Shown here: one piece after another, positions 1-48,350 of the stretch
How positions within the stretch are numbered: position 1 is the stretch's first letter
Layout: the number at the start of each line of letters is the position of its first letter
Source of the DNA: a virus
Virus record (IMG/VR): IMGVR_UViG_3300030104_005252
Span: 1 to 48,350 of that record
Length of the DNA: 48,350 nucleotides
Reading direction: 5' to 3' (one strand)
Notes under the pieces: model-generated
The model's input: only the letters and a program-made list of their open reading frames with translations
Database searches by the model: none
What the model was told of the DNA's origin: nothing
Translations under genes and position numbers: made by a program

Positions 1-98
1 ATGATGATGCGGCTGTTCATGACTTTTCTCCTAACTTAGTTATGAGGTAAGTTTCCAAAGAACACAAGCAACACGACACGAAATCGACAAAAAAGATT
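1..98. repeat. Left copy of the terminal redundancy
   Basis: Positions 1-98 are identical to 48251-48348; the base after the match differs (c at 99, a at 48349). The repeat holds the first codons of the small leftward gene that starts at 48270 (its ATG is repeated here at 20-18) and that gene's promoter. This is what a linearised circular assembly or a short direct terminal repeat looks like. Genes 147-596 and 48025-48270 should therefore be read as neighbours across the junction. Confidence 0.9.
39..67 (-). promoter_or_regulatory. Leftward early promoter, copy P1 (same as P8 across the junction)
   Basis: On the minus strand a TTGTGT -35 (67-62) is followed by a 17-base spacer and a CATAAC -10 (44-39). 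Conservation runs upstream into TTGCTTGTG and through the spacer, so the repeat is more than two hexamers. In the circular genome it drives the small gene starting at 48270, and it is the junction copy of the promoter at 48289-48317. Confidence 0.7.
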
Positions 99-129
99 CA
101 AGCTCGACAAGCCAAGCGGGCAAAAACGT

Positions 130-174
130 CCTAACTACTAGGGTTTTTAGCCAGGCCAGGAGGCCAGGCCAGCC
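130..174. repeat. Block-boundary element: small hairpin plus GGCCAGGCCA tandem
   Basis: A CCTA/TAGG stem (130-133 with 139-142) sits next to a CCAGGCCAGG tandem (150-174). The tandem is inside the 3' end of the gene ending at 147. On the minus strand the hairpin is followed by a short T run, so it may be a weak terminator closing the upstream block. Similar pairs lie near 2291, 4401, 17085, 45835 and 47556, always on the upstream side of a leftward promoter copy. Confidence 0.55.
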
Positions 175-596
175 ATGATTTCAGACTCGAAAGCAAAGCT
201 GCTCGGACGCCATAACGCTTCTTCAGGTTTGGGCAGCCACGCTATCGCTAGGTACGCATTCAAAGAGCAAGGTTCCGTCTGCTCCATAGCGACACCGAGC
301 AAATGACAAGCAGCAAGAAACGACCCGTTGCTGACATAGGTGTGAGGCCCTTTCGGCTTGTGAAGCAGACCGTGTTCAGCCCAATGCTTCCACCCGTAAG
401 AGGTGTTGCGCTTTTTGATTTTCGATGTCCGTTGAATCTCACCGCAAGCGATCCCTTCAGCAAGGTATTTCAGGCAGTGGACCACCTCAGCGGGCTCCAA
501 CGGTTCAAACGAATCACGCCAACGGTTGTGGATACCATGAGCATCAATAGCGTATGGCGACCAAGCGACCGAGTGAGCAAGCACCAAATCAAGCAT
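147..596 (-). CDS. Hypothetical protein, 149 aa
   Basis: Last gene of the leftward block that begins at promoter P2. The ATG at 596 has a good GGAGGAAA ribosome site. The protein is soluble, without signal peptide or membrane segment. A central stretch reads SYGWKHWAEH, then YVSNGSFLAACHLLG about twenty residues on. That pattern of a tyrosine/lysine/histidine helix followed by YVSNG and an alanine-rich helix is one I associate with small plasmid and phage proteins of unknown function. The last residues (MAGLASWPG) are encoded by the GGCC tandem found at block boundaries, so the C-terminus may have been captured from that repeat. No function is assigned. Confidence 0.75.
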   Translation of the reverse strand: MLDLVLAHSVAWSPYAIDAHGIHNRWRDSFEPLEPAEVVHCLKYLAEGIACGEIQRTSKIKKRNTSYGWKHWAEHGLLHKPKGPHTYVSNGSFLAACHLLGVAMEQTEPCSLNAYLAIAWLPKPEEALWRPSSFAFESEIMAGLASWPG

Positions 597-617
597 AACG
601 TTTCCTCCATGTTTGCG

Positions 618-1505
618 TCAGAACGATAGCTCAAGTTGGAGCGGTGGCTCCGTACCAGCAACGGCAGCACACCGAGCGATCGCCTGCTCAACGTACTCAG
701 GATACACGTCGTAGCCAATATAATCCCGACCTAGAGCAGCAGCAGCAACGCCAGTCGTTCCGCTGCCCATAAACGGATCCAGTACCAAGCCGGATTCAGG
801 TGAACCGTACCGGACGAAAAACTCAGCCAGCCGGCCAGGCATCAGGCCAGGGTGCACAAACAGCACCGGAGCGCCATCTCGCCGGCTAGTATCACGACTA
901 CCTTGCCCGGTGCTGGTTGGCATGAACACGACATTACCCGGATCTGCACCGAGCGGATTGTACTTATGAGCCCGCCGGTCAGCTTTGCCTGGCACGAGCG
1001 AGTTGCATAGTTCGCATTTGCGACCGCGTCCGCCGTGCCGATGTGGAACTCGAACCGCATCCTTGTTGACTTGGTACTGATCGATGTCTTTGACGAGGTG
1101 GTAGATAACCTCGTTCCGGTTGCGCAGCCGACGAGCGTAGTTGTCTGGGCGGGCGTTCGTCTTCGTCCAGTGGAAGTCCTGAACGTATTCGAAGCCGACC
1201 CGCTCGACAGCCATGACCGGTATCTTCACCTGCACGAGCGACATGCGCCGGTCAATGTATTGCCCTTGGAAGTTGATAAACAGGTTACCGGTCGGAGCGA
1301 GAACCCGGTAGCACTCACGCAGCACCGGCTCCAAGGCACCGAGGAACGCATCTCCTTGCAGCCTGCCAAGGTCACCCGAGGCATCGTCACCATATCGCTT
1401 ACGGCTTTCGTACGGTGGCGAGGTGAAGATCAAGTCAACGGACGCATCAGGCAGCGCATCCATCGCCGCAGCGTTGCCGCAAATAACAGTGTTCCTCAGA
1501 GCCAC
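618..1505 (-). CDS. DNA amino-methyltransferase, beta class (N4-cytosine or N6-adenine)
   Basis: Transfers a methyl group from S-adenosylmethionine to an exocyclic amino group in DNA. The catalytic motif TSPPY (residues 28-32) precedes the AdoMet-binding motif DPFMGSGTT (243-251), the order that defines beta-class enzymes. The SPPY form occurs in both N4C and N6A enzymes, so the base cannot be decided. At 295 residues it is full length, with a target-recognition segment between the motifs containing a CELC pair. The start is GTG at 1505, with a GAGGAC site about nine bases upstream. No restriction endonuclease adjoins it, so it is an orphan methylase, probably for protection from host restriction. 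It is not a C5-methyltransferase: no PCQ-type motif is seen. Confidence 0.9.
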   Translation of the reverse strand: MALRNTVICGNAAAMDALPDASVDLIFTSPPYESRKRYGDDASGDLGRLQGDAFLGALEPVLRECYRVLAPTGNLFINFQGQYIDRRMSLVQVKIPVMAVERVGFEYVQDFHWTKTNARPDNYARRLRNRNEVIYHLVKDIDQYQVNKDAVRVPHRHGGRGRKCELCNSLVPGKADRRAHKYNPLGADPGNVVFMPTSTGQGSRDTSRRDGAPVLFVHPGLMPGRLAEFFVRYGSPESGLVLDPFMGSGTTGVAAAALGRDYIGYDVYPEYVEQAIARCAAVAGTEPPLQLELSF

Positions 1506-1600
1506 GAGAACGTCCTCAGAAGCCGTTTACCAAAAACGACTAAGGCGGCCAAGCGCAAATAACGCTCGACCGCCCTGGGTCCGGCTAGCGGCTAATCAGT

Positions 1601-1801
1601 TTACTGACGCTCGATGAGTTGCCATTCGATCTGCCAAGTGCGTTCGCCGCAATGGACCACCGGTCGCTCCATATTGATCCAGACGTTTGCCCAAGGCGCG
1701 ACGACGTTGAGAGCCAGAATGAAACCTTTCTTTTCAGCTTCTCGATTTTCGAAGTTGAAGTAGGCGTACTGAGGACGGTTTGCTTCGGTGCGAGGTAACA
1801 T
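1601..1801 (-). CDS. Hypothetical protein, 66 aa
   Basis: Small gene in the P2 block between the 96-residue gene and the methyltransferase. Its ATG at 1801 is preceded by the conserved leader TTGGAAATCTC and a hairpin (1817-1834) shared with five other small genes, which supports this start and reading frame. The product is rich in aromatic residues (three Trp), has no membrane segment and matches nothing I recognise. Confidence 0.65.
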   Translation of the reverse strand: MLPRTEANRPQYAYFNFENREAEKKGFILALNVVAPWANVWINMERPVVHCGERTWQIEWQLIERQ

Positions 1802-1845
1802 GAGATTTCCAATCTTCCCGGAGCCGATCCCGGGTTACGGCGTTG
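1802..1845 (-). promoter_or_regulatory. Leader hairpin, copy A
   Basis: In the untranslated gap ahead of the ATG at 1801: stem CCCGG (1817-1821) with CCGGG (1830-1834) around the 8-base loop AGCCGATC (plus-strand reading), then GATTGGAAATCTC to the start codon. An ACGCC lies on the upstream side. It has the same layout as copies at 16495, 45544, 46759, 46968 and 47976. A translational operator or RNA-protection element is likely; the function is unknown. Confidence 0.6.
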
Positions 1846-1858
1846 GTTGGTTAGTGGG

Positions 1859-2149
1859 CTACCAGCAGTAGATTCCGGCTTCTTCGTTTGCGATGTACTT
1901 CTCGACGCTTTCCCAGTGTGCGACGACCTCGGTGCGCGGCATGCCTTGGAAGAACGCGACCCGGAGTTTTGCACGCTGGACAAGCCGGCGAAGCTCAAAG
2001 TATTTTTCGTTCGACTCGATTTTGAAGAGCCCGGTGTGGTGGGCTTGGAGCGTGTTATCGAGGATGTTGTACTCTCTAGTCTCGCGCTCAATGTGGTCGT
2101 TGTTCGGGCGGGGGTCATAGTGCGGAAGGTTGAGTTTGACGTTCTTCAT
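1859..2149 (-). CDS. Hypothetical protein, 96 aa, first gene of block P2
   Basis: First gene downstream of promoter P2. The start chosen is the ATG at 2149, behind a GAGAGGAAATCC ribosome site; a longer reading from 2239 would run back through the promoter and is rejected. The product begins MKNVKLNLPHYDPRP and is mixed charged, with an ERETREYNIL segment and a C-terminal WESVEKYIANEEAGIYCW. It is probably helical and soluble. I recognise no family. As the first gene of an early block it may be a small host-modulating protein, but that is inference from position only. Confidence 0.7.
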   Translation of the reverse strand: MKNVKLNLPHYDPRPNNDHIERETREYNILDNTLQAHHTGLFKIESNEKYFELRRLVQRAKLRVAFFQGMPRTEVVAHWESVEKYIANEEAGIYCW

Positions 2150-2198
2150 TGGATTTCCTCTCGGGAGTTGTTTGGCGTTATTGCCTTTCCCTAGTTTC

Positions 2199-2227
2199 GT
2201 TATGAGGCATGTTTCCAAAGAACACAA
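2199..2227 (-). promoter_or_regulatory. Leftward early promoter, copy P2
   Basis: TTGTGT (2227-2222), 17-base spacer, CATAAC (2204-2199) on the minus strand, with the same TTGCTTGTGTTCTTTGGAAAC core as P1 and P3. Transcription would run into the leader GGCAATAACGCC and the gene starting at 2149. The GGCAATNACGCC leader is shared with P3 and P5. Confidence 0.7.
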
Positions 2228-2290
2228 GCAACAGAACACAAAGCGGGCAAAAAAAGATGAGCCGATGACAGCGCCACCAAAGCAGAACTC

Positions 2291-2338
2291 CTACGTTATT
2301 AGGTTTTCAGGGGCAGGCCGGCAGGCCAGGCCAGGCTG
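2291..2338. repeat. Block-boundary element before P2
   Basis: A CCTA/TAGG hairpin near 2290-2302 is followed by GGCAGGCCGGCAGGCCAGGC (2312-2336), immediately downstream (minus sense) of the stop codon at 2339. It is the same arrangement as at 130-174. The interval between the stop at 2339 and the start at 2149 holds only this element, P2 and the leader. Confidence 0.5.
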
Positions 2339-2512
2339 CTAAAACCGACGCCATCCGGCTGAGGTAGCCGGTTTTTTAGGAGCGGGCTTTTCGGCGCGGC
2401 TCTCCTTTTCTGCCTTGCGAACGCGCTTGCCGAACGCGCTCGATGGCTCGTCGACCTCCGGTTCCAAACCAACGGCAGCGCCACGAGCCAACATCTTATC
2501 ACTGATAGTCAT
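2339..2512 (-). CDS. Hypothetical small charged protein, 57 aa
   Basis: Last gene of the P3 block. I take the ATG at 2512, which has a GGAGGAAC ribosome site eight bases upstream; a longer reading from 2605 would overlap the upstream region without a ribosome site. The N-terminal MTISDKMLARGAAVGLEPEV resembles small phage helical proteins. The rest is Lys/Glu/Ala/Pro-rich (RKAEKESRAEKPAPKKPA), probably disordered and basic, and could bind nucleic acid. No family is recognised. Confidence 0.65.
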   Translation of the reverse strand: MTISDKMLARGAAVGLEPEVDEPSSAFGKRVRKAEKESRAEKPAPKKPATSAGWRRF

Positions 2513-2607
2513 GAGTGTTCCTCCGGGTAAGTCATACAGCAACCCGATGAAAACAGGCAACCCGGCCAGGCCGTCGAGGAAACAGTGACGACCTGGCACG
2601 AGCAACC

Positions 2608-2922
2608 CTAGGCAAGCCTAGCAAGCGTAGCGACGCAAATAGCTACAGCAACGGCTATGCCCAAAAGGACCATGCCTGAGAACGCGGCATCTAGTCCACG
2701 GTAACGCCAGTACACAATCGGAACGTTCTTATCGTCACACCGAGCGACGGCAAGCAACCGACCATCACGACGGCTAATCTCGACATCGCAACCGTGCGAC
2801 CGAGCACGTTCGCTAGCCATCCTCACAGCGGACATCAGGCTCGCAGTTTGCACACGAGCAGGACCGTATTCAACGAAGTACTCGTCGAACGGTAACAGGT
2901 CATTTGGAGCAGTCCAAAACAT
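2608..2922 (-). CDS. Hypothetical membrane-anchored protein, 104 aa
   Basis: The start ATG at 2922 has an AGGAGGCG site. Residues 1-75 are soluble and mixed charged. Residues about 79-102 (FSGMVLLGIAVAVAICVATLA) form one clear transmembrane helix at the C-terminus, so the protein is probably tail-anchored with its N-terminal domain in the cytoplasm. It lies between the cyclotransferase-like gene and the 57-residue gene in block P3. An early membrane protein could act in superinfection exclusion or host takeover. Nothing in the sequence settles this. Confidence 0.7.
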   Translation of the reverse strand: MFWTAPNDLLPFDEYFVEYGPARVQTASLMSAVRMASERARSHGCDVEISRRDGRLLAVARCDDKNVPIVYWRYRGLDAAFSGMVLLGIAVAVAICVATLARLA

Positions 2923-2961
2923 AACGCCTCCTAAGCGGTTTGCAGGTAATCTGAGTTGCGA

Positions 2962-3357
2962 CTAAGTGCGCCTAGCAACGTAGGCACGCCAGTCGTTATC
3001 GTGGACGGATTCGCCGACAAAGTTGCGGTGGTGCGGCTCCTCGTTTAGCACGTAGACGTAAGCGATGCGACCGCATTCCAACGCCAATGAAACGCGCTTG
3101 TAGAACCCGTGATCAACGCCTTCGAGCAGGTCGAGTTGCCGAAGCGTCTGATCGTCTACGTGATACAGTTCACCGACGACAGGATCTTCGCAAAGACCGA
3201 TACGCTGAACCAAGGCAGGAAAGTGACCGAGCGATACCATCTGATAACGAGCGACAAGCGATGTAGCTTCTCCCTCGTATCCAGTCAGCAGACGGTTGTT
3301 GCCGAAGCCGGTCATGAGTGAGCCATAAACGAATACCGGGTGCTTGCAGAACATCAT
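2962..3357 (-). CDS. Gamma-glutamylcyclotransferase-like (AIG2/GGCT fold) protein
   Basis: Residues 9-15 are FVYGSLM, the glycine loop of the AIG2/GGCT family. The distal part keeps the family pattern VVGELYHVDDQTL...LDLLEG (61-80), with Glu79 the likely general acid/base, then FYKR. At 131 residues it is a complete single domain. Known relatives release pyroglutamate from gamma-glutamyl amines or peptides. It follows the amidoligase gene by only ten bases, and this pairing has been described in comparative-genomics work on amidoligases. It probably cleaves, edits or cyclises a glutamyl amide made by the upstream enzyme; whether the target is peptide, metabolite or modified DNA base is open. 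Confidence 0.8.
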   Translation of the reverse strand: MMFCKHPVFVYGSLMTGFGNNRLLTGYEGEATSLVARYQMVSLGHFPALVQRIGLCEDPVVGELYHVDDQTLRQLDLLEGVDHGFYKRVSLALECGRIAYVYVLNEEPHHRNFVGESVHDNDWRAYVARRT

Positions 3358-3367
3358 TCCCCCTCCC

Positions 3368-4243
3368 TTACGCTACCCGGCTTACTTGCCGGGTAGCGAT
3401 GCCTGCGGTCCAACTCTCGTAACCGTGGTGATCGATGCGGTTGAGGACCGAGTCACCCTCTAGGTTGGCGAGGATGTGCTTGCGAACGGTGGCGTGGGTG
3501 TCACCGACCATACCGATCTGCTTCATCAGAGCACGAGCAGCGTACTTAGTGTTGCCACGAACATCACGCTCCTTGGCGCTGATGCGCTTGGCGTTGGCGC
3601 AGTAGTGAGCGACCATCAGGATCAACATCACCTGAGCACGCAGTTTGCCGGCATGTGAGACGGCTTCGAGGAAACGAAACTCAACGGTGCCGTGCGTGTG
3701 CAGGCTCTGAAGATTGACGCCGTAGTAGCGTCCGGCTTGGATGTCGCGAGCGTCTTCCATGGAGCCACCGTTGATGGCGCTGTCTACAATGTCCTGCGTC
3801 ATGGGAGCGCACCAATGACGCTCACGCTGCGCAGTCGTACCGGCCATTGCCACCATCAGACGCTCGTACTTACGGCTGAACTTGATGAGGTTGTTGAACT
3901 GCTTGTTGCTCCAGTTCTGCATACCGATGTGGCAGTGCAAGCCGGCTCCACCATCTGGGGTAGCACCGTGCCGTACCAACTCTCGAAGCACCTCCTGCAC
4001 GACAGGCATATCGGGCAGCGTGCAAATCGGGGTGACGACTTCACAACCACCGGTGGTGGTGCAATCGCTAACAACCTTCCAAAGACGACCAGCGTTGTCA
4101 CGAAGACCTGCACGGTAGGTGCGATCACGATGAGAGAACACGCCACAAGTCTGCAACGCTTTCTGGGTAGCAGTCAGTGCACGCAGCATGCTGATGTTGC
4201 TCATCTCAAGTTCAACACCGAATGTGATTTGATTGATGTCCAT
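3368..4243 (-). CDS. Amidoligase (COOH-NH2 ligase, glutamine-synthetase-like fold)
   Basis: First gene of block P3. The ATG at 4243 has a CCGGAGGAAAC site; upstream in-frame sequence belongs to the promoter region. Family signatures are in order: FGVELEM (8-14, metal/ATP-binding Glu), VVSDCTTTGGCEVVTP (57-72), GLHCHIG (101-107) and GTVEFRFLEA (185-194). Together these are the diagnostic layout of the Amidoligase_2 family. Such enzymes form amide bonds between a carboxylate and an amine using ATP. In phages they often sit beside an AIG2-like cyclotransferase, as here. Possible roles are conjugating an amino acid to a protein, a small molecule or the side chain of a modified thymine. The last is my inference from the modification genes elsewhere in this genome. 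Confidence 0.85.
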   Translation of the reverse strand: MDINQITFGVELEMSNISMLRALTATQKALQTCGVFSHRDRTYRAGLRDNAGRLWKVVSDCTTTGGCEVVTPICTLPDMPVVQEVLRELVRHGATPDGGAGLHCHIGMQNWSNKQFNNLIKFSRKYERLMVAMAGTTAQRERHWCAPMTQDIVDSAINGGSMEDARDIQAGRYYGVNLQSLHTHGTVEFRFLEAVSHAGKLRAQVMLILMVAHYCANAKRISAKERDVRGNTKYAARALMKQIGMVGDTHATVRKHILANLEGDSVLNRIDHHGYESWTAGIATRQVSRVA

Positions 4244-4288
4244 TGTTTCCTCCGGGGTTTGCGTCGGCGTGATTGCCTCCCCACCTTT

Positions 4289-4317
4289 GTTATGAGGCAT
4301 GTTTCCAAAGAACACAA
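4289..4317 (-). promoter_or_regulatory. Leftward early promoter, copy P3
   Basis: TTGTGT (4317-4312), 17-base spacer, CATAAC (4294-4289) on the minus strand, with a spacer identical to P2 over GGAAACATGCCT. It is followed by GGCAATCACGCC and the amidoligase start at 4243, so the amidoligase/cyclotransferase pair has its own early promoter. Confidence 0.7.
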
Positions 4318-4387
4318 GCAACACGACACAAACCGGTAAGAAAAAGAACACTGAGCGCGACCTCGAAATCACAGAACGCTAGACAGA

Positions 4388-4564
4388 CTAGGCGGGCATT
4401 AGGCAGGCCAGGAGGCCAGAAAAGTTCGCTTGCAGTACAGCGGGCTTTCCTTTATCGTCGGTATTCCAGTTTGCGAGGACTGGGGTTTTCCAAACCGGAC
4501 GACCGTCGGTAAGCCACCTTTCGCTACCGACGGTTCGTCTTTTTTTGGAGCCGTCGATCGAAGC
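4388..4564 (-). CDS. Possible small ORF overlapping the 3' end of the loader gene
   Basis: A 58-residue reading frame begins at an ATG at 4564 inside the loader gene and runs into the promoter module. It has an AAGG only two bases from the ATG, which is poor spacing. The central part (LTDGRPVWKTPVLANWNTD) looks protein-like, and the C-terminus is encoded by the GGCC tandem, as in the gene ending at 147. It could be a real overlapping gene or chance. Confidence 0.3.
   Translation of the reverse strand, partial: ASIDGSKKRRTVGSERWLTDGRPVWKTPVLANWNTDDKGKPAVLQANFSGLLACLMPA
4401..4419. repeat. GGCC tandem before P3
   Basis: AGGCAGGCCAGGAGGCCAG, the same tandem unit that accompanies the other promoter modules, here without an obvious perfect hairpin. 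The 4277-4523 interval otherwise contains P3 and the rightward terminator at 4498-4546. Confidence 0.45.
4498..4546 (+). terminator. Rightward intrinsic terminator at the end of the loader gene
   Basis: A perfect 10-bp stem, ACCGTCGGTA (4502-4511) with TACCGACGGT (4525-4534), extends by a few further pairs and is followed by seven T residues (4540-4546) on the plus strand. The T run is only on this side, so it should stop rightward transcription although all surrounding genes are leftward. It overlaps the last codons of the gene ending at 4524. Confidence 0.6.
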
Positions 4565-5354
4565 CATTGACCTTGATGATACCGCCACAAGATTCTGAGA
4601 TACGACTAGCAACGTGATCGCCGTACCGTTTGGCGATAGCCTCCATGGACAGGTTCGTACTTATGAACGTAGGTAGGGAGCCGAGGTGCCGCTCCATAAG
4701 CAGATCACGCATAGCACCGCCCTGCCATTCAGTAAGGTCACGACGGCTAGCACCTAGGTCGTCCATCATTAGGACATCTGCATCCATGTACTCTTGAAGA
4801 ACCTTTTCACGACCAGCATGTGACTTATCGGCGTGCAAAGCAGCTTTCCGGTAGATCCGTTGCTCGCTAGTCCACCGAGCATTGCAGCCAGGGTTTTGCA
4901 TCAGGTGCTCAAGCAGCAGCGCAGTCAGCCAAGTCGTTTTACCACTGCCAACCGAGCCGGACGCTACAAGCCACCTCGACCCGTCCCATGACATGCACGC
5001 CTCAGCCAGTGCTTTATTCTTCCGATCGACCAGCAACACCTCTCGACCATCACGTTCAACAAGCGAGAAATGACGCATCCGGATCGGAGTGCGCGAGCGA
5101 TCGACGGCTGCCTCGTATGCCTTCATATCAGCGGCAGCTTTCTTCTTCAGCCGACAAGCGAGCACCTCGCCGCAGCCCGGAAACAGCCATACGCCTCCGC
5201 CACTGCTCCACTTAGGTGCAAGCACCGTGCCGCACTCAGCGCACGGACGGACTGCCGGTGGCTTGTTAGGATCACCAAGGCCCGATGCCTTAGCCTTCTC
5301 TCGGACATCAGCCCTTAGAGAAGCGAGAAATGATTTCAGATTGATAGTTTTCAC
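4524..5354 (-). CDS. DnaC/DnaI-like replicative helicase loader (AAA+ ATPase)
   Basis: Loads the replicative helicase on single-stranded DNA at the phage origin. A Cys-bearing N-terminal region (Cys38, Cys41, Cys61, Cys67) probably binds zinc, as in DnaI-type loaders. The AAA+ core shows Walker A GSVGSGKTT (133-141), Walker B VLMMDDLG (194-201), sensor 1 ISTNLS (231-236) and SRISES (250-255) with a candidate arginine finger. Length (276 aa) is normal. No phage helicase, primase or polymerase is seen, so it presumably recruits the host DnaB and diverts it to phage DNA. It is the last gene of the long block started by P4 and overlaps the RusA gene at its 5' end. Confidence 0.85.
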   Translation of the reverse strand: MKTINLKSFLASLRADVREKAKASGLGDPNKPPAVRPCAECGTVLAPKWSSGGGVWLFPGCGEVLACRLKKKAAADMKAYEAAVDRSRTPIRMRHFSLVERDGREVLLVDRKNKALAEACMSWDGSRWLVASGSVGSGKTTWLTALLLEHLMQNPGCNARWTSEQRIYRKAALHADKSHAGREKVLQEYMDADVLMMDDLGASRRDLTEWQGGAMRDLLMERHLGSLPTFISTNLSMEAIAKRYGDHVASRISESCGGIIKVNGFDRRLQKKTNRR

Positions 5355-5760
5355 AGTCTAGGGTCTCCACCGTTATGGTTACGCCTTCCTCAGAACGCGG
5401 CACCGTAAGCTTGATGCATTCGATAACGCAAACCTGACGGTCGTCAGGCCACAGCACCGAGCACGGATCGAGGACCGCTTTGGTGACGTTATCAACATCT
5501 GGAACCGTGATGCGTAGCGAGGTTCGATCACGTTCAGACTTACGAGCATTCTTCGGTCGAGCAAAGCCGAACCGGATCACTACCTTGATCGGCACGTCCG
5601 GAGCGGGTTGAAGCCAGCCGTCTCGGTGCGCAGCAGCAGTCGCTACGCACCGAACCCGGCCAGCATATTCAGTCACGCGCTTAGGTTGCCACGGCCGTGG
5701 ACCTGCCCGAAACGATTGCTTCGGTACAGGCCGGCCAGGCACGAAAAAGCGCAGGATCAA
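5308..5760 (-). CDS. rusA: RusA-family Holliday junction resolvase
   Basis: Cleaves four-way junctions at the end of phage recombination or replication. The family signatures are visible: PGRPVPKQSFR (8-18), and the acidic metal-binding cluster PDVDNVTKAVLDPC (87-100), then LWPDDRQV (103-110). It supplies the expected aspartates (88, 90, 98, 106/107) and the conserved Lys94. The start is TTG at 5760, overlapping the TGA of the SSB gene (TTGA), so it is translationally coupled. It continues the recombination set exonuclease, annealing protein, SSB, resolvase. Confidence 0.9.
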   Translation of the reverse strand: MILRFFVPGRPVPKQSFRAGPRPWQPKRVTEYAGRVRCVATAAAHRDGWLQPAPDVPIKVVIRFGFARPKNARKSERDRTSLRITVPDVDNVTKAVLDPCSVLWPDDRQVCVIECIKLTVPRSEEGVTITVETLDCENYQSEIISRFSKG

Positions 5761-6242
5761 AATGGCACTCCACCGCCATCATTGAGCCAGTCGTCATTGC
5801 GGTTTTGCTGATTGCCTCCACCGCCATAGCGAGCACCGCCACCGCCACCGCCACCGCCACCGGAGCCGTAGCCACCGCCACCGCCACCACGGTAACCACC
5901 GCCACTGGACGCACTAGCATCCCGATCACGCGCCATCGGAACAAAGGTGCTAACCGACACCTCCCAGCGCGTTTGGTTCTTCCCGTCTTGGTCCTGCCAG
6001 GTCGACGATTCCATGCGACCGCTGACCATCACCAGATCACCTTTCGATAGAAGCTGCTCAGACAGGCCAGCGAGCTTGTCCCAAAAGCAGCACCGGAACC
6101 AATCAGTCTGTTCTTCACCGCCGCGCATACGGTTGGTTGCGACGCTAATCTCAACCTTCTCCATACCGTTACGAAGCTGGCGCTTTTCCGGGTCGCTTCC
6201 ACAGCGACCGACCAGCGTGATATTATTGAAACTACGAGCCAT
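5757..6242 (-). CDS. ssb: Single-stranded DNA-binding protein (SSB)
   Basis: OB-fold SSB of 161 residues starting at the ATG at 6242 (MARSFNNITLVGR) behind a GGAGGAAAAC site; longer in-frame readings have no ribosome site. The core shows NITLVGRCGSDPE, DWFRCCFWDKLA and KGDLVMVSGRME typical of bacterial SSBs. A glycine-rich linker (about residues 110-145, long GGGGG runs) follows, then an acidic tip ending DDWLNDGGGVPF. The tip keeps the terminal Pro-Phe used to recruit partner proteins. It lies between the annealing/recombination genes and RusA, coating ssDNA in replication and recombination. Confidence 0.95.
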   Translation of the reverse strand: MARSFNNITLVGRCGSDPEKRQLRNGMEKVEISVATNRMRGGEEQTDWFRCCFWDKLAGLSEQLLSKGDLVMVSGRMESSTWQDQDGKNQTRWEVSVSTFVPMARDRDASASSGGGYRGGGGGGYGSGGGGGGGGGARYGGGGNQQNRNDDWLNDGGGVPF

Positions 6243-6600
6243 AAGGTTTTCCTCCAAGAGCCGAGTGATCACCCGGCAGGTTATCGAGATGCGACATGCA
6301 ACTCTCAAAGTCATTTTCATTCAATGCGATGCCACGAGCCATGAAGACCGTGCATATTTCAGAATAGTTTCGACGACCAGCGGGATTGAATCGCAAGCCC
6401 TCGTAGAACTTGACGAGCGACCGTTCACGGATGTGAATCCCGACAGCCGATTTCCAGTGGTTCCGACGCGCATCGTTCCACTCTTCACGATCCGATAAGA
6501 TACGGCTTTCCGCCCATGAGTTACCGTTGGCAATACACTTCTCGCCAGGTGCGCCGGTCAAGCGATACTGGACCCCTGAGATAGGACTATCGTTAGCCAT
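6232..6600 (-). CDS. Hypothetical protein, 122 aa
   Basis: The ATG at 6600 overlaps the TGA of the upstream annealing-protein candidate (TGATG) and has a GGAGGTG site; its own 3' end overlaps the SSB start. The tight packing inside the recombination operon suggests a DNA-metabolism accessory role. The sequence is hydrophilic with three Cys (about 22, 83, 101), an ERSLVKFYEGLRFNPAGRR segment and no membrane helix. I do not recognise a family. Confidence 0.7.
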   Translation of the reverse strand: MANDSPISGVQYRLTGAPGEKCIANGNSWAESRILSDREEWNDARRNHWKSAVGIHIRERSLVKFYEGLRFNPAGRRNYSEICTVFMARGIALNENDFESCMSHLDNLPGDHSALGGKPYGS

Positions 6601-7424
6601 CACGCACCTCCGAACGCAGCACGAGCCGCAAGCACCGCAGGACGCAACTGGTCAAGCTGACCGGGTGACAAGCCATCACGAGCCGAGCGTATGCGATCCA
6701 TAATCGCACGCAGCGCATCGGCGCTATCGACGGTCTGAGCAGCAGCCAGCAAATCAACGAATAGACGTTCTTTGCTAGGAGGCCCATTGGCGACCTCCTC
6801 ACGCGTCGCCACAGGGACCGCAGGTGGATCAACCGGACCATTACGACCAGCGACATGCGGATCGTTGCCTACGTCCTGCGAGAACTCCTCAGAGCGTGAC
6901 ATCACGGCAGCATCAGCATCAGGGTTGTCACGGAAACCAACGCGCTGCTTGGCTTGCCGACGATCATAATCACGCTGACGTTCTTCTGGCGCAGCCGGAT
7001 GATCACCTTCTTCGTACCGTTTCATGTTTCGTTCGGTGGCACGAGCACGCTCGATCTCCTCAGCAGACGCGTACTGATCGCTGAGGAAACCAAGACAAGC
7101 CAAGGCACGACCGAGCGCGCTGGTTTCAGCGTTTTCGATGGCGCTGGTTTTGTTGACCGGGCCGAACTTCCGATCCTCCTCAGCATGACCAACGGCGATC
7201 AGCCTACCAGTCTCGTCGCTGATCTCGCAGCGCATTTTGATGAAGCGACCACGAGGATCATCCTTGAACTGGTCAGGACCGCCATACGGCACCTCGATAA
7301 AGTTGACACCGTAGTTTGGGTGCTTCTCCCTGAACTTACGAGTCCGATAGCTAACCGATGTATACACATTGCCGGAACGAGGATCCCTCCACACTCCGGG
7401 CTCAACTAGGTCAAAGCCTCTCAT
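6600..7424 (-). CDS. Candidate single-strand annealing protein (Erf/Sak-like)
   Basis: The N-terminal ~130 residues carry a pattern found in phage annealing or ssDNA-binding proteins: YTSVSYRTRKFREKHP, then VNKTSAIENAETSALGRAL, where the ENAETSALGRALA helix is the strongest signature. The C-terminal half is Glu/Arg/Pro-rich and probably disordered, ending in a helical segment (residues about 215-270). Placement between a RecE-like exonuclease and SSB is the classic exonuclease/annealing-protein/SSB arrangement. The start ATG at 7424 overlaps the exonuclease stop. The family assignment (Erf versus Rad52-like versus another annealing family) is not settled by eye. Confidence 0.65.
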   Translation of the reverse strand: MRGFDLVEPGVWRDPRSGNVYTSVSYRTRKFREKHPNYGVNFIEVPYGGPDQFKDDPRGRFIKMRCEISDETGRLIAVGHAEEDRKFGPVNKTSAIENAETSALGRALACLGFLSDQYASAEEIERARATERNMKRYEEGDHPAAPEERQRDYDRRQAKQRVGFRDNPDADAAVMSRSEEFSQDVGNDPHVAGRNGPVDPPAVPVATREEVANGPPSKERLFVDLLAAAQTVDSADALRAIMDRIRSARDGLSPGQLDQLRPAVLAARAAFGGA

Positions 7425-8287
7425 GCTTCACCTCCTGTTCTAAGACGTTTCATTCGTTCGGCACGCCACCCTGGCAGCGAACGACGTAGTGGCTTTTCTT
7501 GACCACCGAAGGCAGCAGGCCATTCACCTGCCGCAAGGCAAGCCGAGTAGACAGCGATGTCCACATCGACCTCAGTCTGAGCGCGCTGCCGATCGTAGTC
7601 GGTAAGACCAAATACAGCGCAGTCGTACGGCGCAGTTTTCTCAACCACGATGAACAGGAAATCGCTGACCTCCTGACCGCAGGACCGCAGCACGTCTGAG
7701 TAGAACGCATCCTGCACATCGTAACGGTACGGCTCTGCTGCTTTGACGTGCCAATCGACAAGCGAGGCAGCGGTAGACTTGAGGTCGCAGACAACACCAT
7801 CTGAAGTAATCAGGTCGGGCTTACAGCGGACCTTCACGTTTTCGTACTTTTCATGTTGATGATAGAACGCCTTCTCGACGATGGCAGCGCGCTGTATCAG
7901 AGACCGAGCGCACGGGTTTGCAAAGATGCCAGCGGTCATGCCAGCGATCGCATCACCCTCTGCTTTGGTGAGGACAATTTTAGCTAAACCGTTTGGACCA
8001 ATCTGCTCGGCTTTCCAATCAGCAAGAGCCTGCTTGCCTTCCTTCCGCCGCTTATCCATGGCAGCAAGTTCAGCCGGCATGACGGCGTAGTTATCTTCGA
8101 AGACAAGCGGCTCCAACACCGCAGCATGAAACGCCTGTCCAAAGATGAGCGGACGACTATCTGAGCGGTCGTTTCCAAGGACCGTTTTGTGGTAGTAGAG
8201 CGCAGGTGATTTGTTGACCTGATCCAAGCCCGTCTTCGAGATAGACGGGTCGTCAGGATTGTAGATATGATAAGGGTCGACCAGCAT
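7421..8287 (-). CDS. RecE-like exonuclease (PD-(D/E)XK fold)
   Basis: Degrades one strand of linear duplex DNA to feed the annealing protein. It matches the RecE-C/DUF3799 pattern: FGQAFHAAVLEP with His54, then CKPDLI (155-160, Asp158), VCDLKST (166-172, Asp168 and Lys170 as the D/E-x-K core) and YRYDVQDAFYSDVL (187-200, Gln192). At 288 residues it is the size of the nuclease domain alone, without the long N-terminal extension of E. coli RecE. The ATG at 8287 follows a CTGGAGAATGACCT site. Its TGA overlaps the ATG of the annealing-protein candidate. Confidence 0.85.
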   Translation of the reverse strand: MLVDPYHIYNPDDPSISKTGLDQVNKSPALYYHKTVLGNDRSDSRPLIFGQAFHAAVLEPLVFEDNYAVMPAELAAMDKRRKEGKQALADWKAEQIGPNGLAKIVLTKAEGDAIAGMTAGIFANPCARSLIQRAAIVEKAFYHQHEKYENVKVRCKPDLITSDGVVCDLKSTAASLVDWHVKAAEPYRYDVQDAFYSDVLRSCGQEVSDFLFIVVEKTAPYDCAVFGLTDYDRQRAQTEVDVDIAVYSACLAAGEWPAAFGGQEKPLRRSLPGWRAERMKRLRTGGEA

Positions 8288-8325
8288 AGGTCATTCTCCA
8301 GTTTTGAATTGCGAGGAAATATAAA

Positions 8326-8541
8326 TCAGGGGTGTGACAGTTGACGTAAACAGACCTCCTTTCGCCAACGACCAACTTTCGTTTTGGATGGATAGTAAGG
8401 AAAAGGCAACCCGGAAAAACGTAAGACAGACGAGACGTAATGACGGAACGAAATACTTACGTTAGACCGGACTACCGTCAACGTACTACTTACGTTATAA
8501 CGATAATCCTTTAGCGCGCACGCACGAGGCAGACCGTTCAT
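8326..8541 (-). CDS. Possible small basic protein, 71 aa
   Basis: An ATG at 8541 overlaps the stop of the upstream 46-residue gene (ATGA) and reads to a TGA at 8326. The product is rich in Ser, Val and Arg with several Tyr, and has no recognised domain. The DNA has a different texture from its neighbours: more T, and three ACTTACGTT-like words near 8455-8495. The coupling argues for a gene, and the lack of a ribosome site argues against. Confidence 0.4.
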   Translation of the reverse strand: MNGLPRACALKDYRYNVSSTLTVVRSNVSISFRHYVSSVLRFSGLPFPYYPSKTKVGRWRKEVCLRQLSHP

Positions 8542-8678
8542 TTTGACAGCCAGTGGCGGAATAAATACCAAGCCGAATCACGCATGATCAGAAGCAACCG
8601 ACCATCAACACGACCATCGTTTTCGATCGGTACAGCGATGTGAATACCAGCAGGCATTTTCATTCGTTCGAAATGCAT
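8538..8678 (-). CDS. Hypothetical protein, 46 aa
   Basis: The ATG at 8678 overlaps the TAA of the upstream gene (TAATG) and has GGAGG ten bases upstream. The product (MHFERMKMPAGIHIAVPIEN...) is a short beta-rich protein ending in YLFRHWLSK. No family is known to me. The coupling and ribosome site make it a likely real gene despite its size. Confidence 0.6.
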   Translation of the reverse strand: MHFERMKMPAGIHIAVPIENDGRVDGRLLLIMRDSAWYLFRHWLSK

Positions 8679-9196
8679 TAGCAGACAACCTCCAGTTGAC
8701 CTTCCGTGAAGTACTTGTGGAGCAGGTTTCGAACCGCCACCGGAGCCATGTGCGTAGTGCGACACGCATAGACCTCTACAGTCCCGTCAGGGTAAGCGAC
8801 AAAGCGACCAGCGGCAGCACCCTCGGTAGGCGTCAGAAAGTAGAACTGCTGATAGCCGACCGGATGAATATCGCCGTCTTCGAGTGACGCATAGTGCCAG
8901 GTTTGATTATCGTTATTTAGAACGACCCGAGCAGGAACGTACGGCACGAACTCCGATATTTGAAACGAGGCAATCGACCCGATACGTTCGTCCGTACCAG
9001 GCTCTGCATCGTAGTTTATACCGACATCAGGATTAAGTGCTCGCCAAGTGTTTAGAACAGACCTGAGCGCATCGCTGCAACTGATGTTTGCAGCTTTAAT
9101 GACGCCGCGCTCGTAAGCGTACGACAGATCGACCGGCTGACCTTGCGCCTGACAGAACCCTACCGGCACTTGGTGAATGGTTGCAGACTTCCTCAT
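8678..9196 (-). CDS. Hypothetical protein, 172 aa
   Basis: The ATG at 9196 has a GGGAGGTG site and overlaps the upstream stop. The product is soluble with no membrane segment. It contains DALRSVLNTWRALNPDVGINYD, and later TEGAAAGRFVAYPDGTVEVYACR, which looks like a beta-hairpin module. No recognised family. It belongs to the run of small coupled genes downstream of P4. Confidence 0.7.
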   Translation of the reverse strand: MRKSATIHQVPVGFCQAQGQPVDLSYAYERGVIKAANISCSDALRSVLNTWRALNPDVGINYDAEPGTDERIGSIASFQISEFVPYVPARVVLNNDNQTWHYASLEDGDIHPVGYQQFYFLTPTEGAAAGRFVAYPDGTVEVYACRTTHMAPVAVRNLLHKYFTEGQLEVVC

Positions 9197-9606
9197 AGGT
9201 CAGCACCTCCCACGTCTTTGTAGTTTTTCAGGTCAACACGCCAGTCCCATTCAGCAATCGTGTCGATGTCCTGCTCGTTATGGTTAGGCAACCGGCCGAG
9301 CAGCTTTTCCAAAGCGTAGTTGTTCGCATCGATGCCACGCGCCGCTTGTGCGTTGTGACGAATCGTGGCGACAACCGCAGCGCGACCAAGTCGCTCAGCT
9401 TCAAGATGCCGCTGCGACAAGCGCAACGCCTGACCGAGCACCGACACAAGCCGAGCCAGGCCCTCAACAGGATCGTCTGATTCTTTGAGCGCATTGACGC
9501 CATAACAGAGCACGTTATCAAGCAACGGTTCAGCGCGTGTTGAGCAAAATGCAATCACCTGCGAAGCAAGTTGATGCGCGAGTTTTTCATGGTTTTCCGT
9601 ATCCAT
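9193..9606 (-). CDS. Hypothetical protein, 137 aa
   Basis: I start it at the ATG at 9606 (MDTENHEKLAHQ), two bases after the upstream stop, with GGAAATAA as ribosome site; an earlier ATG in the same frame overlaps the upstream gene. The protein is largely alpha-helical and Leu/Ala-rich (GLARLVSVLGQALRLSQRHLEAERLGRA), so probably a helical bundle. No catalytic motif seen. Confidence 0.65.
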   Translation of the reverse strand: MDTENHEKLAHQLASQVIAFCSTRAEPLLDNVLCYGVNALKESDDPVEGLARLVSVLGQALRLSQRHLEAERLGRAAVVATIRHNAQAARGIDANNYALEKLLGRLPNHNEQDIDTIAEWDWRVDLKNYKDVGGADL

Positions 9607-9607
9607 T

Positions 9608-9895
9608 TTATTTCCAATCTCGAATAATGACGACATCACCGACGATATGCCGACCAGCAATCTGCGACGCCATCTCGTTGACGGGTAAGCCGACTATCAA
9701 CCCGTTTTCGTTCACATACATCAAGCGACCATCATCGAGGTATACAGCCTCGATCAGACCACCGACGGCTTGCTGGCACTCTTCAAGCGTAGGCTCATGC
9801 TCGACGCAAATAACCTTAGGCAAGTTGAGGTTGCGAACAGCATGATCGACCTCGGCTTCTGTAGCTCGACGATAAGCATCTTCTAAGCGGCTCAT
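9608..9895 (-). CDS. DUF3846-like protein, 95 aa
   Basis: The ATG at 9895 follows GAGGGGTGC and overlaps the upstream TGA. The central pattern is QQAVGGLIEAVYL, then LMYVNENGLIVGLPVNEMA and HIVGDVVI. It matches the DUF3846 family of small phage and mobile-element proteins, whose function is unknown. Length is normal for the family. Confidence 0.7.
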   Translation of the reverse strand: MSRLEDAYRRATEAEVDHAVRNLNLPKVICVEHEPTLEECQQAVGGLIEAVYLDDGRLMYVNENGLIVGLPVNEMASQIAGRHIVGDVVIIRDWK

Positions 9896-10149
9896 GCACC
9901 CCTCACTTTCTTTTCCCAAGCAGCAACGATCTTGTGCACTCGATTACGAGACAAGCCGTACCGTTTGGCGATGTCTTCAGCGCGTGCGCCACCGAGTTTC
10001 TCAGCAAAGATTTTGCCATTCCGAATCTCCATCTTCTCTGCGTTGGGAGTGCCAACCGGAATGTACAGCAGACCGCTGAAGTGCTTCTGGATTTCACGCC
10101 AGTGTGGTTCGAGGTTAGGAGGTAAATCGTTAGCCGACATGCTTTCCAT
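9892..10149 (-). CDS. Mor/C-family transcriptional activator
   Basis: 85 residues from the ATG at 10149, seven bases after a GGAAGGAAA site. It shows the Mor-family layout: a short beta strand LLYIPVG, a helix IRNGKIFAEKLGGARAE, then the helix-turn-helix DIAKRYGLSRNRVHKIVAAW. In phage Mu, Mor and C activate middle and late promoters from poor -35 sites. Here it is an early gene and the best candidate for switching on the rightward late operon or the modification genes. No Mor-type dyad was identified for certain; the imperfect palindrome at 20062-20097 is one place to look. Confidence 0.7.
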   Translation of the reverse strand: MESMSANDLPPNLEPHWREIQKHFSGLLYIPVGTPNAEKMEIRNGKIFAEKLGGARAEDIAKRYGLSRNRVHKIVAAWEKKVRGA

Positions 10150-10150
10150 A

Positions 10151-10477
10151 TCAGTTTCCTTCCGGGTCACGCATTGCGACCACTAGATTGACGGGCTGAC
10201 CGAGCTTATTCTCAAGCCAATCCCGGGTGTTAGTAATGACCTCAGCAACCGAAGCAGCCGAGGTTTTGAACTCAAGAACAGGTCGACCCGGCAAACGAGG
10301 ATCAGCCCAATCAGACTGATCACCTCGTTGACCGAGCGACACGAAACAATCGTAACGCTGTTCGAATGCCATGCGACCAACGATTTGCACGCTAGCGTAC
10401 ACTTCAGCTTTGCCGACATTGCCCCATGACAAACCGTGATAGCCATTGGCTTCAGGCTTCAACGCTAACGCAATCAC
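10151..10477 (-). CDS. Hypothetical protein, 108 aa
   Basis: GTG start at 10477 with AGGAGGATCTGCT upstream, overlapping the previous TGA. It contains AEVYASVQIVGRMAFEQRYDCF and PGRPVLEFKTSAASVAEVI, an alternating beta/alpha pattern without a recognised active site. It is in the operon just upstream of the Mor-like gene. Function unknown. Confidence 0.65.
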   Translation of the reverse strand: MIALALKPEANGYHGLSWGNVGKAEVYASVQIVGRMAFEQRYDCFVSLGQRGDQSDWADPRLPGRPVLEFKTSAASVAEVITNTRDWLENKLGQPVNLVVAMRDPEGN

Positions 10478-10851
10478 AGCAGATCCTCCTGCCTTCTCAT
10501 GACGAGCCGCACAAGCACACCTGCGTCACCATCAAGACCAGCGACAGCGTGTTCTACGACTACGTCTCGCAGCAGCAGAATGTTATGCACGGCAGTACGG
10601 ACGTTAGTATCCCGAGCATCAGTGCGACTGAAGCCAGCAAGCGCCAGCGCCGTCAAACAACCGGCTACACGGCTCATGAACGGGTCCATGATTTGATAGG
10701 TAGCCAAGCGACCGAGCGAGTAGACAGCGTGCCGACTAGACTCTCGAACGCTTTCAGCACGCAAGTAATCCTGCTCAAGCCTACGATGAATACTGATAAG
10801 CAAAGCAGCGCACTCAACCAGGCTTTGACCCTTTTCGTGATGAGCAGTCAT
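10474..10851 (-). CDS. Hypothetical protein, 125 aa
   Basis: The ATG at 10851 overlaps the upstream stop (ATGA) and has GGAGGG. The product is mostly helical and Ala/Leu/Arg-rich (SRVAGCLTALALAGFSR), without predicted membrane insertion. No family is recognised. Second gene of the P4 block. Confidence 0.65.
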   Translation of the reverse strand: MTAHHEKGQSLVECAALLISIHRRLEQDYLRAESVRESSRHAVYSLGRLATYQIMDPFMSRVAGCLTALALAGFSRTDARDTNVRTAVHNILLLRDVVVEHAVAGLDGDAGVLVRLVMRRQEDLL

Positions 10852-11252
10852 TTCCAGCCCTCCACGTCTGCGATGATTTCATCGATCGAGCCGATCAAGC
10901 CAAGCGCAAGCTCTTGGTAATCGACGTTATAAACAGCAGCAGCAGCAAGCGACGTAATCCACATCGGAATATCATCACGATGCAGAATGTCCTCGGCAGC
11001 GATCTCGAAGTGATCCCGAAGCCTCTGAGCAAGAGCCGACGTAGCAATACGCTCTTTGGCAACAACGACCCTACCGTTATCGACGAGAGCGATTTCAGTT
11101 TGCCAAACATCGTACGCCATAGCATTCGCAGCCTGGTAGCTTAGTGGGCAGTCCGGCAGGTCGCCGTACGTTGCGCGGTTGTGGTTTTGGTTGTTGATCA
11201 TTAGCTTTAGCGAATGAGTCAAACGACCTACGACTTCATCTGTCTTTGCCAT
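10848..11252 (-). CDS. Hypothetical protein, 134 aa, first gene of the main early block
   Basis: First gene after promoter P4, with a strong GGAGGAAAAG site before the ATG at 11252. It is helical and soluble (MAKTDEVVGRLTHSLKLMINN, then LAQRLRDHFEIAAEDILHRDD). As the leading gene of the early operon it may be among the first phage products made, so a host-takeover or regulatory role is plausible but not shown. Confidence 0.7.
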   Translation of the reverse strand: MAKTDEVVGRLTHSLKLMINNQNHNRATYGDLPDCPLSYQAANAMAYDVWQTEIALVDNGRVVVAKERIATSALAQRLRDHFEIAAEDILHRDDIPMWITSLAAAAVYNVDYQELALGLIGSIDEIIADVEGWK

Positions 11253-11291
11253 CTTTTCCTCCAGATGGGGTTAGGGGTTTTCCATGAGGAC

Positions 11292-11320
11292 ACCATAGGG
11301 ACAAAGAACAAAGAACACAA
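11292..11320 (-). promoter_or_regulatory. Leftward early promoter, divergent copy P4
   Basis: TTGTGT (11320-11315), 17-base spacer, TATGGT (11297-11292) on the minus strand. It keeps the TTGCTTGTGTTCTTTG core but the rest of the spacer differs, and it lacks the GGCC tandem. It is the most diverged copy and drives the longest early block (11252 to 4524). Confidence 0.6.
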
Positions 11321-11324
11321 GCAA

Positions 11325-11387
11325 GTTGCACAAAAAGAGAAGCGATGATAGCGTCTTTTAGCCGACCACCTAAAGGTGGGAAAAACC
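11325..11387 (+). promoter_or_regulatory. Candidate rightward promoter and hairpin for the ParB operon
   Basis: A TTGCAC / 17 bases / TAGCGT pair (about 11334-11362) on the plus strand could serve the operon at 11413. Downstream, CCACCT-AA-AGGTGG near 11369-11382 is a perfect 6-bp inverted repeat that could be an operator or leader hairpin. The -10 match is weak. Confidence 0.3.
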
Positions 11388-11412
11388 CGGCCATGACGCA
11401 AACGAGGAAATA

Positions 11413-11964
11413 ATGAGTTTGATGGAGCACGGGTCAGCCGACCCGAGGACACTACAGGCCGCCGATTATAACCCGAGGCAAATAACAGCAGCGCAGTACG
11501 ACGCACTGAAGTTCAGCCTAGAAAAGTTCGGCTTTGTACAGCCAGTCGTAATCAACAACCGAACCGGTCGAGTGGTCGGCGGCCACCAACGCATCAAAGC
11601 CGCAATCGACATCGGCATCACGAGCGTACCGACGGTCACACTCGACTTAGACAATCACGATGAGAAAGCGTTGAACCTCGCTTTGAACCGTGTCGGTGGC
11701 GATTGGGACGACAGACTTCTGACCAAAATGCTTGCCGACCTAGGCAGTGAGGGATGGGATTTAGCTGACCTCGGTTTCGACGACACCGAGTTAGACCGGC
11801 TGCTTAACGCAACGACAACCGAGCCGGAACCTGGCAGCATAACCGACATCGAATACGAGGAATCCTACCACCTCATCATCGAATGCAGCAGCGTCGACGA
11901 GCAAGGTGAAGTGATGGCGTACCTAGACAAGCGAGGTATCGAATGCCGACCATTGATATCGTAG
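11413..11964 (+). CDS. ParB-like domain protein 1
   Basis: Residues about 12-95 form a ParB/sulfiredoxin-fold domain: DYNPRQIT, then LKFSLEKFGFVQPVVINNRTGRVVGG, followed by HQRIKAAIDIGI and a DLDNHDEKALNLALNRVGGDWD segment. The GGHQR motif is typical of phage ParB-like proteins often annotated as nucleases. The start ATG has GAGGAAATA upstream. Its end overlaps the ABC-GNAT gene by 22 bases. ParB-like proteins recur beside phage DNA-modification enzymes. A role in choosing or tracking target sites on DNA fits this operon, but nuclease, CTPase and methyltransferase-specificity roles are all possible. Confidence 0.85.
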   Translation: MSLMEHGSADPRTLQAADYNPRQITAAQYDALKFSLEKFGFVQPVVINNRTGRVVGGHQRIKAAIDIGITSVPTVTLDLDNHDEKALNLALNRVGGDWDDRLLTKMLADLGSEGWDLADLGFDDTELDRLLNATTTEPEPGSITDIEYEESYHLIIECSSVDEQGEVMAYLDKRGIECRPLIS

Positions 11965-13079
11965 TCGAATGCGAGGTAGAGCGAACGGTTAGGTTGCGCC
12001 AAGTTTCGAGCATGTTCGAGATGGAAGAAACGACCAACCCATCTGAGCGCTGGTCGTTCGACATCGACCTTCCTGAAGAGTGGCAAATCGGTCTGATCGT
12101 TGGACCAAGCGGCAGCGGTAAAACCACCCTCGCCGAGCTGCTGTTCAGTAATGATCCTACGGATCAATACAGATGGCCGGAAAAGAAGTGCTTACTTGAC
12201 GGCTTCCCGACCACTAACGGAACATCAATCAAAGGCATCACGCAAACCCTGACCTCGGTTGGCTTCAGCAGCCCGCCATCGTGGTTAAAACCGTACAATG
12301 TTTTGAGCACCGGTGAGCAGTTCAGAGCCAACTTAGCGCGCGCAGTACACGAGCTACGAGAACGTCCTCAGACGGTCGTTGATGAGTTTACCTCGACCGT
12401 TGACCGGACTGTGGCGCGAATCGGCTCTGCTGCCGTCAGCAAGGCGGTTAGGCGCACAAGCGGACAGTTTGTTGCAGTCACTTGCCACAATGACGTGGAG
12501 GAATGGCTGCAACCGGATTGGGTTATTGAGATGCCAAGCGGAACCCTGACGCATCGGAGGTTGGTTCGGCGTCCCGACATCGACCTCGACATCAAGCGAT
12601 GCCATCACAGCCGGTGGGCAACCTACCGCAAGCATCACTATCTAAGTCACACGATGAACCGAGCAGCGCACTGTTACGAAGCAACGTGGAACGGACAGCC
12701 CGTTGCATTTATGAGCGTGCTTTACTTTCCACACCCGGTATCCCCCGGATGGCGTGGTCACCGGATTGTTTGCTTGCCGGATTACCAAGGCATCGGCATC
12801 GGCATGGGGTTAGCGAACTATGTCGCCGGTATTTATGCAGCAACCGGCTTACCATACCGCACCGTTGCAACGCATCCGGCACTGATCGCTCACCGTAACA
12901 AGAGCCCGCTTTGGGCGCTGACAAGAAAACCATCAACCCCTAGACCACTACACCGCAAAAAGAGAGGTGGCTATAACCGGCTGCCGCAAAGCGCAATGAA
13001 CCGACTAACCGCAACGCATCAGTACATCGGACCACCGAACCGTAACGGGTGCAAGTTGTTTGGACTGGAGCCAGCATGA
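11943..13079 (+). CDS. ABC-ATPase fused to a GNAT acyltransferase
   Basis: A two-domain protein of 378 residues. The first 200 are an ABC-type ATPase with Walker A GPSGSGKTTL (54-63), signature LSTGEQ (121-126), Walker B TVVDEF (144-149) and switch His182. It has no membrane domain, so it is not a transporter and is closer to the SMC/Rad50-like or DNA-scanning use of the fold. Residues about 220-330 are GNAT-like: RKHHYLSHTMNRAAHCYEA, GQPVAFMSVLYF and the acyl-CoA loop LPDYQGIGIGMGLANYV (278-294). GNATs in phage modification systems include Mu Mom. The likely role is DNA-associated acyl transfer, gated by ATP, to a base or to an amine already installed on a base. Translation is coupled to the ParB genes on both sides. 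Confidence 0.85.
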   Translation: MPTIDIVVECEVERTVRLRQVSSMFEMEETTNPSERWSFDIDLPEEWQIGLIVGPSGSGKTTLAELLFSNDPTDQYRWPEKKCLLDGFPTTNGTSIKGITQTLTSVGFSSPPSWLKPYNVLSTGEQFRANLARAVHELRERPQTVVDEFTSTVDRTVARIGSAAVSKAVRRTSGQFVAVTCHNDVEEWLQPDWVIEMPSGTLTHRRLVRRPDIDLDIKRCHHSRWATYRKHHYLSHTMNRAAHCYEATWNGQPVAFMSVLYFPHPVSPGWRGHRIVCLPDYQGIGIGMGLANYVAGIYAATGLPYRTVATHPALIAHRNKSPLWALTRKPSTPRPLHRKKRGGYNRLPQSAMNRLTATHQYIGPPNRNGCKLFGLEPA

Positions 13080-13771
13080 CCGCAAAGATACCAGCACCCC
13101 TCAAAGCCCTTGAGGTAGACATAAGCACGCTTCACATCGACCCTGAGAACGCACGACGGCGGGACGAGGATGCGATTGAGCAACTCATGAGCAGCCTCAC
13201 CCGTTTCGGTCAGCGCAGGCCATTGGTCGTGCGCAAAGATGGCATGGTGGTAGAAGCGGGGAACGGACGACTAGAAGCAGCAAGACGACTAGGCTGGAAA
13301 AAGATTGCAGCAGTTATCACGGATGACGATGCCGCAACCGCAGCCGCTTACGCTTTGGCGGACAACAAAACCGCTGACATGGGTACTTGGGATAACGCCA
13401 CCCTAGCAAGCCAACTCGACGACCTATTCGAACAAGGGCCGAGCGCCATCTTAGGAATCGGTTTCAACGACGATGACCTTACGCGTTTGCTCAACGACGC
13501 AAGCGACGTGAGCATATTGGACATGAGCGCACCGCAGGCAGTTTATGCAGACGGCACGACCGATGAAGACCACGAGCCTGAGAGCAAAGATTACGACGGC
13601 TCCAGTGAGCCTGACGCACCTGAGTCGAACGTTAGAATGCTACAGCTATTTTATGACGAGGATGAGCACGACCGGTTCATGGGTGCAGTGATTGCCTTGA
13701 GCGCAGTTTATGACACCGCAAACACGACTGAAACAACCCTGACGGCAGTGCTTGAGGAGGCAGCCAAATGA
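13076..13771 (+). CDS. ParB-like domain protein 2
   Basis: The ATG at 13076 overlaps the TGA of the ABC-GNAT gene (ATGA) and has a GGAG site; a GTG start at 13049 would overlap more and is less likely. The ParB fold covers residues 10-125: DPENARRRD (the ENAR motif), FGQRRPLVVRKDGMVVEAGNGRLEAARRLGW and AAAYALADNKTADMGTWD. The tail after residue about 145 is acidic, with a C-terminal segment VRMLQLFYDEDEHDRFM that also occurs in the next gene. It is clearly paralogous to ParB 3 immediately downstream. Confidence 0.85.
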   Translation: MTAKIPAPLKALEVDISTLHIDPENARRRDEDAIEQLMSSLTRFGQRRPLVVRKDGMVVEAGNGRLEAARRLGWKKIAAVITDDDAATAAAYALADNKTADMGTWDNATLASQLDDLFEQGPSAILGIGFNDDDLTRLLNDASDVSILDMSAPQAVYADGTTDEDHEPESKDYDGSSEPDAPESNVRMLQLFYDEDEHDRFMGAVIALSAVYDTANTTETTLTAVLEEAAK

Positions 13772-14358
13772 TACACGAATCGCTACAGCATTTAGCCGTG
13801 AGCATCGACGACCTTCATGAAGACCCGAACAATGCCAGGGTACATGACGCTGGCAACATGAGCGCCGTCCGTAAGAGCCTGTCGACATTTGGGCAACGCC
13901 TACCCATCGTCGTACAGAAAAGAGGAATGGTCGTACGAGCAGGAAACGCCCGCTTAGCAGCAGCGCGCGAACTAGGATGGACGCAAATCGCTGCGTTGGT
14001 TCTGAACGACAACGACACCGAGGCAGTAGCTTACGCACTAGCGGACAACCGAACTGCTGAACTGTCATGGTTCGATAAGGATGCTTTGGCAAACGTCTTA
14101 CGGGCTGTTATGGCATCAGCAGATGACCTGATTACAGCTACAGGCTTCGACATTGAAGAGGTGTTACGGTACACCTCCGAAGATTCGATAACGACTGATA
14201 ACCACGTCAAAATGATCCAGCTTTTCTTAGACACTGAGAGCAGCCCTCGTTTCCAAGCAGCTTGTGAAAAGCTAGCGCAGAAAACCGGAGCGCAAACCCT
14301 AAGCGACGTAGTGCTCGCCGCAGTTGAGAGCCAGTACGCGCAACGGGCTTGCAACTAA
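13768..14358 (+). CDS. ParB-like domain protein 3 (tandem paralogue of ParB 2)
   Basis: The ATG at 13768 overlaps the previous TGA and has GAGGAGGC upstream. It shares the layout of ParB 2 almost block by block: EDPNNARVHD, FGQRLPIVVQKRGMVVRAGNARLAAARELGW, AVAYALADNRTAELSWFD, and near the end HVKMIQLFLDTESSPRFQ. The two are an evident tandem duplication with divergence, which suggests a heteromer or two target specificities. Its stop overlaps the TET/JBP start. Confidence 0.85.
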   Translation: MIHESLQHLAVSIDDLHEDPNNARVHDAGNMSAVRKSLSTFGQRLPIVVQKRGMVVRAGNARLAAARELGWTQIAALVLNDNDTEAVAYALADNRTAELSWFDKDALANVLRAVMASADDLITATGFDIEEVLRYTSEDSITTDNHVKMIQLFLDTESSPRFQAACEKLAQKTGAQTLSDVVLAAVESQYAQRACN

Positions 14359-15215
14359 TGAACAGGATCCAACTCAAAGCCAAGCTAGATGCTAAGGTTG
14401 CAAACAAAACACTAGGCAAGTTGATTGGTGACGACAGCTATGACTTGATCGTTGCTGGAACCGCAGCCGTTTACAAGCCGGATGGAACGCTGTTGTGCAA
14501 ACTAGTGAAGCGGGCTTTTTCACCGCAACTGCTTGATGAAGCGCGTGACGCCTTGCGCCATCTTAAGCGATACGGTTCAGACAACCGAGGTAAGTACGCA
14601 GGCATGCCTCGTGTAACCCGCCGTAAAGCAGACGGCACCATGAGCAAAACATCAGCAGCACGCAATGTCGCCAGTGCGATCATCGGCTTCTTCGACCGAA
14701 GCCCGCGCATGCCATACTGCCGTCAGACAGCGTTCACAGCGAACGAGGTAGACCGTTGGACGACCATCCTGCCAATGGCTCAGCGCATGAGCGACCTGTT
14801 CCGTGAGCACGTGCCTGATCGTTGGCGAGCGCAGCACCGGATCAGCCAAGGCACTAGCCCTGACTTCGTGATCGAAGATACGGTGTTTACAACACTCACC
14901 GTAAACAACTCTGTGCGAGCGGCAGTGCACCGTGACAAAGGTGATCTAGATGCAGGCTTCGGTTGCATGAACATACTACGAGCCGGACCATGGACCGGCG
15001 GGTTCTTAGTGTTCCCTGAGTTTCGCACAGCGGTGCAGCTTGATGAAGGTGACGCCATCTTCTTCGACCCTCACGAGCTACACGCTAACACGAACTTCGA
15101 TGGCTTGGATGAGGATGATGGCGACTATCGCGTCAGTTGCGTCTACTACTACCGAACCAAGATGCAAGAATGCGGCAGCGCCAGCAGTGAACTCCAGCGA
15201 GCGCGTGACCGCTAG
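14358..15215 (+). CDS. TET/JBP-family 2-oxoglutarate/Fe(II) DNA dioxygenase
   Basis: Oxidises the methyl group of a pyrimidine in DNA (5-methylcytosine in TET, thymine in JBP) using Fe(II), 2-oxoglutarate and oxygen. Counting from the ATG at 14358 (285 aa, overlapping the ParB 3 stop), the metal triad is in VHRDKGD (His191, Asp193) and HELHANT (His242), with the 2-oxoglutarate Arg258 in DYRVSCVYYYR. Between them lie GFGCMNILRAGPWTGGFLVFP and LDEGDAIFFDPHELH, the signature spacing of TET/JBP proteins. The N-terminal ~150 residues are not recognised and may bind DNA or partners. No C5-cytosine methyltransferase is present, so thymine oxidation, as in JBP, is the more economical substrate; this is inference. 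Confidence 0.85.
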   Translation: MNRIQLKAKLDAKVANKTLGKLIGDDSYDLIVAGTAAVYKPDGTLLCKLVKRAFSPQLLDEARDALRHLKRYGSDNRGKYAGMPRVTRRKADGTMSKTSAARNVASAIIGFFDRSPRMPYCRQTAFTANEVDRWTTILPMAQRMSDLFREHVPDRWRAQHRISQGTSPDFVIEDTVFTTLTVNNSVRAAVHRDKGDLDAGFGCMNILRAGPWTGGFLVFPEFRTAVQLDEGDAIFFDPHELHANTNFDGLDEDDGDYRVSCVYYYRTKMQECGSASSELQRARDR

Positions 15216-15239
15216 ACCGAGCAGAATACCCTCAGAACG

Positions 15240-15273
15240 AAAACAAAAGAAAAGACGCCCCGTTAGGAGCGCC
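15240..15273 (-). terminator. Leftward intrinsic terminator
   Basis: On the minus strand GGCGCTCC-TAAC-GGGGCGTC (15273-15254) pairs over eight positions, two of them G-U, and is followed by TTTTCTTTTG. It ends the leftward transcript of the zinc/OB-fold gene whose stop is at 15301, and sits in the short convergent gap after the TET/JBP gene. Confidence 0.7.
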
Positions 15274-15300
15274 TGTTCTGCAAAGCCACCACAGGCCCGT

Positions 15301-16494
15301 CTAGGCTACCACGCTGACCCTGTTGACCGTGGTTTGAGCGATGCCATTGAACTCACCGTGACGCTTTACGGTCGCTTTGACCTTGAATGCGCCGGCTTCG
15401 GCTGCTTCCTCAAAGGATTCCTTACGACCACCGGAGGCCCACCACACCAGGCTGTGACCCTCGGTGCTTCGCAAGCGGTAAAGGCACGACTCACCGTAGT
15501 CGCTGAACGTGACCTTATGACCTTCGAGGATGACATCCAACACGATGCGATCACCAGCCTGACCAACATGCTCGTTGACCCGAGTAACAGCCGCAGCACG
15601 TTGCTCTCGCTGATGACGCTCGTACACGCTAACAGCACTGGCAGCGATACCGAGGTTGCGCCGGGTGACATAATCAGCGGCTAGAACAGACTTGACGTTG
15701 AAGGCGTACTCGCTTTCACCCATGGCAGCCACAGCGTCACGGACCTTTGCGACGATCGCCATCTCAGCGTCAGTCAACTCGACAACCTGACCAAGCATCA
15801 GCATGTCGCTTACACGATCGACGGTAGCCCGGTCATAATCACCAGCGCGATTCCGGCTAACATAGCCATCATCAGCGCAAGCACGAACCGCATAACCGAT
15901 AACGGTATCAGTTGGGAACATCTCGACGCGAGCGCCACCGGACAACCAGCCGTCTTCGCCGTAGCTGTCATCACCTTCGATCATCATGTTGATCCAAGCA
16001 GCCTCAGCGTTCCATGCGTAAGCGGTTGGGCTTTGGCAGCCGAGGAATGACTCAATGCAGGTGGAGCCGACACGGATCATCTGACCGTCTGCACCTTGGA
16101 GGAAATAGATACAACGACGGCTGCGAACCTTGTTGCAGTGCTGGCACATCACGTCAGCCGGCAGCGCAGTGACATCGACACCCGGAGCAACCAAGTCGAA
16201 AGTCTGAACGCCTTGCTGATCCACGTTCAGCCGAGCCATGACTTTCCATTCGCCGTCGACCACAGGAACCGAGCCGGAAACCGTGCACTCGTAAACCATA
16301 GCAAACACCGACACCGGATACCCGTGAGGTCCAGCGAACGACAACTCCTTGTAAACACCCTCACCGACGGTAAGAGCAATCTTCTCACAGCCAAGCCGAG
16401 TTGCACGGCGATTTAGCTCAGCGACTTTTTTCTTCAGCACTGAAACGGCACGACCGGTGAAGCGAGCGGTGGTATTGAAAGCGAGATGAGACAT
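15301..16494 (-). CDS. Predicted zinc-binding and OB-fold protein, 397 aa
   Basis: The start ATG at 16494 is fixed by leader hairpin copy B. Residues about 116-150 contain CQHCNKVRSRRC and then GSTCIESFLG, a Cys cluster that probably binds zinc. The last ~85 residues (DRIVLDVILEGHKVTF, GESCLYRLRS, FKVKATVKRH) look like an OB-fold. Nucleic-acid binding is therefore likely. Similar long proteins with this Cys block occur in phages and plasmids without known function. It sits inside the modification region but on the opposite strand, with its own promoter (P5) and terminator, so it could be regulatory or part of the modification machinery. Confidence 0.7.
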   Translation of the reverse strand: MSHLAFNTTARFTGRAVSVLKKKVAELNRRATRLGCEKIALTVGEGVYKELSFAGPHGYPVSVFAMVYECTVSGSVPVVDGEWKVMARLNVDQQGVQTFDLVAPGVDVTALPADVMCQHCNKVRSRRCIYFLQGADGQMIRVGSTCIESFLGCQSPTAYAWNAEAAWINMMIEGDDSYGEDGWLSGGARVEMFPTDTVIGYAVRACADDGYVSRNRAGDYDRATVDRVSDMLMLGQVVELTDAEMAIVAKVRDAVAAMGESEYAFNVKSVLAADYVTRRNLGIAASAVSVYERHQREQRAAAVTRVNEHVGQAGDRIVLDVILEGHKVTFSDYGESCLYRLRSTEGHSLVWWASGGRKESFEEAAEAGAFKVKATVKRHGEFNGIAQTTVNRVSVVA

Positions 16495-16541
16495 GAGATT
16501 TCCAATCCTCCGGGAGCCGATCCCCGGTTACGGCGTAAAGA
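16495..16541 (-). promoter_or_regulatory. Leader hairpin, copy B
   Basis: Stem CCGGG (16510-16514) with CCCGG (16523-16527), loop AGCCGATC, then GGATTGGAAATCTC to the ATG at 16494. This is the only copy outside the 45.5-48.0 kb and 1.8 kb small-gene clusters. Confidence 0.6.
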
Positions 16542-16549
16542 GCTAAAGA

Positions 16550-16936
16550 CTAAGGGCGAGGCATACCGTTATGATCGAGAACAACACGACGAATACGAGC
16601 TTCAACAACACGAGGCAAACCGAGATGAGCACGAACGTCAGCCTCAACAGCTTCGTAAATCGTAGAACCGGAAAGAACCTCAGTACCACGAACCATAACG
16701 CCTTGACCGGTAGCCATAAGAAGATCAGCCTCACGACGAGCGACACGACGAATAGTAGGACGATCGAGAACGCCGGTCTCAAGAACTTCGTCGAGAACAC
16801 GAATAACAGCGTCGAGAACAAGAGCCTCAGGATTATAACCGACACCATCGAGAGTAAGAGGTTCACGACGAGCCCAAGAGACTACTTTATTACGAGCCTG
16901 AGAAATCTGAAAGGGAGTTACGTTCGAAATATCCAT
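16550..16936 (-). CDS. Hypothetical protein, 128 aa
   Basis: First gene of block P5. The ATG at 16936 has CCGGAGGAAACC upstream. The product (MDISNVTPFQISQARNKVVSW...) is Arg/Val/Leu-rich and helical, with IRRVARREADLLMATG. There is no recognised domain. The coding strand uses many T-ending codons (CGT, GTT, ATT), unlike the rightward genes nearby. Confidence 0.7.
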   Translation of the reverse strand: MDISNVTPFQISQARNKVVSWARREPLTLDGVGYNPEALVLDAVIRVLDEVLETGVLDRPTIRRVARREADLLMATGQGVMVRGTEVLSGSTIYEAVEADVRAHLGLPRVVEARIRRVVLDHNGMPRP

Positions 16937-16982
16937 GGTTTCCTCCGGGAGCTTTTCGGCGTCATTGCCTCTCCACACTCTA

Positions 16983-17011
16983 GTTATGGGGCAGGTTTAC
17001 AAAGAACACAA
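16983..17011 (-). promoter_or_regulatory. Leftward promoter, copy P5
   Basis: TTGTGT (17011-17006), 17-base spacer, CATAAC (16988-16983) on the minus strand. It is followed by the GGCAATGACGCC leader shared with P2 and P3. It lies in the divergent gap between the 128-residue gene and the pyrophosphorylase-like gene. Confidence 0.7.
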
Positions 17012-17084
17012 GCAACAAACCACAAACACGGCAAAAAAGATTAGGCGATCCGCAGACCAGCGGGCGAAAACATCATAACGGCTA

Positions 17085-17112
17085 GGTTTCGATAACAGGC
17101 CAGGCCAGGCCA
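17085..17112. repeat. GGCC tandem and partial hairpin beside P5
   Basis: CTAGG (about 17082-17086) followed by AGGCCAGGCCAGGCCA (17097-17112). No leftward gene ends here, so the tandem is part of the promoter module rather than a gene tail. The rest of the 16937-17183 gap holds P5 and a weak rightward promoter candidate: TGGACA / 17 bases / TAGAAA, ending about 30 bases before the next start. Confidence 0.5.
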
Positions 17113-17183
17113 ACCGCCACTGGACCACACGGACAATGGACAAACGGCGCACCGTTTACTAGAAAAGCAACCGAGGAAATATC

Positions 17184-18383
17184 ATGATTAATTTTAGGCA
17201 CTGCGAACCGTCGCAAATCGGTCGCTACTGTTCGCTCCGCGGGCTAACAGAGCAAGCCGACTTAAAGCCCGGCACGGATTTCCGATGGCCTCAATATCGA
17301 CGTGAAGTATTCCACCGGTTCTACGAGTTTCACCTGCGCTACAGAGCGCACCCTGGCTGCGTGTATTACGTCGTTCCTTATCTTCGTGAAACTTTGGGTT
17401 GGGGTTTAGAAGAAAGTTTATGGTTCGTGTTCCTAAACGGAAACACTCAGAACCCGGTAACATCCTTGCTGATAGCAACCGAGTTCCCTACGTTACAGAG
17501 CGCGCTGCACGGCGATGGAAGGCGTTTAGAGGAATGGTACTGCGCACCTAGCGTCTTCCCGCGCTTGCAGTTCGACACCGACCGTCGCCACCACAAAACG
17601 CCTAGAGTATTCTTGGAGAGCGTCAAAGCCTATGGACGGCTAGTGAAGCTAGGTGGAGGCACGCAACAATCCATGTACGAAGCAGTGATGAACACGTCGG
17701 ATGAGGGAGCCAACTTCGAACGCTGTTGGAACCACGTGATTGACCAATACTACGGCTTCGGTCGCTTGTCATCTTTCAGCTACATTGAATACCTTCGCAT
17801 CTGCGGTTTACCGGTCGACTGCAAGCATCTGTTCCTTTCTGACATGCAGGGATCGAAAAGCCACCGCAACGGAATCTGCCGGGTGATTGGTCGTGACGAC
17901 CTTGATTGGCACGACAGGCTTAACCCGCGCTTCAAAGGTAAATACGTCGACGGTCAGATTGATTGGTTAGCTGACGAGGGATCTGCTCTACTTGCTGAAG
18001 CTAAGGAGCGCGGATCAGGCTCAGACTATGAGCGGGACATCGGTTATTTTACGATGGAATCAGCGCTATGCACATTCAAGTCGTGGCACCGACGCAACCG
18101 ACGCTATCCTAACGTGTACAACGACATGTTCCACGACCGCATCAAGAGCGCTGAACGGCGATGGCGTGACACGGACTTCAGTATATTTTGGAAAGCACGA
18201 GCCGACTGCTTACCCGAACACCTCAGACTGGAGAACAACCCGCGTGACATCGGCTGTAAACCGATAAAGCAGAATCATTATTACGACACGGGTGAACCCG
18301 TGATGATGGACCTAGACTGGGATTGCTTCGCTAACAGCTACAACCGCAAACACAGCGCAGCCTACACACCGAAAGAAGCCTGA
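17184..18383 (+). CDS. Alpha-glutamyl/putrescinyl-thymine pyrophosphorylase-like protein (aGPT-PPlase)
   Basis: Replaces the activated phosphate or pyrophosphate on 5-hydroxymethyluracil in DNA with an amine or amino acid, by analogy with phages carrying alpha-putrescinyl or alpha-glutamyl thymine. Diagnostic segments: RREVFHRFYEFHLRYR (39-54), CVYYVVP (59-65), FVFLNGNTQNPVTS (81-94), QFDTDRRHHK (129-138), YGFGRLSSFSYIEYL (190-204) and ESALCTFKSWHRRNRRYPNV (292-311). FLNGNTQNPVT and the ESALCTFK block are the parts I associate most firmly with this family. Start ATG with GAGGAAATATC. Its 3' end overlaps the kinase gene, which converges on it, by 22 bases. The amine donor cannot be read from sequence. 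Confidence 0.8.
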   Translation: MINFRHCEPSQIGRYCSLRGLTEQADLKPGTDFRWPQYRREVFHRFYEFHLRYRAHPGCVYYVVPYLRETLGWGLEESLWFVFLNGNTQNPVTSLLIATEFPTLQSALHGDGRRLEEWYCAPSVFPRLQFDTDRRHHKTPRVFLESVKAYGRLVKLGGGTQQSMYEAVMNTSDEGANFERCWNHVIDQYYGFGRLSSFSYIEYLRICGLPVDCKHLFLSDMQGSKSHRNGICRVIGRDDLDWHDRLNPRFKGKYVDGQIDWLADEGSALLAEAKERGSGSDYERDIGYFTMESALCTFKSWHRRNRRYPNVYNDMFHDRIKSAERRWRDTDFSIFWKARADCLPEHLRLENNPRDIGCKPIKQNHYYDTGEPVMMDLDWDCFANSYNRKHSAAYTPKEA

Positions 18384-18916
18384 TCGTTAGCAAAAGAAAT
18401 CAGTTCAGCGCCTACTTCATCGATGGAAAGCAGCGACGTATCAAGGTGCAGTCTTCTTTGTTCGTCAAACAGCGCAGTAAACCGAGCGGCTTTAGTAGCC
18501 CGCCCTGCCATCCAAGAGGGGTTTTGCGTATTCTTACGAGCCGACCGACGATCAGATAACGTCTCGTCGTTGCAGGACAGGTGCACGCAAGCAGCTACGA
18601 CGCCATCGACGCACTCGATAGCTGCCTTGGCTCCTTGATGCGAAAAACGATCGCCATCGAAAACGGCAACAGGGAACCGAGGCACAAGATTGCGTCGCCA
18701 AAAGTTTACCGCAGCAGCGCCACCGTTATAAGGCACCGTATCACCACCATCGAAGCTACCTGAACCGTAGTGACCTACTAACGCAATACGACCTGCTAAA
18801 GTCCACTTGGGTTTGGGGTGCAGATCGAAGTAGAACGGCAGCAGTGACCGTAAAGCCGCAGTCTTACCAACGCCAGGTGGACCGACCACAAATAGAGCTA
18901 CGTGTTGAGATGACAT
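18362..18916 (-). CDS. P-loop kinase, candidate 5-hydroxymethyluracil DNA kinase (HMUDK)
   Basis: 184 residues from the ATG at 18916, which lies within the last codons of the PLP gene behind GATCAGGA. Walker A is GPPGVGKT (12-19). GHYGSGSFDGGDTVPYNG (48-65) and VFDGDRFSH (85-93) match the pattern of HMUDK-type kinases, followed by an Arg-rich lid (123-145). The proposed reaction is phosphorylation of the hydroxymethyl group of 5hmU in DNA. This makes the leaving group used by the aGPT-PPlase, whose gene meets it tail to tail. Coupling to the upstream PLP gene suggests joint expression. A general nucleotide kinase is the alternative, but the FDGGDT block argues against it. Confidence 0.8.
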   Translation of the reverse strand: MSSQHVALFVVGPPGVGKTAALRSLLPFYFDLHPKPKWTLAGRIALVGHYGSGSFDGGDTVPYNGGAAAVNFWRRNLVPRFPVAVFDGDRFSHQGAKAAIECVDGVVAACVHLSCNDETLSDRRSARKNTQNPSWMAGRATKAARFTALFDEQRRLHLDTSLLSIDEVGAELISFANDQASFGV

Positions 18917-20016
18917 TCCTGATCCTTGTGTTTCGATCCATCGTCGACAGGTGCAACCGTTGGACAGCGACCGCATTCCTTTTCGAGATACGGACGCAGT
19001 AACGCTAAATCCGGCTCACTGCCAATGATCCAGAACAGCGTGGTCGGCTTGATGAGCGACCGACGACAAAGCGACAGCCACGCCATCACTTTACCCTCGT
19101 ACGTCGGGTGGAACACGATACCGGCATAACTGAACGGAATAGCGGTATGATACCTTACTAAGCGACCGCCTTGCAGGTCGTCGTAATGCAGTCGGTAGCG
19201 AGGTTCACCCTGCGGAGCAAAAGACGGTAAATCAGTTTCAAACATCGGTTGCCAGATACGGTGATTTACACCGGTCAACTTTTCAAACACCGCAAGGCGT
19301 TCGCTGATGAGGCGCATCTTCGTAGGACCGATACCGACAAGCCGTATGTCGGTTAGCATGGGCTTCGGTTTATCCATTGCCAAGCCGTGCAAGATCGAGG
19401 TGGCGCTGTTACACGACCCCGCAGGGATCACCAAGTCAGTGATGTGATCAGGAATATTCTGCGTCTGAAGCGCACCTACCCGGTGGAAGTCGAGCACCGC
19501 TTGATCTTCATGAACGGCGTGATCGAGCGTGATACCATATTCAAGGTAAAACCAACCCTGCTTAGAGCTACTTAAGAGCGTCCGGCACCGTTGCTGAAGC
19601 GACGGGTTATAAGCCGTCTTAGCATGGAAATCTAACTTAGCTCCAAGCCACACAGCCAACCGGACCATCGGGTTGCGCATACAGGCGTCTGGGTGTGTTG
19701 CACCGACGGCAAGCGTGCACGGAATCTCAAAGTGTTTCGACACCGCAGCGCCCATAGCAAGTTGCGGCGACAGAACACTAGCACCCGAAACCAAGCCAGC
19801 AGAGCCACCGGCATCACGGTATCGCTTCACGAGCCAAATCAACTGCCGCAGTTTGGTGCCGTTTATGCCACCGTAACCGAGCGGGGCAAAAGCGTCTTCA
19901 CGTTTGAACCACATATTCCCGGCCTTATGAACCGGAGTAAGGTCACTAAGCCGCTCAGCCCACGATCCAGGCTGATCGGTGATCGAGTGTTGAGTAAAGA
20001 TGCACGGGTCTATCAC
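18898..20016 (-). CDS. PLP-dependent enzyme, fold type II (ACC deaminase/tryptophan-synthase-beta-like)
   Basis: Residues 36-60 (MWFKREDAFAPLGYGGINGTKLRQL) carry the cofactor-binding lysine (Lys55) in the GG-N-G-x-K-x-R-x-L context of fold-type-II PLP enzymes. LVSGASVLSPQLAMGAAVSKHFEIPCTLAVG is the following substrate-loop region, and VIPAGSCNSATSILHG is the phosphate-binding loop. Length (372) is normal. The start is GTG at 20016 with CGAGGAAAC. Such enzymes eliminate, replace or deaminate at the beta or gamma carbon of amino acids. Sharing an operon with the HMUDK-like kinase implies action on the amino acid donor or on the side chain already attached to thymine. The exact reaction is unknown. 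Confidence 0.8.
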   Translation of the reverse strand: MIDPCIFTQHSITDQPGSWAERLSDLTPVHKAGNMWFKREDAFAPLGYGGINGTKLRQLIWLVKRYRDAGGSAGLVSGASVLSPQLAMGAAVSKHFEIPCTLAVGATHPDACMRNPMVRLAVWLGAKLDFHAKTAYNPSLQQRCRTLLSSSKQGWFYLEYGITLDHAVHEDQAVLDFHRVGALQTQNIPDHITDLVIPAGSCNSATSILHGLAMDKPKPMLTDIRLVGIGPTKMRLISERLAVFEKLTGVNHRIWQPMFETDLPSFAPQGEPRYRLHYDDLQGGRLVRYHTAIPFSYAGIVFHPTYEGKVMAWLSLCRRSLIKPTTLFWIIGSEPDLALLRPYLEKECGRCPTVAPVDDGSKHKDQECHLNT

Positions 20017-20111
20017 GTTTCCTCGAATCGACTTATATCTGTGTTGTGGTACCTAGTCTATAGGTTGCTTGGTATACCACCTTCAGTTATTGCAAACACG
20101 AGGAAACCATC
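20017..20111. promoter_or_regulatory. Divergent control region between modification and late genes
   Basis: This 95-base gap separates the leftward PLP/kinase operon from the rightward late operon. It contains GTGGTACC...GGTATACCAC (about 20045-20080), an imperfect inverted repeat with an internal CCTAG/CTATAGG. Possible -10 elements are TATAGA (leftward) and TATTGC (rightward). It is the most likely site for late-gene control, for example by the Mor-like activator. Confidence 0.4.
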
Positions 20112-20579
20112 ATGGGCAAACGAGGACCGCAACCGAAGCGCAAGCCGGCCGGAGCACCGACCAAGTTAAACGTCGAGGTGATAGCACTGCTTACGCAAGC
20201 ATTACGAACCGGTGCTTACGTCGAGACCGCAGTTGCTCACGTCGGCATACATAAGGACAGCTACTACCGGTGGATACGCAAGGGGCGTGAAGAACGTGTT
20301 CGTATCGACGATGGTGGGAAGCCAAGAAAGAGCTATGCTCTTTTCCTACAGTTATACGACGCAGTAGAAAAGGCACAAGCAGCAGCCGAGGTTCGTGACC
20401 TAGCGATCATCAGCAAAGCAGCCGAAGACCATTGGCAAGCCGCAGCGTGGAAGCTAGAGCGACGCAACCCCGGACGATGGGGTCGAACCCGGCACGAGAT
20501 AACCGGCCCTGACGGAGGACCGCTTGCTGTTGCCAACTGGAGCGACCTAATCGCAGCGGCAGCGGACGAGGACGAATAA
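20112..20579 (+). CDS. Terminase small subunit (probable)
   Basis: 155 residues. The N-terminus is basic (GKRGPQPKRKPAG), followed by a helix-turn-helix-like segment, AYVETAVAHVGIHKDSYYRWIRKG, typical of small terminases and terminase-like DNA binders. The C-terminus (WQAAAWKLERRNPGRWG) matches small-terminase tails. It starts the late operon, three genes ahead of the large subunit. The ATG has GAGGAAACCATC upstream. It recognises the packaging site and hands DNA to TerL. Confidence 0.8.
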   Translation: MGKRGPQPKRKPAGAPTKLNVEVIALLTQALRTGAYVETAVAHVGIHKDSYYRWIRKGREERVRIDDGGKPRKSYALFLQLYDAVEKAQAAAEVRDLAIISKAAEDHWQAAAWKLERRNPGRWGRTRHEITGPDGGPLAVANWSDLIAAAADEDE

Positions 20580-20689
20580 TGGAGCACCTAGCGAACTGCC
20601 ACGGTGAGTGGAACTTGTTATTTGCTTTGCTTGGTTCCATACCCGTTATCGGCGCATGGATCATCGGCTTCTGGCATGAGGACGAATGA
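20579..20689 (+). CDS. Small single-span membrane protein, 36 aa
   Basis: The ATG at 20579 overlaps the terminase stop (TAATG). The product has a short polar head, one hydrophobic span (LLFALLGSIPVIGAWIIGFW) and an acidic tail HEDE. Tight coupling on both sides supports a real gene. Confidence 0.55.
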   Translation: MEHLANCHGEWNLLFALLGSIPVIGAWIIGFWHEDE

Positions 20690-20922
20690 TGAAGACCATA
20701 ATCCACGTCAATCAACACGTAATAAAACGGAACACAAAAAACCAAACCGACGACCCGTGTTTGACCGTGAAAACGTACAAAGACAACCGATACGCCAATA
20801 CGGCAGTCATTGTGGACAACGATGGCAACGAACTTGCCCGTGTGGTGTACCGGCCACACAAGCCGTTATCGTGCGGAGCCCGCTGTTGGATCGAAACTCA
20901 ACATGAAGTCCGAACGCAGTGA
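20686..20922 (+). CDS. Hypothetical protein, 78 aa
   Basis: Overlaps both the 36-residue gene and the terminase large gene (ATGATG start, GTGA end). It contains LTVKTYKDNRYANTAVIVDNDGNELARVVY, a beta-rich module common in small phage proteins of unknown role, and CGARCWIET. A second ATG three bases downstream is an equally good start. Confidence 0.6.
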   Translation: MMKTIIHVNQHVIKRNTKNQTDDPCLTVKTYKDNRYANTAVIVDNDGNELARVVYRPHKPLSCGARCWIETQHEVRTQ

Positions 20923-22346
20923 AACCAGCCGAAGCAAAGCGGTTACGGTTGCGCGGGCAACACGACCCGGTATGGTGGGTACGCAACATCCTTGGCGACA
21001 AGCCATGGGCGATTCAGCAGCAGATTCTTAAGGCACTGATCGACAACCGTGAAGTGAACGTCCGCAGTTGTCACTCAGCGGGCAAATCATGGGTGGCAAG
21101 CCGAGCCGCGTTGTGGTTCCTTTTCAACCACCCGGATAGCCTGGTCATCACGACAGCACCGACGGCACGTCAGGTGCGCGGCATCCTGTGGAAGGAAATG
21201 CGTACAGCGCACCGCCGCAGTCTGTTTCCGTTAGGCGGTGACCCGTCGACAACCGCACTACGGATCAGCCCGTCATGGATGGCGCTAGGCTTCACCGCAG
21301 CCGAGCACGACCCTGACCGCTTCCAAGGGTTCCACGCTCAGAGCACGATGGTCATCATTGACGAGGCATGCGGCGTCAGCGAGGAAATCGACACAGCGGT
21401 AGACAGCATCCTGTCAGGGGATCACAGCCGGCTACTACGCATCGGCAATCCGACCAACGCAGCAACGCCGTTTGGACTTGCCTTCCGGCAGCAACGCGGC
21501 AAGCGGTTTGCAATCAGCGCTTTCGACACGCCTAACTTCACTAACGCCGGCATCACGATCGACGACATACGAGCGGGTTCCTGGCAGGCTAAAGCAGCAG
21601 CGCAAGCACTAGCCGAACCGAACCTAATCAATCCTCAGTGGGTTGCTGAAAAGCACCGGTATTGGGGTGAGACCAGCCCGCTATTCCTAAGCCGCATCCT
21701 TGCCGAGTTTCCAACGGGCGGTGAATCAATGGTGTTCGACATACCGAGCTTAGAAGCAGCGCAAGAACAACAGACCGACCGTGACAGCCCGTTAGTGTTC
21801 GGCGTTGACGTAGCACGGCAAGGCGCTGACGAAACGGTCGTGGCATTGCGTTCTGGTGACAGCGTGCGGATACTAGCAGCATGGAACGGACATGACACCA
21901 TGACGACCACCGGACGCATCATTGAACTAGCACGGCAGCATAAACCTCAGCGGATACACGTCGATGAAATCGGGCTGGGTGCCGGAGTGTTGGACCGGCT
22001 TAGAGAGCTGTCACAACCGGCTTACGGCATCAACGTTGCGAAGCCGGCTCGTGATACGGACCGATTTGAGAACAGCCGAGCCGAGTTGTTTTGGAACCTG
22101 CGTGAGCGCATAGAAGAACAAGCCCTATGTTTAGCGCCGGACGCACTACTCGTTGAGCAACTGGCTGCAATCCGGTACGAGTTCACCAGCCGAGGACGGA
22201 TCAAGTTGGAATCAAAAGCAAACATGGGTGCCAGTCCCGACCGAGCAGACGCCGTTGCTTTAGCTTTCGCACCCGTGCCGGCGGACAGTTACCAAACAAT
22301 AGACATACCCGACGTAGGACTACGTTCCAACCCGTGGGCAATGTAG
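20919..22346 (+). CDS. terL: Terminase large subunit
   Basis: Packaging motor and nuclease, 475 residues from a GTG at 20919. The ATPase part has a Walker A-like SCHSAGKS (50-57), VITTAPTARQVRGILWKEM, and Walker B MVIIDEACG (144-152). The RNase H-like nuclease part has FGVDVARQGADET (294-306, Asp297), IHVDEIGLGAGV (347-358, Asp349) and PDRADAVALAFAP near 445, giving the three acidic residues. The layout is complete. Packaging mode (cos or headful) is not evident from sequence. Confidence 0.95.
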   Translation: MKPAEAKRLRLRGQHDPVWWVRNILGDKPWAIQQQILKALIDNREVNVRSCHSAGKSWVASRAALWFLFNHPDSLVITTAPTARQVRGILWKEMRTAHRRSLFPLGGDPSTTALRISPSWMALGFTAAEHDPDRFQGFHAQSTMVIIDEACGVSEEIDTAVDSILSGDHSRLLRIGNPTNAATPFGLAFRQQRGKRFAISAFDTPNFTNAGITIDDIRAGSWQAKAAAQALAEPNLINPQWVAEKHRYWGETSPLFLSRILAEFPTGGESMVFDIPSLEAAQEQQTDRDSPLVFGVDVARQGADETVVALRSGDSVRILAAWNGHDTMTTTGRIIELARQHKPQRIHVDEIGLGAGVLDRLRELSQPAYGINVAKPARDTDRFENSRAELFWNLRERIEEQALCLAPDALLVEQLAAIRYEFTSRGRIKLESKANMGASPDRADAVALAFAPVPADSYQTIDIPDVGLRSNPWAM

Positions 22347-22355
22347 GAGCAAAGC

Positions 22356-23861
22356 ATGAGCGACGGTCATTCTGACGTATTCGTTGAGTTAGGCGCTACC
22401 GGACTAAAGCGGACAGGTGGCACGGTCGACCAAGAGTGGCTCCGGCAGCTAAAAGGAACACGAGCGTACCGCACCTATACCGAGATGCGAGACAACGACG
22501 CCGTCGTCGGTGCTATCCTGTACGCCATCGAGACGCTAATACGCCAGGTCACATGGACCGTAAAGCCCGCCGAAGACACTCATGAAGCACGTGAAGCGGC
22601 ACGCTTCCTTGAGAGTTGCCTAACGGACATGGACGTAGATTGGGAGACGTTCCTAAGCGAAGTTCTAACAATGCTACCGTACGGCTACAGCCTGTTTGAA
22701 ACCGTTTACAAGCTCAGAGGTGGACCCGATCAGGATGACGCACGATACCAGTCACGTTATGATGACGGTCGCATCGGTTGGCGCAAGTTTGCAATGCGAG
22801 GACAGGACACTATCGAACGTTGGCAGTTTGGCGAGGCAGGCAGCATCGAAGGTGCTTACCAAGTAGCCCCACCTACTTACAAACAGACGCTGATCCCGAT
22901 CGAGAAATGCTTACTGTTCCGAACGAAAGTAGAGCGCAACAACCCTGAAGGCCGGAGCCTACTGCGCAACGCGTATCGCAGTTGGTACTTCCTCAAGCGA
23001 CTACAGGAAATCGAAGCGATCGGTGTCGAGCGGGACTTAGCCGGCTTACCGGTCATGCACGTGCCGATCGAAGTGATGAGCCCTTCGGCAACCGCAGCAC
23101 AAAAAAGCCTGCGCAGCAGCTTGGAGCAGGTGATTCAGCAGATCAGGCGTGACGAGCGTGAAGGTGTTCTGATGCCATCCGAGCTAGACCGTGACGGTAA
23201 GCCGACCGGGTACAAGCTGTCCTTGCTGACGACAGGCGGTAGCAGGCAAATGGACACCGACAAAATCATTCGCCGCTACGAGAGCCGAATCAGCATGAGC
23301 GTGCTCGCTGAGTTTATCATGCTGGGCATGGACAGCACCGGCAGCTTTGCCCTCGCCGACTCGAAGACCACCCTGTTCGCCACAAGCCTAAGAGCCATCT
23401 TAGAGAGCATCTCAGCGACGTTCAACAACACGGCAGTACGACGCCTTTTCGAAATGAACCCTGAGTTCCCGGAGCACTGCTACCCTGAGCTAACCTACGG
23501 CGACATCGAGACGCAGGACTTGAAAGCAATGGGTTCGTACTTGCAGAGCCTGAGCGCAGCCGGACTAATCACGCCGGACCCGGAACTAGAAGACACGTTG
23601 CGAGAGATGGCATCGTTGCCGGTGACAGCCGCAGCCGGAGCACCGCTTTACGGTGGCGACCAACGCCTCTACGGCAGCAGCCAGTCTGCCGCCAGCGACG
23701 TGTTGACCAACACACTGCACCAAGTCGCATCAGGCACTATGACCAAAGCGGATGCGTTAGGTGTCTTACAGGCAGCCATGCCGGAACTAAGCGAAGCGCA
23801 GTTGAGAGCAGTGCTCGAGTTCGACCGCACCGAGGAATCGGTATTAGAAGACGACGAATAG
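22356..23861 (+). CDS. Portal protein, Mu gp29-like (DUF935)
   Basis: 501 residues, the dodecameric ring through which DNA enters and leaves. DUF935 pattern: AYRTYTEMRDNDAVVGAILYAIETLIRQVTW near 35-65, YGYSLFETVYKLRGG, then MLGMDSTGSFALADSKTTLF and a C-terminal acidic tail. The Mu-type portal followed directly by a MuF-like gene is the Mu/D3112-like head-gene order. ATG with GGAGCAAAGC. Confidence 0.9.
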   Translation: MSDGHSDVFVELGATGLKRTGGTVDQEWLRQLKGTRAYRTYTEMRDNDAVVGAILYAIETLIRQVTWTVKPAEDTHEAREAARFLESCLTDMDVDWETFLSEVLTMLPYGYSLFETVYKLRGGPDQDDARYQSRYDDGRIGWRKFAMRGQDTIERWQFGEAGSIEGAYQVAPPTYKQTLIPIEKCLLFRTKVERNNPEGRSLLRNAYRSWYFLKRLQEIEAIGVERDLAGLPVMHVPIEVMSPSATAAQKSLRSSLEQVIQQIRRDEREGVLMPSELDRDGKPTGYKLSLLTTGGSRQMDTDKIIRRYESRISMSVLAEFIMLGMDSTGSFALADSKTTLFATSLRAILESISATFNNTAVRRLFEMNPEFPEHCYPELTYGDIETQDLKAMGSYLQSLSAAGLITPDPELEDTLREMASLPVTAAAGAPLYGGDQRLYGSSQSAASDVLTNTLHQVASGTMTKADALGVLQAAMPELSEAQLRAVLEFDRTEESVLEDDE

Positions 23862-24911
23862 ATGGGACTGCACTGTCGCCACCTACACGAGCCGTACCAC
23901 CATCACGACATGGGACCGACCGACGTACAAAAAGCTGACCTAAAGATTGACTTCGAAGGGAACGAGCGACGTGTCGAGCGCAACACGCCAGCGTACGCCA
24001 GAACGTTTATGCGATGGGTCGCAGCGACAAGCGACATGATAACGAACGAGGCGATCCGCATGGCGCTACAGACCGGCAACCCGGATTCCATCACAGGACT
24101 GTTCGCAGGACTGCCTTACCCAAAGCCGACGTACCCCGGATACGATGCTGATGAAGCCGTCGCAAAAGCCTACGAGCCTATGGTAGAACTCGAGAACGAT
24201 GTCGCTGAGGACATGCTCCAACAAAACATTGCCATGGCAACGCCTGCCGGTGACGCTGCTTGGGCGATGCTACCACGACTAGGAGTCGCTGCGACTGGCA
24301 AGTTCAACATCAAGAACCCGTTCCTAATACCCGAGGCGCAAGCGCGCGTGGGTTGGCTAATCACCGAGGTTCGCAACGGAACGCAGGCCGGCTTACGTGA
24401 TGTAATAGCTAAGATCACCACGAGCGGTTACGAAACAGAACTGACGCAACCGCAGATCAGCCGGCAAATACGCAGTGCCATCGGACTACGACCCGACCAA
24501 ATGAACGCGCTCCTAAAGGTAGAAGAACGAGCCATGGCAAGAGGACTGACAGGCGCAAAGCTCGAGCGACTAATGCAGCGAGAAACACGCAAGCGCCTCA
24601 ACTACAGAGCGACAATGATCGGTCGCACCGAGCTAAACCGAGCAGCATCAATGGGTCGCCATGCCGCATGGAAAACAGCGCAGGCCGACGGACTGATGCA
24701 AGGCAGGACGGCATACGTTGAATGGGTAGCGGGTCTTACCGATCGCACCTGCCCAATCTGTGCTGAGTTGCACGGCACAAGAGAACTGCTCGGTGCTGAT
24801 TTCAGCACAGCCGGAACCGACCTGCCTGACTACCAACAGATCAGCGGCGAGATGCCGCCAATCCACCCGTTATGCAGATGCACGACAATCCTAATCATGG
24901 AGCGCAACTAA
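23862..24911 (+). CDS. MuF-like minor head protein
   Basis: 349 residues beginning directly after the portal stop. The C-terminal MuF domain shows WVAGLTDRTCPICAELHGT, then PPIHPLCRCTTILI; the CPIC and HPLCRC cysteine/histidine pairs are the family signature. Upstream is the helical region ARGLTGAKLERLMQRETRKR and TMIGRTELNRAAS. An early Cys/His-rich segment (HCRHLHEPYHHHD) is unusual. It is needed for procapsid assembly and probably injected or retained at the portal vertex. The stop overlaps the next ATG (TAATG). Confidence 0.9.
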   Translation: MGLHCRHLHEPYHHHDMGPTDVQKADLKIDFEGNERRVERNTPAYARTFMRWVAATSDMITNEAIRMALQTGNPDSITGLFAGLPYPKPTYPGYDADEAVAKAYEPMVELENDVAEDMLQQNIAMATPAGDAAWAMLPRLGVAATGKFNIKNPFLIPEAQARVGWLITEVRNGTQAGLRDVIAKITTSGYETELTQPQISRQIRSAIGLRPDQMNALLKVEERAMARGLTGAKLERLMQRETRKRLNYRATMIGRTELNRAASMGRHAAWKTAQADGLMQGRTAYVEWVAGLTDRTCPICAELHGTRELLGADFSTAGTDLPDYQQISGEMPPIHPLCRCTTILIMERN

Positions 24912-27589
24912 TGGCTAAATCGAACGAGATCCGAGTTGGGCGTTGGGCGCAGTTTGACGTGGCGAAACCACCGGACTCACCAGTGCGCGCGACAGGACAA
25001 ATAACAGACAGCAGCGCAGACGGAACGCTCACAGCCGGAGCCGAAAAAGTAACCGGTGAGCCTGGTGACCCGGCAGTAAAGGTCAGGGTTTACGCCAGGG
25101 ACGGCGATGAGTTCACGCAAACTGATCGCTACGTTGTCAAGCCGGCATCCAAGTTGCGCATCGTCGGCGAGCCGGAAAACATCAAGAAACAAATCGCACT
25201 AAACGCTCAGGTCAAGACAGCTTTGAAGCGTAAGGTCGAAGACCACAATGAGAAGCACGGCAGCACTCCGAGCAAGCGGGTCACGCTCCGCATGTTAGAG
25301 GCGTCAATGCGCAGGGGAATCGGTGCTTACAAGACGCAACCAAGCAGCGTACGACCGAATGTAAGCAGCCCTGAGCAGTGGGGTTACGCAAGAGTCAACG
25401 GGCTACTTCACGCAATCCGAACCGGCAAGTTTAAGAGAACGCCTTACGACAGGGATTTACTACCGAAAGGCCACAAGCTCAGTACCAAGAAAGCGATCAA
25501 AGCGGACGACCTATACGCAACCCCAAACGAGGCAACCGAACGAGCGCAGGCTATAGGCTGCGTTGGCTACCACGTTCACGAGGTTGATGGCAGCGTGATG
25601 TTCATGCCTTGCGATTCGATGTCAGACTACGAACGGCTAACCGGATTGCAGCACACAAGCGATGAAGACGTTACCTTAGTTGAGAAAGCGGAATGGGACG
25701 CAAGCTATCGCAACGCACTGCCTGACACGGCGTTCTTTTACATCGAGCCCGGCGGTGAAACCGAAGGCGGAATAACTAGACCTTACGCCCTGCGGAAACT
25801 GCCTTACCGAAACGCCAGCGGCGTGCCAGATCCGGCTCATTTGCGAGCAGTGCTTAGCCGGCTTTCAAGCGCAGACATACCGCAAGCCGATAAGAACCGG
25901 ATACGTGTTGAAGCTCGAGCGCTACTTGACCAAGCCGTTGCCAAGCAAGCGATGCGCAAAGCGTATGAAGACATCGACTTCACCCCGCCAAAAGGCGTGC
26001 AAGAAGCAGCCGAGTTGGGATTGGCACTCCGTCGAGAGCACGGTCGTGGCGGAACCGCCATCGGCATAGCACGAGCACGTGACCTGAGCGACGGTGATGA
26101 CATGACACCGGAAACCATCAAGCGCATGGTAAGTTTCTTCGCTCGCCACCGGGTCGACCTCGATGCGCCATCAAACAAAGACCGAAGCGACCCCGGCTAC
26201 CCCGGCGCAGGTCGCATAGCTTGGCTGCTTTGGGGTGGTGATCCTGGCGACCGTTGGGCAAGCAAAGTCAACGAGCAGATGAAGCGTGAGGACGCACAAA
26301 AGAGCGCCTATTCAAACGGTGAGTTGAAAGCGGTAGCAGCAACCGAAGCAGTCACGGAAATCAACACGTTCCTGAATAAGACGTTGGCAGCAGACACGGT
26401 AGTCTCGTACGTCCCGGCGGGTGAGAGGCAGCTACTAGACACCCGAACGCAGTACGCCAGTTATGCGCCAGCGGACACTGTACTGGAGATTGTCAAAGCG
26501 GGTGACGGCAGAATCACCGCAACCGACCTGCTCTACACGAACGGCGCAGACACGACTGACTTAGGTTACAGCGAGCGAAAAGAAATCATGTTCAACTTGC
26601 TCGAAGGCAGCGAGTTACCAATGGTGACCGACCACGCCGTCCTGAGCGGCGCTGACTTAGTAATCGGAGCACGGTCAGCACACGACCAAGCAAAGTCCAC
26701 ACAAGCCGAACTGAGGTACCTCAACTCGCCTTACGGTGAACCTGTCCCAACATTAGAACTAGCAAAGCACCGAGTAGAGCTATGGGACGTTGTGCCACCG
26801 TCAGTCGCAGCAGAGCCGGAGGCGTTGTTCATCAGCGGCTCACCGAACCAAGTCGAGTCAGTACGAGGCAAACCGTTAGCCGGCGCAGACGGCGCAACGT
26901 TCAAGTCGGCATACTTAGACAGGATGAACCTCAGCCTGAAGTCGGTGACAGTAGCACACGCAACACCGAGCGCTACCGGTACAGACTACGGTTGGCAGGA
27001 TTGGTTGCAGCGGCTGACCAATGCTCACGCAGGTTTGCCGATCATCGCATTAGGCAAGGCAGCGAGCACCGCACTAGGTGACACCGAGCACGTGACCATG
27101 CCGCACCCTAGAGCGATTCGCACAAAAGGCGACAGGGGTGAGATAGGCAGGAAAGCAAAGCGAATACGCAAGTCGGTGGAAGCAAACCGACAACAGGCTC
27201 AACCGCACACCTGCCCGATCTTCAAAGCGGACGAGGACAAGCGCATCGTGTACGGTATTGTCTTAGAGCCAGATACAATCGACCTGCAAGGTGATGTTCT
27301 CGGCCTTGACACAATCGAAACTGCTGCGCATAAATACCTCGTCGCAAGTCGGCTCGTTGGCGATGGACATAGCCAAGCAGCCGAAGCAGAGGTAGTCGAA
27401 AGCTATCTCGCCCCAGCCGATATAGAGTTAGGCGGGCAAGTAATACGTGAAGGTACATGGATCATGGGCGTCAAAGTCCTTGATGAAGCCATGTGGCAAG
27501 CTGTCAAAGACGGTGAGTACACAGGGTTTTCTATTGGAGGCCGCGGTGAACGAAAAGAAATCGGACCGACGCAAGACGTACCTGCTTAG
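24911..27589 (+). CDS. Multidomain capsid protease (XkdF-like) with ligase-like and UDG-like segments, 892 aa
   Basis: ATG at 24911 overlapping the MuF stop. The C-terminal 125 residues are an XkdF/S78-type maturation protease: DLQGDVLGLDTIETAAHKYL, GDGHSQ and GEYTGFSIGG. N-terminal to it lie several modules. Residues 1-100 are beta-rich. About 377-450 hold RGGTAIGIARARDLSDG and GRIAWLLWGGDPG, seen in other phage head proteins. About 496-563 hold LLDTRTQYASYAPAD and DLLYTNGADTTDLGYSERKE, resembling part of a DNA ligase adenylation domain. About 630-740 hold FISGSPNQVESVRGKPLAG and MPHPRAI, resembling a uracil-DNA glycosylase fold. Ligase and UDG calls are remote and catalytic residues look incomplete. 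The protease lacks its usual final EVSLV..PAN segment, which lies in another frame just downstream. Confidence 0.75.
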   Translation: MAKSNEIRVGRWAQFDVAKPPDSPVRATGQITDSSADGTLTAGAEKVTGEPGDPAVKVRVYARDGDEFTQTDRYVVKPASKLRIVGEPENIKKQIALNAQVKTALKRKVEDHNEKHGSTPSKRVTLRMLEASMRRGIGAYKTQPSSVRPNVSSPEQWGYARVNGLLHAIRTGKFKRTPYDRDLLPKGHKLSTKKAIKADDLYATPNEATERAQAIGCVGYHVHEVDGSVMFMPCDSMSDYERLTGLQHTSDEDVTLVEKAEWDASYRNALPDTAFFYIEPGGETEGGITRPYALRKLPYRNASGVPDPAHLRAVLSRLSSADIPQADKNRIRVEARALLDQAVAKQAMRKAYEDIDFTPPKGVQEAAELGLALRREHGRGGTAIGIARARDLSDGDDMTPETIKRMVSFFARHRVDLDAPSNKDRSDPGYPGAGRIAWLLWGGDPGDRWASKVNEQMKREDAQKSAYSNGELKAVAATEAVTEINTFLNKTLAADTVVSYVPAGERQLLDTRTQYASYAPADTVLEIVKAGDGRITATDLLYTNGADTTDLGYSERKEIMFNLLEGSELPMVTDHAVLSGADLVIGARSAHDQAKSTQAELRYLNSPYGEPVPTLELAKHRVELWDVVPPSVAAEPEALFISGSPNQVESVRGKPLAGADGATFKSAYLDRMNLSLKSVTVAHATPSATGTDYGWQDWLQRLTNAHAGLPIIALGKAASTALGDTEHVTMPHPRAIRTKGDRGEIGRKAKRIRKSVEANRQQAQPHTCPIFKADEDKRIVYGIVLEPDTIDLQGDVLGLDTIETAAHKYLVASRLVGDGHSQAAEAEVVESYLAPADIELGGQVIREGTWIMGVKVLDEAMWQAVKDGEYTGFSIGGRGERKEIGPTQDVPA

Positions 27590-28454
27590 TGACCTTGACG
27601 TATTTGAAGTCAGTCTAGTTCGAAAACCTGCAAATGGGCGCAAATTTTACATGACGAAAAGCGCCGATAAGGAGTCCTCAATGGACACGATGAATGAGAA
27701 GATCCTCGCCGTACTTGAAACCCCTGCCGCTAACGAGGCAGCACTCGACGAGATGATTCTAAAAGAAGAACTCAGTGAAGACGCCGTGCGAGCCGTACGC
27801 GCTGCTTTACGTTTGCTTGACGCCTTCCGTGATGAGATCCCATCCGATACGCTGAACGGTTTAGCCGACGCAGCAGGAATGGACCGCATGGAAGAGGAAA
27901 CCAACCCTGAAAAGGGGGATGAGGATGACATGGATAAAGGTTACAAAATGCGCAAAGAGGACGACGTGCTAAAGAGCGCAGACCTGCCTGAAGAACTGAA
28001 GCCGCATTTAGAGCAGCTTTGGAAAAGCAACGAGGAATACGCAGCACGCGTCAGCGAGTTAGAGAACGTCCTCAAGACCGAGCGCGATGAGCGTCTGATG
28101 AAATCGGAAACCGAGCGCATCAGCAAGAGCTTCGGTCATGTGCCTGGTGCTGACGCTGCCAGCGTCGCCAGCCTCCTTATCGAGGTGCGCAAGTCCAACC
28201 CGGACCACGCCACCGCCATCGAAGACCTGCTCGCCGCAACCGAGCAGGCCATGGTCGCTAAGTCCGACGGTGCCTTTGAGGAAACCGGAACGAGCACTAC
28301 CGAAGTGACGACCGGTTCCGCATGGGGTCGCATCGAAGGACTCGCAACCGAGTTAGTCCAAAAAGGTGAAGCAGCGAATCGCGCTAAGGCGATCGACCAA
28401 GTGCTAATCCAAAACCCTGAACTGTACGCTGAATACCTCAGCGACAAAGATTAG
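27546..28454 (+). CDS. Protease C-terminus plus scaffold, out of frame with the protease gene
   Basis: This frame can start at GTG 27546 (GGAGG five bases upstream, inside the protease gene) and begins with LLSDLDVFEVSLVRKPANGRKFY. EVSLV..PAN is normally the last block of the XkdF-type protease, so it belongs to the domain encoded upstream but in the +1 frame. After it comes a strong internal start: ATG 27681 with AAGGAG, giving a 257-residue scaffold. The scaffold is acidic and coiled-coil rich (EELKPHLEQLWKSNEEYAARVSELENVL) with a basic-helical tail. A protease-scaffold pair with an internal scaffold start is the arrangement known from lambda C/Nu3. The frame break may be programmed, reinitiation or a sequencing error. 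Confidence 0.75.
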   Translation: MNEKKSDRRKTYLLSDLDVFEVSLVRKPANGRKFYMTKSADKESSMDTMNEKILAVLETPAANEAALDEMILKEELSEDAVRAVRAALRLLDAFRDEIPSDTLNGLADAAGMDRMEEETNPEKGDEDDMDKGYKMRKEDDVLKSADLPEELKPHLEQLWKSNEEYAARVSELENVLKTERDERLMKSETERISKSFGHVPGADAASVASLLIEVRKSNPDHATAIEDLLAATEQAMVAKSDGAFEETGTSTTEVTTGSAWGRIEGLATELVQKGEAANRAKAIDQVLIQNPELYAEYLSDKD

Positions 28455-28467
28455 ATAGGAGCCAGTC

Positions 28468-28872
28468 ATGGCTATCAACTACGATGCAGGTGCTATTCAA
28501 AGCACCCTCACGAGTGAAAGCGACTTGTCGTCTTCACAATATACTTTCGTGATGATCGGCACTGCGGATCTCTCGTGCAAATCCCCTGCGGATGCAAACA
28601 GCCAACCAATCGGTGTGGTGACTAACAAACCCGCGGCCAATCAAGCTGCGGCGGTAATTCATGCTGGCGTGACTCAAGTCAAGGCCGGCGGATCGATCAC
28701 CCGTGGTGATTTGCTGAAACTCACCGCCGACACGACTGGTCGTGTTCAAGCTGCTACTCCCGGCTCGGGAGATACCTTCACCGTCGTCGGGCGCGCTCTT
28801 CAGAGCGGCGCAGCAAACGAAATCATCACCGCTCTTGTTGGCTGCCTGAACAGCGGCAATCACGAAGCATAA
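28468..28872 (+). CDS. Head decoration protein (DUF2190-like)
   Basis: 134 residues, ATG with AGGAGCC. Beta-rich with SKSPADANSQPIGVVTNKP-like and GGSITRGDLLKLTADTTGRVQAA segments; the last, with GDLL and the GRVQ turn, is characteristic of DUF2190 and HK97/lambda gpD-neighbour capsid stabilisers. It lies directly between scaffold and major capsid gene, the usual place for a decoration protein. Confidence 0.8.
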   Translation: MAINYDAGAIQSTLTSESDLSSSQYTFVMIGTADLSCKSPADANSQPIGVVTNKPAANQAAAVIHAGVTQVKAGGSITRGDLLKLTADTTGRVQAATPGSGDTFTVVGRALQSGAANEIITALVGCLNSGNHEA

Positions 28873-28897
28873 TCATTAGATTAGAAAGGATTAGGTC

Positions 28898-29890
28898 ATG
28901 CCTAACCCCACAGCATCAGACGTTCATGTTAACGCGGCCCTGACGAATATCAGCGTTGCTTACATGCAAGAAGAAAACTCGTTCGTCGCCGATCGTGTTT
29001 TCCCCATCGTGCCGGTTGCCAAACAAAGCGACCGATATTTCGTATACGACAAAGGCGATTTCTTTCGCTCTGAAGCCCAGCTTCGTGCGCCTGGTACGGC
29101 TAGTGCCGGCAGCGGTTTCGGTATCGACAACACGCCATCGTACTTCGCTGACGTGTACGCCATCCACAAGGACATTGATGACCAGATTCGTGCGAACAGC
29201 GACGCAGCCATCAACCCCGATCGTGACGCCACGCTGTACGTGACGCAGCAACTCATGATGCGTCGTGAACTCACATGGGCAAGCACGTTCTTTACGAACG
29301 GCATTTGGACCGGTGGCGTTCAAGCTGGCGGTGGTGCCGGTGATGTTGGTGTTGCTGACTTGTTGAATGGCGCATGGAGCGCAGCAGGTTCCACCCCGAT
29401 CGAGGACGTGGACAAACAAGCGGACAACATGCAGCGCTTGACGGGCTACCGCCCGAACAAGATGGTTGTTGGTACGCAAGTTCATCGTGTTCTGAAGAAC
29501 CACCCTGACGTTCTGGACCGCATCCGGTACACCCAAGAAGGCATTGTCACCGAGCAACTGTTGGCGAGCCTCTTAGGTGTCGATGAGTACATGGTCGCAC
29601 GAGCCACCAACAACACGGCTGCTGCCGGAGCGGCGGACGTAATGGCAAACATTGCCGGACAAGATGATGCGTTGCTTTGCTACGCAGCACCGAACCCCGG
29701 TCTTATGACGCCAAGTGCCGGGTACTTGATGGCATGGAACGGTTTCCTTGGTGCCGGTGGTCAAGGCAATCGTATCAAGCGATTCCGCATGGAGCACCTC
29801 GCCAGTGACCGCATCGAAGGTGAGTTGGCATTTGCAGCCGAGCTTGTTTCGGCTGAACTGGGTGCCTTCTTCCTGAACTGCGTAACCTGA
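28898..29890 (+). CDS. Major capsid protein
   Basis: 330 residues, HK97-fold by position and pattern. It has the N-terminal LTNISVAYMQEENSFVADRVFP, FVYDKGDFFR, then RELTWASTFFTNGIWTGG and GYRPNKMVVGTQVHRVLKNHPDVLDRI, which match major capsid proteins following DUF2190 genes. There is no large N-terminal delta domain, in keeping with a separate scaffold. ATG with AAAGGATTAGG. It should be the most abundant virion protein. Confidence 0.9.
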   Translation: MPNPTASDVHVNAALTNISVAYMQEENSFVADRVFPIVPVAKQSDRYFVYDKGDFFRSEAQLRAPGTASAGSGFGIDNTPSYFADVYAIHKDIDDQIRANSDAAINPDRDATLYVTQQLMMRRELTWASTFFTNGIWTGGVQAGGGAGDVGVADLLNGAWSAAGSTPIEDVDKQADNMQRLTGYRPNKMVVGTQVHRVLKNHPDVLDRIRYTQEGIVTEQLLASLLGVDEYMVARATNNTAAAGAADVMANIAGQDDALLCYAAPNPGLMTPSAGYLMAWNGFLGAGGQGNRIKRFRMEHLASDRIEGELAFAAELVSAELGAFFLNCVT

Positions 29891-30093
29891 TGACGAAGTT
29901 GCTTATTGCACTTCAAAGGATGCGGGCTCCGTCGGGGAGTGTGATTCTCCCCGGCTGCCCCATCCCCGGTTCCGACCAGTGGTCCAAAGACGTTGTCGAC
30001 CGACGGATCAGGCAAGGATTCGTTGCGCCGATCAAGAAGAAAGCTGCCAAGAAGGTCAAGCCGGCCTCCAAGGTAGCGAGCAAAAAAGAATAG
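29890..30093 (+). CDS. Small head-associated protein with basic tail, 67 aa
   Basis: The ATG at 29890 overlaps the capsid stop (TGATG). Residues 1-45 include SGSVILPGCPIPG and WSKDVVDRRIRQGF; the last 20 are Lys/Ala-rich (KKKAAKKVKPASKVASKKE). The basic tail may contact packaged DNA. It is probably a head accessory or a connector fragment. Confidence 0.6.
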   Translation: MTKLLIALQRMRAPSGSVILPGCPIPGSDQWSKDVVDRRIRQGFVAPIKKKAAKKVKPASKVASKKE

Positions 30094-30102
30094 GAGCCAA
30101 TC

Positions 30103-30588
30103 ATGGCTTATCGAAGCAGAACATTCCCGGCCACGGTCAACGATGTGACTCGTGCCGAGATCGACCTTTTAGACGCCAACAACGGTGCTCCGACTTCGGG
30201 TAACTGGTGCGCTTTGCCGCGCATCGCTTACGGTGTCATCGACCTGTCAAGCGCAGCGATTGGCACATACCAAATCGGAAGCCTATCGGCGCTGCCAAAC
30301 AACATCATCGTGACGGGTTGCTGGTACACAGTCAACACGACATTTACTTCAGGCGGTGGCGATGCAGCCACGCTGAAAATCCAAGCGAACGGCACCGACA
30401 TTGTTGCCGCTACAGCGATTAGCGGCGGTGGTAACATTTGGGACGCCGGAGCACACGGTGTGAGCTTGAGCAACCCGGTACTAGCGTCGACAAGCGGCCC
30501 GGCAACGGTCACTATCGCTTCGCAGGCAATCACGTCTGCAAGCACCCTGACCGTTTGGTTCGAGTACTTTCAAACAGGCGCTGTGTAG
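30103..30588 (+). CDS. Probable virion protein, beta-rich, 161 aa
   Basis: ATG with AGGAGCCAATC. Thr/Ala/Gly-rich with many short strands (PNNIIVTGCWYTVNTTFTSG and ATVTIASQAITSASTLTVWF). No membrane segment. Position between capsid and head-tail connector genes and its composition suggest a capsid fibre or decoration protein. No specific family is recognised. Confidence 0.6.
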   Translation: MAYRSRTFPATVNDVTRAEIDLLDANNGAPTSGNWCALPRIAYGVIDLSSAAIGTYQIGSLSALPNNIIVTGCWYTVNTTFTSGGGDAATLKIQANGTDIVAATAISGGGNIWDAGAHGVSLSNPVLASTSGPATVTIASQAITSASTLTVWFEYFQTGAV

Positions 30589-30599
30589 GTTCCTAGCTT

Positions 30600-31046
30600 A
30601 TGGCTTGGACTTACGGAGCAGACCCGGCGGGATCGAATCGCGATGCGGTTCGCCTCCTCATCGGTGACACCGACACCAACGACCAGCAACTCCAAGATAG
30701 CGAGATTGACTACTTCTTGGGGTTGTTCGGTGTCGCCGGTGACGACCGGGTTGTCCCAGCCGCTATACGATCCTGCGAGGCACTAGCTGCCAAGTACGCT
30801 CGACAGGTTGACACGACCAACCAAGGACTCAGCGTTGGCGCATCAAAACGCAGCGAGCACTACCGCAAGTTAGCCGATGATTTACGCGACCTCGAGACTA
30901 CGGTCGCCGAAGTGTTCCTAGGTGGCAACACCTACAGCGAAGCCCGATCCATGGACGAGAATACCGACCTCATTCCTCCGACCTTCCGCAGAGCGCAGAA
31001 CGATTGGAAGCGCGCTGACTTCCGTTGGCGTTGGTGGGAGCCGTAG
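30600..31046 (+). CDS. Head-tail connector / adaptor protein (gp6-like)
   Basis: 148 residues, mainly helical. RDAVRLLIGDTDTNDQQLQDSEI followed by AIRSCEALAAKYARQVDTTNQGL is the standard pattern of phage head-tail adaptors. It forms the first ring below the portal. It overlaps the next gene's ribosome site. Confidence 0.8.
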   Translation: MAWTYGADPAGSNRDAVRLLIGDTDTNDQQLQDSEIDYFLGLFGVAGDDRVVPAAIRSCEALAAKYARQVDTTNQGLSVGASKRSEHYRKLADDLRDLETTVAEVFLGGNTYSEARSMDENTDLIPPTFRRAQNDWKRADFRWRWWEP

Positions 31047-31048
31047 CC

Positions 31049-31375
31049 ATGGACCCGCAACTGCGTTCGCAACTGCGAGAAACGATACACGTCAGCACGC
31101 AAACCGGAGTAGACGCCGCAGGCGATGCCTCATACGCTGCACCGGCAGCACGCTTGGCACGGGTCGTCAACAAGCGTGACACCGTTGAACGGGCTGACGG
31201 AACGCGCTTAGACACCGACGTAGCCATCATCACCGAAGCGGAGATCGGACTCCACACTAGGGTTTGGTTGCCAGGTGTAAGCTCAGCGGACGCAACCCTA
31301 GCACGGGTGCCAAGGTTCAGTGAGCGAGCCATAACCGAGCACGGTCAGGTCGACTTCTTCAGGACTTACCTATGA
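31049..31375 (+). CDS. Head closure / stopper protein
   Basis: 108 residues from the ATG at 31049, with GGGAG nine bases upstream; an earlier ATG at 31025 lies inside the adaptor gene. Short beta-rich protein with ARLARVVNKRDTVERADGTRL and a GLHTRVWLPGV turn. Position between adaptor and HK97-gp10-like gene fits the stopper that seals the filled head. The 3' end overlaps the next ATG. Confidence 0.7.
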   Translation: MDPQLRSQLRETIHVSTQTGVDAAGDASYAAPAARLARVVNKRDTVERADGTRLDTDVAIITEAEIGLHTRVWLPGVSSADATLARVPRFSERAITEHGQVDFFRTYL

Positions 31376-31851
31376 GCAAGAAGACGATCAAGCCAGGCAA
31401 GTTCGCCATGCAGATACAGACCGACGCAGCGCGCTGGAGAGATGCAGCTATCGCCGCGCTGTACGACGAGGCAACCGACATCATCAACAAGTCCATACCC
31501 ATCACGCCACTGGACAACGGTGACCTAAGACGATCGGCATTCGTGACACGACCGCAAGACGAAGGCCCGAAAGTTTCAGTCGAGCTTGGTTACGGCGGGT
31601 TTGCAAGTAAGTACGCACTGGCTGTGCACGAGATGGGAACCGGCAAATCAAGAAAGCGCAACGCCACAGGTCAGTTCATATCAGGCGGTGGCATCAACTG
31701 GTCCGAGCCTGGAACCGGCAACAAATACCTTGAGAAGCCGTTCGACGCAGCAAAGCGGGGACAGGCTAGGCGCATCGAGCTAAACGCTTACAAGCGATTC
31801 CTGAGCGGCTTCACAGCCATTCTCCCACAGCATAATCAGAGACCGCGGTAA
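31372..31851 (+). CDS. HK97 gp10-like tail completion protein
   Basis: 159 residues. ITPLDNGDLRRSAFVT, YGGFASKYALAVHEMGTG and KYLEKPFDAAKRGQ are the characteristic blocks of the HK97-gp10 family (the VHEM motif especially). It acts at the head-tail joint. It overlaps the preceding and following genes by a few bases. Confidence 0.9.
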   Translation: MSKKTIKPGKFAMQIQTDAARWRDAAIAALYDEATDIINKSIPITPLDNGDLRRSAFVTRPQDEGPKVSVELGYGGFASKYALAVHEMGTGKSRKRNATGQFISGGGINWSEPGTGNKYLEKPFDAAKRGQARRIELNAYKRFLSGFTAILPQHNQRPR

Positions 31852-32249
31852 TGGCTGTCGACGCTGACATCGCAACCCGGTTGCAAACAGCCGGCGTAGG
31901 AACGGTTGGCACGGACATCTTTCGAGGTGCCTTACGCATACCTTCAACGTCGATCCCTCACGCAGCAATCTTTGTGAAGCCGACCGGCGGAACCGGACCA
32001 AGCCCGCTGTTGAACGCAGGCGCAACTGACTACACCAGACCGACTATCCAGTTGCTCATCCGTGGCAACGTCGGTTCGTACATCACAACGCAAACCACAG
32101 CACAAGCCGCACTAGACGCAGTGCACAAATCAACGATCAGCGGTTACTTCCAAGTGCTTGCAAGGACACCGCAACCTCTATACCTTGGACTCGACGACAC
32201 CGAGCACCCTATGTTTTCGGTCAATGTCGAGCTATTCAAAGTCGCATAA
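31851..32249 (+). CDS. Tail terminator protein
   Basis: 132 residues starting within the stop of the gp10-like gene. It has the DIATRLQTAGVGTVGTDIF start, TRPTIQLLIRG, then AALDAVHKSTISG and FSVNVELFKV. This alpha/beta pattern, ending in a strand, is typical of tail terminators capping the tail tube. Context supports it. Confidence 0.75.
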   Translation: MAVDADIATRLQTAGVGTVGTDIFRGALRIPSTSIPHAAIFVKPTGGTGPSPLLNAGATDYTRPTIQLLIRGNVGSYITTQTTAQAALDAVHKSTISGYFQVLARTPQPLYLGLDDTEHPMFSVNVELFKVA

Positions 32250-32261
32250 TAGGAGCGCACA

Positions 32262-32666
32262 ATGGCAATCTCTGCTTCACACGTATCAAAGATCACGTTC
32301 AACCTAGCCGGTGGCGGCGAGCAAACGCTTGGCGGCGTGAATGACATTAGCTTCGGCTTGAACAAAACGTTGGTCGATATTTCAGCGATGGACGGAACAA
32401 GCGATCACGTCGCTCGACTTGCAGCGTTGAAGGATTTCCCGCTGTCGGTGAGTGGGTTCTTTGACCCAAGCGACGCAGCTTACGTGTACCTTCAAACGCA
32501 GTTCACCACCGGTGGAACCTTGGTCATGAAGCTGTATTACACAAACGCAGCCGGTTTTACGCTTACGAGCGTGCTCGTAGAATCCATCGACTTCAGCGCA
32601 AGTGTTGATGGCGCCATGGAAGTGTCGGTGTCCATGCAAAGCAACGCTGACGTAAGCACGTTCTAA
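32262..32666 (+). CDS. Tail tube protein 1
   Basis: 134 residues; ATG with AGGAGCGCAC. NKTLVDISAMDGTSDHVARLAALKDFPLSVSGFFD is a major-tail-protein signature, followed by beta strands ending VSVSMQSNADV. The adjacent gene encodes a longer relative with the same core block, so there are two tube-type proteins. Confidence 0.8.
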   Translation: MAISASHVSKITFNLAGGGEQTLGGVNDISFGLNKTLVDISAMDGTSDHVARLAALKDFPLSVSGFFDPSDAAYVYLQTQFTTGGTLVMKLYYTNAAGFTLTSVLVESIDFSASVDGAMEVSVSMQSNADVSTF

Positions 32667-32667
32667 G

Positions 32668-33360
32668 ATGGCTATCGCTGCATCTTTCAACGCCAGTGTG
32701 TTCGTCACTGGCACATCGACGGGCCTGACCGGCGCACCCGGTGAGCCGATGACCGACCTGGGAATCGGTGGAGCGCGTGTTACTTGGCAGATCACCGCCG
32801 AAGCCAAGCGCATCATTGACCCTGCAACACCCATCACGATTTTCGACGACACCGCAGGCGCTGCTTGGGGCGGCACGTTTACCATCGACTACCTACATGG
32901 AATAGTCACGCTGAACGCAGCAGCAGCCTCGACCATAAAAATCCAAGGTAACTACTTGCCACGCTCGGAAATCACTTCAGCTTACGAATACGACGTAAGT
33001 CTAAGCAAAACGCTTGCGGATGTAACTGCGTTTTCGGGCGGCACCAACGATCACATCAGCCGCATTGCAACCCTATCGGACCTAAGCGGTTCGTTGTCCT
33101 GTTACGACAACACGACGACGAGCTACGGAGGCATGACGCTGAAGCAGGTTTTCGACAGCACGACGCCAAAGGTTTTGGAAGTCAACATGTCAGCCAGCAT
33201 CCTGCGCGCTTTCGTCCTGATGGAAGGCACCGAGTTAAGCATGGCGGTTGACGGCGTGCAGACCTTGTCTAGTAACTTCTCAGCGGCACGAGTGTTAGCA
33301 GCGGGATCAACCCCTGCCGGAACCGCTGGTCAAGAAGTAGACTATTCATTCAGTTCATAG
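32668..33360 (+). CDS. Tail tube protein 2 (paralogue)
   Basis: 230 residues beginning one base after the previous stop. The segment SKTLADVTAFSGGTNDHISRIATLSDLSGSLSCYD aligns by eye with the NKTLVDISAMDG block of tail tube protein 1. It has an extra N-terminal ~100 residues containing GGTFTIDYLHGIVTLN. It may be the major tube subunit with the shorter one minor, or the two may alternate in the tube. Confidence 0.8.
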   Translation: MAIAASFNASVFVTGTSTGLTGAPGEPMTDLGIGGARVTWQITAEAKRIIDPATPITIFDDTAGAAWGGTFTIDYLHGIVTLNAAAASTIKIQGNYLPRSEITSAYEYDVSLSKTLADVTAFSGGTNDHISRIATLSDLSGSLSCYDNTTTSYGGMTLKQVFDSTTPKVLEVNMSASILRAFVLMEGTELSMAVDGVQTLSSNFSAARVLAAGSTPAGTAGQEVDYSFSS

Positions 33361-33402
33361 CCAGTTAGACGACGACGCAAAACAAATCAGCCTGGGGGAA
33401 AC

Positions 33403-33849
33403 ATGGCTACAGGAAACGGCGCAGTGACGCGTGACGAAACACGCACCGCACTACTCAATGGATATGTACGCAAGACGCGAACATACACGACCGATGAAGG
33501 CATCACGATCGAAGTCCGGCAGCCAACGGTGGGACAGCGCAGCAGGATGCTCGCTGCCGGAGGCATGAGTAGCAAGAGCACCGAACTCACGAACATCGGC
33601 GCAATGCAAGTAGCAGCCGTAATCGAATGCACTTACATGCCCGGCACCGGTAAGAAACTGTTTGAGTGGACTGACGAGGAAGTTATCCAACAGCTACCCA
33701 CCAGTTCATGGTTTGATGACGTAGCAGGGATTGCTATGGAGATGATGAACGCTGAACCTTCGGAGGCAGCCGAAGCACTGCCAAAAAAGGAGATCGACTC
33801 AACATCTTCTACCTCGCCGAAAAGCTCGGGTGCACCGTTGAGTGGCTAG
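33403..33849 (+). CDS. Tail assembly chaperone, short form (G-like)
   Basis: 148 residues, ATG with GGGGGAAAC. It binds the tape measure during tail assembly. The sequence TYTTDEGITIEVRQPTVGQRSRML and IGAMQVAAVIECTYMPG is of the chaperone G type. A slippery site at 33783-33789 (A AAA AAG, in frame) lets some ribosomes move back one base and make the longer G-T form ending at 33971. Tape measure follows, the normal order. Confidence 0.85.
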   Translation: MATGNGAVTRDETRTALLNGYVRKTRTYTTDEGITIEVRQPTVGQRSRMLAAGGMSSKSTELTNIGAMQVAAVIECTYMPGTGKKLFEWTDEEVIQQLPTSSWFDDVAGIAMEMMNAEPSEAAEALPKKEIDSTSSTSPKSSGAPLSG

Positions 33850-33971
33850 AAACCAACATGACGGTGACGGAGTTCTTTGAATGGTTGGCTTATTTCGAGT
33901 ACAAAGCGGACGAGGAAAAGAAAGCCATGAAGAAAGCCGAGCAAAAGCCCCGATCAAGGCGTAGGCGTTAG
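33789..33971 (+). CDS. Tail assembly chaperone, T extension made by -1 frameshift
   Basis: This frame has no start of its own and is reached from 33403 by slipping at A AAA AAG (33783-33789). The fusion is 189 residues: 129 from the first frame plus 60 here. The extension includes IFYLAEKLGCTVEWLETNMT and EFFEWLAYFEY and ends in a basic run RSRRRR. The AEKLG..VEWLE and TEFFEW pattern is the usual T-domain. The stop lies two bases before the tape-measure ATG. Confidence 0.85.
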   Translation, partial: GDRLNIFYLAEKLGCTVEWLETNMTVTEFFEWLAYFEYKADEEKKAMKKAEQKPRSRRRR

Positions 33972-33973
33972 CG

Positions 33974-36900
33974 ATGTCAACCCTAGGCGCTGTATCCTAC
34001 AACCTGCAACTGAACGGCGTACGCAAGTTCGTAAGCGGGACGCAGTCCGCAACCAAGGGCGCAGCAGCATTTAACAAAGCCCTGTTAGGCATCACGGCAG
34101 CAACAACCGGAGTTGCCTTTGCGCTCAAAGGATTAGCGGACTCAGCAGGCAAGTTCCAAGAAGGTTTGGCAGCCGTTGGAGCGGTGAGCAAAGCAACCGC
34201 AGCCGACATGCAGACGCTAAAGGACGCTGCGATTGAGGCAGGCGTCGCAACGCAATTCAGCCCGCAGCAAGCCGTCGACGGTTTGATGTCTTTGGCAACC
34301 GCAGGCCAGACCGCAACGCAAGCCGCTAAAACATTGATCCCGGTGCTGAACCTGACAGCCGGCGCAATGGGTCAGCTAACAACAGCCGAAGCCGGCATGG
34401 CAATCGTCGGCACGATGAACACCTACGGCATCGCAGCCGAGAACGCAGCCGAAGTCACCGACAAGCTACTGCGCATCACGCAGATGACCAACTTCCAAGC
34501 CAGGGATTTCTCGGTCGGTTTAGCCAAAGCAGCAGCCAAATCAAACGTGTTCGGTCAGAGCCTCGACGACACCCTCGTCGTGATGGGTTTGTTACGCAAC
34601 GCCAACATCGACGCAAGCAGCGCAGCGACTGCCTACACGATGTCGGTACAGCGATTAGCAACGGACCAAAAAGCCCTCAACACGATGAACAAACTAGGCG
34701 TCAGTTTGTACGACAAACAAACCGGCAAGACACGAGCATTCATGGACCTCGTGACCGAACTGAAACCGAAGATTGACCAGCTAAGCGACGCCACAAGAAA
34801 CAAAGCACTCAAGGACATGTTCGGTGCACGAGCAATCGCTGCTTACAACTCCGTCGCAAACGCACAAGTAACGGTTACACAGGACGGGGTCACGACGGTC
34901 CTCAAAGGCGCTGACGCTATCGAGCACCTACGCAACAACATATCCAGCGCAACCGGCGTCAGCAAGGAGTTCACCGACGCTTTGCTAGACACGTTCGAAG
35001 GACAAAAGAAACTAATGGCTGGGAGCTTGGAAACGCTTCAGGTCGTAGCCGGTGAGGAGTTCGCCAACGCCTTCAAACCGTTTGTACAGAACGCCGTAGA
35101 AGGCATCAACGAAATACTCGCCAGTCTACGCAACATGACCCCAGAGGCAAAACGAGAACTAGCAGAACAGATCATCAGCTACACCGCCCTAGCAGCAAAG
35201 ATCGCTGCGACAATGGGAGCGCTCAAGCTTTTAGGCCCCGTCATAAGCAGCGTGAACGCAGGATACCGCGCAATGGCAACAGCACTGGCAGCGGTAAAGG
35301 CACAGGGCTTCGCCAGCGCATTGTCGACCATGGCAACCCGAGCGGGACCCGTGGCAAGCGGGTTATTCAATATCGGCAAAGCGTTAGCGAGCGTGAAAGT
35401 CGGAGCGGTTGCAGCCGGTGCCGCTTTGGTGCTCGCAGCGAACAAATCTTACAACGCAATCGTGCGCGCCAAACGCGACGCTGAAACGATCGAAAAGATG
35501 CGAAGCGGCATGGCGACCGACGCAGATTACGGACGCGTCCGCATCGGGCAGGAATCCAAAGGACAAGCGAGCCTAAGAACGCGCGACCGCAGCGGCAAGG
35601 TAACAGGCGGTCGCCAGCTAAACCTCAGCAGCAAACCCATCGACGTAGCAAGCGCGAGCTACGACCAGCTTGCGTCCCAGTTGGCGAAGTTGACCGACGT
35701 TCAAGAAGAGATGATCCGAATCAACGACTCGGGCATGAGAGCATCCCTTCAAGGGGTCGTTGTCGAACAAGGCCGCGTAACCAAAGCGTACAACATTAGC
35801 ATGGAGGCGTTAGAGAAACGAATCCAAAAAGTGCGAAAAGCGCATGATGCGATGATTTTAGCTGAAGCCGACATGGCAGCCGCAGCCGTCGCGCAACCCA
35901 GCGTGGACACAGCAGCCGAAGCTGCAATGACCGGTGGAGCAGCAGCGGCAGCAGCCGCACCTGCAAGCGGTTGGACTGAAGAAGAACAACGCGAACGAGC
36001 AGGACGCAAACAGTTCGAAACGGAACTCGCAGCAATCCGAGCCGCAAAAGAGCAACGGATGCAAGACGCTAAGATGCGGTTCTTAGCTGAGCAGCGAGCC
36101 AACCAAATTGAGATCCAAGACATCATCGCCGCAAAAGAAAAGAAACGCCGAGACGACGCCAAGGCAGCGGCTAAAGCCGAGCGTGATGCAGCAGCAGCAG
36201 CAGCTAAAGCACAAGCCGAAGCAGACAAGCAGGCAAGTGAGTTCCGAACGCGTGTCCAAGCCGGTACGGGCGCAGTCAGCGCAGCAGCCAGTGGAAACTT
36301 AGGAGCAACCGTCGGCGGTGCAGCAGCGGCAATGGGATCGGCGTTCGGACCATTGGCTTCAGCAGGTTTAGCTTTGTTCGACACGTTTGCCGGCATGAGT
36401 GAAAGTGGCAGACAGTTCAAAGAACAGTTTGGCAGCATCATGGGCAAACTAGGTGAAATGCTCGGACCTGTTTTCGCAGCATTGGGCACCGTGCTTAGCG
36501 TAGTTATCGATTCCATGAAGCCGACTTTTGCGATCCTAGATGTATCATTCAAAGCCATAGCTGCTGCCATCATCTCTGTGACGATAGGCTTGCGCGAGTT
36601 GTACATCATGTTCCTCAAAGCGGTCGATTACCTGCCCGGTGTCGACCTAGAAAAAGAGATAACCCAACTAGAGAAAGCGCAAGAAGCAGAACTCAAAAAA
36701 CTCGAGAGCCTCGTCAAAGCGCAGGACGATCAACAGGCTGCAACCGAACGACAAACCGAAGCAGCCAACAAAGCAGCCGAGTCGTTGAGCAACGTACCGA
36801 GTGGCATCAAAATAGCCGTGAAGCGTTTCGGCGCTATGCAGGGATCACAACGGCGATCGCCGCAGTTCAATGACTTCATACAACGACCAGGCCAGGCAGC

Positions 36901-37102
36901 AACTCACTTCAGCCCGGACGACACGATAATCGGCGTCAAAGACACTGGCGCACTCGGTGGCGGGCAAACCATCGTGTTGCAGAATGTCCACATCAACGCA
37001 GACAACCCGACAGCATTCTTCCGCAACCTGCTTGACTTAGTTCAACGCGACCACAAGCGCGGCGGTAACGCACTGGGTGGCGCATACCAAGGCAGACCAT
37101 AA
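33974..37102 (+). CDS. Tape measure protein
   Basis: 1042 residues. The N-terminal part (about 40-300) is the PhageMin_Tail type: KEFQ-like helical start, then VSKATAADMQTLKDAAIEAG, FSPQQAVDGLMSLATAGQ, MTNFQARDFSVGLAKAAA and DMFGARAIAAYNSV. A hydrophobic stretch (ALAAVKAQG...VKVGAVAAGAALVLAANK) near 430-500 may insert in the host membrane. A long Ala/Lys/Glu coiled coil (about 640-760) follows, then a Gly/Ala hydrophobic zone with another possible membrane span near 850-880. Using the usual ~0.15 nm per residue, the tail would be roughly 150 nm. It overlaps the next ATG by one base. Confidence 0.95.
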   Translation: MSTLGAVSYNLQLNGVRKFVSGTQSATKGAAAFNKALLGITAATTGVAFALKGLADSAGKFQEGLAAVGAVSKATAADMQTLKDAAIEAGVATQFSPQQAVDGLMSLATAGQTATQAAKTLIPVLNLTAGAMGQLTTAEAGMAIVGTMNTYGIAAENAAEVTDKLLRITQMTNFQARDFSVGLAKAAAKSNVFGQSLDDTLVVMGLLRNANIDASSAATAYTMSVQRLATDQKALNTMNKLGVSLYDKQTGKTRAFMDLVTELKPKIDQLSDATRNKALKDMFGARAIAAYNSVANAQVTVTQDGVTTVLKGADAIEHLRNNISSATGVSKEFTDALLDTFEGQKKLMAGSLETLQVVAGEEFANAFKPFVQNAVEGINEILASLRNMTPEAKRELAEQIISYTALAAKIAATMGALKLLGPVISSVNAGYRAMATALAAVKAQGFASALSTMATRAGPVASGLFNIGKALASVKVGAVAAGAALVLAANKSYNAIVRAKRDAETIEKMRSGMATDADYGRVRIGQESKGQASLRTRDRSGKVTGGRQLNLSSKPIDVASASYDQLASQLAKLTDVQEEMIRINDSGMRASLQGVVVEQGRVTKAYNISMEALEKRIQKVRKAHDAMILAEADMAAAAVAQPSVDTAAEAAMTGGAAAAAAAPASGWTEEEQRERAGRKQFETELAAIRAAKEQRMQDAKMRFLAEQRANQIEIQDIIAAKEKKRRDDAKAAAKAERDAAAAAAKAQAEADKQASEFRTRVQAGTGAVSAAASGNLGATVGGAAAAMGSAFGPLASAGLALFDTFAGMSESGRQFKEQFGSIMGKLGEMLGPVFAALGTVLSVVIDSMKPTFAILDVSFKAIAAAIISVTIGLRELYIMFLKAVDYLPGVDLEKEITQLEKAQEAELKKLESLVKAQDDQQAATERQTEAANKAAESLSNVPSGIKIAVKRFGAMQGSQRRSPQFNDFIQRPGQAATHFSPDDTIIGVKDTGALGGGQTIVLQNVHINADNPTAFFRNLLDLVQRDHKRGGNALGGAYQGRP

Positions 37103-37950
37103 TGGCGTTCTTAACGATAAGCGGTTACGAGATTCCGATCAGTTCTGACGGCGTCAGCCTAGAGCGACAGGGTTACGGTGAGCGGACGCTAAGTTACGGA
37201 GGCGCACAACAGCCTGAGCGATGGGGCGTAACGAACGTCTTCGACTTGACAGCCACACTGATGACAAGAGAGCAAGCCAGGGCCTTATCAGGGTTGATCC
37301 AAGGTGACGGTCATTACTGGGCTTACGACACGATGCTTTACAGCAGCAAAGGACTAGGACCGGTGACAGGTTACATCGTAACCATGAGCGCAACCGGAGG
37401 CGCTGTAGGAGGTGGTTATGTACAGGTCACAAGCAGCCACGACATCGAGTACCCGTTCAACACGAGCAGCGACCGAACGATGATGGTTTGCAAATACGTC
37501 GGCGCAGCTTGGGTTCACTACGCCCTGACTTACGACGCAAGCACAGCCACAACAGTCCAGTACAAAAACGGAGCAGAGCACACGCCTGCCGGCGGTGACA
37601 ACATTACCAACTGGTACACGTACACAGCCTCGACCGGCATACACAAGCTCGATGGTAAAGACATCGCAGGCACCAACGCTGACGCTCGTTACGACCAACT
37701 GGTTATTGTACCATACGTTATGCCGGCGGACATGATCGCAGCATTCGACACCGAGTTGCTGACCACCAATCTCGCTTTCAGCCCGCTGCCATTACTCAGG
37801 GTAAGCGGCACGATGATCGAAGACGGTCCGCAGTTATACGCCGGCTCAACGGTCAACAGCAGCTATCAGATCGCAGCAGTCACAGCCAGTGACAACATCG
37901 GATTAGACTTGCAGTTCACGCTGACAGAATACCAGGCACGACTGACGTGA
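37102..37950 (+). CDS. Distal tail protein (probable)
   Basis: 282 residues. FLTISGYEIPISSDGVSLERQGYG and the later NLAFSPLPLLRVSGTMIEDG and DLQFTLTEYQARLT frame a middle insertion (about 70-215) with a concanavalin-like, carbohydrate-binding look (YWAYDTMLYSSKG, YKNGAEHTPAGG, KLDGKDIAG). Position directly after the tape measure is that of a Dit-type hub protein. The insert may contact host surface sugars. Confidence 0.75.
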   Translation: MAFLTISGYEIPISSDGVSLERQGYGERTLSYGGAQQPERWGVTNVFDLTATLMTREQARALSGLIQGDGHYWAYDTMLYSSKGLGPVTGYIVTMSATGGAVGGGYVQVTSSHDIEYPFNTSSDRTMMVCKYVGAAWVHYALTYDASTATTVQYKNGAEHTPAGGDNITNWYTYTASTGIHKLDGKDIAGTNADARYDQLVIVPYVMPADMIAAFDTELLTTNLAFSPLPLLRVSGTMIEDGPQLYAGSTVNSSYQIAAVTASDNIGLDLQFTLTEYQARLT

Positions 37951-40900
37951 GAACACCGAGCACCGAGACGGGCTTGCACCCGACTATTTCATCCACATCT
38001 AGATTCCTTTGGGTGGTTGACCAAGGCACCGGCAACAACGTTTACGACATCATTGGCAGCCGCACCCTGACCGACTCCATAGGCACCGGACCAAAATGGG
38101 AAAGCGGGAGAATAGGTGGAGCCGTCGACATCGGCAACACAGGCCGAGGACTTTTGCGATCCGCCGGTGCAGTCGAACAAGCTGCCGACGATGTCTTATG
38201 CCAAGGCTTTTGGTCCTGCGAAGCATGGGTCAGACCGAAGGCCCTACCAGCCGCTGGTGTGGGCGGCGGCATTATAGCGTTTAGCAACTCCGGCGCACTA
38301 GCAGCACCATTCCACCGAGCCATGTCAGTGAACGTGACCGACGACCACAAAATAACCGCAGTATGGTTCGACGCTCTAGGCAACACCATCACCGCCACAT
38401 CAGCTTCGAGCATAAGAGCAGGTGTGTGGTCACACATCGTCGTGGAGAAATACGATCGCGGCGGTGGAACGCCAGGTGTCCGGATACACATCAACGGCGT
38501 ATTGGATTTCACGAGCGGTGCTTTAACAAACACCTCAGGTGGAAACCAATGCAACTGGCGCATGGGCACCGGGTTCGCCGGTACTTTCAACGGCGAAATA
38601 TGCAGCGTGCATTTCGACACCGGAACCATCAGCACTGAGCGAGCACGAGCCAACTTCCGGCGAGGCATGACCTGGCAAAACGACGCACAGGCAGGCCACG
38701 GAACAAACTACTTAGACGTTTACGCAACGACCGCAGCAGGCGGTATCAGCCAAAACCTTTGCGAGGTCGGATACGGTGGCGTGACTTGGGACTTCGTCAA
38801 ATCAGTGAACATCACCGAGACGGTTGACAACGGCGCAGCAACAGCCTCGTTAGAAATCAAGCGCAACATCTACAACCTAAACCTTTCGCCAACGATGGAC
38901 AGCAGCCCGCTCAATGAGTTCCCAGTGGCAAGCGCAGCCGCAACCGGACCTGATGCCCGAGCACCGCAAGACCTGCTTGTTCCCGGTACGGCGATCACCA
39001 TTTTTTCTAAGCGAGTTGCAAACCAACGCAACGACCCGAATCAAGTTGCGCTTGTATCAGATGCTTTGATTTTCCAAGGCACCATCGACACGGTCGACTG
39101 GGCAAGCGACATAATAACGATCGAGTGCGTGGATCAAGGCGCACTTCTAATCGACACGTACATCGAAGAGGAAGCGGCATACAATACGCCCGACGGCAGC
39201 AGCACCGTCGAAGCGGCAATGCAGCTAATCATCAACAACAACGTGACTGGACCACCGACGCTGTACACGCCAGTGACGCCAGGTTGGACAATCGGACCAT
39301 GGAAGCAACGACGCGAGTCCGTGCTACAAGCCCTCCAATCACTAGCAGATCAGATCGGTTGGGTGGTCAAGTACAAGTGGGACCCGATCACTGAAGCCTA
39401 CCGGCTGACCCTAAGCGACCCGTTGCGCGACCAGACGCGTTACGACGCCGTCATCACGACACACGACTACACTGAGATAAGCCGCATAGCGCAGTCACTT
39501 ACAAACGTACGCAACGTAATCCGCATCACGTTCTCAGATTCTGCACAAGTCACCGGACGCGACGCCAACGGCAACTCGACCTACGAGCGCAAATCAATCA
39601 CGCGAGAAAACGCATCATCGATAGCCAGCTACGGCCGTCGGTTCATGGAGATTTCAGAAAGCGCCACGAGCAACATCGACACAACAGCCGAAGCGAACAA
39701 CATGGGCGACGCTATCCTGCGCGACCTAAAACAGCCTGAAGTGACGATGGACTTGGACCTGCCTTACTGGGAAATCGAGGTAGGTGACCGGCTGCTGTTC
39801 GAGGCAAACAACAGGACTTTCGACAGCGAGCGAACGTTTGCCGTGATGGGCAAAAGCGTTTCGTTCAACGACAACCGCGTAGACGTATCACTCCAACTCA
39901 AAGACGCACCGACGAGCGGCGTACAAAACCACATTGTCAAAGAGGCCGGACCCGGACGCTCTTTACCACCGACCTATGTACCCGAGGACGCGCCAACCGA
40001 CTTTGGGTTCCGAGGTTACTACGCACCGATATTCAACTTGATGGCAAGCGCTGACCTTTTGCAGCAGTCCCCGTCACTCGCCAACGTGCCGAACCCAGCG
40101 ATGCTAACGATGCCAGCACCAAGCTCGAGCCCGCCGGTAGGTTGGACAACATCTGGAACTTGGGGCGCATACGGATCAGGTGACGCATATTTCAGCACGA
40201 CAGCGGAAAGCGGTGACCGCTCCTTATCGCTCAACACAGTCGGCGCAACCGCTACCAGCTTTTGGATTGCTGTGATGCCGAACCGCACCTACGAAGCGAT
40301 GTGCCGTTGGCAAGCACCTAGCGCCACCGACCGACTCAACGTGTCAGTTGCGTTTTACGACGTAAACCGAACCGTAACAGCGACGCATGTAGTAGCAAGC
40401 TCGGTTGCGCCTACAGCGCTCAACACGTGGCAATCAGACGGTGGCACGACGACCACCGCTGCAAACGATAGGTTTGCGCGTTTCATTGTCGAGAAAGCAG
40501 CAGGACCGCCAATCCTCATCGACCGAGTAGAGCTAAACGTACAGACCCAAGCTGCCGAGGCGTTTACGTCAGGTGCTTTGTCTTTCGGCGTAGGAGCGAC
40601 AACCATCGTTTGGGGTAAGACAAACTACAATTTCGATAGCTTCTACAACACCGCTAACGGACAGTGGACAGCAGCGCGAGCGGGGCTCTACCAGTGGAGC
40701 GTGTATGCTTATGTCACCGCAACCGTCAGCGGATCGTTGTCGGGTATCGGCTTCAATCTAAACCAAGCCGGCATAGGCGTTGTGCAGACAACGATGAAGG
40801 AGTTCGCAGCCGGCACAACAGCAGGCGACCACTGGTTCCATACTGCACCAATCAGACTCCTGGCTGGTGACGTTGTCACGTTTGAGTTAGTAGTGGGCGC

Positions 40901-40967
40901 AGCAGCAGGCATAGCCGCAGGCGGGACAACCTGCGCAGGCTACCGAATCGTAGACGCGGAGAGATGA
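37947..40967 (+). CDS. Tail tip/hub protein with LamG-like and C1q-like domains
   Basis: 1006 residues from a GTG at 37947 overlapping the upstream stop. Residues about 10-235 are LamG/concanavalin-like (FWSCEAWVRPKALPAAGVGG, GVWSHIVVEKYDRGGGTPGV, VHFDTGTISTERARANF). About 255-660 form a tail-hub region (ITIFSKRVANQR, WVVKYKWDPITEAYRLTLSD, LPYWEIEVGDRLLFE). Later residues (about 730-860) look like a carbohydrate-binding beta sandwich. The last ~130 are C1q/TNF-like (TANGQWTAARAGLYQWSVYAY, LLAGDVVTFEL). It probably forms the adsorption tip; both end domains can bind receptors. Confidence 0.85.
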   Translation: MRTPSTETGLHPTISSTSRFLWVVDQGTGNNVYDIIGSRTLTDSIGTGPKWESGRIGGAVDIGNTGRGLLRSAGAVEQAADDVLCQGFWSCEAWVRPKALPAAGVGGGIIAFSNSGALAAPFHRAMSVNVTDDHKITAVWFDALGNTITATSASSIRAGVWSHIVVEKYDRGGGTPGVRIHINGVLDFTSGALTNTSGGNQCNWRMGTGFAGTFNGEICSVHFDTGTISTERARANFRRGMTWQNDAQAGHGTNYLDVYATTAAGGISQNLCEVGYGGVTWDFVKSVNITETVDNGAATASLEIKRNIYNLNLSPTMDSSPLNEFPVASAAATGPDARAPQDLLVPGTAITIFSKRVANQRNDPNQVALVSDALIFQGTIDTVDWASDIITIECVDQGALLIDTYIEEEAAYNTPDGSSTVEAAMQLIINNNVTGPPTLYTPVTPGWTIGPWKQRRESVLQALQSLADQIGWVVKYKWDPITEAYRLTLSDPLRDQTRYDAVITTHDYTEISRIAQSLTNVRNVIRITFSDSAQVTGRDANGNSTYERKSITRENASSIASYGRRFMEISESATSNIDTTAEANNMGDAILRDLKQPEVTMDLDLPYWEIEVGDRLLFEANNRTFDSERTFAVMGKSVSFNDNRVDVSLQLKDAPTSGVQNHIVKEAGPGRSLPPTYVPEDAPTDFGFRGYYAPIFNLMASADLLQQSPSLANVPNPAMLTMPAPSSSPPVGWTTSGTWGAYGSGDAYFSTTAESGDRSLSLNTVGATATSFWIAVMPNRTYEAMCRWQAPSATDRLNVSVAFYDVNRTVTATHVVASSVAPTALNTWQSDGGTTTTAANDRFARFIVEKAAGPPILIDRVELNVQTQAAEAFTSGALSFGVGATTIVWGKTNYNFDSFYNTANGQWTAARAGLYQWSVYAYVTATVSGSLSGIGFNLNQAGIGVVQTTMKEFAAGTTAGDHWFHTAPIRLLAGDVVTFELVVGAAAGIAAGGTTCAGYRIVDAER

Positions 40968-40968
40968 C

Positions 40969-41145
40969 ATGTCACTACACAGTGTCGAGACAGAAATAGT
41001 AAGAGCACACACACGGCTAGACGGAACCGACGCTCGCCTCAAGCGCATCGAAGGAAAGCTAGAGCGCCTGCATTGGTTGATGGGCATGGTGTGCGGCGTA
41101 GCCAGTTTCCTTGGACCGATGATATATGAGATGATCTCCCGTTGA
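40969..41145 (+). CDS. XhlA-like membrane protein, 58 aa
   Basis: ATG at 40969, one base after the tail-tip stop, with GGAGAG. The N-terminal ~33 residues are helical and charged (TRLDGTDARLKRIEGKLERL), then comes one hydrophobic span (LMGMVCGVASFLGPMIYEMI). This order matches XhlA/haemolysin-type accessory lysis proteins. It starts the lysis segment. Confidence 0.6.
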   Translation: MSLHSVETEIVRAHTRLDGTDARLKRIEGKLERLHWLMGMVCGVASFLGPMIYEMISR

Positions 41146-41170
41146 GACTGCGGCTGTAATCCTCTAGTAT
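41142..41170 (+). promoter_or_regulatory. Candidate lysis-region promoter
   Basis: TTGAGA (41142-41147), 17 bases, TAGTAT (41165-41170) in the only real gap of this region, just upstream of the gene at 41194. The match is four of six at each hexamer. Confidence 0.35.
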
Positions 41171-41193
41171 CGCCACACAAACGAGGACGTGAC

Positions 41194-41547
41194 ATGACCA
41201 GCCAAGAAATACTGCAGATGGTAGCCGACTTTGGCGCACTCGGTCTAGCCAGTGGCGCAATATTTTGGATATTTCTAAAGACGAGCCGACGCCTCGACGA
41301 GCTAACCGATTCGTTTCAAGCGCAGATCCGTGAGATGCAAGAAGACTGCAACAAGCGGGAAAGTGAAGTAAGGGACCGCTTCGACGCAGTGGTTCGCAAA
41401 TACGACGAGGAACGTTTGCAGTGGACGACCCGGCTCGACTCAATCGAAAAAGAAGTGCAAGATACCGAAGCCCTAATCAAAGAGGGATTAGGTGAGATGC
41501 GTTCGCACTACGCAAAGATCAGCGTCGCATTGGGAAAGGACGTTTAG
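41194..41547 (+). CDS. Membrane-anchored coiled-coil protein, holin-like (BhlA-type)
   Basis: 117 residues. A single N-terminal span (FGALGLASGAIFWIFLKT, about 13-30) is followed by ~85 residues of charged coiled coil (RRLDELTDSFQAQIREMQED and RLDSIEKEVQDTEALI). BhlA/UviB-like holins have this shape; an i-spanin-like role is also possible. It lies immediately before the endolysin gene. Confidence 0.6.
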   Translation: MTSQEILQMVADFGALGLASGAIFWIFLKTSRRLDELTDSFQAQIREMQEDCNKRESEVRDRFDAVVRKYDEERLQWTTRLDSIEKEVQDTEALIKEGLGEMRSHYAKISVALGKDV

Positions 41548-41549
41548 TC

Positions 41550-42290
41550 GTGCTTCAGGTAGGTTCCAAAGGCCCTAGAGTTGTCGAGTGGCAAATGTTC
41601 CTCAAGCAAGAGGGATATTTCAAAGCAGGCCCGGCACCCATATTCGGACCAAAGACGTATGAAGCCACAGTCGCTTTCCAGCGCTCAGCAGGTTTAGCGG
41701 CAGATGGAATCGTAGGACCGGCAACTCGAGCGGCAGCCAAAACGATCAACAACCCGACGAGCAACTACACGTTAGCGCAGATAGCGAAACGCGCAGGAAT
41801 CCCGACCCGAGTGCTGAAAGCGATCAGGCATGTCGAGAGCCGAGGCAAAGCAAACGCCGTCAGGTTCGAGCCGCACCTGTTTCTTCGCAGACGACCGGAC
41901 TTAGCTGCGGTGATTCCGTACACGCAAACGGACCGCGGCTACAGCACGACCCGCAGCGAAACCAACCGACAAGCACTAGAGCACGCAATCAAACACGACG
42001 CAGAGGCAGCTATAAGGTCCACCAGCTTCGGCAAGTACCAAGTCCTAGGCGGATACCTACTCGAAGCGTACGGCGCGCCAGAGGACGCAATCTCGGCGTT
42101 CTGGCAAAACCCTGATGAAGCAAGCGACCTAATGGTGGCAGCGTGGTTCCAAAGCAACCCGATCGCTGGAAAGGCAGCGAGGAAGTCGCCACCGGATTTC
42201 AAGACACTAGCACGAACGTACAACGGACCGCGTTACTACGTTCACAAATACGACGAGCAGTTAGAAGCTGCGTGGAGCAATGAATCATGA
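41550..42290 (+). CDS. Endolysin: peptidoglycan-binding domain plus N-acetylmuramidase
   Basis: 246 residues from a GTG at 41550. Residues 1-65 are a PG_binding_1 repeat (GSKGPRVVEWQMFLKQEGY, FGPKTYEATVAFQRSAGLAADGIVGPATR). Residues about 75-245 are the N-acetylmuramidase (DUF3380) domain, with RHVESRGKAN (93-102) placing the catalytic Glu96, then RFEPHLFLRRRPDL and SFGKYQVLG. It cuts the glycan backbone. Domain order (binding then catalytic) is typical for phages of Gram-negative hosts. There is no signal peptide, so export needs a holin; its stop overlaps the next membrane gene. Confidence 0.9.
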   Translation: MLQVGSKGPRVVEWQMFLKQEGYFKAGPAPIFGPKTYEATVAFQRSAGLAADGIVGPATRAAAKTINNPTSNYTLAQIAKRAGIPTRVLKAIRHVESRGKANAVRFEPHLFLRRRPDLAAVIPYTQTDRGYSTTRSETNRQALEHAIKHDAEAAIRSTSFGKYQVLGGYLLEAYGAPEDAISAFWQNPDEASDLMVAAWFQSNPIAGKAARKSPPDFKTLARTYNGPRYYVHKYDEQLEAAWSNES

Positions 42291-42502
42291 AGGAAAAATT
42301 AACGAGCCGTAAGCTATGGTTGACCGTTATCGCAGCGCTGCTACCGATCGCCTGCCAGTTGTTCATGCCGGACATGGACCCTGAGAAGATTGCAATCAGC
42401 GTGGTCGGAATCTTAGGTGGTGTTTGGGGAATCGCTAAGACCGATGTCGAGCAGATCAAAGCAGGCATCGAAGCCAAGCCGGAACCGAAGCCCGATGCCT
42501 AG
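42287..42502 (+). CDS. Holin candidate, 71 aa
   Basis: ATG overlapping the endolysin stop (ATGA). LTSRKLWLTVIAALLPIACQLF is the start pattern of many small phage holins. A second hydrophobic stretch (KIAISVVGILGGVWGIAKT) gives two spans, and the tail is charged (EAKPEPKPDA). The placement next to endolysin is strong support. Confidence 0.75.
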   Translation: MKEKLTSRKLWLTVIAALLPIACQLFMPDMDPEKIAISVVGILGGVWGIAKTDVEQIKAGIEAKPEPKPDA

Positions 42503-43841
42503 AGGCACACGACCAACAGTCCGCCAGCCTGAAGCCACAGGTGATTGCGAGCAACGATGGGAGCGCGCAAGCGGCAGCGTGGCTGCGAACAAGTGGTTCA
42601 ACATCGCAGGCGGTTCCGGTGGGGCTGATGGGACACCTACGCTTGCGAGTATCATGGCGGAGTTCCATTTCGATGGCGGCACCGACAAGGTGGACACGAC
42701 CTACGAAGGCGCGCCTAAAGACGCAGACAACGATTGGACCTGCGTGTTTTGGGCGATCCGTGATTCAAGCGACGATGGTCAAGTTACCTTAGCTCAAAAC
42801 CGGGGGATCAGTCCAAACCGTGGAACGATTCTAGCTCGGGACAATTCGGCTGGGTCGTATGATGCAATGACGTTCAACTATTTCAATCCGGGTTTCGTGC
42901 CGTCAATAGAAACGGTCAAAAACGTCACGGATGACGCTTGGCATTTTATCGTCGTCACTTGGGATGCCGATGGTGGTTCTGGTGGCAGCCCGTCGAAGGT
43001 AGCAAGTTTTTGGAACGGCGCAGCCAACGCAAGTTCGAACACGACTGCATACGATGATGGCACTGAATGGATTGTCGGCGGCGGGACGTACAACCGTTTC
43101 ACCGGGTTTATCGATACGTTCAGAGTTTACCCACGGGTGCTTTCGGATGATGAAATCAAACGAGACTACTACGCCGGTCTGGCTGAGCACCAAGCACGGG
43201 TAGTCGAAGAAAACCTGATAAGCCAGTACGTGCCACAAGGCATGACCCCTACAGCGTGGACGGACGTAACCGGTTCAAACAACATGACTGGTGCGGTTAC
43301 TGACCCGCCGGCATTTGATGGTGATGATTACTATACGATCGGTCAGCCTGCCAACTTAGAGTTTAGCGGTGCTTTTACCGTTGAAGCGTGGGCGTCTCAA
43401 GTCAACGATTCCAGCCAAGGCAGTGAGCGAATCGTGTCGCTTGATGGTGTGAATGGACAGCGCTCGTTTCTAATGTCAATGCGCGATAATACGGGTAAGG
43501 CAAATGCGTTTATTTTCTCAGATAATGTCAACCATACTTCGCTTGAAAGTACATCAACTTACACAAACAACAACTGGCATCATATCGTTATTGTGAACTA
43601 CGGAGCAGGCCAGCCGTTTCAGATGTGGATTGATGGCGTGCTTGAGGATGAAGATGCTACCGGTGGCAGGGTCATGCAGGGTTATAGTGGAGGCAAGGAC
43701 TGGGAGATCGGTCGAGCACAGTTATCTTCGCACCCTGATTACCTCGAAGGCCGGTGTGACACCGTTCGCTTTTACAACGCAGCTTTGAGCAAAGCGCAGA
43801 TCAAGCAGAACTACTACAACGGATTGGCAGCGCACTCATGA
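42495..43841 (+). CDS. Secondary adhesin with two LamG-like domains, 448 aa
   Basis: ATG at 42495 overlapping the holin stop. After a ~40-residue N-terminal segment, two concanavalin/LamG-type domains follow. The first (about 50-240) has MAEFHFDGGTDKVDTTYEG, WHFIVVTWDADGG and FTGFIDTFRVYPRVLSDDEIKRDYYAG. The second (about 275-448) has LEFSGAFTVEAWASQ, WHHIVIVNYGAGQPF and CDTVRFYNAALSKAQIKQNYYNG. Parts of the second half fall to about 35% GC (for example 43501-43560), well below the flanks, which suggests recent acquisition. It probably binds surface glycans as a side fibre or baseplate decoration. Confidence 0.8.
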   Translation: MPRGTRPTVRQPEATGDCEQRWERASGSVAANKWFNIAGGSGGADGTPTLASIMAEFHFDGGTDKVDTTYEGAPKDADNDWTCVFWAIRDSSDDGQVTLAQNRGISPNRGTILARDNSAGSYDAMTFNYFNPGFVPSIETVKNVTDDAWHFIVVTWDADGGSGGSPSKVASFWNGAANASSNTTAYDDGTEWIVGGGTYNRFTGFIDTFRVYPRVLSDDEIKRDYYAGLAEHQARVVEENLISQYVPQGMTPTAWTDVTGSNNMTGAVTDPPAFDGDDYYTIGQPANLEFSGAFTVEAWASQVNDSSQGSERIVSLDGVNGQRSFLMSMRDNTGKANAFIFSDNVNHTSLESTSTYTNNNWHHIVIVNYGAGQPFQMWIDGVLEDEDATGGRVMQGYSGGKDWEIGRAQLSSHPDYLEGRCDTVRFYNAALSKAQIKQNYYNGLAAHS

Positions 43842-44062
43842 GCCAGGTGACAGCATACCACTACGCAGTCATGACCAAAGCGCAGGCCGACGAGCACGCA
43901 GCGCAAACGCTGTACGGCATCCGTGTCAGCAGCGACGACAGCACGGTGATTGCGAAGCTACCAACCACCGTCAGCATCGACGGCGTGACAACGATGGCGT
44001 TACCTGCGCTTTTCGAATACATAGACGACAACCCGGCCCTCTGGGCTGATCCGAGCATTTAG
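43838..44062 (+). CDS. Hypothetical protein, 74 aa
   Basis: ATG overlaps the adhesin stop (ATGA). It contains KAQADEHAAQTLYGIRVSSDD and MALPALFEYIDDNPALWAD. Compact alpha/beta, no membrane span. It may be a small chaperone or fibre accessory; no family is recognised. Confidence 0.6.
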   Translation: MSQVTAYHYAVMTKAQADEHAAQTLYGIRVSSDDSTVIAKLPTTVSIDGVTTMALPALFEYIDDNPALWADPSI

Positions 44063-44072
44063 GAGCACGACA

Positions 44073-44438
44073 ATGGGCTTAGCAAACCACTCATGGGCTA
44101 CCCGAACATCAAACCCACTGATCGACGCAGCGGTCGAATCAAAAGTACAGACCTTTGCAGACGGCAGCGCGCATGACATTACCGACGCAGGACGAGTTAC
44201 CAACGCAGTCTCTACGGGTTACTACTACGTGCGCATCAGCAACACGGGAGCAAACAACCTACGAGTGACACCGAACAGCAACGGCACCGCTGGTGACCTC
44301 GTTGCGCCGGGTGGAACTTGGGAGCACGCCATCGTCGCCGGCGTAAAGATCTACACGATCGGAACCGCAGCGCAGTCGTACAACGCAACGGCGTTCTTCC
44401 CGGCAAGCGGGCAAGTCGGCTCCGCAGACATGACCTGA
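44073..44438 (+). CDS. Probable virion protein, 121 aa
   Basis: ATG with AGGAGCACGAC. Thr/Ala/Gly/Asn-rich and beta-like (GYYYVRISNTGANNLRVTPN, GGTWEHAIVAGVKIYTIG). No membrane span. Composition resembles the 161-residue protein at 30103. Probably a fibre or decoration component. Confidence 0.6.
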   Translation: MGLANHSWATRTSNPLIDAAVESKVQTFADGSAHDITDAGRVTNAVSTGYYYVRISNTGANNLRVTPNSNGTAGDLVAPGGTWEHAIVAGVKIYTIGTAAQSYNATAFFPASGQVGSADMT

Positions 44439-44442
44439 TGCT

Positions 44443-44697
44443 ATGGGTGATGCAATCCTGCCTTTACTGCTGGCAGCAGCAAGCGCCATCGCAGCCATGT
44501 TCTGGAAGCAGTCCTCAGACGCACGCAAACGGGCTACAGAGGAAATCAACGAGCTACGTGAACAAGCACGTAGGAAGCAAGAGCAACGGTCCTTAGAAGC
44601 CGAGCAGGCGTACAAGCAGTCCAAGCAAGGCACCGAGCGCCTGACCGACAGCCTGGCTGACCGGCAAAAACTAGCGGACCTGCTCAACGAGGAATAG
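44443..44697 (+). CDS. Membrane-anchored helical protein (i-spanin-like candidate)
   Basis: 84 residues: an N-terminal span (ILPLLLAAASAIAAMFW) followed by a long charged helix (ATEEINELREQARRKQEQRS...). This is the inner-membrane spanin shape. The following two tiny membrane proteins would be the rest of the module, but no clear lipoprotein partner is seen. Confidence 0.5.
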   Translation: MGDAILPLLLAAASAIAAMFWKQSSDARKRATEEINELREQARRKQEQRSLEAEQAYKQSKQGTERLTDSLADRQKLADLLNEE

Positions 44698-44698
44698 A

Positions 44699-44791
44699 AT
44701 GAACGTGATACTTATAGCCCTGTTTGGGTTTTCGATCGTGACTTACATAGCCATGATTGCAGCAACCCGGATCGCCACGAAATGCTTGTAG
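44699..44791 (+). CDS. Single-span membrane peptide, 30 aa
   Basis: ATG at 44699, two bases after the previous stop. Almost entirely one hydrophobic helix (VILIALFGFSIVTYIAMIAA) with a basic end. Its 3' end overlaps the next start by ten bases. Short but well placed. Confidence 0.5.
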   Translation: MNVILIALFGFSIVTYIAMIAATRIATKCL

Positions 44792-45063
44792 CGATATTGC
44801 TGCTTGCGCCATGCACGCAAGCACTGCCGATTGACAGCGGAGCGGTCGCACCGTGCACCGGCATCATCATCACGACCGACCAAGCAAAGCAGGCCGCAGC
44901 AAACCGAGCAGAACTCAAGGTGAGGCGAGCGTTTGAATGCGAAGCGTGCCCAGCCTGCCCGTCATGCCCAAAAAGCAAACCACCGGCACTAAGCCGGTGG
45001 GCTGCTGGTGGCGCTATAGCCGGAGCGTTAGCGACCTTGCTGCTTGCGCTCGTGGCGCGCTAG
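44782..45063 (+). CDS. Cys-rich exported/membrane protein, 93 aa
   Basis: The N-terminal hydrophobic signal-like segment (LVAILLLAPCTQALP) contains a Cys that is not in an ideal lipobox (Pro before Cys). A CEACPACPSCPK cluster follows, then a C-terminal span (AAGGAIAGALATLLLALVA). It could be an outer component of the lysis module or an envelope protein held by disulfides. Last rightward gene; its stop abuts the stop of the leftward gene at 45064 with no gap. Confidence 0.5.
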   Translation: MLVAILLLAPCTQALPIDSGAVAPCTGIIITTDQAKQAAANRAELKVRRAFECEACPACPSCPKSKPPALSRWAAGGAIAGALATLLLALVAR

Positions 45064-45543
45064 TTACGCATAAGTGACGATTTCAGCCGTGCTGTCCATC
45101 CAATCAGGGCGGTTATTTTCTGCAAAGCGCATTGTGATCAAAGCCCCTTGCAACGCATGGCAGTTGAAGTCCCAAGTGCGAGCCAAGCCACAGTGCGCCG
45201 CATACTTGGCTAGCGTTGCCACCGAGCAGCTTCGGAAGTTCCGATCTACGTCGTGCGACCGAGAGAACAAGCTGACACGCAAAGCAACAACACCCTCATG
45301 GTTGTAGAAGGCAGGCTTCTGCTGCGCCTTTGCGAAGTGGCGAATGACAGACTGGACCAAGAGGCACGCGTTGCGAGCGGATTCGGCGTCGCAGTCTTCA
45401 GCGGCATCAACGCAGTCAGCAAGCCATTCCTCAACGGAGCAAAGGACTTTTTGGACAACGGCAACATACGCGTCAGGACCGGCAGCGACGGCACCGTCGA
45501 GAAGGATTTTGGATTCGAGCGAGGTGAGGTTGAGATCTAACAT
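45064..45543 (-). CDS. Hypothetical protein, 159 aa
   Basis: Second gene of block P6. The start ATG at 45543 is set by leader hairpin copy C; a reading from 45573 would include the hairpin. Helical with five or more Cys (KVLCSVEEWLADCVDAAEDC, LLVQSVIRHFAKAQQ). No domain recognised. It ends tail to tail against the last late gene, leaving no room for a separate terminator. Confidence 0.65.
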   Translation of the reverse strand: MLDLNLTSLESKILLDGAVAAGPDAYVAVVQKVLCSVEEWLADCVDAAEDCDAESARNACLLVQSVIRHFAKAQQKPAFYNHEGVVALRVSLFSRSHDVDRNFRSCSVATLAKYAAHCGLARTWDFNCHALQGALITMRFAENNRPDWMDSTAEIVTYA

Positions 45544-45590
45544 TAGATTTCCAATCTGCCGGGTGCCCATCACCGGCTTAGGGCGTTAGG
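45544..45590 (-). promoter_or_regulatory. Leader hairpin, copy C
   Basis: GCCGG (45558-45562) pairs with CCGGC (45573-45577) around a 10-base loop. Upstream CTAAACCCTAACGCC and downstream GATTGGAAATCT are shared with copy F. It lies between the 45-residue gene and the 159-residue gene. Confidence 0.6.
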
Positions 45591-45592
45591 GT

Positions 45593-45730
45593 TTAGAGCG
45601 AGTTCACTTCGTCTTTGAGATTTGCAGCGGCTTTTTCCAGCATGGCGATGAGTTCATGGGCTTCGACGCCTTCATCAACCATGTCCAGTAGAAGGTTTGC
45701 GAAGTTGGCACGTTGGTCAGCAGTAATCAT
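45593..45730 (-). CDS. Small helical protein, 45 aa
   Basis: First gene after promoter P6. ATG at 45730 with AGGAGAAACGAA. Product MITADQRANFANLLLDMVDE..., a short acidic helix pair. Its stop TAA forms the start of the leader hairpin of the next gene. No family known. Confidence 0.6.
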   Translation of the reverse strand: MITADQRANFANLLLDMVDEGVEAHELIAMLEKAAANLKDEVNSL

Positions 45731-45748
45731 TTCGTTTCTCCTAACTTA

Positions 45749-45777
45749 GTTATGGGGTAAGTTGACAAAGAACACAA
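45749..45777 (-). promoter_or_regulatory. Leftward early promoter, copy P6
   Basis: TTGTGT (45777-45772), 17-base spacer, CATAAC (45754-45749) on the minus strand. The spacer has TCAAC in place of GGAAAC, a variant shared only with P7. It is followed by TAAGTTAGGAG, which doubles as the ribosome site of the first gene. Confidence 0.7.
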
Positions 45778-45834
45778 GCAACACGACACAAACTAAGCAA
45801 AAAAGATTGACGACGAAACCACCGAGCGGGCGAA

Positions 45835-45888
45835 AACCCTCTACCAACTAGGGTTCTTTACCGGGCCAGGCCAGGCCAGGTGGAGGCC
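45835..45888. repeat. Block-boundary element before P6
   Basis: AACCCT (45835-45840) with AGGGTT (45850-45855), a 6-bp stem, next to GGGCCAGGCCAGGCCAGG (45863-45880). It directly follows (minus sense) the stop at 45891. Confidence 0.55.
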
Positions 45889-45890
45889 AA

Positions 45891-46193
45891 TCAGGTCACA
45901 ATTTTCAAAGGTGACGGCTTACGCTTGACAAGGCGGAACCGGATTCCGGGTGCAAGAACGACAATGCATTTTACCTCACGCACGCCATCTTGATTCCTGA
46001 TACGGAGCACACGCCTCCAGAACAGCCAGTCAGGATTGTCCCGGTGCGCCATCAGTTGACACATCTCCTGACCTGTGATGGCACCGCTTACATAGCGCGC
46101 TTTCCAGCGGCGCACTGCTCTAGCAGCTTGCTTGTCTGACAGCCGCTGGTAGTATTCGCCTGCTGACGAGCCACGGGTACGACGGTAGATCAT
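45891..46193 (-). CDS. Hypothetical basic protein, 100 aa
   Basis: Last gene of block P7. ATG at 46193 with GGGGGAAACGC. Very Arg/Lys-rich (SDKQAARAVRRWKARYVSG, WRRVLRIRNQDG, RFRLVKRKP), isoelectric point certainly high, so nucleic-acid binding is likely. No domain assigned. Confidence 0.65.
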   Translation of the reverse strand: MIYRRTRGSSAGEYYQRLSDKQAARAVRRWKARYVSGAITGQEMCQLMAHRDNPDWLFWRRVLRIRNQDGVREVKCIVVLAPGIRFRLVKRKPSPLKIVT

Positions 46194-46570
46194 AGCGTTT
46201 CCCCCGGATGGCAGTCCTCGTCAAACCGAGTACCGTCTTCGCAGTGCTTGCAGTCTTCTTCCCAGTGATCCGTTGTGTGACCAGCCAAGCCGGATGCACC
46301 CCATACGGCACGATCACTGAAGCATTCGACACGACCATTGCCATCGCACTCCTGGCAGTCGTAGAAGCCAGTGGTTATGCGACGCTCCCAATCAAGGTGA
46401 ACTTCCTTGGCATGCTTCTCAGTATACGAGTACTCTTTATGACCACTGTGGGGACCGTGCGTAACCCTAGTCACGAACCGACCACCATCGGCGTTGGTGC
46501 GAAGGTAGACACGCTCACCGAACCCGTCATGCAAAGCCGACCAAAACAACGCTCCTTTTACATTTACCAT
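46190..46570 (-). CDS. Zinc-ribbon-like protein, 126 aa
   Basis: ATG at 46570 overlaps the upstream TAA (TAATG). The C-terminal half has CQECDGNGRVEC and CKHCEDGTRFDEDC, two CxxC pairs with a DnaJ-like CxxCxGxG spacing, probably one zinc site. The N-terminal half is beta-rich (RVYLRTNADGGRFVTRV, KEYSYTEKHAKE). It is an early protein; RNA- or DNA-binding or chaperone contact is possible. Confidence 0.65.
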   Translation of the reverse strand: MVNVKGALFWSALHDGFGERVYLRTNADGGRFVTRVTHGPHSGHKEYSYTEKHAKEVHLDWERRITTGFYDCQECDGNGRVECFSDRAVWGASGLAGHTTDHWEEDCKHCEDGTRFDEDCHPGETL

Positions 46571-46758
46571 TAGACCGCCAATCGGGAGACAAGCGTGTAA
46601 AACCGACGAATCTCGTCCAACTCATAGTGGACGGCTTCAGTGGGTTCGGAACCCGGTCGAACACCGGCAACTGCGGACAGTTTGTTATGGCGATCAAGCA
46701 AAGCCTCTTTCAAGATGCCGAGTTGCTTTTCAGTGAGCGTGAGGTTGCGAGTAGACAT
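46570..46758 (-). CDS. Hypothetical protein, 62 aa
   Basis: ATG at 46758 directly behind leader hairpin copy D. Helical (LTLTEKQLGILKEALLDRHNK, AVHYELDEIRRFYTLVSRL). Small regulatory-type protein; family unknown. Confidence 0.65.
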   Translation of the reverse strand: MSTRNLTLTEKQLGILKEALLDRHNKLSAVAGVRPGSEPTEAVHYELDEIRRFYTLVSRLAV

Positions 46759-46803
46759 GAGATTTCCAATCCTCCCGGAGCCGATCCCGGGTACGGCGTG
46801 AAA
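46759..46803 (-). promoter_or_regulatory. Leader hairpin, copy D
   Basis: CCCGG (46774-46778) with CCGGG (46787-46791), loop AGCCGATC (plus reading), then GGATTGGAAATCTC to the ATG at 46758. Confidence 0.6.
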
Positions 46804-46805
46804 GT

Positions 46806-46967
46806 TTAGGGACGATAATCGACTGAGAGAGCAGCAAAGATGGCGTACGCACCCGGAACCGAGCGCCGGATCTTAGCCTCGGCTTCTTGGTGGTCCCTAG
46901 CTTGAACTTTGCGGCGTTTGTCTTTGGGGCTGTTGAGAGTGCGAAACATGACTACGAAGGGTTTCAT
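46806..46967 (-). CDS. Hypothetical basic protein, 53 aa
   Basis: ATG at 46967 immediately behind leader hairpin copy E (GGATTGGAAATCAA). Product MKPFVVMFRTLNSPKDKRRK..., ending AIFAALSVDYRP. Basic N-terminal half, helical. Fits exactly between two hairpin leaders, which is the main evidence. Confidence 0.6.
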   Translation of the reverse strand: MKPFVVMFRTLNSPKDKRRKVQARDHQEAEAKIRRSVPGAYAIFAALSVDYRP

Positions 46968-47023
46968 TTGATTTCCAATCCTCCCGGAGCCGATCCCGGG
47001 TTACGGCGTAAGGGTTTGGGCGA
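46968..47023 (-). promoter_or_regulatory. Leader hairpin, copy E
   Basis: CCCGG (46983-46987) with CCGGG (46996-47000), loop AGCCGATC, followed on the minus strand by GGATTGGAAAT and the ATG at 46967. Upstream AACCC is conserved. Confidence 0.6.
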
Positions 47024-47275
47024 TTAGCCGATGAGATCAGCGAAGCCGTTTGCGATAGCGAACTCACCCGTGACGAGCATGACGCCACCTGCGAAGTAGG
47101 CACCGGGTGCGACACGCTTCAAGGGCTGGGCGTGCACGTTGTAAGCAAAGCGCAGTTCAACACATGATTTGGTACTGAGCACCTCTGCGCCGATGGTGGG
47201 ATTTTCCAGACTGGTCAAGCCGTACCATTTGTGGTTTTCGACGGTGGCTCCGAGTTTGTTGATTTTGCCGTTCAT
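47024..47275 (-). CDS. Hypothetical protein, 83 aa
   Basis: ATG at 47275 with AAGGAGCAACGTC. Beta-rich (GATVENHKWYGLTSLENPTIG, CVELRFAYNVHAQPLKRVAPG). No membrane span. It follows the 50-residue gene in block P7. No family recognised. Confidence 0.65.
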   Translation of the reverse strand: MNGKINKLGATVENHKWYGLTSLENPTIGAEVLSTKSCVELRFAYNVHAQPLKRVAPGAYFAGGVMLVTGEFAIANGFADLIG

Positions 47276-47298
47276 GACGTTGCTCCTTATTTAGCCGC

Positions 47299-47451
47299 TT
47301 ACTTCAAGCGGGCGATTTTGCGTTTGGCGGATTTGCGACGGCGATCAGCAGCCTCGTATGCGGCGCTGCCTGGGCTGTTGCGGCGCATGGTTTCGACGGC
47401 AGCGTTGAGAGCTTGGCGAGCGAGGATGAGTTCGGTTTGGCGACTGAGCAT
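47299..47451 (-). CDS. Small basic helical protein, 50 aa
   Basis: First gene after promoter P7; ATG at 47451 with AGGAGAAACGAA. Product starts MLSRQTELILARQALNAAVE and ends RRRKSAKRKIARLK. The basic C-terminus suggests nucleic-acid contact. The longer leftward frame here from 47510 runs through the promoter and is not coding. Confidence 0.65.
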   Translation of the reverse strand: MLSRQTELILARQALNAAVETMRRNSPGSAAYEAADRRRKSAKRKIARLK

Positions 47452-47469
47452 TTCGTTTCTCCTAACTTA

Positions 47470-47498
47470 GTTATGAGGCAAGTTGACAAAGAACACAA
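47470..47498 (-). promoter_or_regulatory. Leftward early promoter, copy P7
   Basis: TTGTGT (47498-47493), 17-base spacer containing TCAACTTGCCT, CATAAC (47475-47470) on the minus strand, followed by the TAAGTTAGGAG ribosome site of the 50-residue gene. Confidence 0.7.
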
Positions 47499-47555
47499 GC
47501 AACAAGCCACAAACCGAGCGAAAAAGAGTCCCGACCAAGGCAGCCGACGAGCTAG

Positions 47556-47600
47556 AACCCTCTAGTTGCTAGGGTTCCCGCCCCGGCCAGGCCAGGCCAG
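47556..47600. repeat. Block-boundary element before P7
   Basis: AACCCT (47556-47561) with AGGGTT (47571-47576), plus an inner CTAG/CTAG, next to GGCCAGGCCAGGCCAG (47585-47600). It starts right at the stop codon of the gene ending at 47601. Best-preserved hairpin of the family. Confidence 0.6.
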
Positions 47601-47975
47601 TTAGTCCCCGGATACCCGGCTCAGTGCTTTCGGTAACCAGTCACCTGCCCAACTCAGGTCCACTTCCTCGCCGTTAGCGCGGACTTGCATGACGGTTATC
47701 CAGCTATCATGCCCCATACCAACCGAGTATTCGAGCGATTCCACGCTGCGGTTTACAGCAGCATCGAACCGACCTGCCTGGTAAAGAGCAAGCGCATCAG
47801 CCGTCGCCAGCCTGGCGCTGCTTACCATGCGATCGCCAAGAGCACCCTCCTCCTGAAGTTTTGAAACACGCACCCATTCGGAGTAAGCAGACCAAGCAGC
47901 AAAGGCAGCTAGAGAGCGGGTCACCGGAGCGAAGGTTCCACGACGACGGATAGTGGGAAGTTTGCGAGTAGACAT
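47601..47975 (-). CDS. Hypothetical protein, 124 aa
   Basis: ATG at 47975 behind leader hairpin copy F; a reading from 48002 would include the hairpin and is rejected. It begins MSTRKLPTIRRRGTFAPVTRS (basic), then is helical (ARLATADALALYQAGRFDAA, a single TPR-like helix pair). Last gene of block P8. Function unknown. Confidence 0.65.
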   Translation of the reverse strand: MSTRKLPTIRRRGTFAPVTRSLAAFAAWSAYSEWVRVSKLQEEGALGDRMVSSARLATADALALYQAGRFDAAVNRSVESLEYSVGMGHDSWITVMQVRANGEEVDLSWAGDWLPKALSRVSGD

Positions 47976-48022
47976 GAGATTTCCAATCCGCCGGGTGCCC
48001 ATCCCCGGCTTAGGGCGTTAGG
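47976..48022 (-). promoter_or_regulatory. Leader hairpin, copy F
   Basis: Perfect 6-bp stem GCCGGG (47990-47995) with CCCGGC (48004-48009), 8-base loop TGCCCATC, then GGATTGGAAATCTC to the ATG at 47975. Its flank CTAAACCCTAACGCCCTAAG matches copy C. Strongest hairpin of the six. Confidence 0.65.
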
Positions 48023-48024
48023 GT

Positions 48025-48270
48025 TTAGCTGCGACCTTCGAGAGCGAGACGCTGACGGCGCTTCTCTGCGAGGAGAGCTTTCCGTTCAGCACGCCGAGCG
48101 TCATCGGCTTTGCGAACACGCTTGTAGAGAGCTTCAAGCTGTTCGAGTTGATCGGCGCTGAGCGCTTCTTTTCCCCAGTCAGCGAACCGGTCGACGATGT
48201 TGTAAAGCTCTCCGTTGTACTCTTCGTTTGCCTTGTTGCGAAGTTTGCTGATGATGATGCGGCTGTTCAT
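48025..48270 (-). CDS. Small charged helical protein, 81 aa
   Basis: First gene after the junction promoter; ATG at 48270 with AGGAGAAAAGTC. It contains LSADQLEQLEALYKRVRKADDARRAERKALLAEKRRQRLALEGRS, a highly charged, probably single long helix or coiled coil. Its first codons recur at 20-1 because of the terminal redundancy. Possible nucleic-acid or host-protein binder; family unknown. Confidence 0.7.
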   Translation of the reverse strand: MNSRIIISKLRNKANEEYNGELYNIVDRFADWGKEALSADQLEQLEALYKRVRKADDARRAERKALLAEKRRQRLALEGRS

Positions 48271-48348
48271 GACTTTTCTCCTAACTTAGTTATGAGGTAA
48301 GTTTCCAAAGAACACAAGCAACACGACACGAAATCGACAAAAAAGATT
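48251..48348. repeat. Right copy of the terminal redundancy
   Basis: Identical to positions 1-98. The sequence ends two bases later and differs from the left end at the next base (a for c). It contains the start of the gene at 48270 and its promoter. Confidence 0.9.
48289..48317 (-). promoter_or_regulatory. Leftward early promoter, copy P8 (junction copy)
   Basis: Same sequence as P1: TTGTGT (48317-48312), 17-base spacer, CATAAC (48294-48289) on the minus strand, reading into the 81-residue gene. In a circular genome P1 and P8 are one site. Confidence 0.7.
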
Positions 48349-48350
48349 AA

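What the first reader, a model, noticed from the sequence alone, without database searches (positions are those of the whole stretch)
11413..20016. Candidate thymine hypermodification pathway assembled from unusual parts
Seen: TET/JBP dioxygenase, HMUDK-like kinase, aGPT-PPlase-like protein, fold-type-II PLP enzyme, ABC-ATPase-GNAT fusion and three ParB-like proteins within 8.6 kb. Known: Iyer, Aravind and colleagues predicted TET/JBP-derived hydroxymethyl pyrimidines as starting points for further modification; kinase plus aGPT-PPlase chemistry is characterised in phages that incorporate 5hmdU from the nucleotide pool. Inference: here the steps combine into one post-replicative route, thymine to 5hmU to phospho-5hmU to an amino-linked base, elaborated by PLP and GNAT chemistry. 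The combination and final base would be new to me.
Basis: partly seen in the sequence, partly recalled or inferred. Interest (0 to 1): 0.92.

Follow-up and report, generated by a model that had tools for sequence, protein, structure and literature searches.

The report
TET-started thymine hypermodification cassette in phage
This phage carries a real gene set that very probably converts ordinary thymine already in its DNA into an amine-bearing base; the scheme was foreseen and a simpler version is published, but the full cassette proves widespread in uncultured phages and replaces the better-known route that makes the modified building block before DNA is copied.

Summary
The region encodes three ParB-like proteins, a TET/JBP dioxygenase with an intact active site, an amino acid:DNA transferase (ADDT, former aGPT-PPlase2), a P-loop kinase of the 5hmU-kinase superfamily, a ViI-type PLP enzyme and an ABC-GNAT fusion. 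Seeding with the ADDT returned 101 environmental loci (99 IMG/VR, 2 Actinomycetota MAGs): 76 carry TET, 74 of these the kinase, 45 TET+kinase+PLP, usually adjacent, shuffled in order, sometimes fused. TET and thymidylate synthase/hydroxymethylase never share a record and swap repeatedly on the ADDT tree; the helical 5hmU-kinase protein found with synthase is absent from TET records; C5-cytosine methylases are rare, absent here. So TET most likely makes 5hmU from thymine in DNA, followed by kinase, ADDT and PLP steps, probably giving an aminoethoxymethyl-type uracil (ADDT and PLP are ViI-like). Two corrections: the ABC-GNAT protein is a separate, already predicted ParB-linked module (0 of 101 ADDT loci have it; 0 of 27 ABC-GNAT loci have the cassette); and ParB-TET-ADDT-kinase is published for phage Tonitrus and visible in cluster B mycobacteriophages. 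Thymine as substrate, the amino acid and the final base are inferred.

The parts
13049..13771 (+). ParB-like protein 2, cassette-associated (probable DNA-targeting or loading factor)
   Evidence: ParB_N 4.8e-8; a ParB gene lies directly upstream of TET in 38 of 69 eligible TET loci
13768..14358 (+). ParB-like protein 3, overlaps the TET start
   Evidence: ParB_N 7.8e-6; tandem ParB-ParB-TET also in L010, L012-L015, L018, L096, L110, L117, L120, L126
14349..15215 (+). TET/JBP 2-oxoglutarate/Fe(II) dioxygenase, proposed thymine -> 5hmU in DNA
   Evidence: PF12851 3e-21; Fe ligands H194, D196, H245 and 2OG-binding R261 aligned; H, D, H in 76/76 and R in 75/76 homologues
17184..18383 (+). ADDT, amino acid:DNA transferase (former aGPT-PPlase2)
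   Evidence: PF18724 2.1e-19; predicted model (pLDDT 85.8) best matches 8z2m/8z2n, 5-phosphomethyl-dU glycinyltransferase, Foldseek prob 1.00/0.98, TM on target 0.57-0.59, E 0.09-0.3
18362..18976 (-). P-loop 5hmU DNA kinase-like protein; likely true start near 18916 (MSSQHVALFVVGPPGVGKT)
   Evidence: IMG/VR-only model 1.3e-28; that family aligns with M6 gp54 (HMUDK_HMUD1) at hhalign prob 95%, E 4e-8; Walker A, GxD and (E/D)GDR motifs
18898..20016 (-). Fold-type II PLP enzyme of the ViI type, proposed decarboxylase of the amino-acid adduct
   Evidence: phrog_3650 3e-101; 42% identical to Ag3 gp188 over the alignment; 39-41% to Ackermannviridae homologues by tblastn; PLP lysine K55 present in every homologue not truncated there (65 of 69 rows, 4 gaps)
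11413..11964 (+). ParB-like protein 1, partner of ABC-GNAT (separate module)
   Evidence: ParB_N 1.1e-6; overlaps the ABC-GNAT start by 22 bases, the same overlap as in L050, L051, L059, L060, L065, L066
11943..13079 (+). ABC-ATPase-GNAT fusion, separate predicted DNA-acylation module, not part of the thymine route
   Evidence: phrog_11143 1.8e-100; 0 of 101 ADDT loci have it and 0 of 27 ABC-GNAT loci have TET/ADDT/PLP/kinase
15301..16494 (-). Intervening ORF of unknown function, phrog_2319; not part of the cassette
   Evidence: no Pfam hit, phrog_2319 2.9e-58
16550..16978 (-). Intervening ORF without family match; not part of the cassette

Best explanation
A self-contained, post-replicative thymine hypermodification cassette. 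ParB-like proteins 2 and 3 probably target or load the enzymes on phage DNA (inferred). The TET/JBP enzyme hydroxylates thymine in DNA to 5hmU (family shown, substrate inferred). The P-loop kinase phosphorylates 5hmU to 5-phosphomethyl-U (inferred from homology to M6 gp54). The ADDT displaces the phosphate with a free amino acid (chemistry known for the family, amino acid unknown). The ViI-type PLP enzyme then trims the adduct, most likely by decarboxylation, giving an amine-bearing base, most simply 5-(2-aminoethoxy)methyluracil as in phage ViI. Purpose: most likely protection from host restriction. The neighbouring ParB1-ABC-GNAT pair is a second, independent DNA-modification module.
For: Families and active sites. 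ADDT fold matches the solved 5-PmdU glycinyltransferase above all else. Linkage: of 101 ADDT-bearing environmental loci 76 have TET; 74 of those 76 the kinase, 46 the PLP enzyme, 45 both; after collapsing at 90% identity 33 of 73 rows have all four. Fusions ADDT::kinase, PLP::ADDT, TET::ADDT, PLP::kinase. TET replaces the pool route: TS in 11 records, none with TET; no TET record searched has TS; in records of 30 kb or more 18 TET-only, 9 TS-only, 5 neither, 0 both, Fisher p = 7e-5, not corrected for relatedness; 9 switches on the ADDT tree, at least 5 forced by supported branches for the TS label. HMUDK_hel (PF18723) in all 8 TS records tested and 0 of 17 TET records. C5-methylase in 2 of 36 TET records, none in the window. 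ViI-type PLP: family model scores Ag3 8e-121, window 5e-117, M6 3e-4.
Against: No chemistry was measured. TET substrate (T or 5mC) cannot be read from sequence here. The scan was seeded with this ADDT, so frequencies are not an unbiased survey, and many contigs are fragments. The sister-pair sign test on TET versus TS is too small to be significant (median p 0.125). ADDT-PDB similarity is 13% identity with Foldseek E about 0.1. The kinase is only remotely related to the characterised M6 kinase, and the HMUDK_hel protein is missing. In the window the genes are split over two strands. Some ADDT records have neither TET, TS nor ThyX.
Confidence: 0.82

Rival explanations
1. The TET enzyme oxidises 5-methylcytosine, as shown for some phage TETs, and the kinase/ADDT/PLP genes act on 5hmC or on something else.
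For: Phage TETs acting on 5mC are known (from memory, Burke et al. 2021). P12024L carries a gene annotated DNA methyltransferase near TET.
Against: No C5-methylase in the window and only in 2 of 36 TET+ADDT records; the ADDT family's solved member uses 5-phosphomethyl-dU; TET swaps with a thymidylate-synthase-fold enzyme, which works on uracil.
Confidence: 0.1
2. The full reader model: the ABC-GNAT protein also acts in the route and acylates the new amine.
For: It lies in the same strand block as ParB2-ParB3-TET, with overlapping genes; acetyltransferases act in some thymidine hypermodification pathways (from memory, Lee et al. 2022).
Against: 0 of 101 ADDT loci carry it; 0 of 27 ABC-GNAT loci carry the cassette; it pairs with its own ParB with a conserved 22-base overlap; sister phages P12024L and P12024S hold TET or ABC-GNAT at the same locus; already predicted as a separate acyl-modification system (PMC7824862).
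Confidence: 0.05
3. A degenerating or partial cassette: the base stops at 5hmU, phospho-5hmU or the plain amino-acid adduct.
For: Genes are split on two strands; cluster B mycobacteriophage Prince and 30 of the 76 environmental TET loci show no PLP gene, though many are fragments.
Against: All four window genes are intact ORFs with conserved catalytic residues.
Confidence: 0.1

Closest known systems
Rhodococcus phage Tonitrus five-gene thymidine hypermodification system (PMC11955845) and cluster B mycobacteriophages such as Prince, genes 1-4
   Same: ParB, TET/JBP, ADDT (aGPT-Pplase2) and kinase in one block at the start of the genome
   Different: No PLP enzyme in the Prince block; no Mycobacterium record among the listed PLP-matching genera; the fifth Tonitrus gene is an unassigned hypothetical protein
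Salmonella phage ViI / Ackermannviridae 5-NeOmdU pathway
   Same: ADDT plus the same PLP family (42% identical to Ag3 gp188, phrog_3650)
   Different: 5hmU comes from the nucleotide pool: Ag3 has a thymidylate-synthase-fold enzyme and HMUDK_hel, no TET
Pseudomonas phage M6 5-NedU pathway
   Same: ADDT (gp51), PLP enzyme (gp52), P-loop kinase (gp54)
   Different: Thymidylate-synthase-fold gp58, radical SAM gp53 and HMUDK_hel gp55; PLP and ADDT in other PHROG families
Glutamicibacter phage Montesquieu
   Same: ADDT, PLP (ACC-deaminase-like) and two P-loop kinases adjacent
   Different: Pool route: thymidylate-synthase-fold hydroxymethylase and HMUDK_hel, no TET
GNAT-ABC ATPase predicted DNA acyl-modification system (Iyer, Aravind and colleagues; PMC7824862, e.g. 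Tenacibaculum phage pT24)
   Same: The window ABC-GNAT protein matches pT24 at 37.5%
   Different: Separate from the thymine cassette

Membership tests
TET/JBP dioxygenases | Profile match over curated cut-off | tested here: met
   75.8 bits against cut-off 34.9
TET/JBP dioxygenases | HxD...H iron ligands and 2OG-binding Arg | tested here: met
   H194, D196, H245, R261
TET/JBP dioxygenases | Activity on thymine in DNA | not testable with these tools
   supported only by exclusivity with TS and by the ADDT context
ADDT (amino acid:DNA transferase) | PF18724 match over cut-off and glycosylase-like fold | tested here: met
   70.6 bits against 26.2; model matches 8z2m/8z2n
5-hmdU DNA kinase (HMUDK) | Pfam HMUDK_HMUD1 match over cut-off | tested here: not met
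   no PF18748 hit for the window kinase; related family only
5-hmdU DNA kinase (HMUDK) | HMUDK_hel protein (PF18723) in the genome | tested here: not met
   absent from the window and all 17 TET records tested
ViI-type PLP enzyme (phrog_3650) | Family match and PLP lysine | tested here: met
   3e-101; K55
Pool-route thymidine hypermodification (M6/ViI) | Thymidylate-synthase-fold dUMP hydroxymethylase | tested here: not met
   no PF00303 in the window record
5mC-TET phage systems | C5-cytosine methylase | tested here: not met
   no PF00145 in the window record
Mom GNAT family | Sequence relation of the GNAT domain to Mu Mom | tested here: inconclusive
   no similarity found by hmmsearch or hhalign against Mom alone

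The most novel reading that the evidence does not exclude
A widespread phage cassette, unseen in the isolated phages examined, installs a new hypermodified base on selected thymines entirely after replication, with TET supplying 5hmU and ParB-like proteins choosing the sites, as a full alternative to the nucleotide-pool route; the final base differs from every known phage thymine derivative.
Probability: 0.3. Interest if true: 0.78.

Novelty: new variant of a known kind. Interest (0 to 1): 0.62.

Why it matters
Thymine hypermodification is usually described as needing the phage to replace the host thymidine pool. This cassette needs only ordinary DNA with thymine, so it could move between phages without touching nucleotide metabolism. 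It gives a concrete substrate prediction for a class of phage TET enzymes, and a simple genomic rule (TET or synthase plus HMUDK_hel, not both) that can be tested on any genome. Functionally it should help phages evade restriction.

Tried and rejected
TET and PLP single-protein scans of IMG/VR found nothing; the window is distant from everything held, with no megablast match among phages. The key papers (Iyer 2013, Lee 2018, Lee 2022, Wen 2024) were not held, so statements about them are from memory or second hand. A first iterative profile run mixed families through fused proteins and was discarded for cleaner models (replaced). Kinase against PDB gave only generic P-loops; ADDT by sequence gave no PDB hit, solved by fold search. 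The ABC-GNAT model gave ABC ATPases among the 50 best matches shown and nothing on the GNAT part. ThyX does not explain the TET-negative, TS-negative records; it occurs instead in three TET records, which fits a need for thymine.
Full report
What is there. The window is a 48,350-base linear IMG/VR virus record, with terminase, Mu-type portal and tail genes to the right of the region. The region holds, on the + strand, ParB1 (11413-11964), ABC-GNAT (11943-13079), ParB2 (13049-13771), ParB3 (13768-14358), TET/JBP (14349-15215) and ADDT (17184-18383), and on the - strand the P-loop kinase (18362-18976) and the PLP enzyme (18898-20016). Two minus-strand ORFs without a known function lie between TET and ADDT.

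Catalytic integrity. TET keeps its iron ligands (H194, D196, H245) and its 2OG-binding arginine (R261); H, D and H are the same in 76 of 76 homologues and R in 75, with one gap. The PLP lysine K55 is present in all homologues not truncated there, and the enzyme's profile is nearest to ACC deaminases and D-cysteine desulfhydrase in the PDB, i.e. fold-type II. The kinase has Walker A, GxD and (E/D)GDR motifs. A predicted ADDT model (pLDDT 85.8) matches the solved 5-phosphomethyl-dU glycinyltransferase gp46 (8z2m, 8z2n) ahead of everything else, with an 8-oxoguanine DNA glycosylase next; identity is 13% and E about 0.1, so the fold, not the amino acid used, is supported.

The cassette is real and widespread. 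Two ADDT scans of IMG/VR and one of bacterial genomes gave 101 ADDT-bearing loci outside the window and named phages (99 IMG/VR, two Actinomycetota MAGs). 76 carry TET; of those 74 carry the kinase, 46 the PLP enzyme and 45 both. Gene order varies (for example ParB-TET-ADDT-PLP-kinase in L008, L009, L117; ParB-ParB-TET-PLP-ADDT-kinase in L010; ParB-PLP-ADDT::kinase-TET in L028) and four fusion types occur: ADDT::kinase (L027-L030), PLP::ADDT (L034, L068), TET::ADDT (L084), PLP::kinase (L035). Conserved linkage with shuffled order and fusions argues for one pathway. The same set, complete, lies on a contig of an Actinomycetota MAG (L134).

TET replaces the pool route. Thymidylate-synthase-fold enzymes were found in 11 ADDT records including M6, Ag3 and Montesquieu; none has TET, and no TET record searched has one. 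Among records of at least 30 kb: 18 TET only, 9 TS only, 5 neither, none both; Fisher p = 7e-5, not corrected for relatedness. On an ADDT tree the two states interchange 9 times, with at least 5 changes of the TS label forced by supported branches; the strict sister-pair test is too small to be significant. HMUDK_hel (PF18723) occurs in all 8 TS records tested, two further TET-negative records, and 0 of 17 TET records. Three TET records carry ThyX, which makes ordinary thymidylate. C5-cytosine methylases are rare (2 of 36) and absent from the window. Together this makes thymine, not 5-methylcytosine, the likely TET substrate. It remains an inference.

Which base. The window ADDT and PLP proteins fall in PHROG families 3271 and 3650, while the M6 ADDT and PLP fall in 6364 and 7093. 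A PLP model built without them scores Ag3 (ViI-like) 8e-121, the window 5e-117 and M6 3e-4; an ADDT model likewise picks up Ag3 (8e-51). M6 also has a radical SAM protein; no radical SAM enzyme was recognised among the window proteins annotated here, though not every window ORF was scanned. ViI-like phages contain 5-(2-aminoethoxy)methyluridine (PMC11721090; PMC6449724, abstract). The simplest prediction is therefore an aminoethoxymethyl uracil, probably from serine followed by decarboxylation; the amino acid and decarboxylation are from memory of Lee et al. 2022, which was not held.

The ABC-GNAT gene is a separate module. None of 101 ADDT loci carries it, and none of 27 ABC-GNAT loci carries TET, ADDT, PLP or kinase; 20 of the 27 have a ParB gene directly before it, six with the same 22-base overlap as in the window. 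Sister phages P12024L and P12024S carry, at the same place, either TET with a methyltransferase or ABC-GNAT. Iyer, Aravind and colleagues had predicted this ABC-GNAT system to acylate a DNA base (PMC7824862). The window therefore stacks two modification modules, plus an N4/N6 methyltransferase at 618-1505.

Novelty. ParB-TET-aGPT-Pplase2-kinase is published for Rhodococcus phage Tonitrus (PMC11955845) and visible in cluster B mycobacteriophages, where Prince gene 2 is already labelled 'thymidine hydroxylase'. PLP homologues among isolated phages are mainly Ackermannviridae-like and Vibrio phages, with no Mycobacterium among the listed genera, so TET together with PLP was not seen in isolates, although minor genera were not listed one by one. 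The TET+ADDT+kinase+PLP cassette, its spread, its fusions and its exclusivity with synthase and HMUDK_hel are what this analysis adds. I rate it a new variant of a known kind.

Limits. Everything is computational; the locus set is seeded by one ADDT; many contigs are fragments; the kinase is remote from its characterised relative (hhalign 95%) and lacks the HMUDK_hel partner.

Noticed in passing
L019 (IMG/VR contig of 305,782 bases, G015:C1:210224-210694): A jumbo-sized virus contig carries TET-ADDT-kinase; a 2021 survey reported no TET/JBP in jumbo phages (PMC7824862).
   Followed up: partly
records: HMUDK_hel (PF18723) tracks thymidylate synthase, not the P-loop kinase, suggesting it serves the pool route or a different kinase form.
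   Followed up: partly
window 2962-4372 (-): Adjacent GGACT (gamma-glutamyl cyclotransferase-like) and Amidoligase_2 genes, possibly a peptide-modification pair.
   Followed up: no
window 618-1505 (-): N4/N6 DNA methyltransferase, a third DNA-modification gene in this phage.
   Followed up: no
L001 and other cluster B mycobacteriophage records: Misleading annotation: TET often 'queuine tRNA-ribosyltransferase' or 'oxidoreductase', ADDT 'DNA glycosylase', the kinase family filed as 'terminase small subunit' in phrog_800.
   Followed up: no
L062 / L063: Sister phages P12024L and P12024S swap TET plus methyltransferase for ABC-GNAT at the same locus.
   Followed up: partly
window 11943-13079: The ABC part matches the MADS defence protein mad3 over residues 106-187 (4e-11).
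   Followed up: no
L080, L086, L097: ADDT+PLP records of 46-133 kb with no TET, TS, ThyX or HMUDK_hel: the 5hmU source is unexplained.
   Followed up: partly
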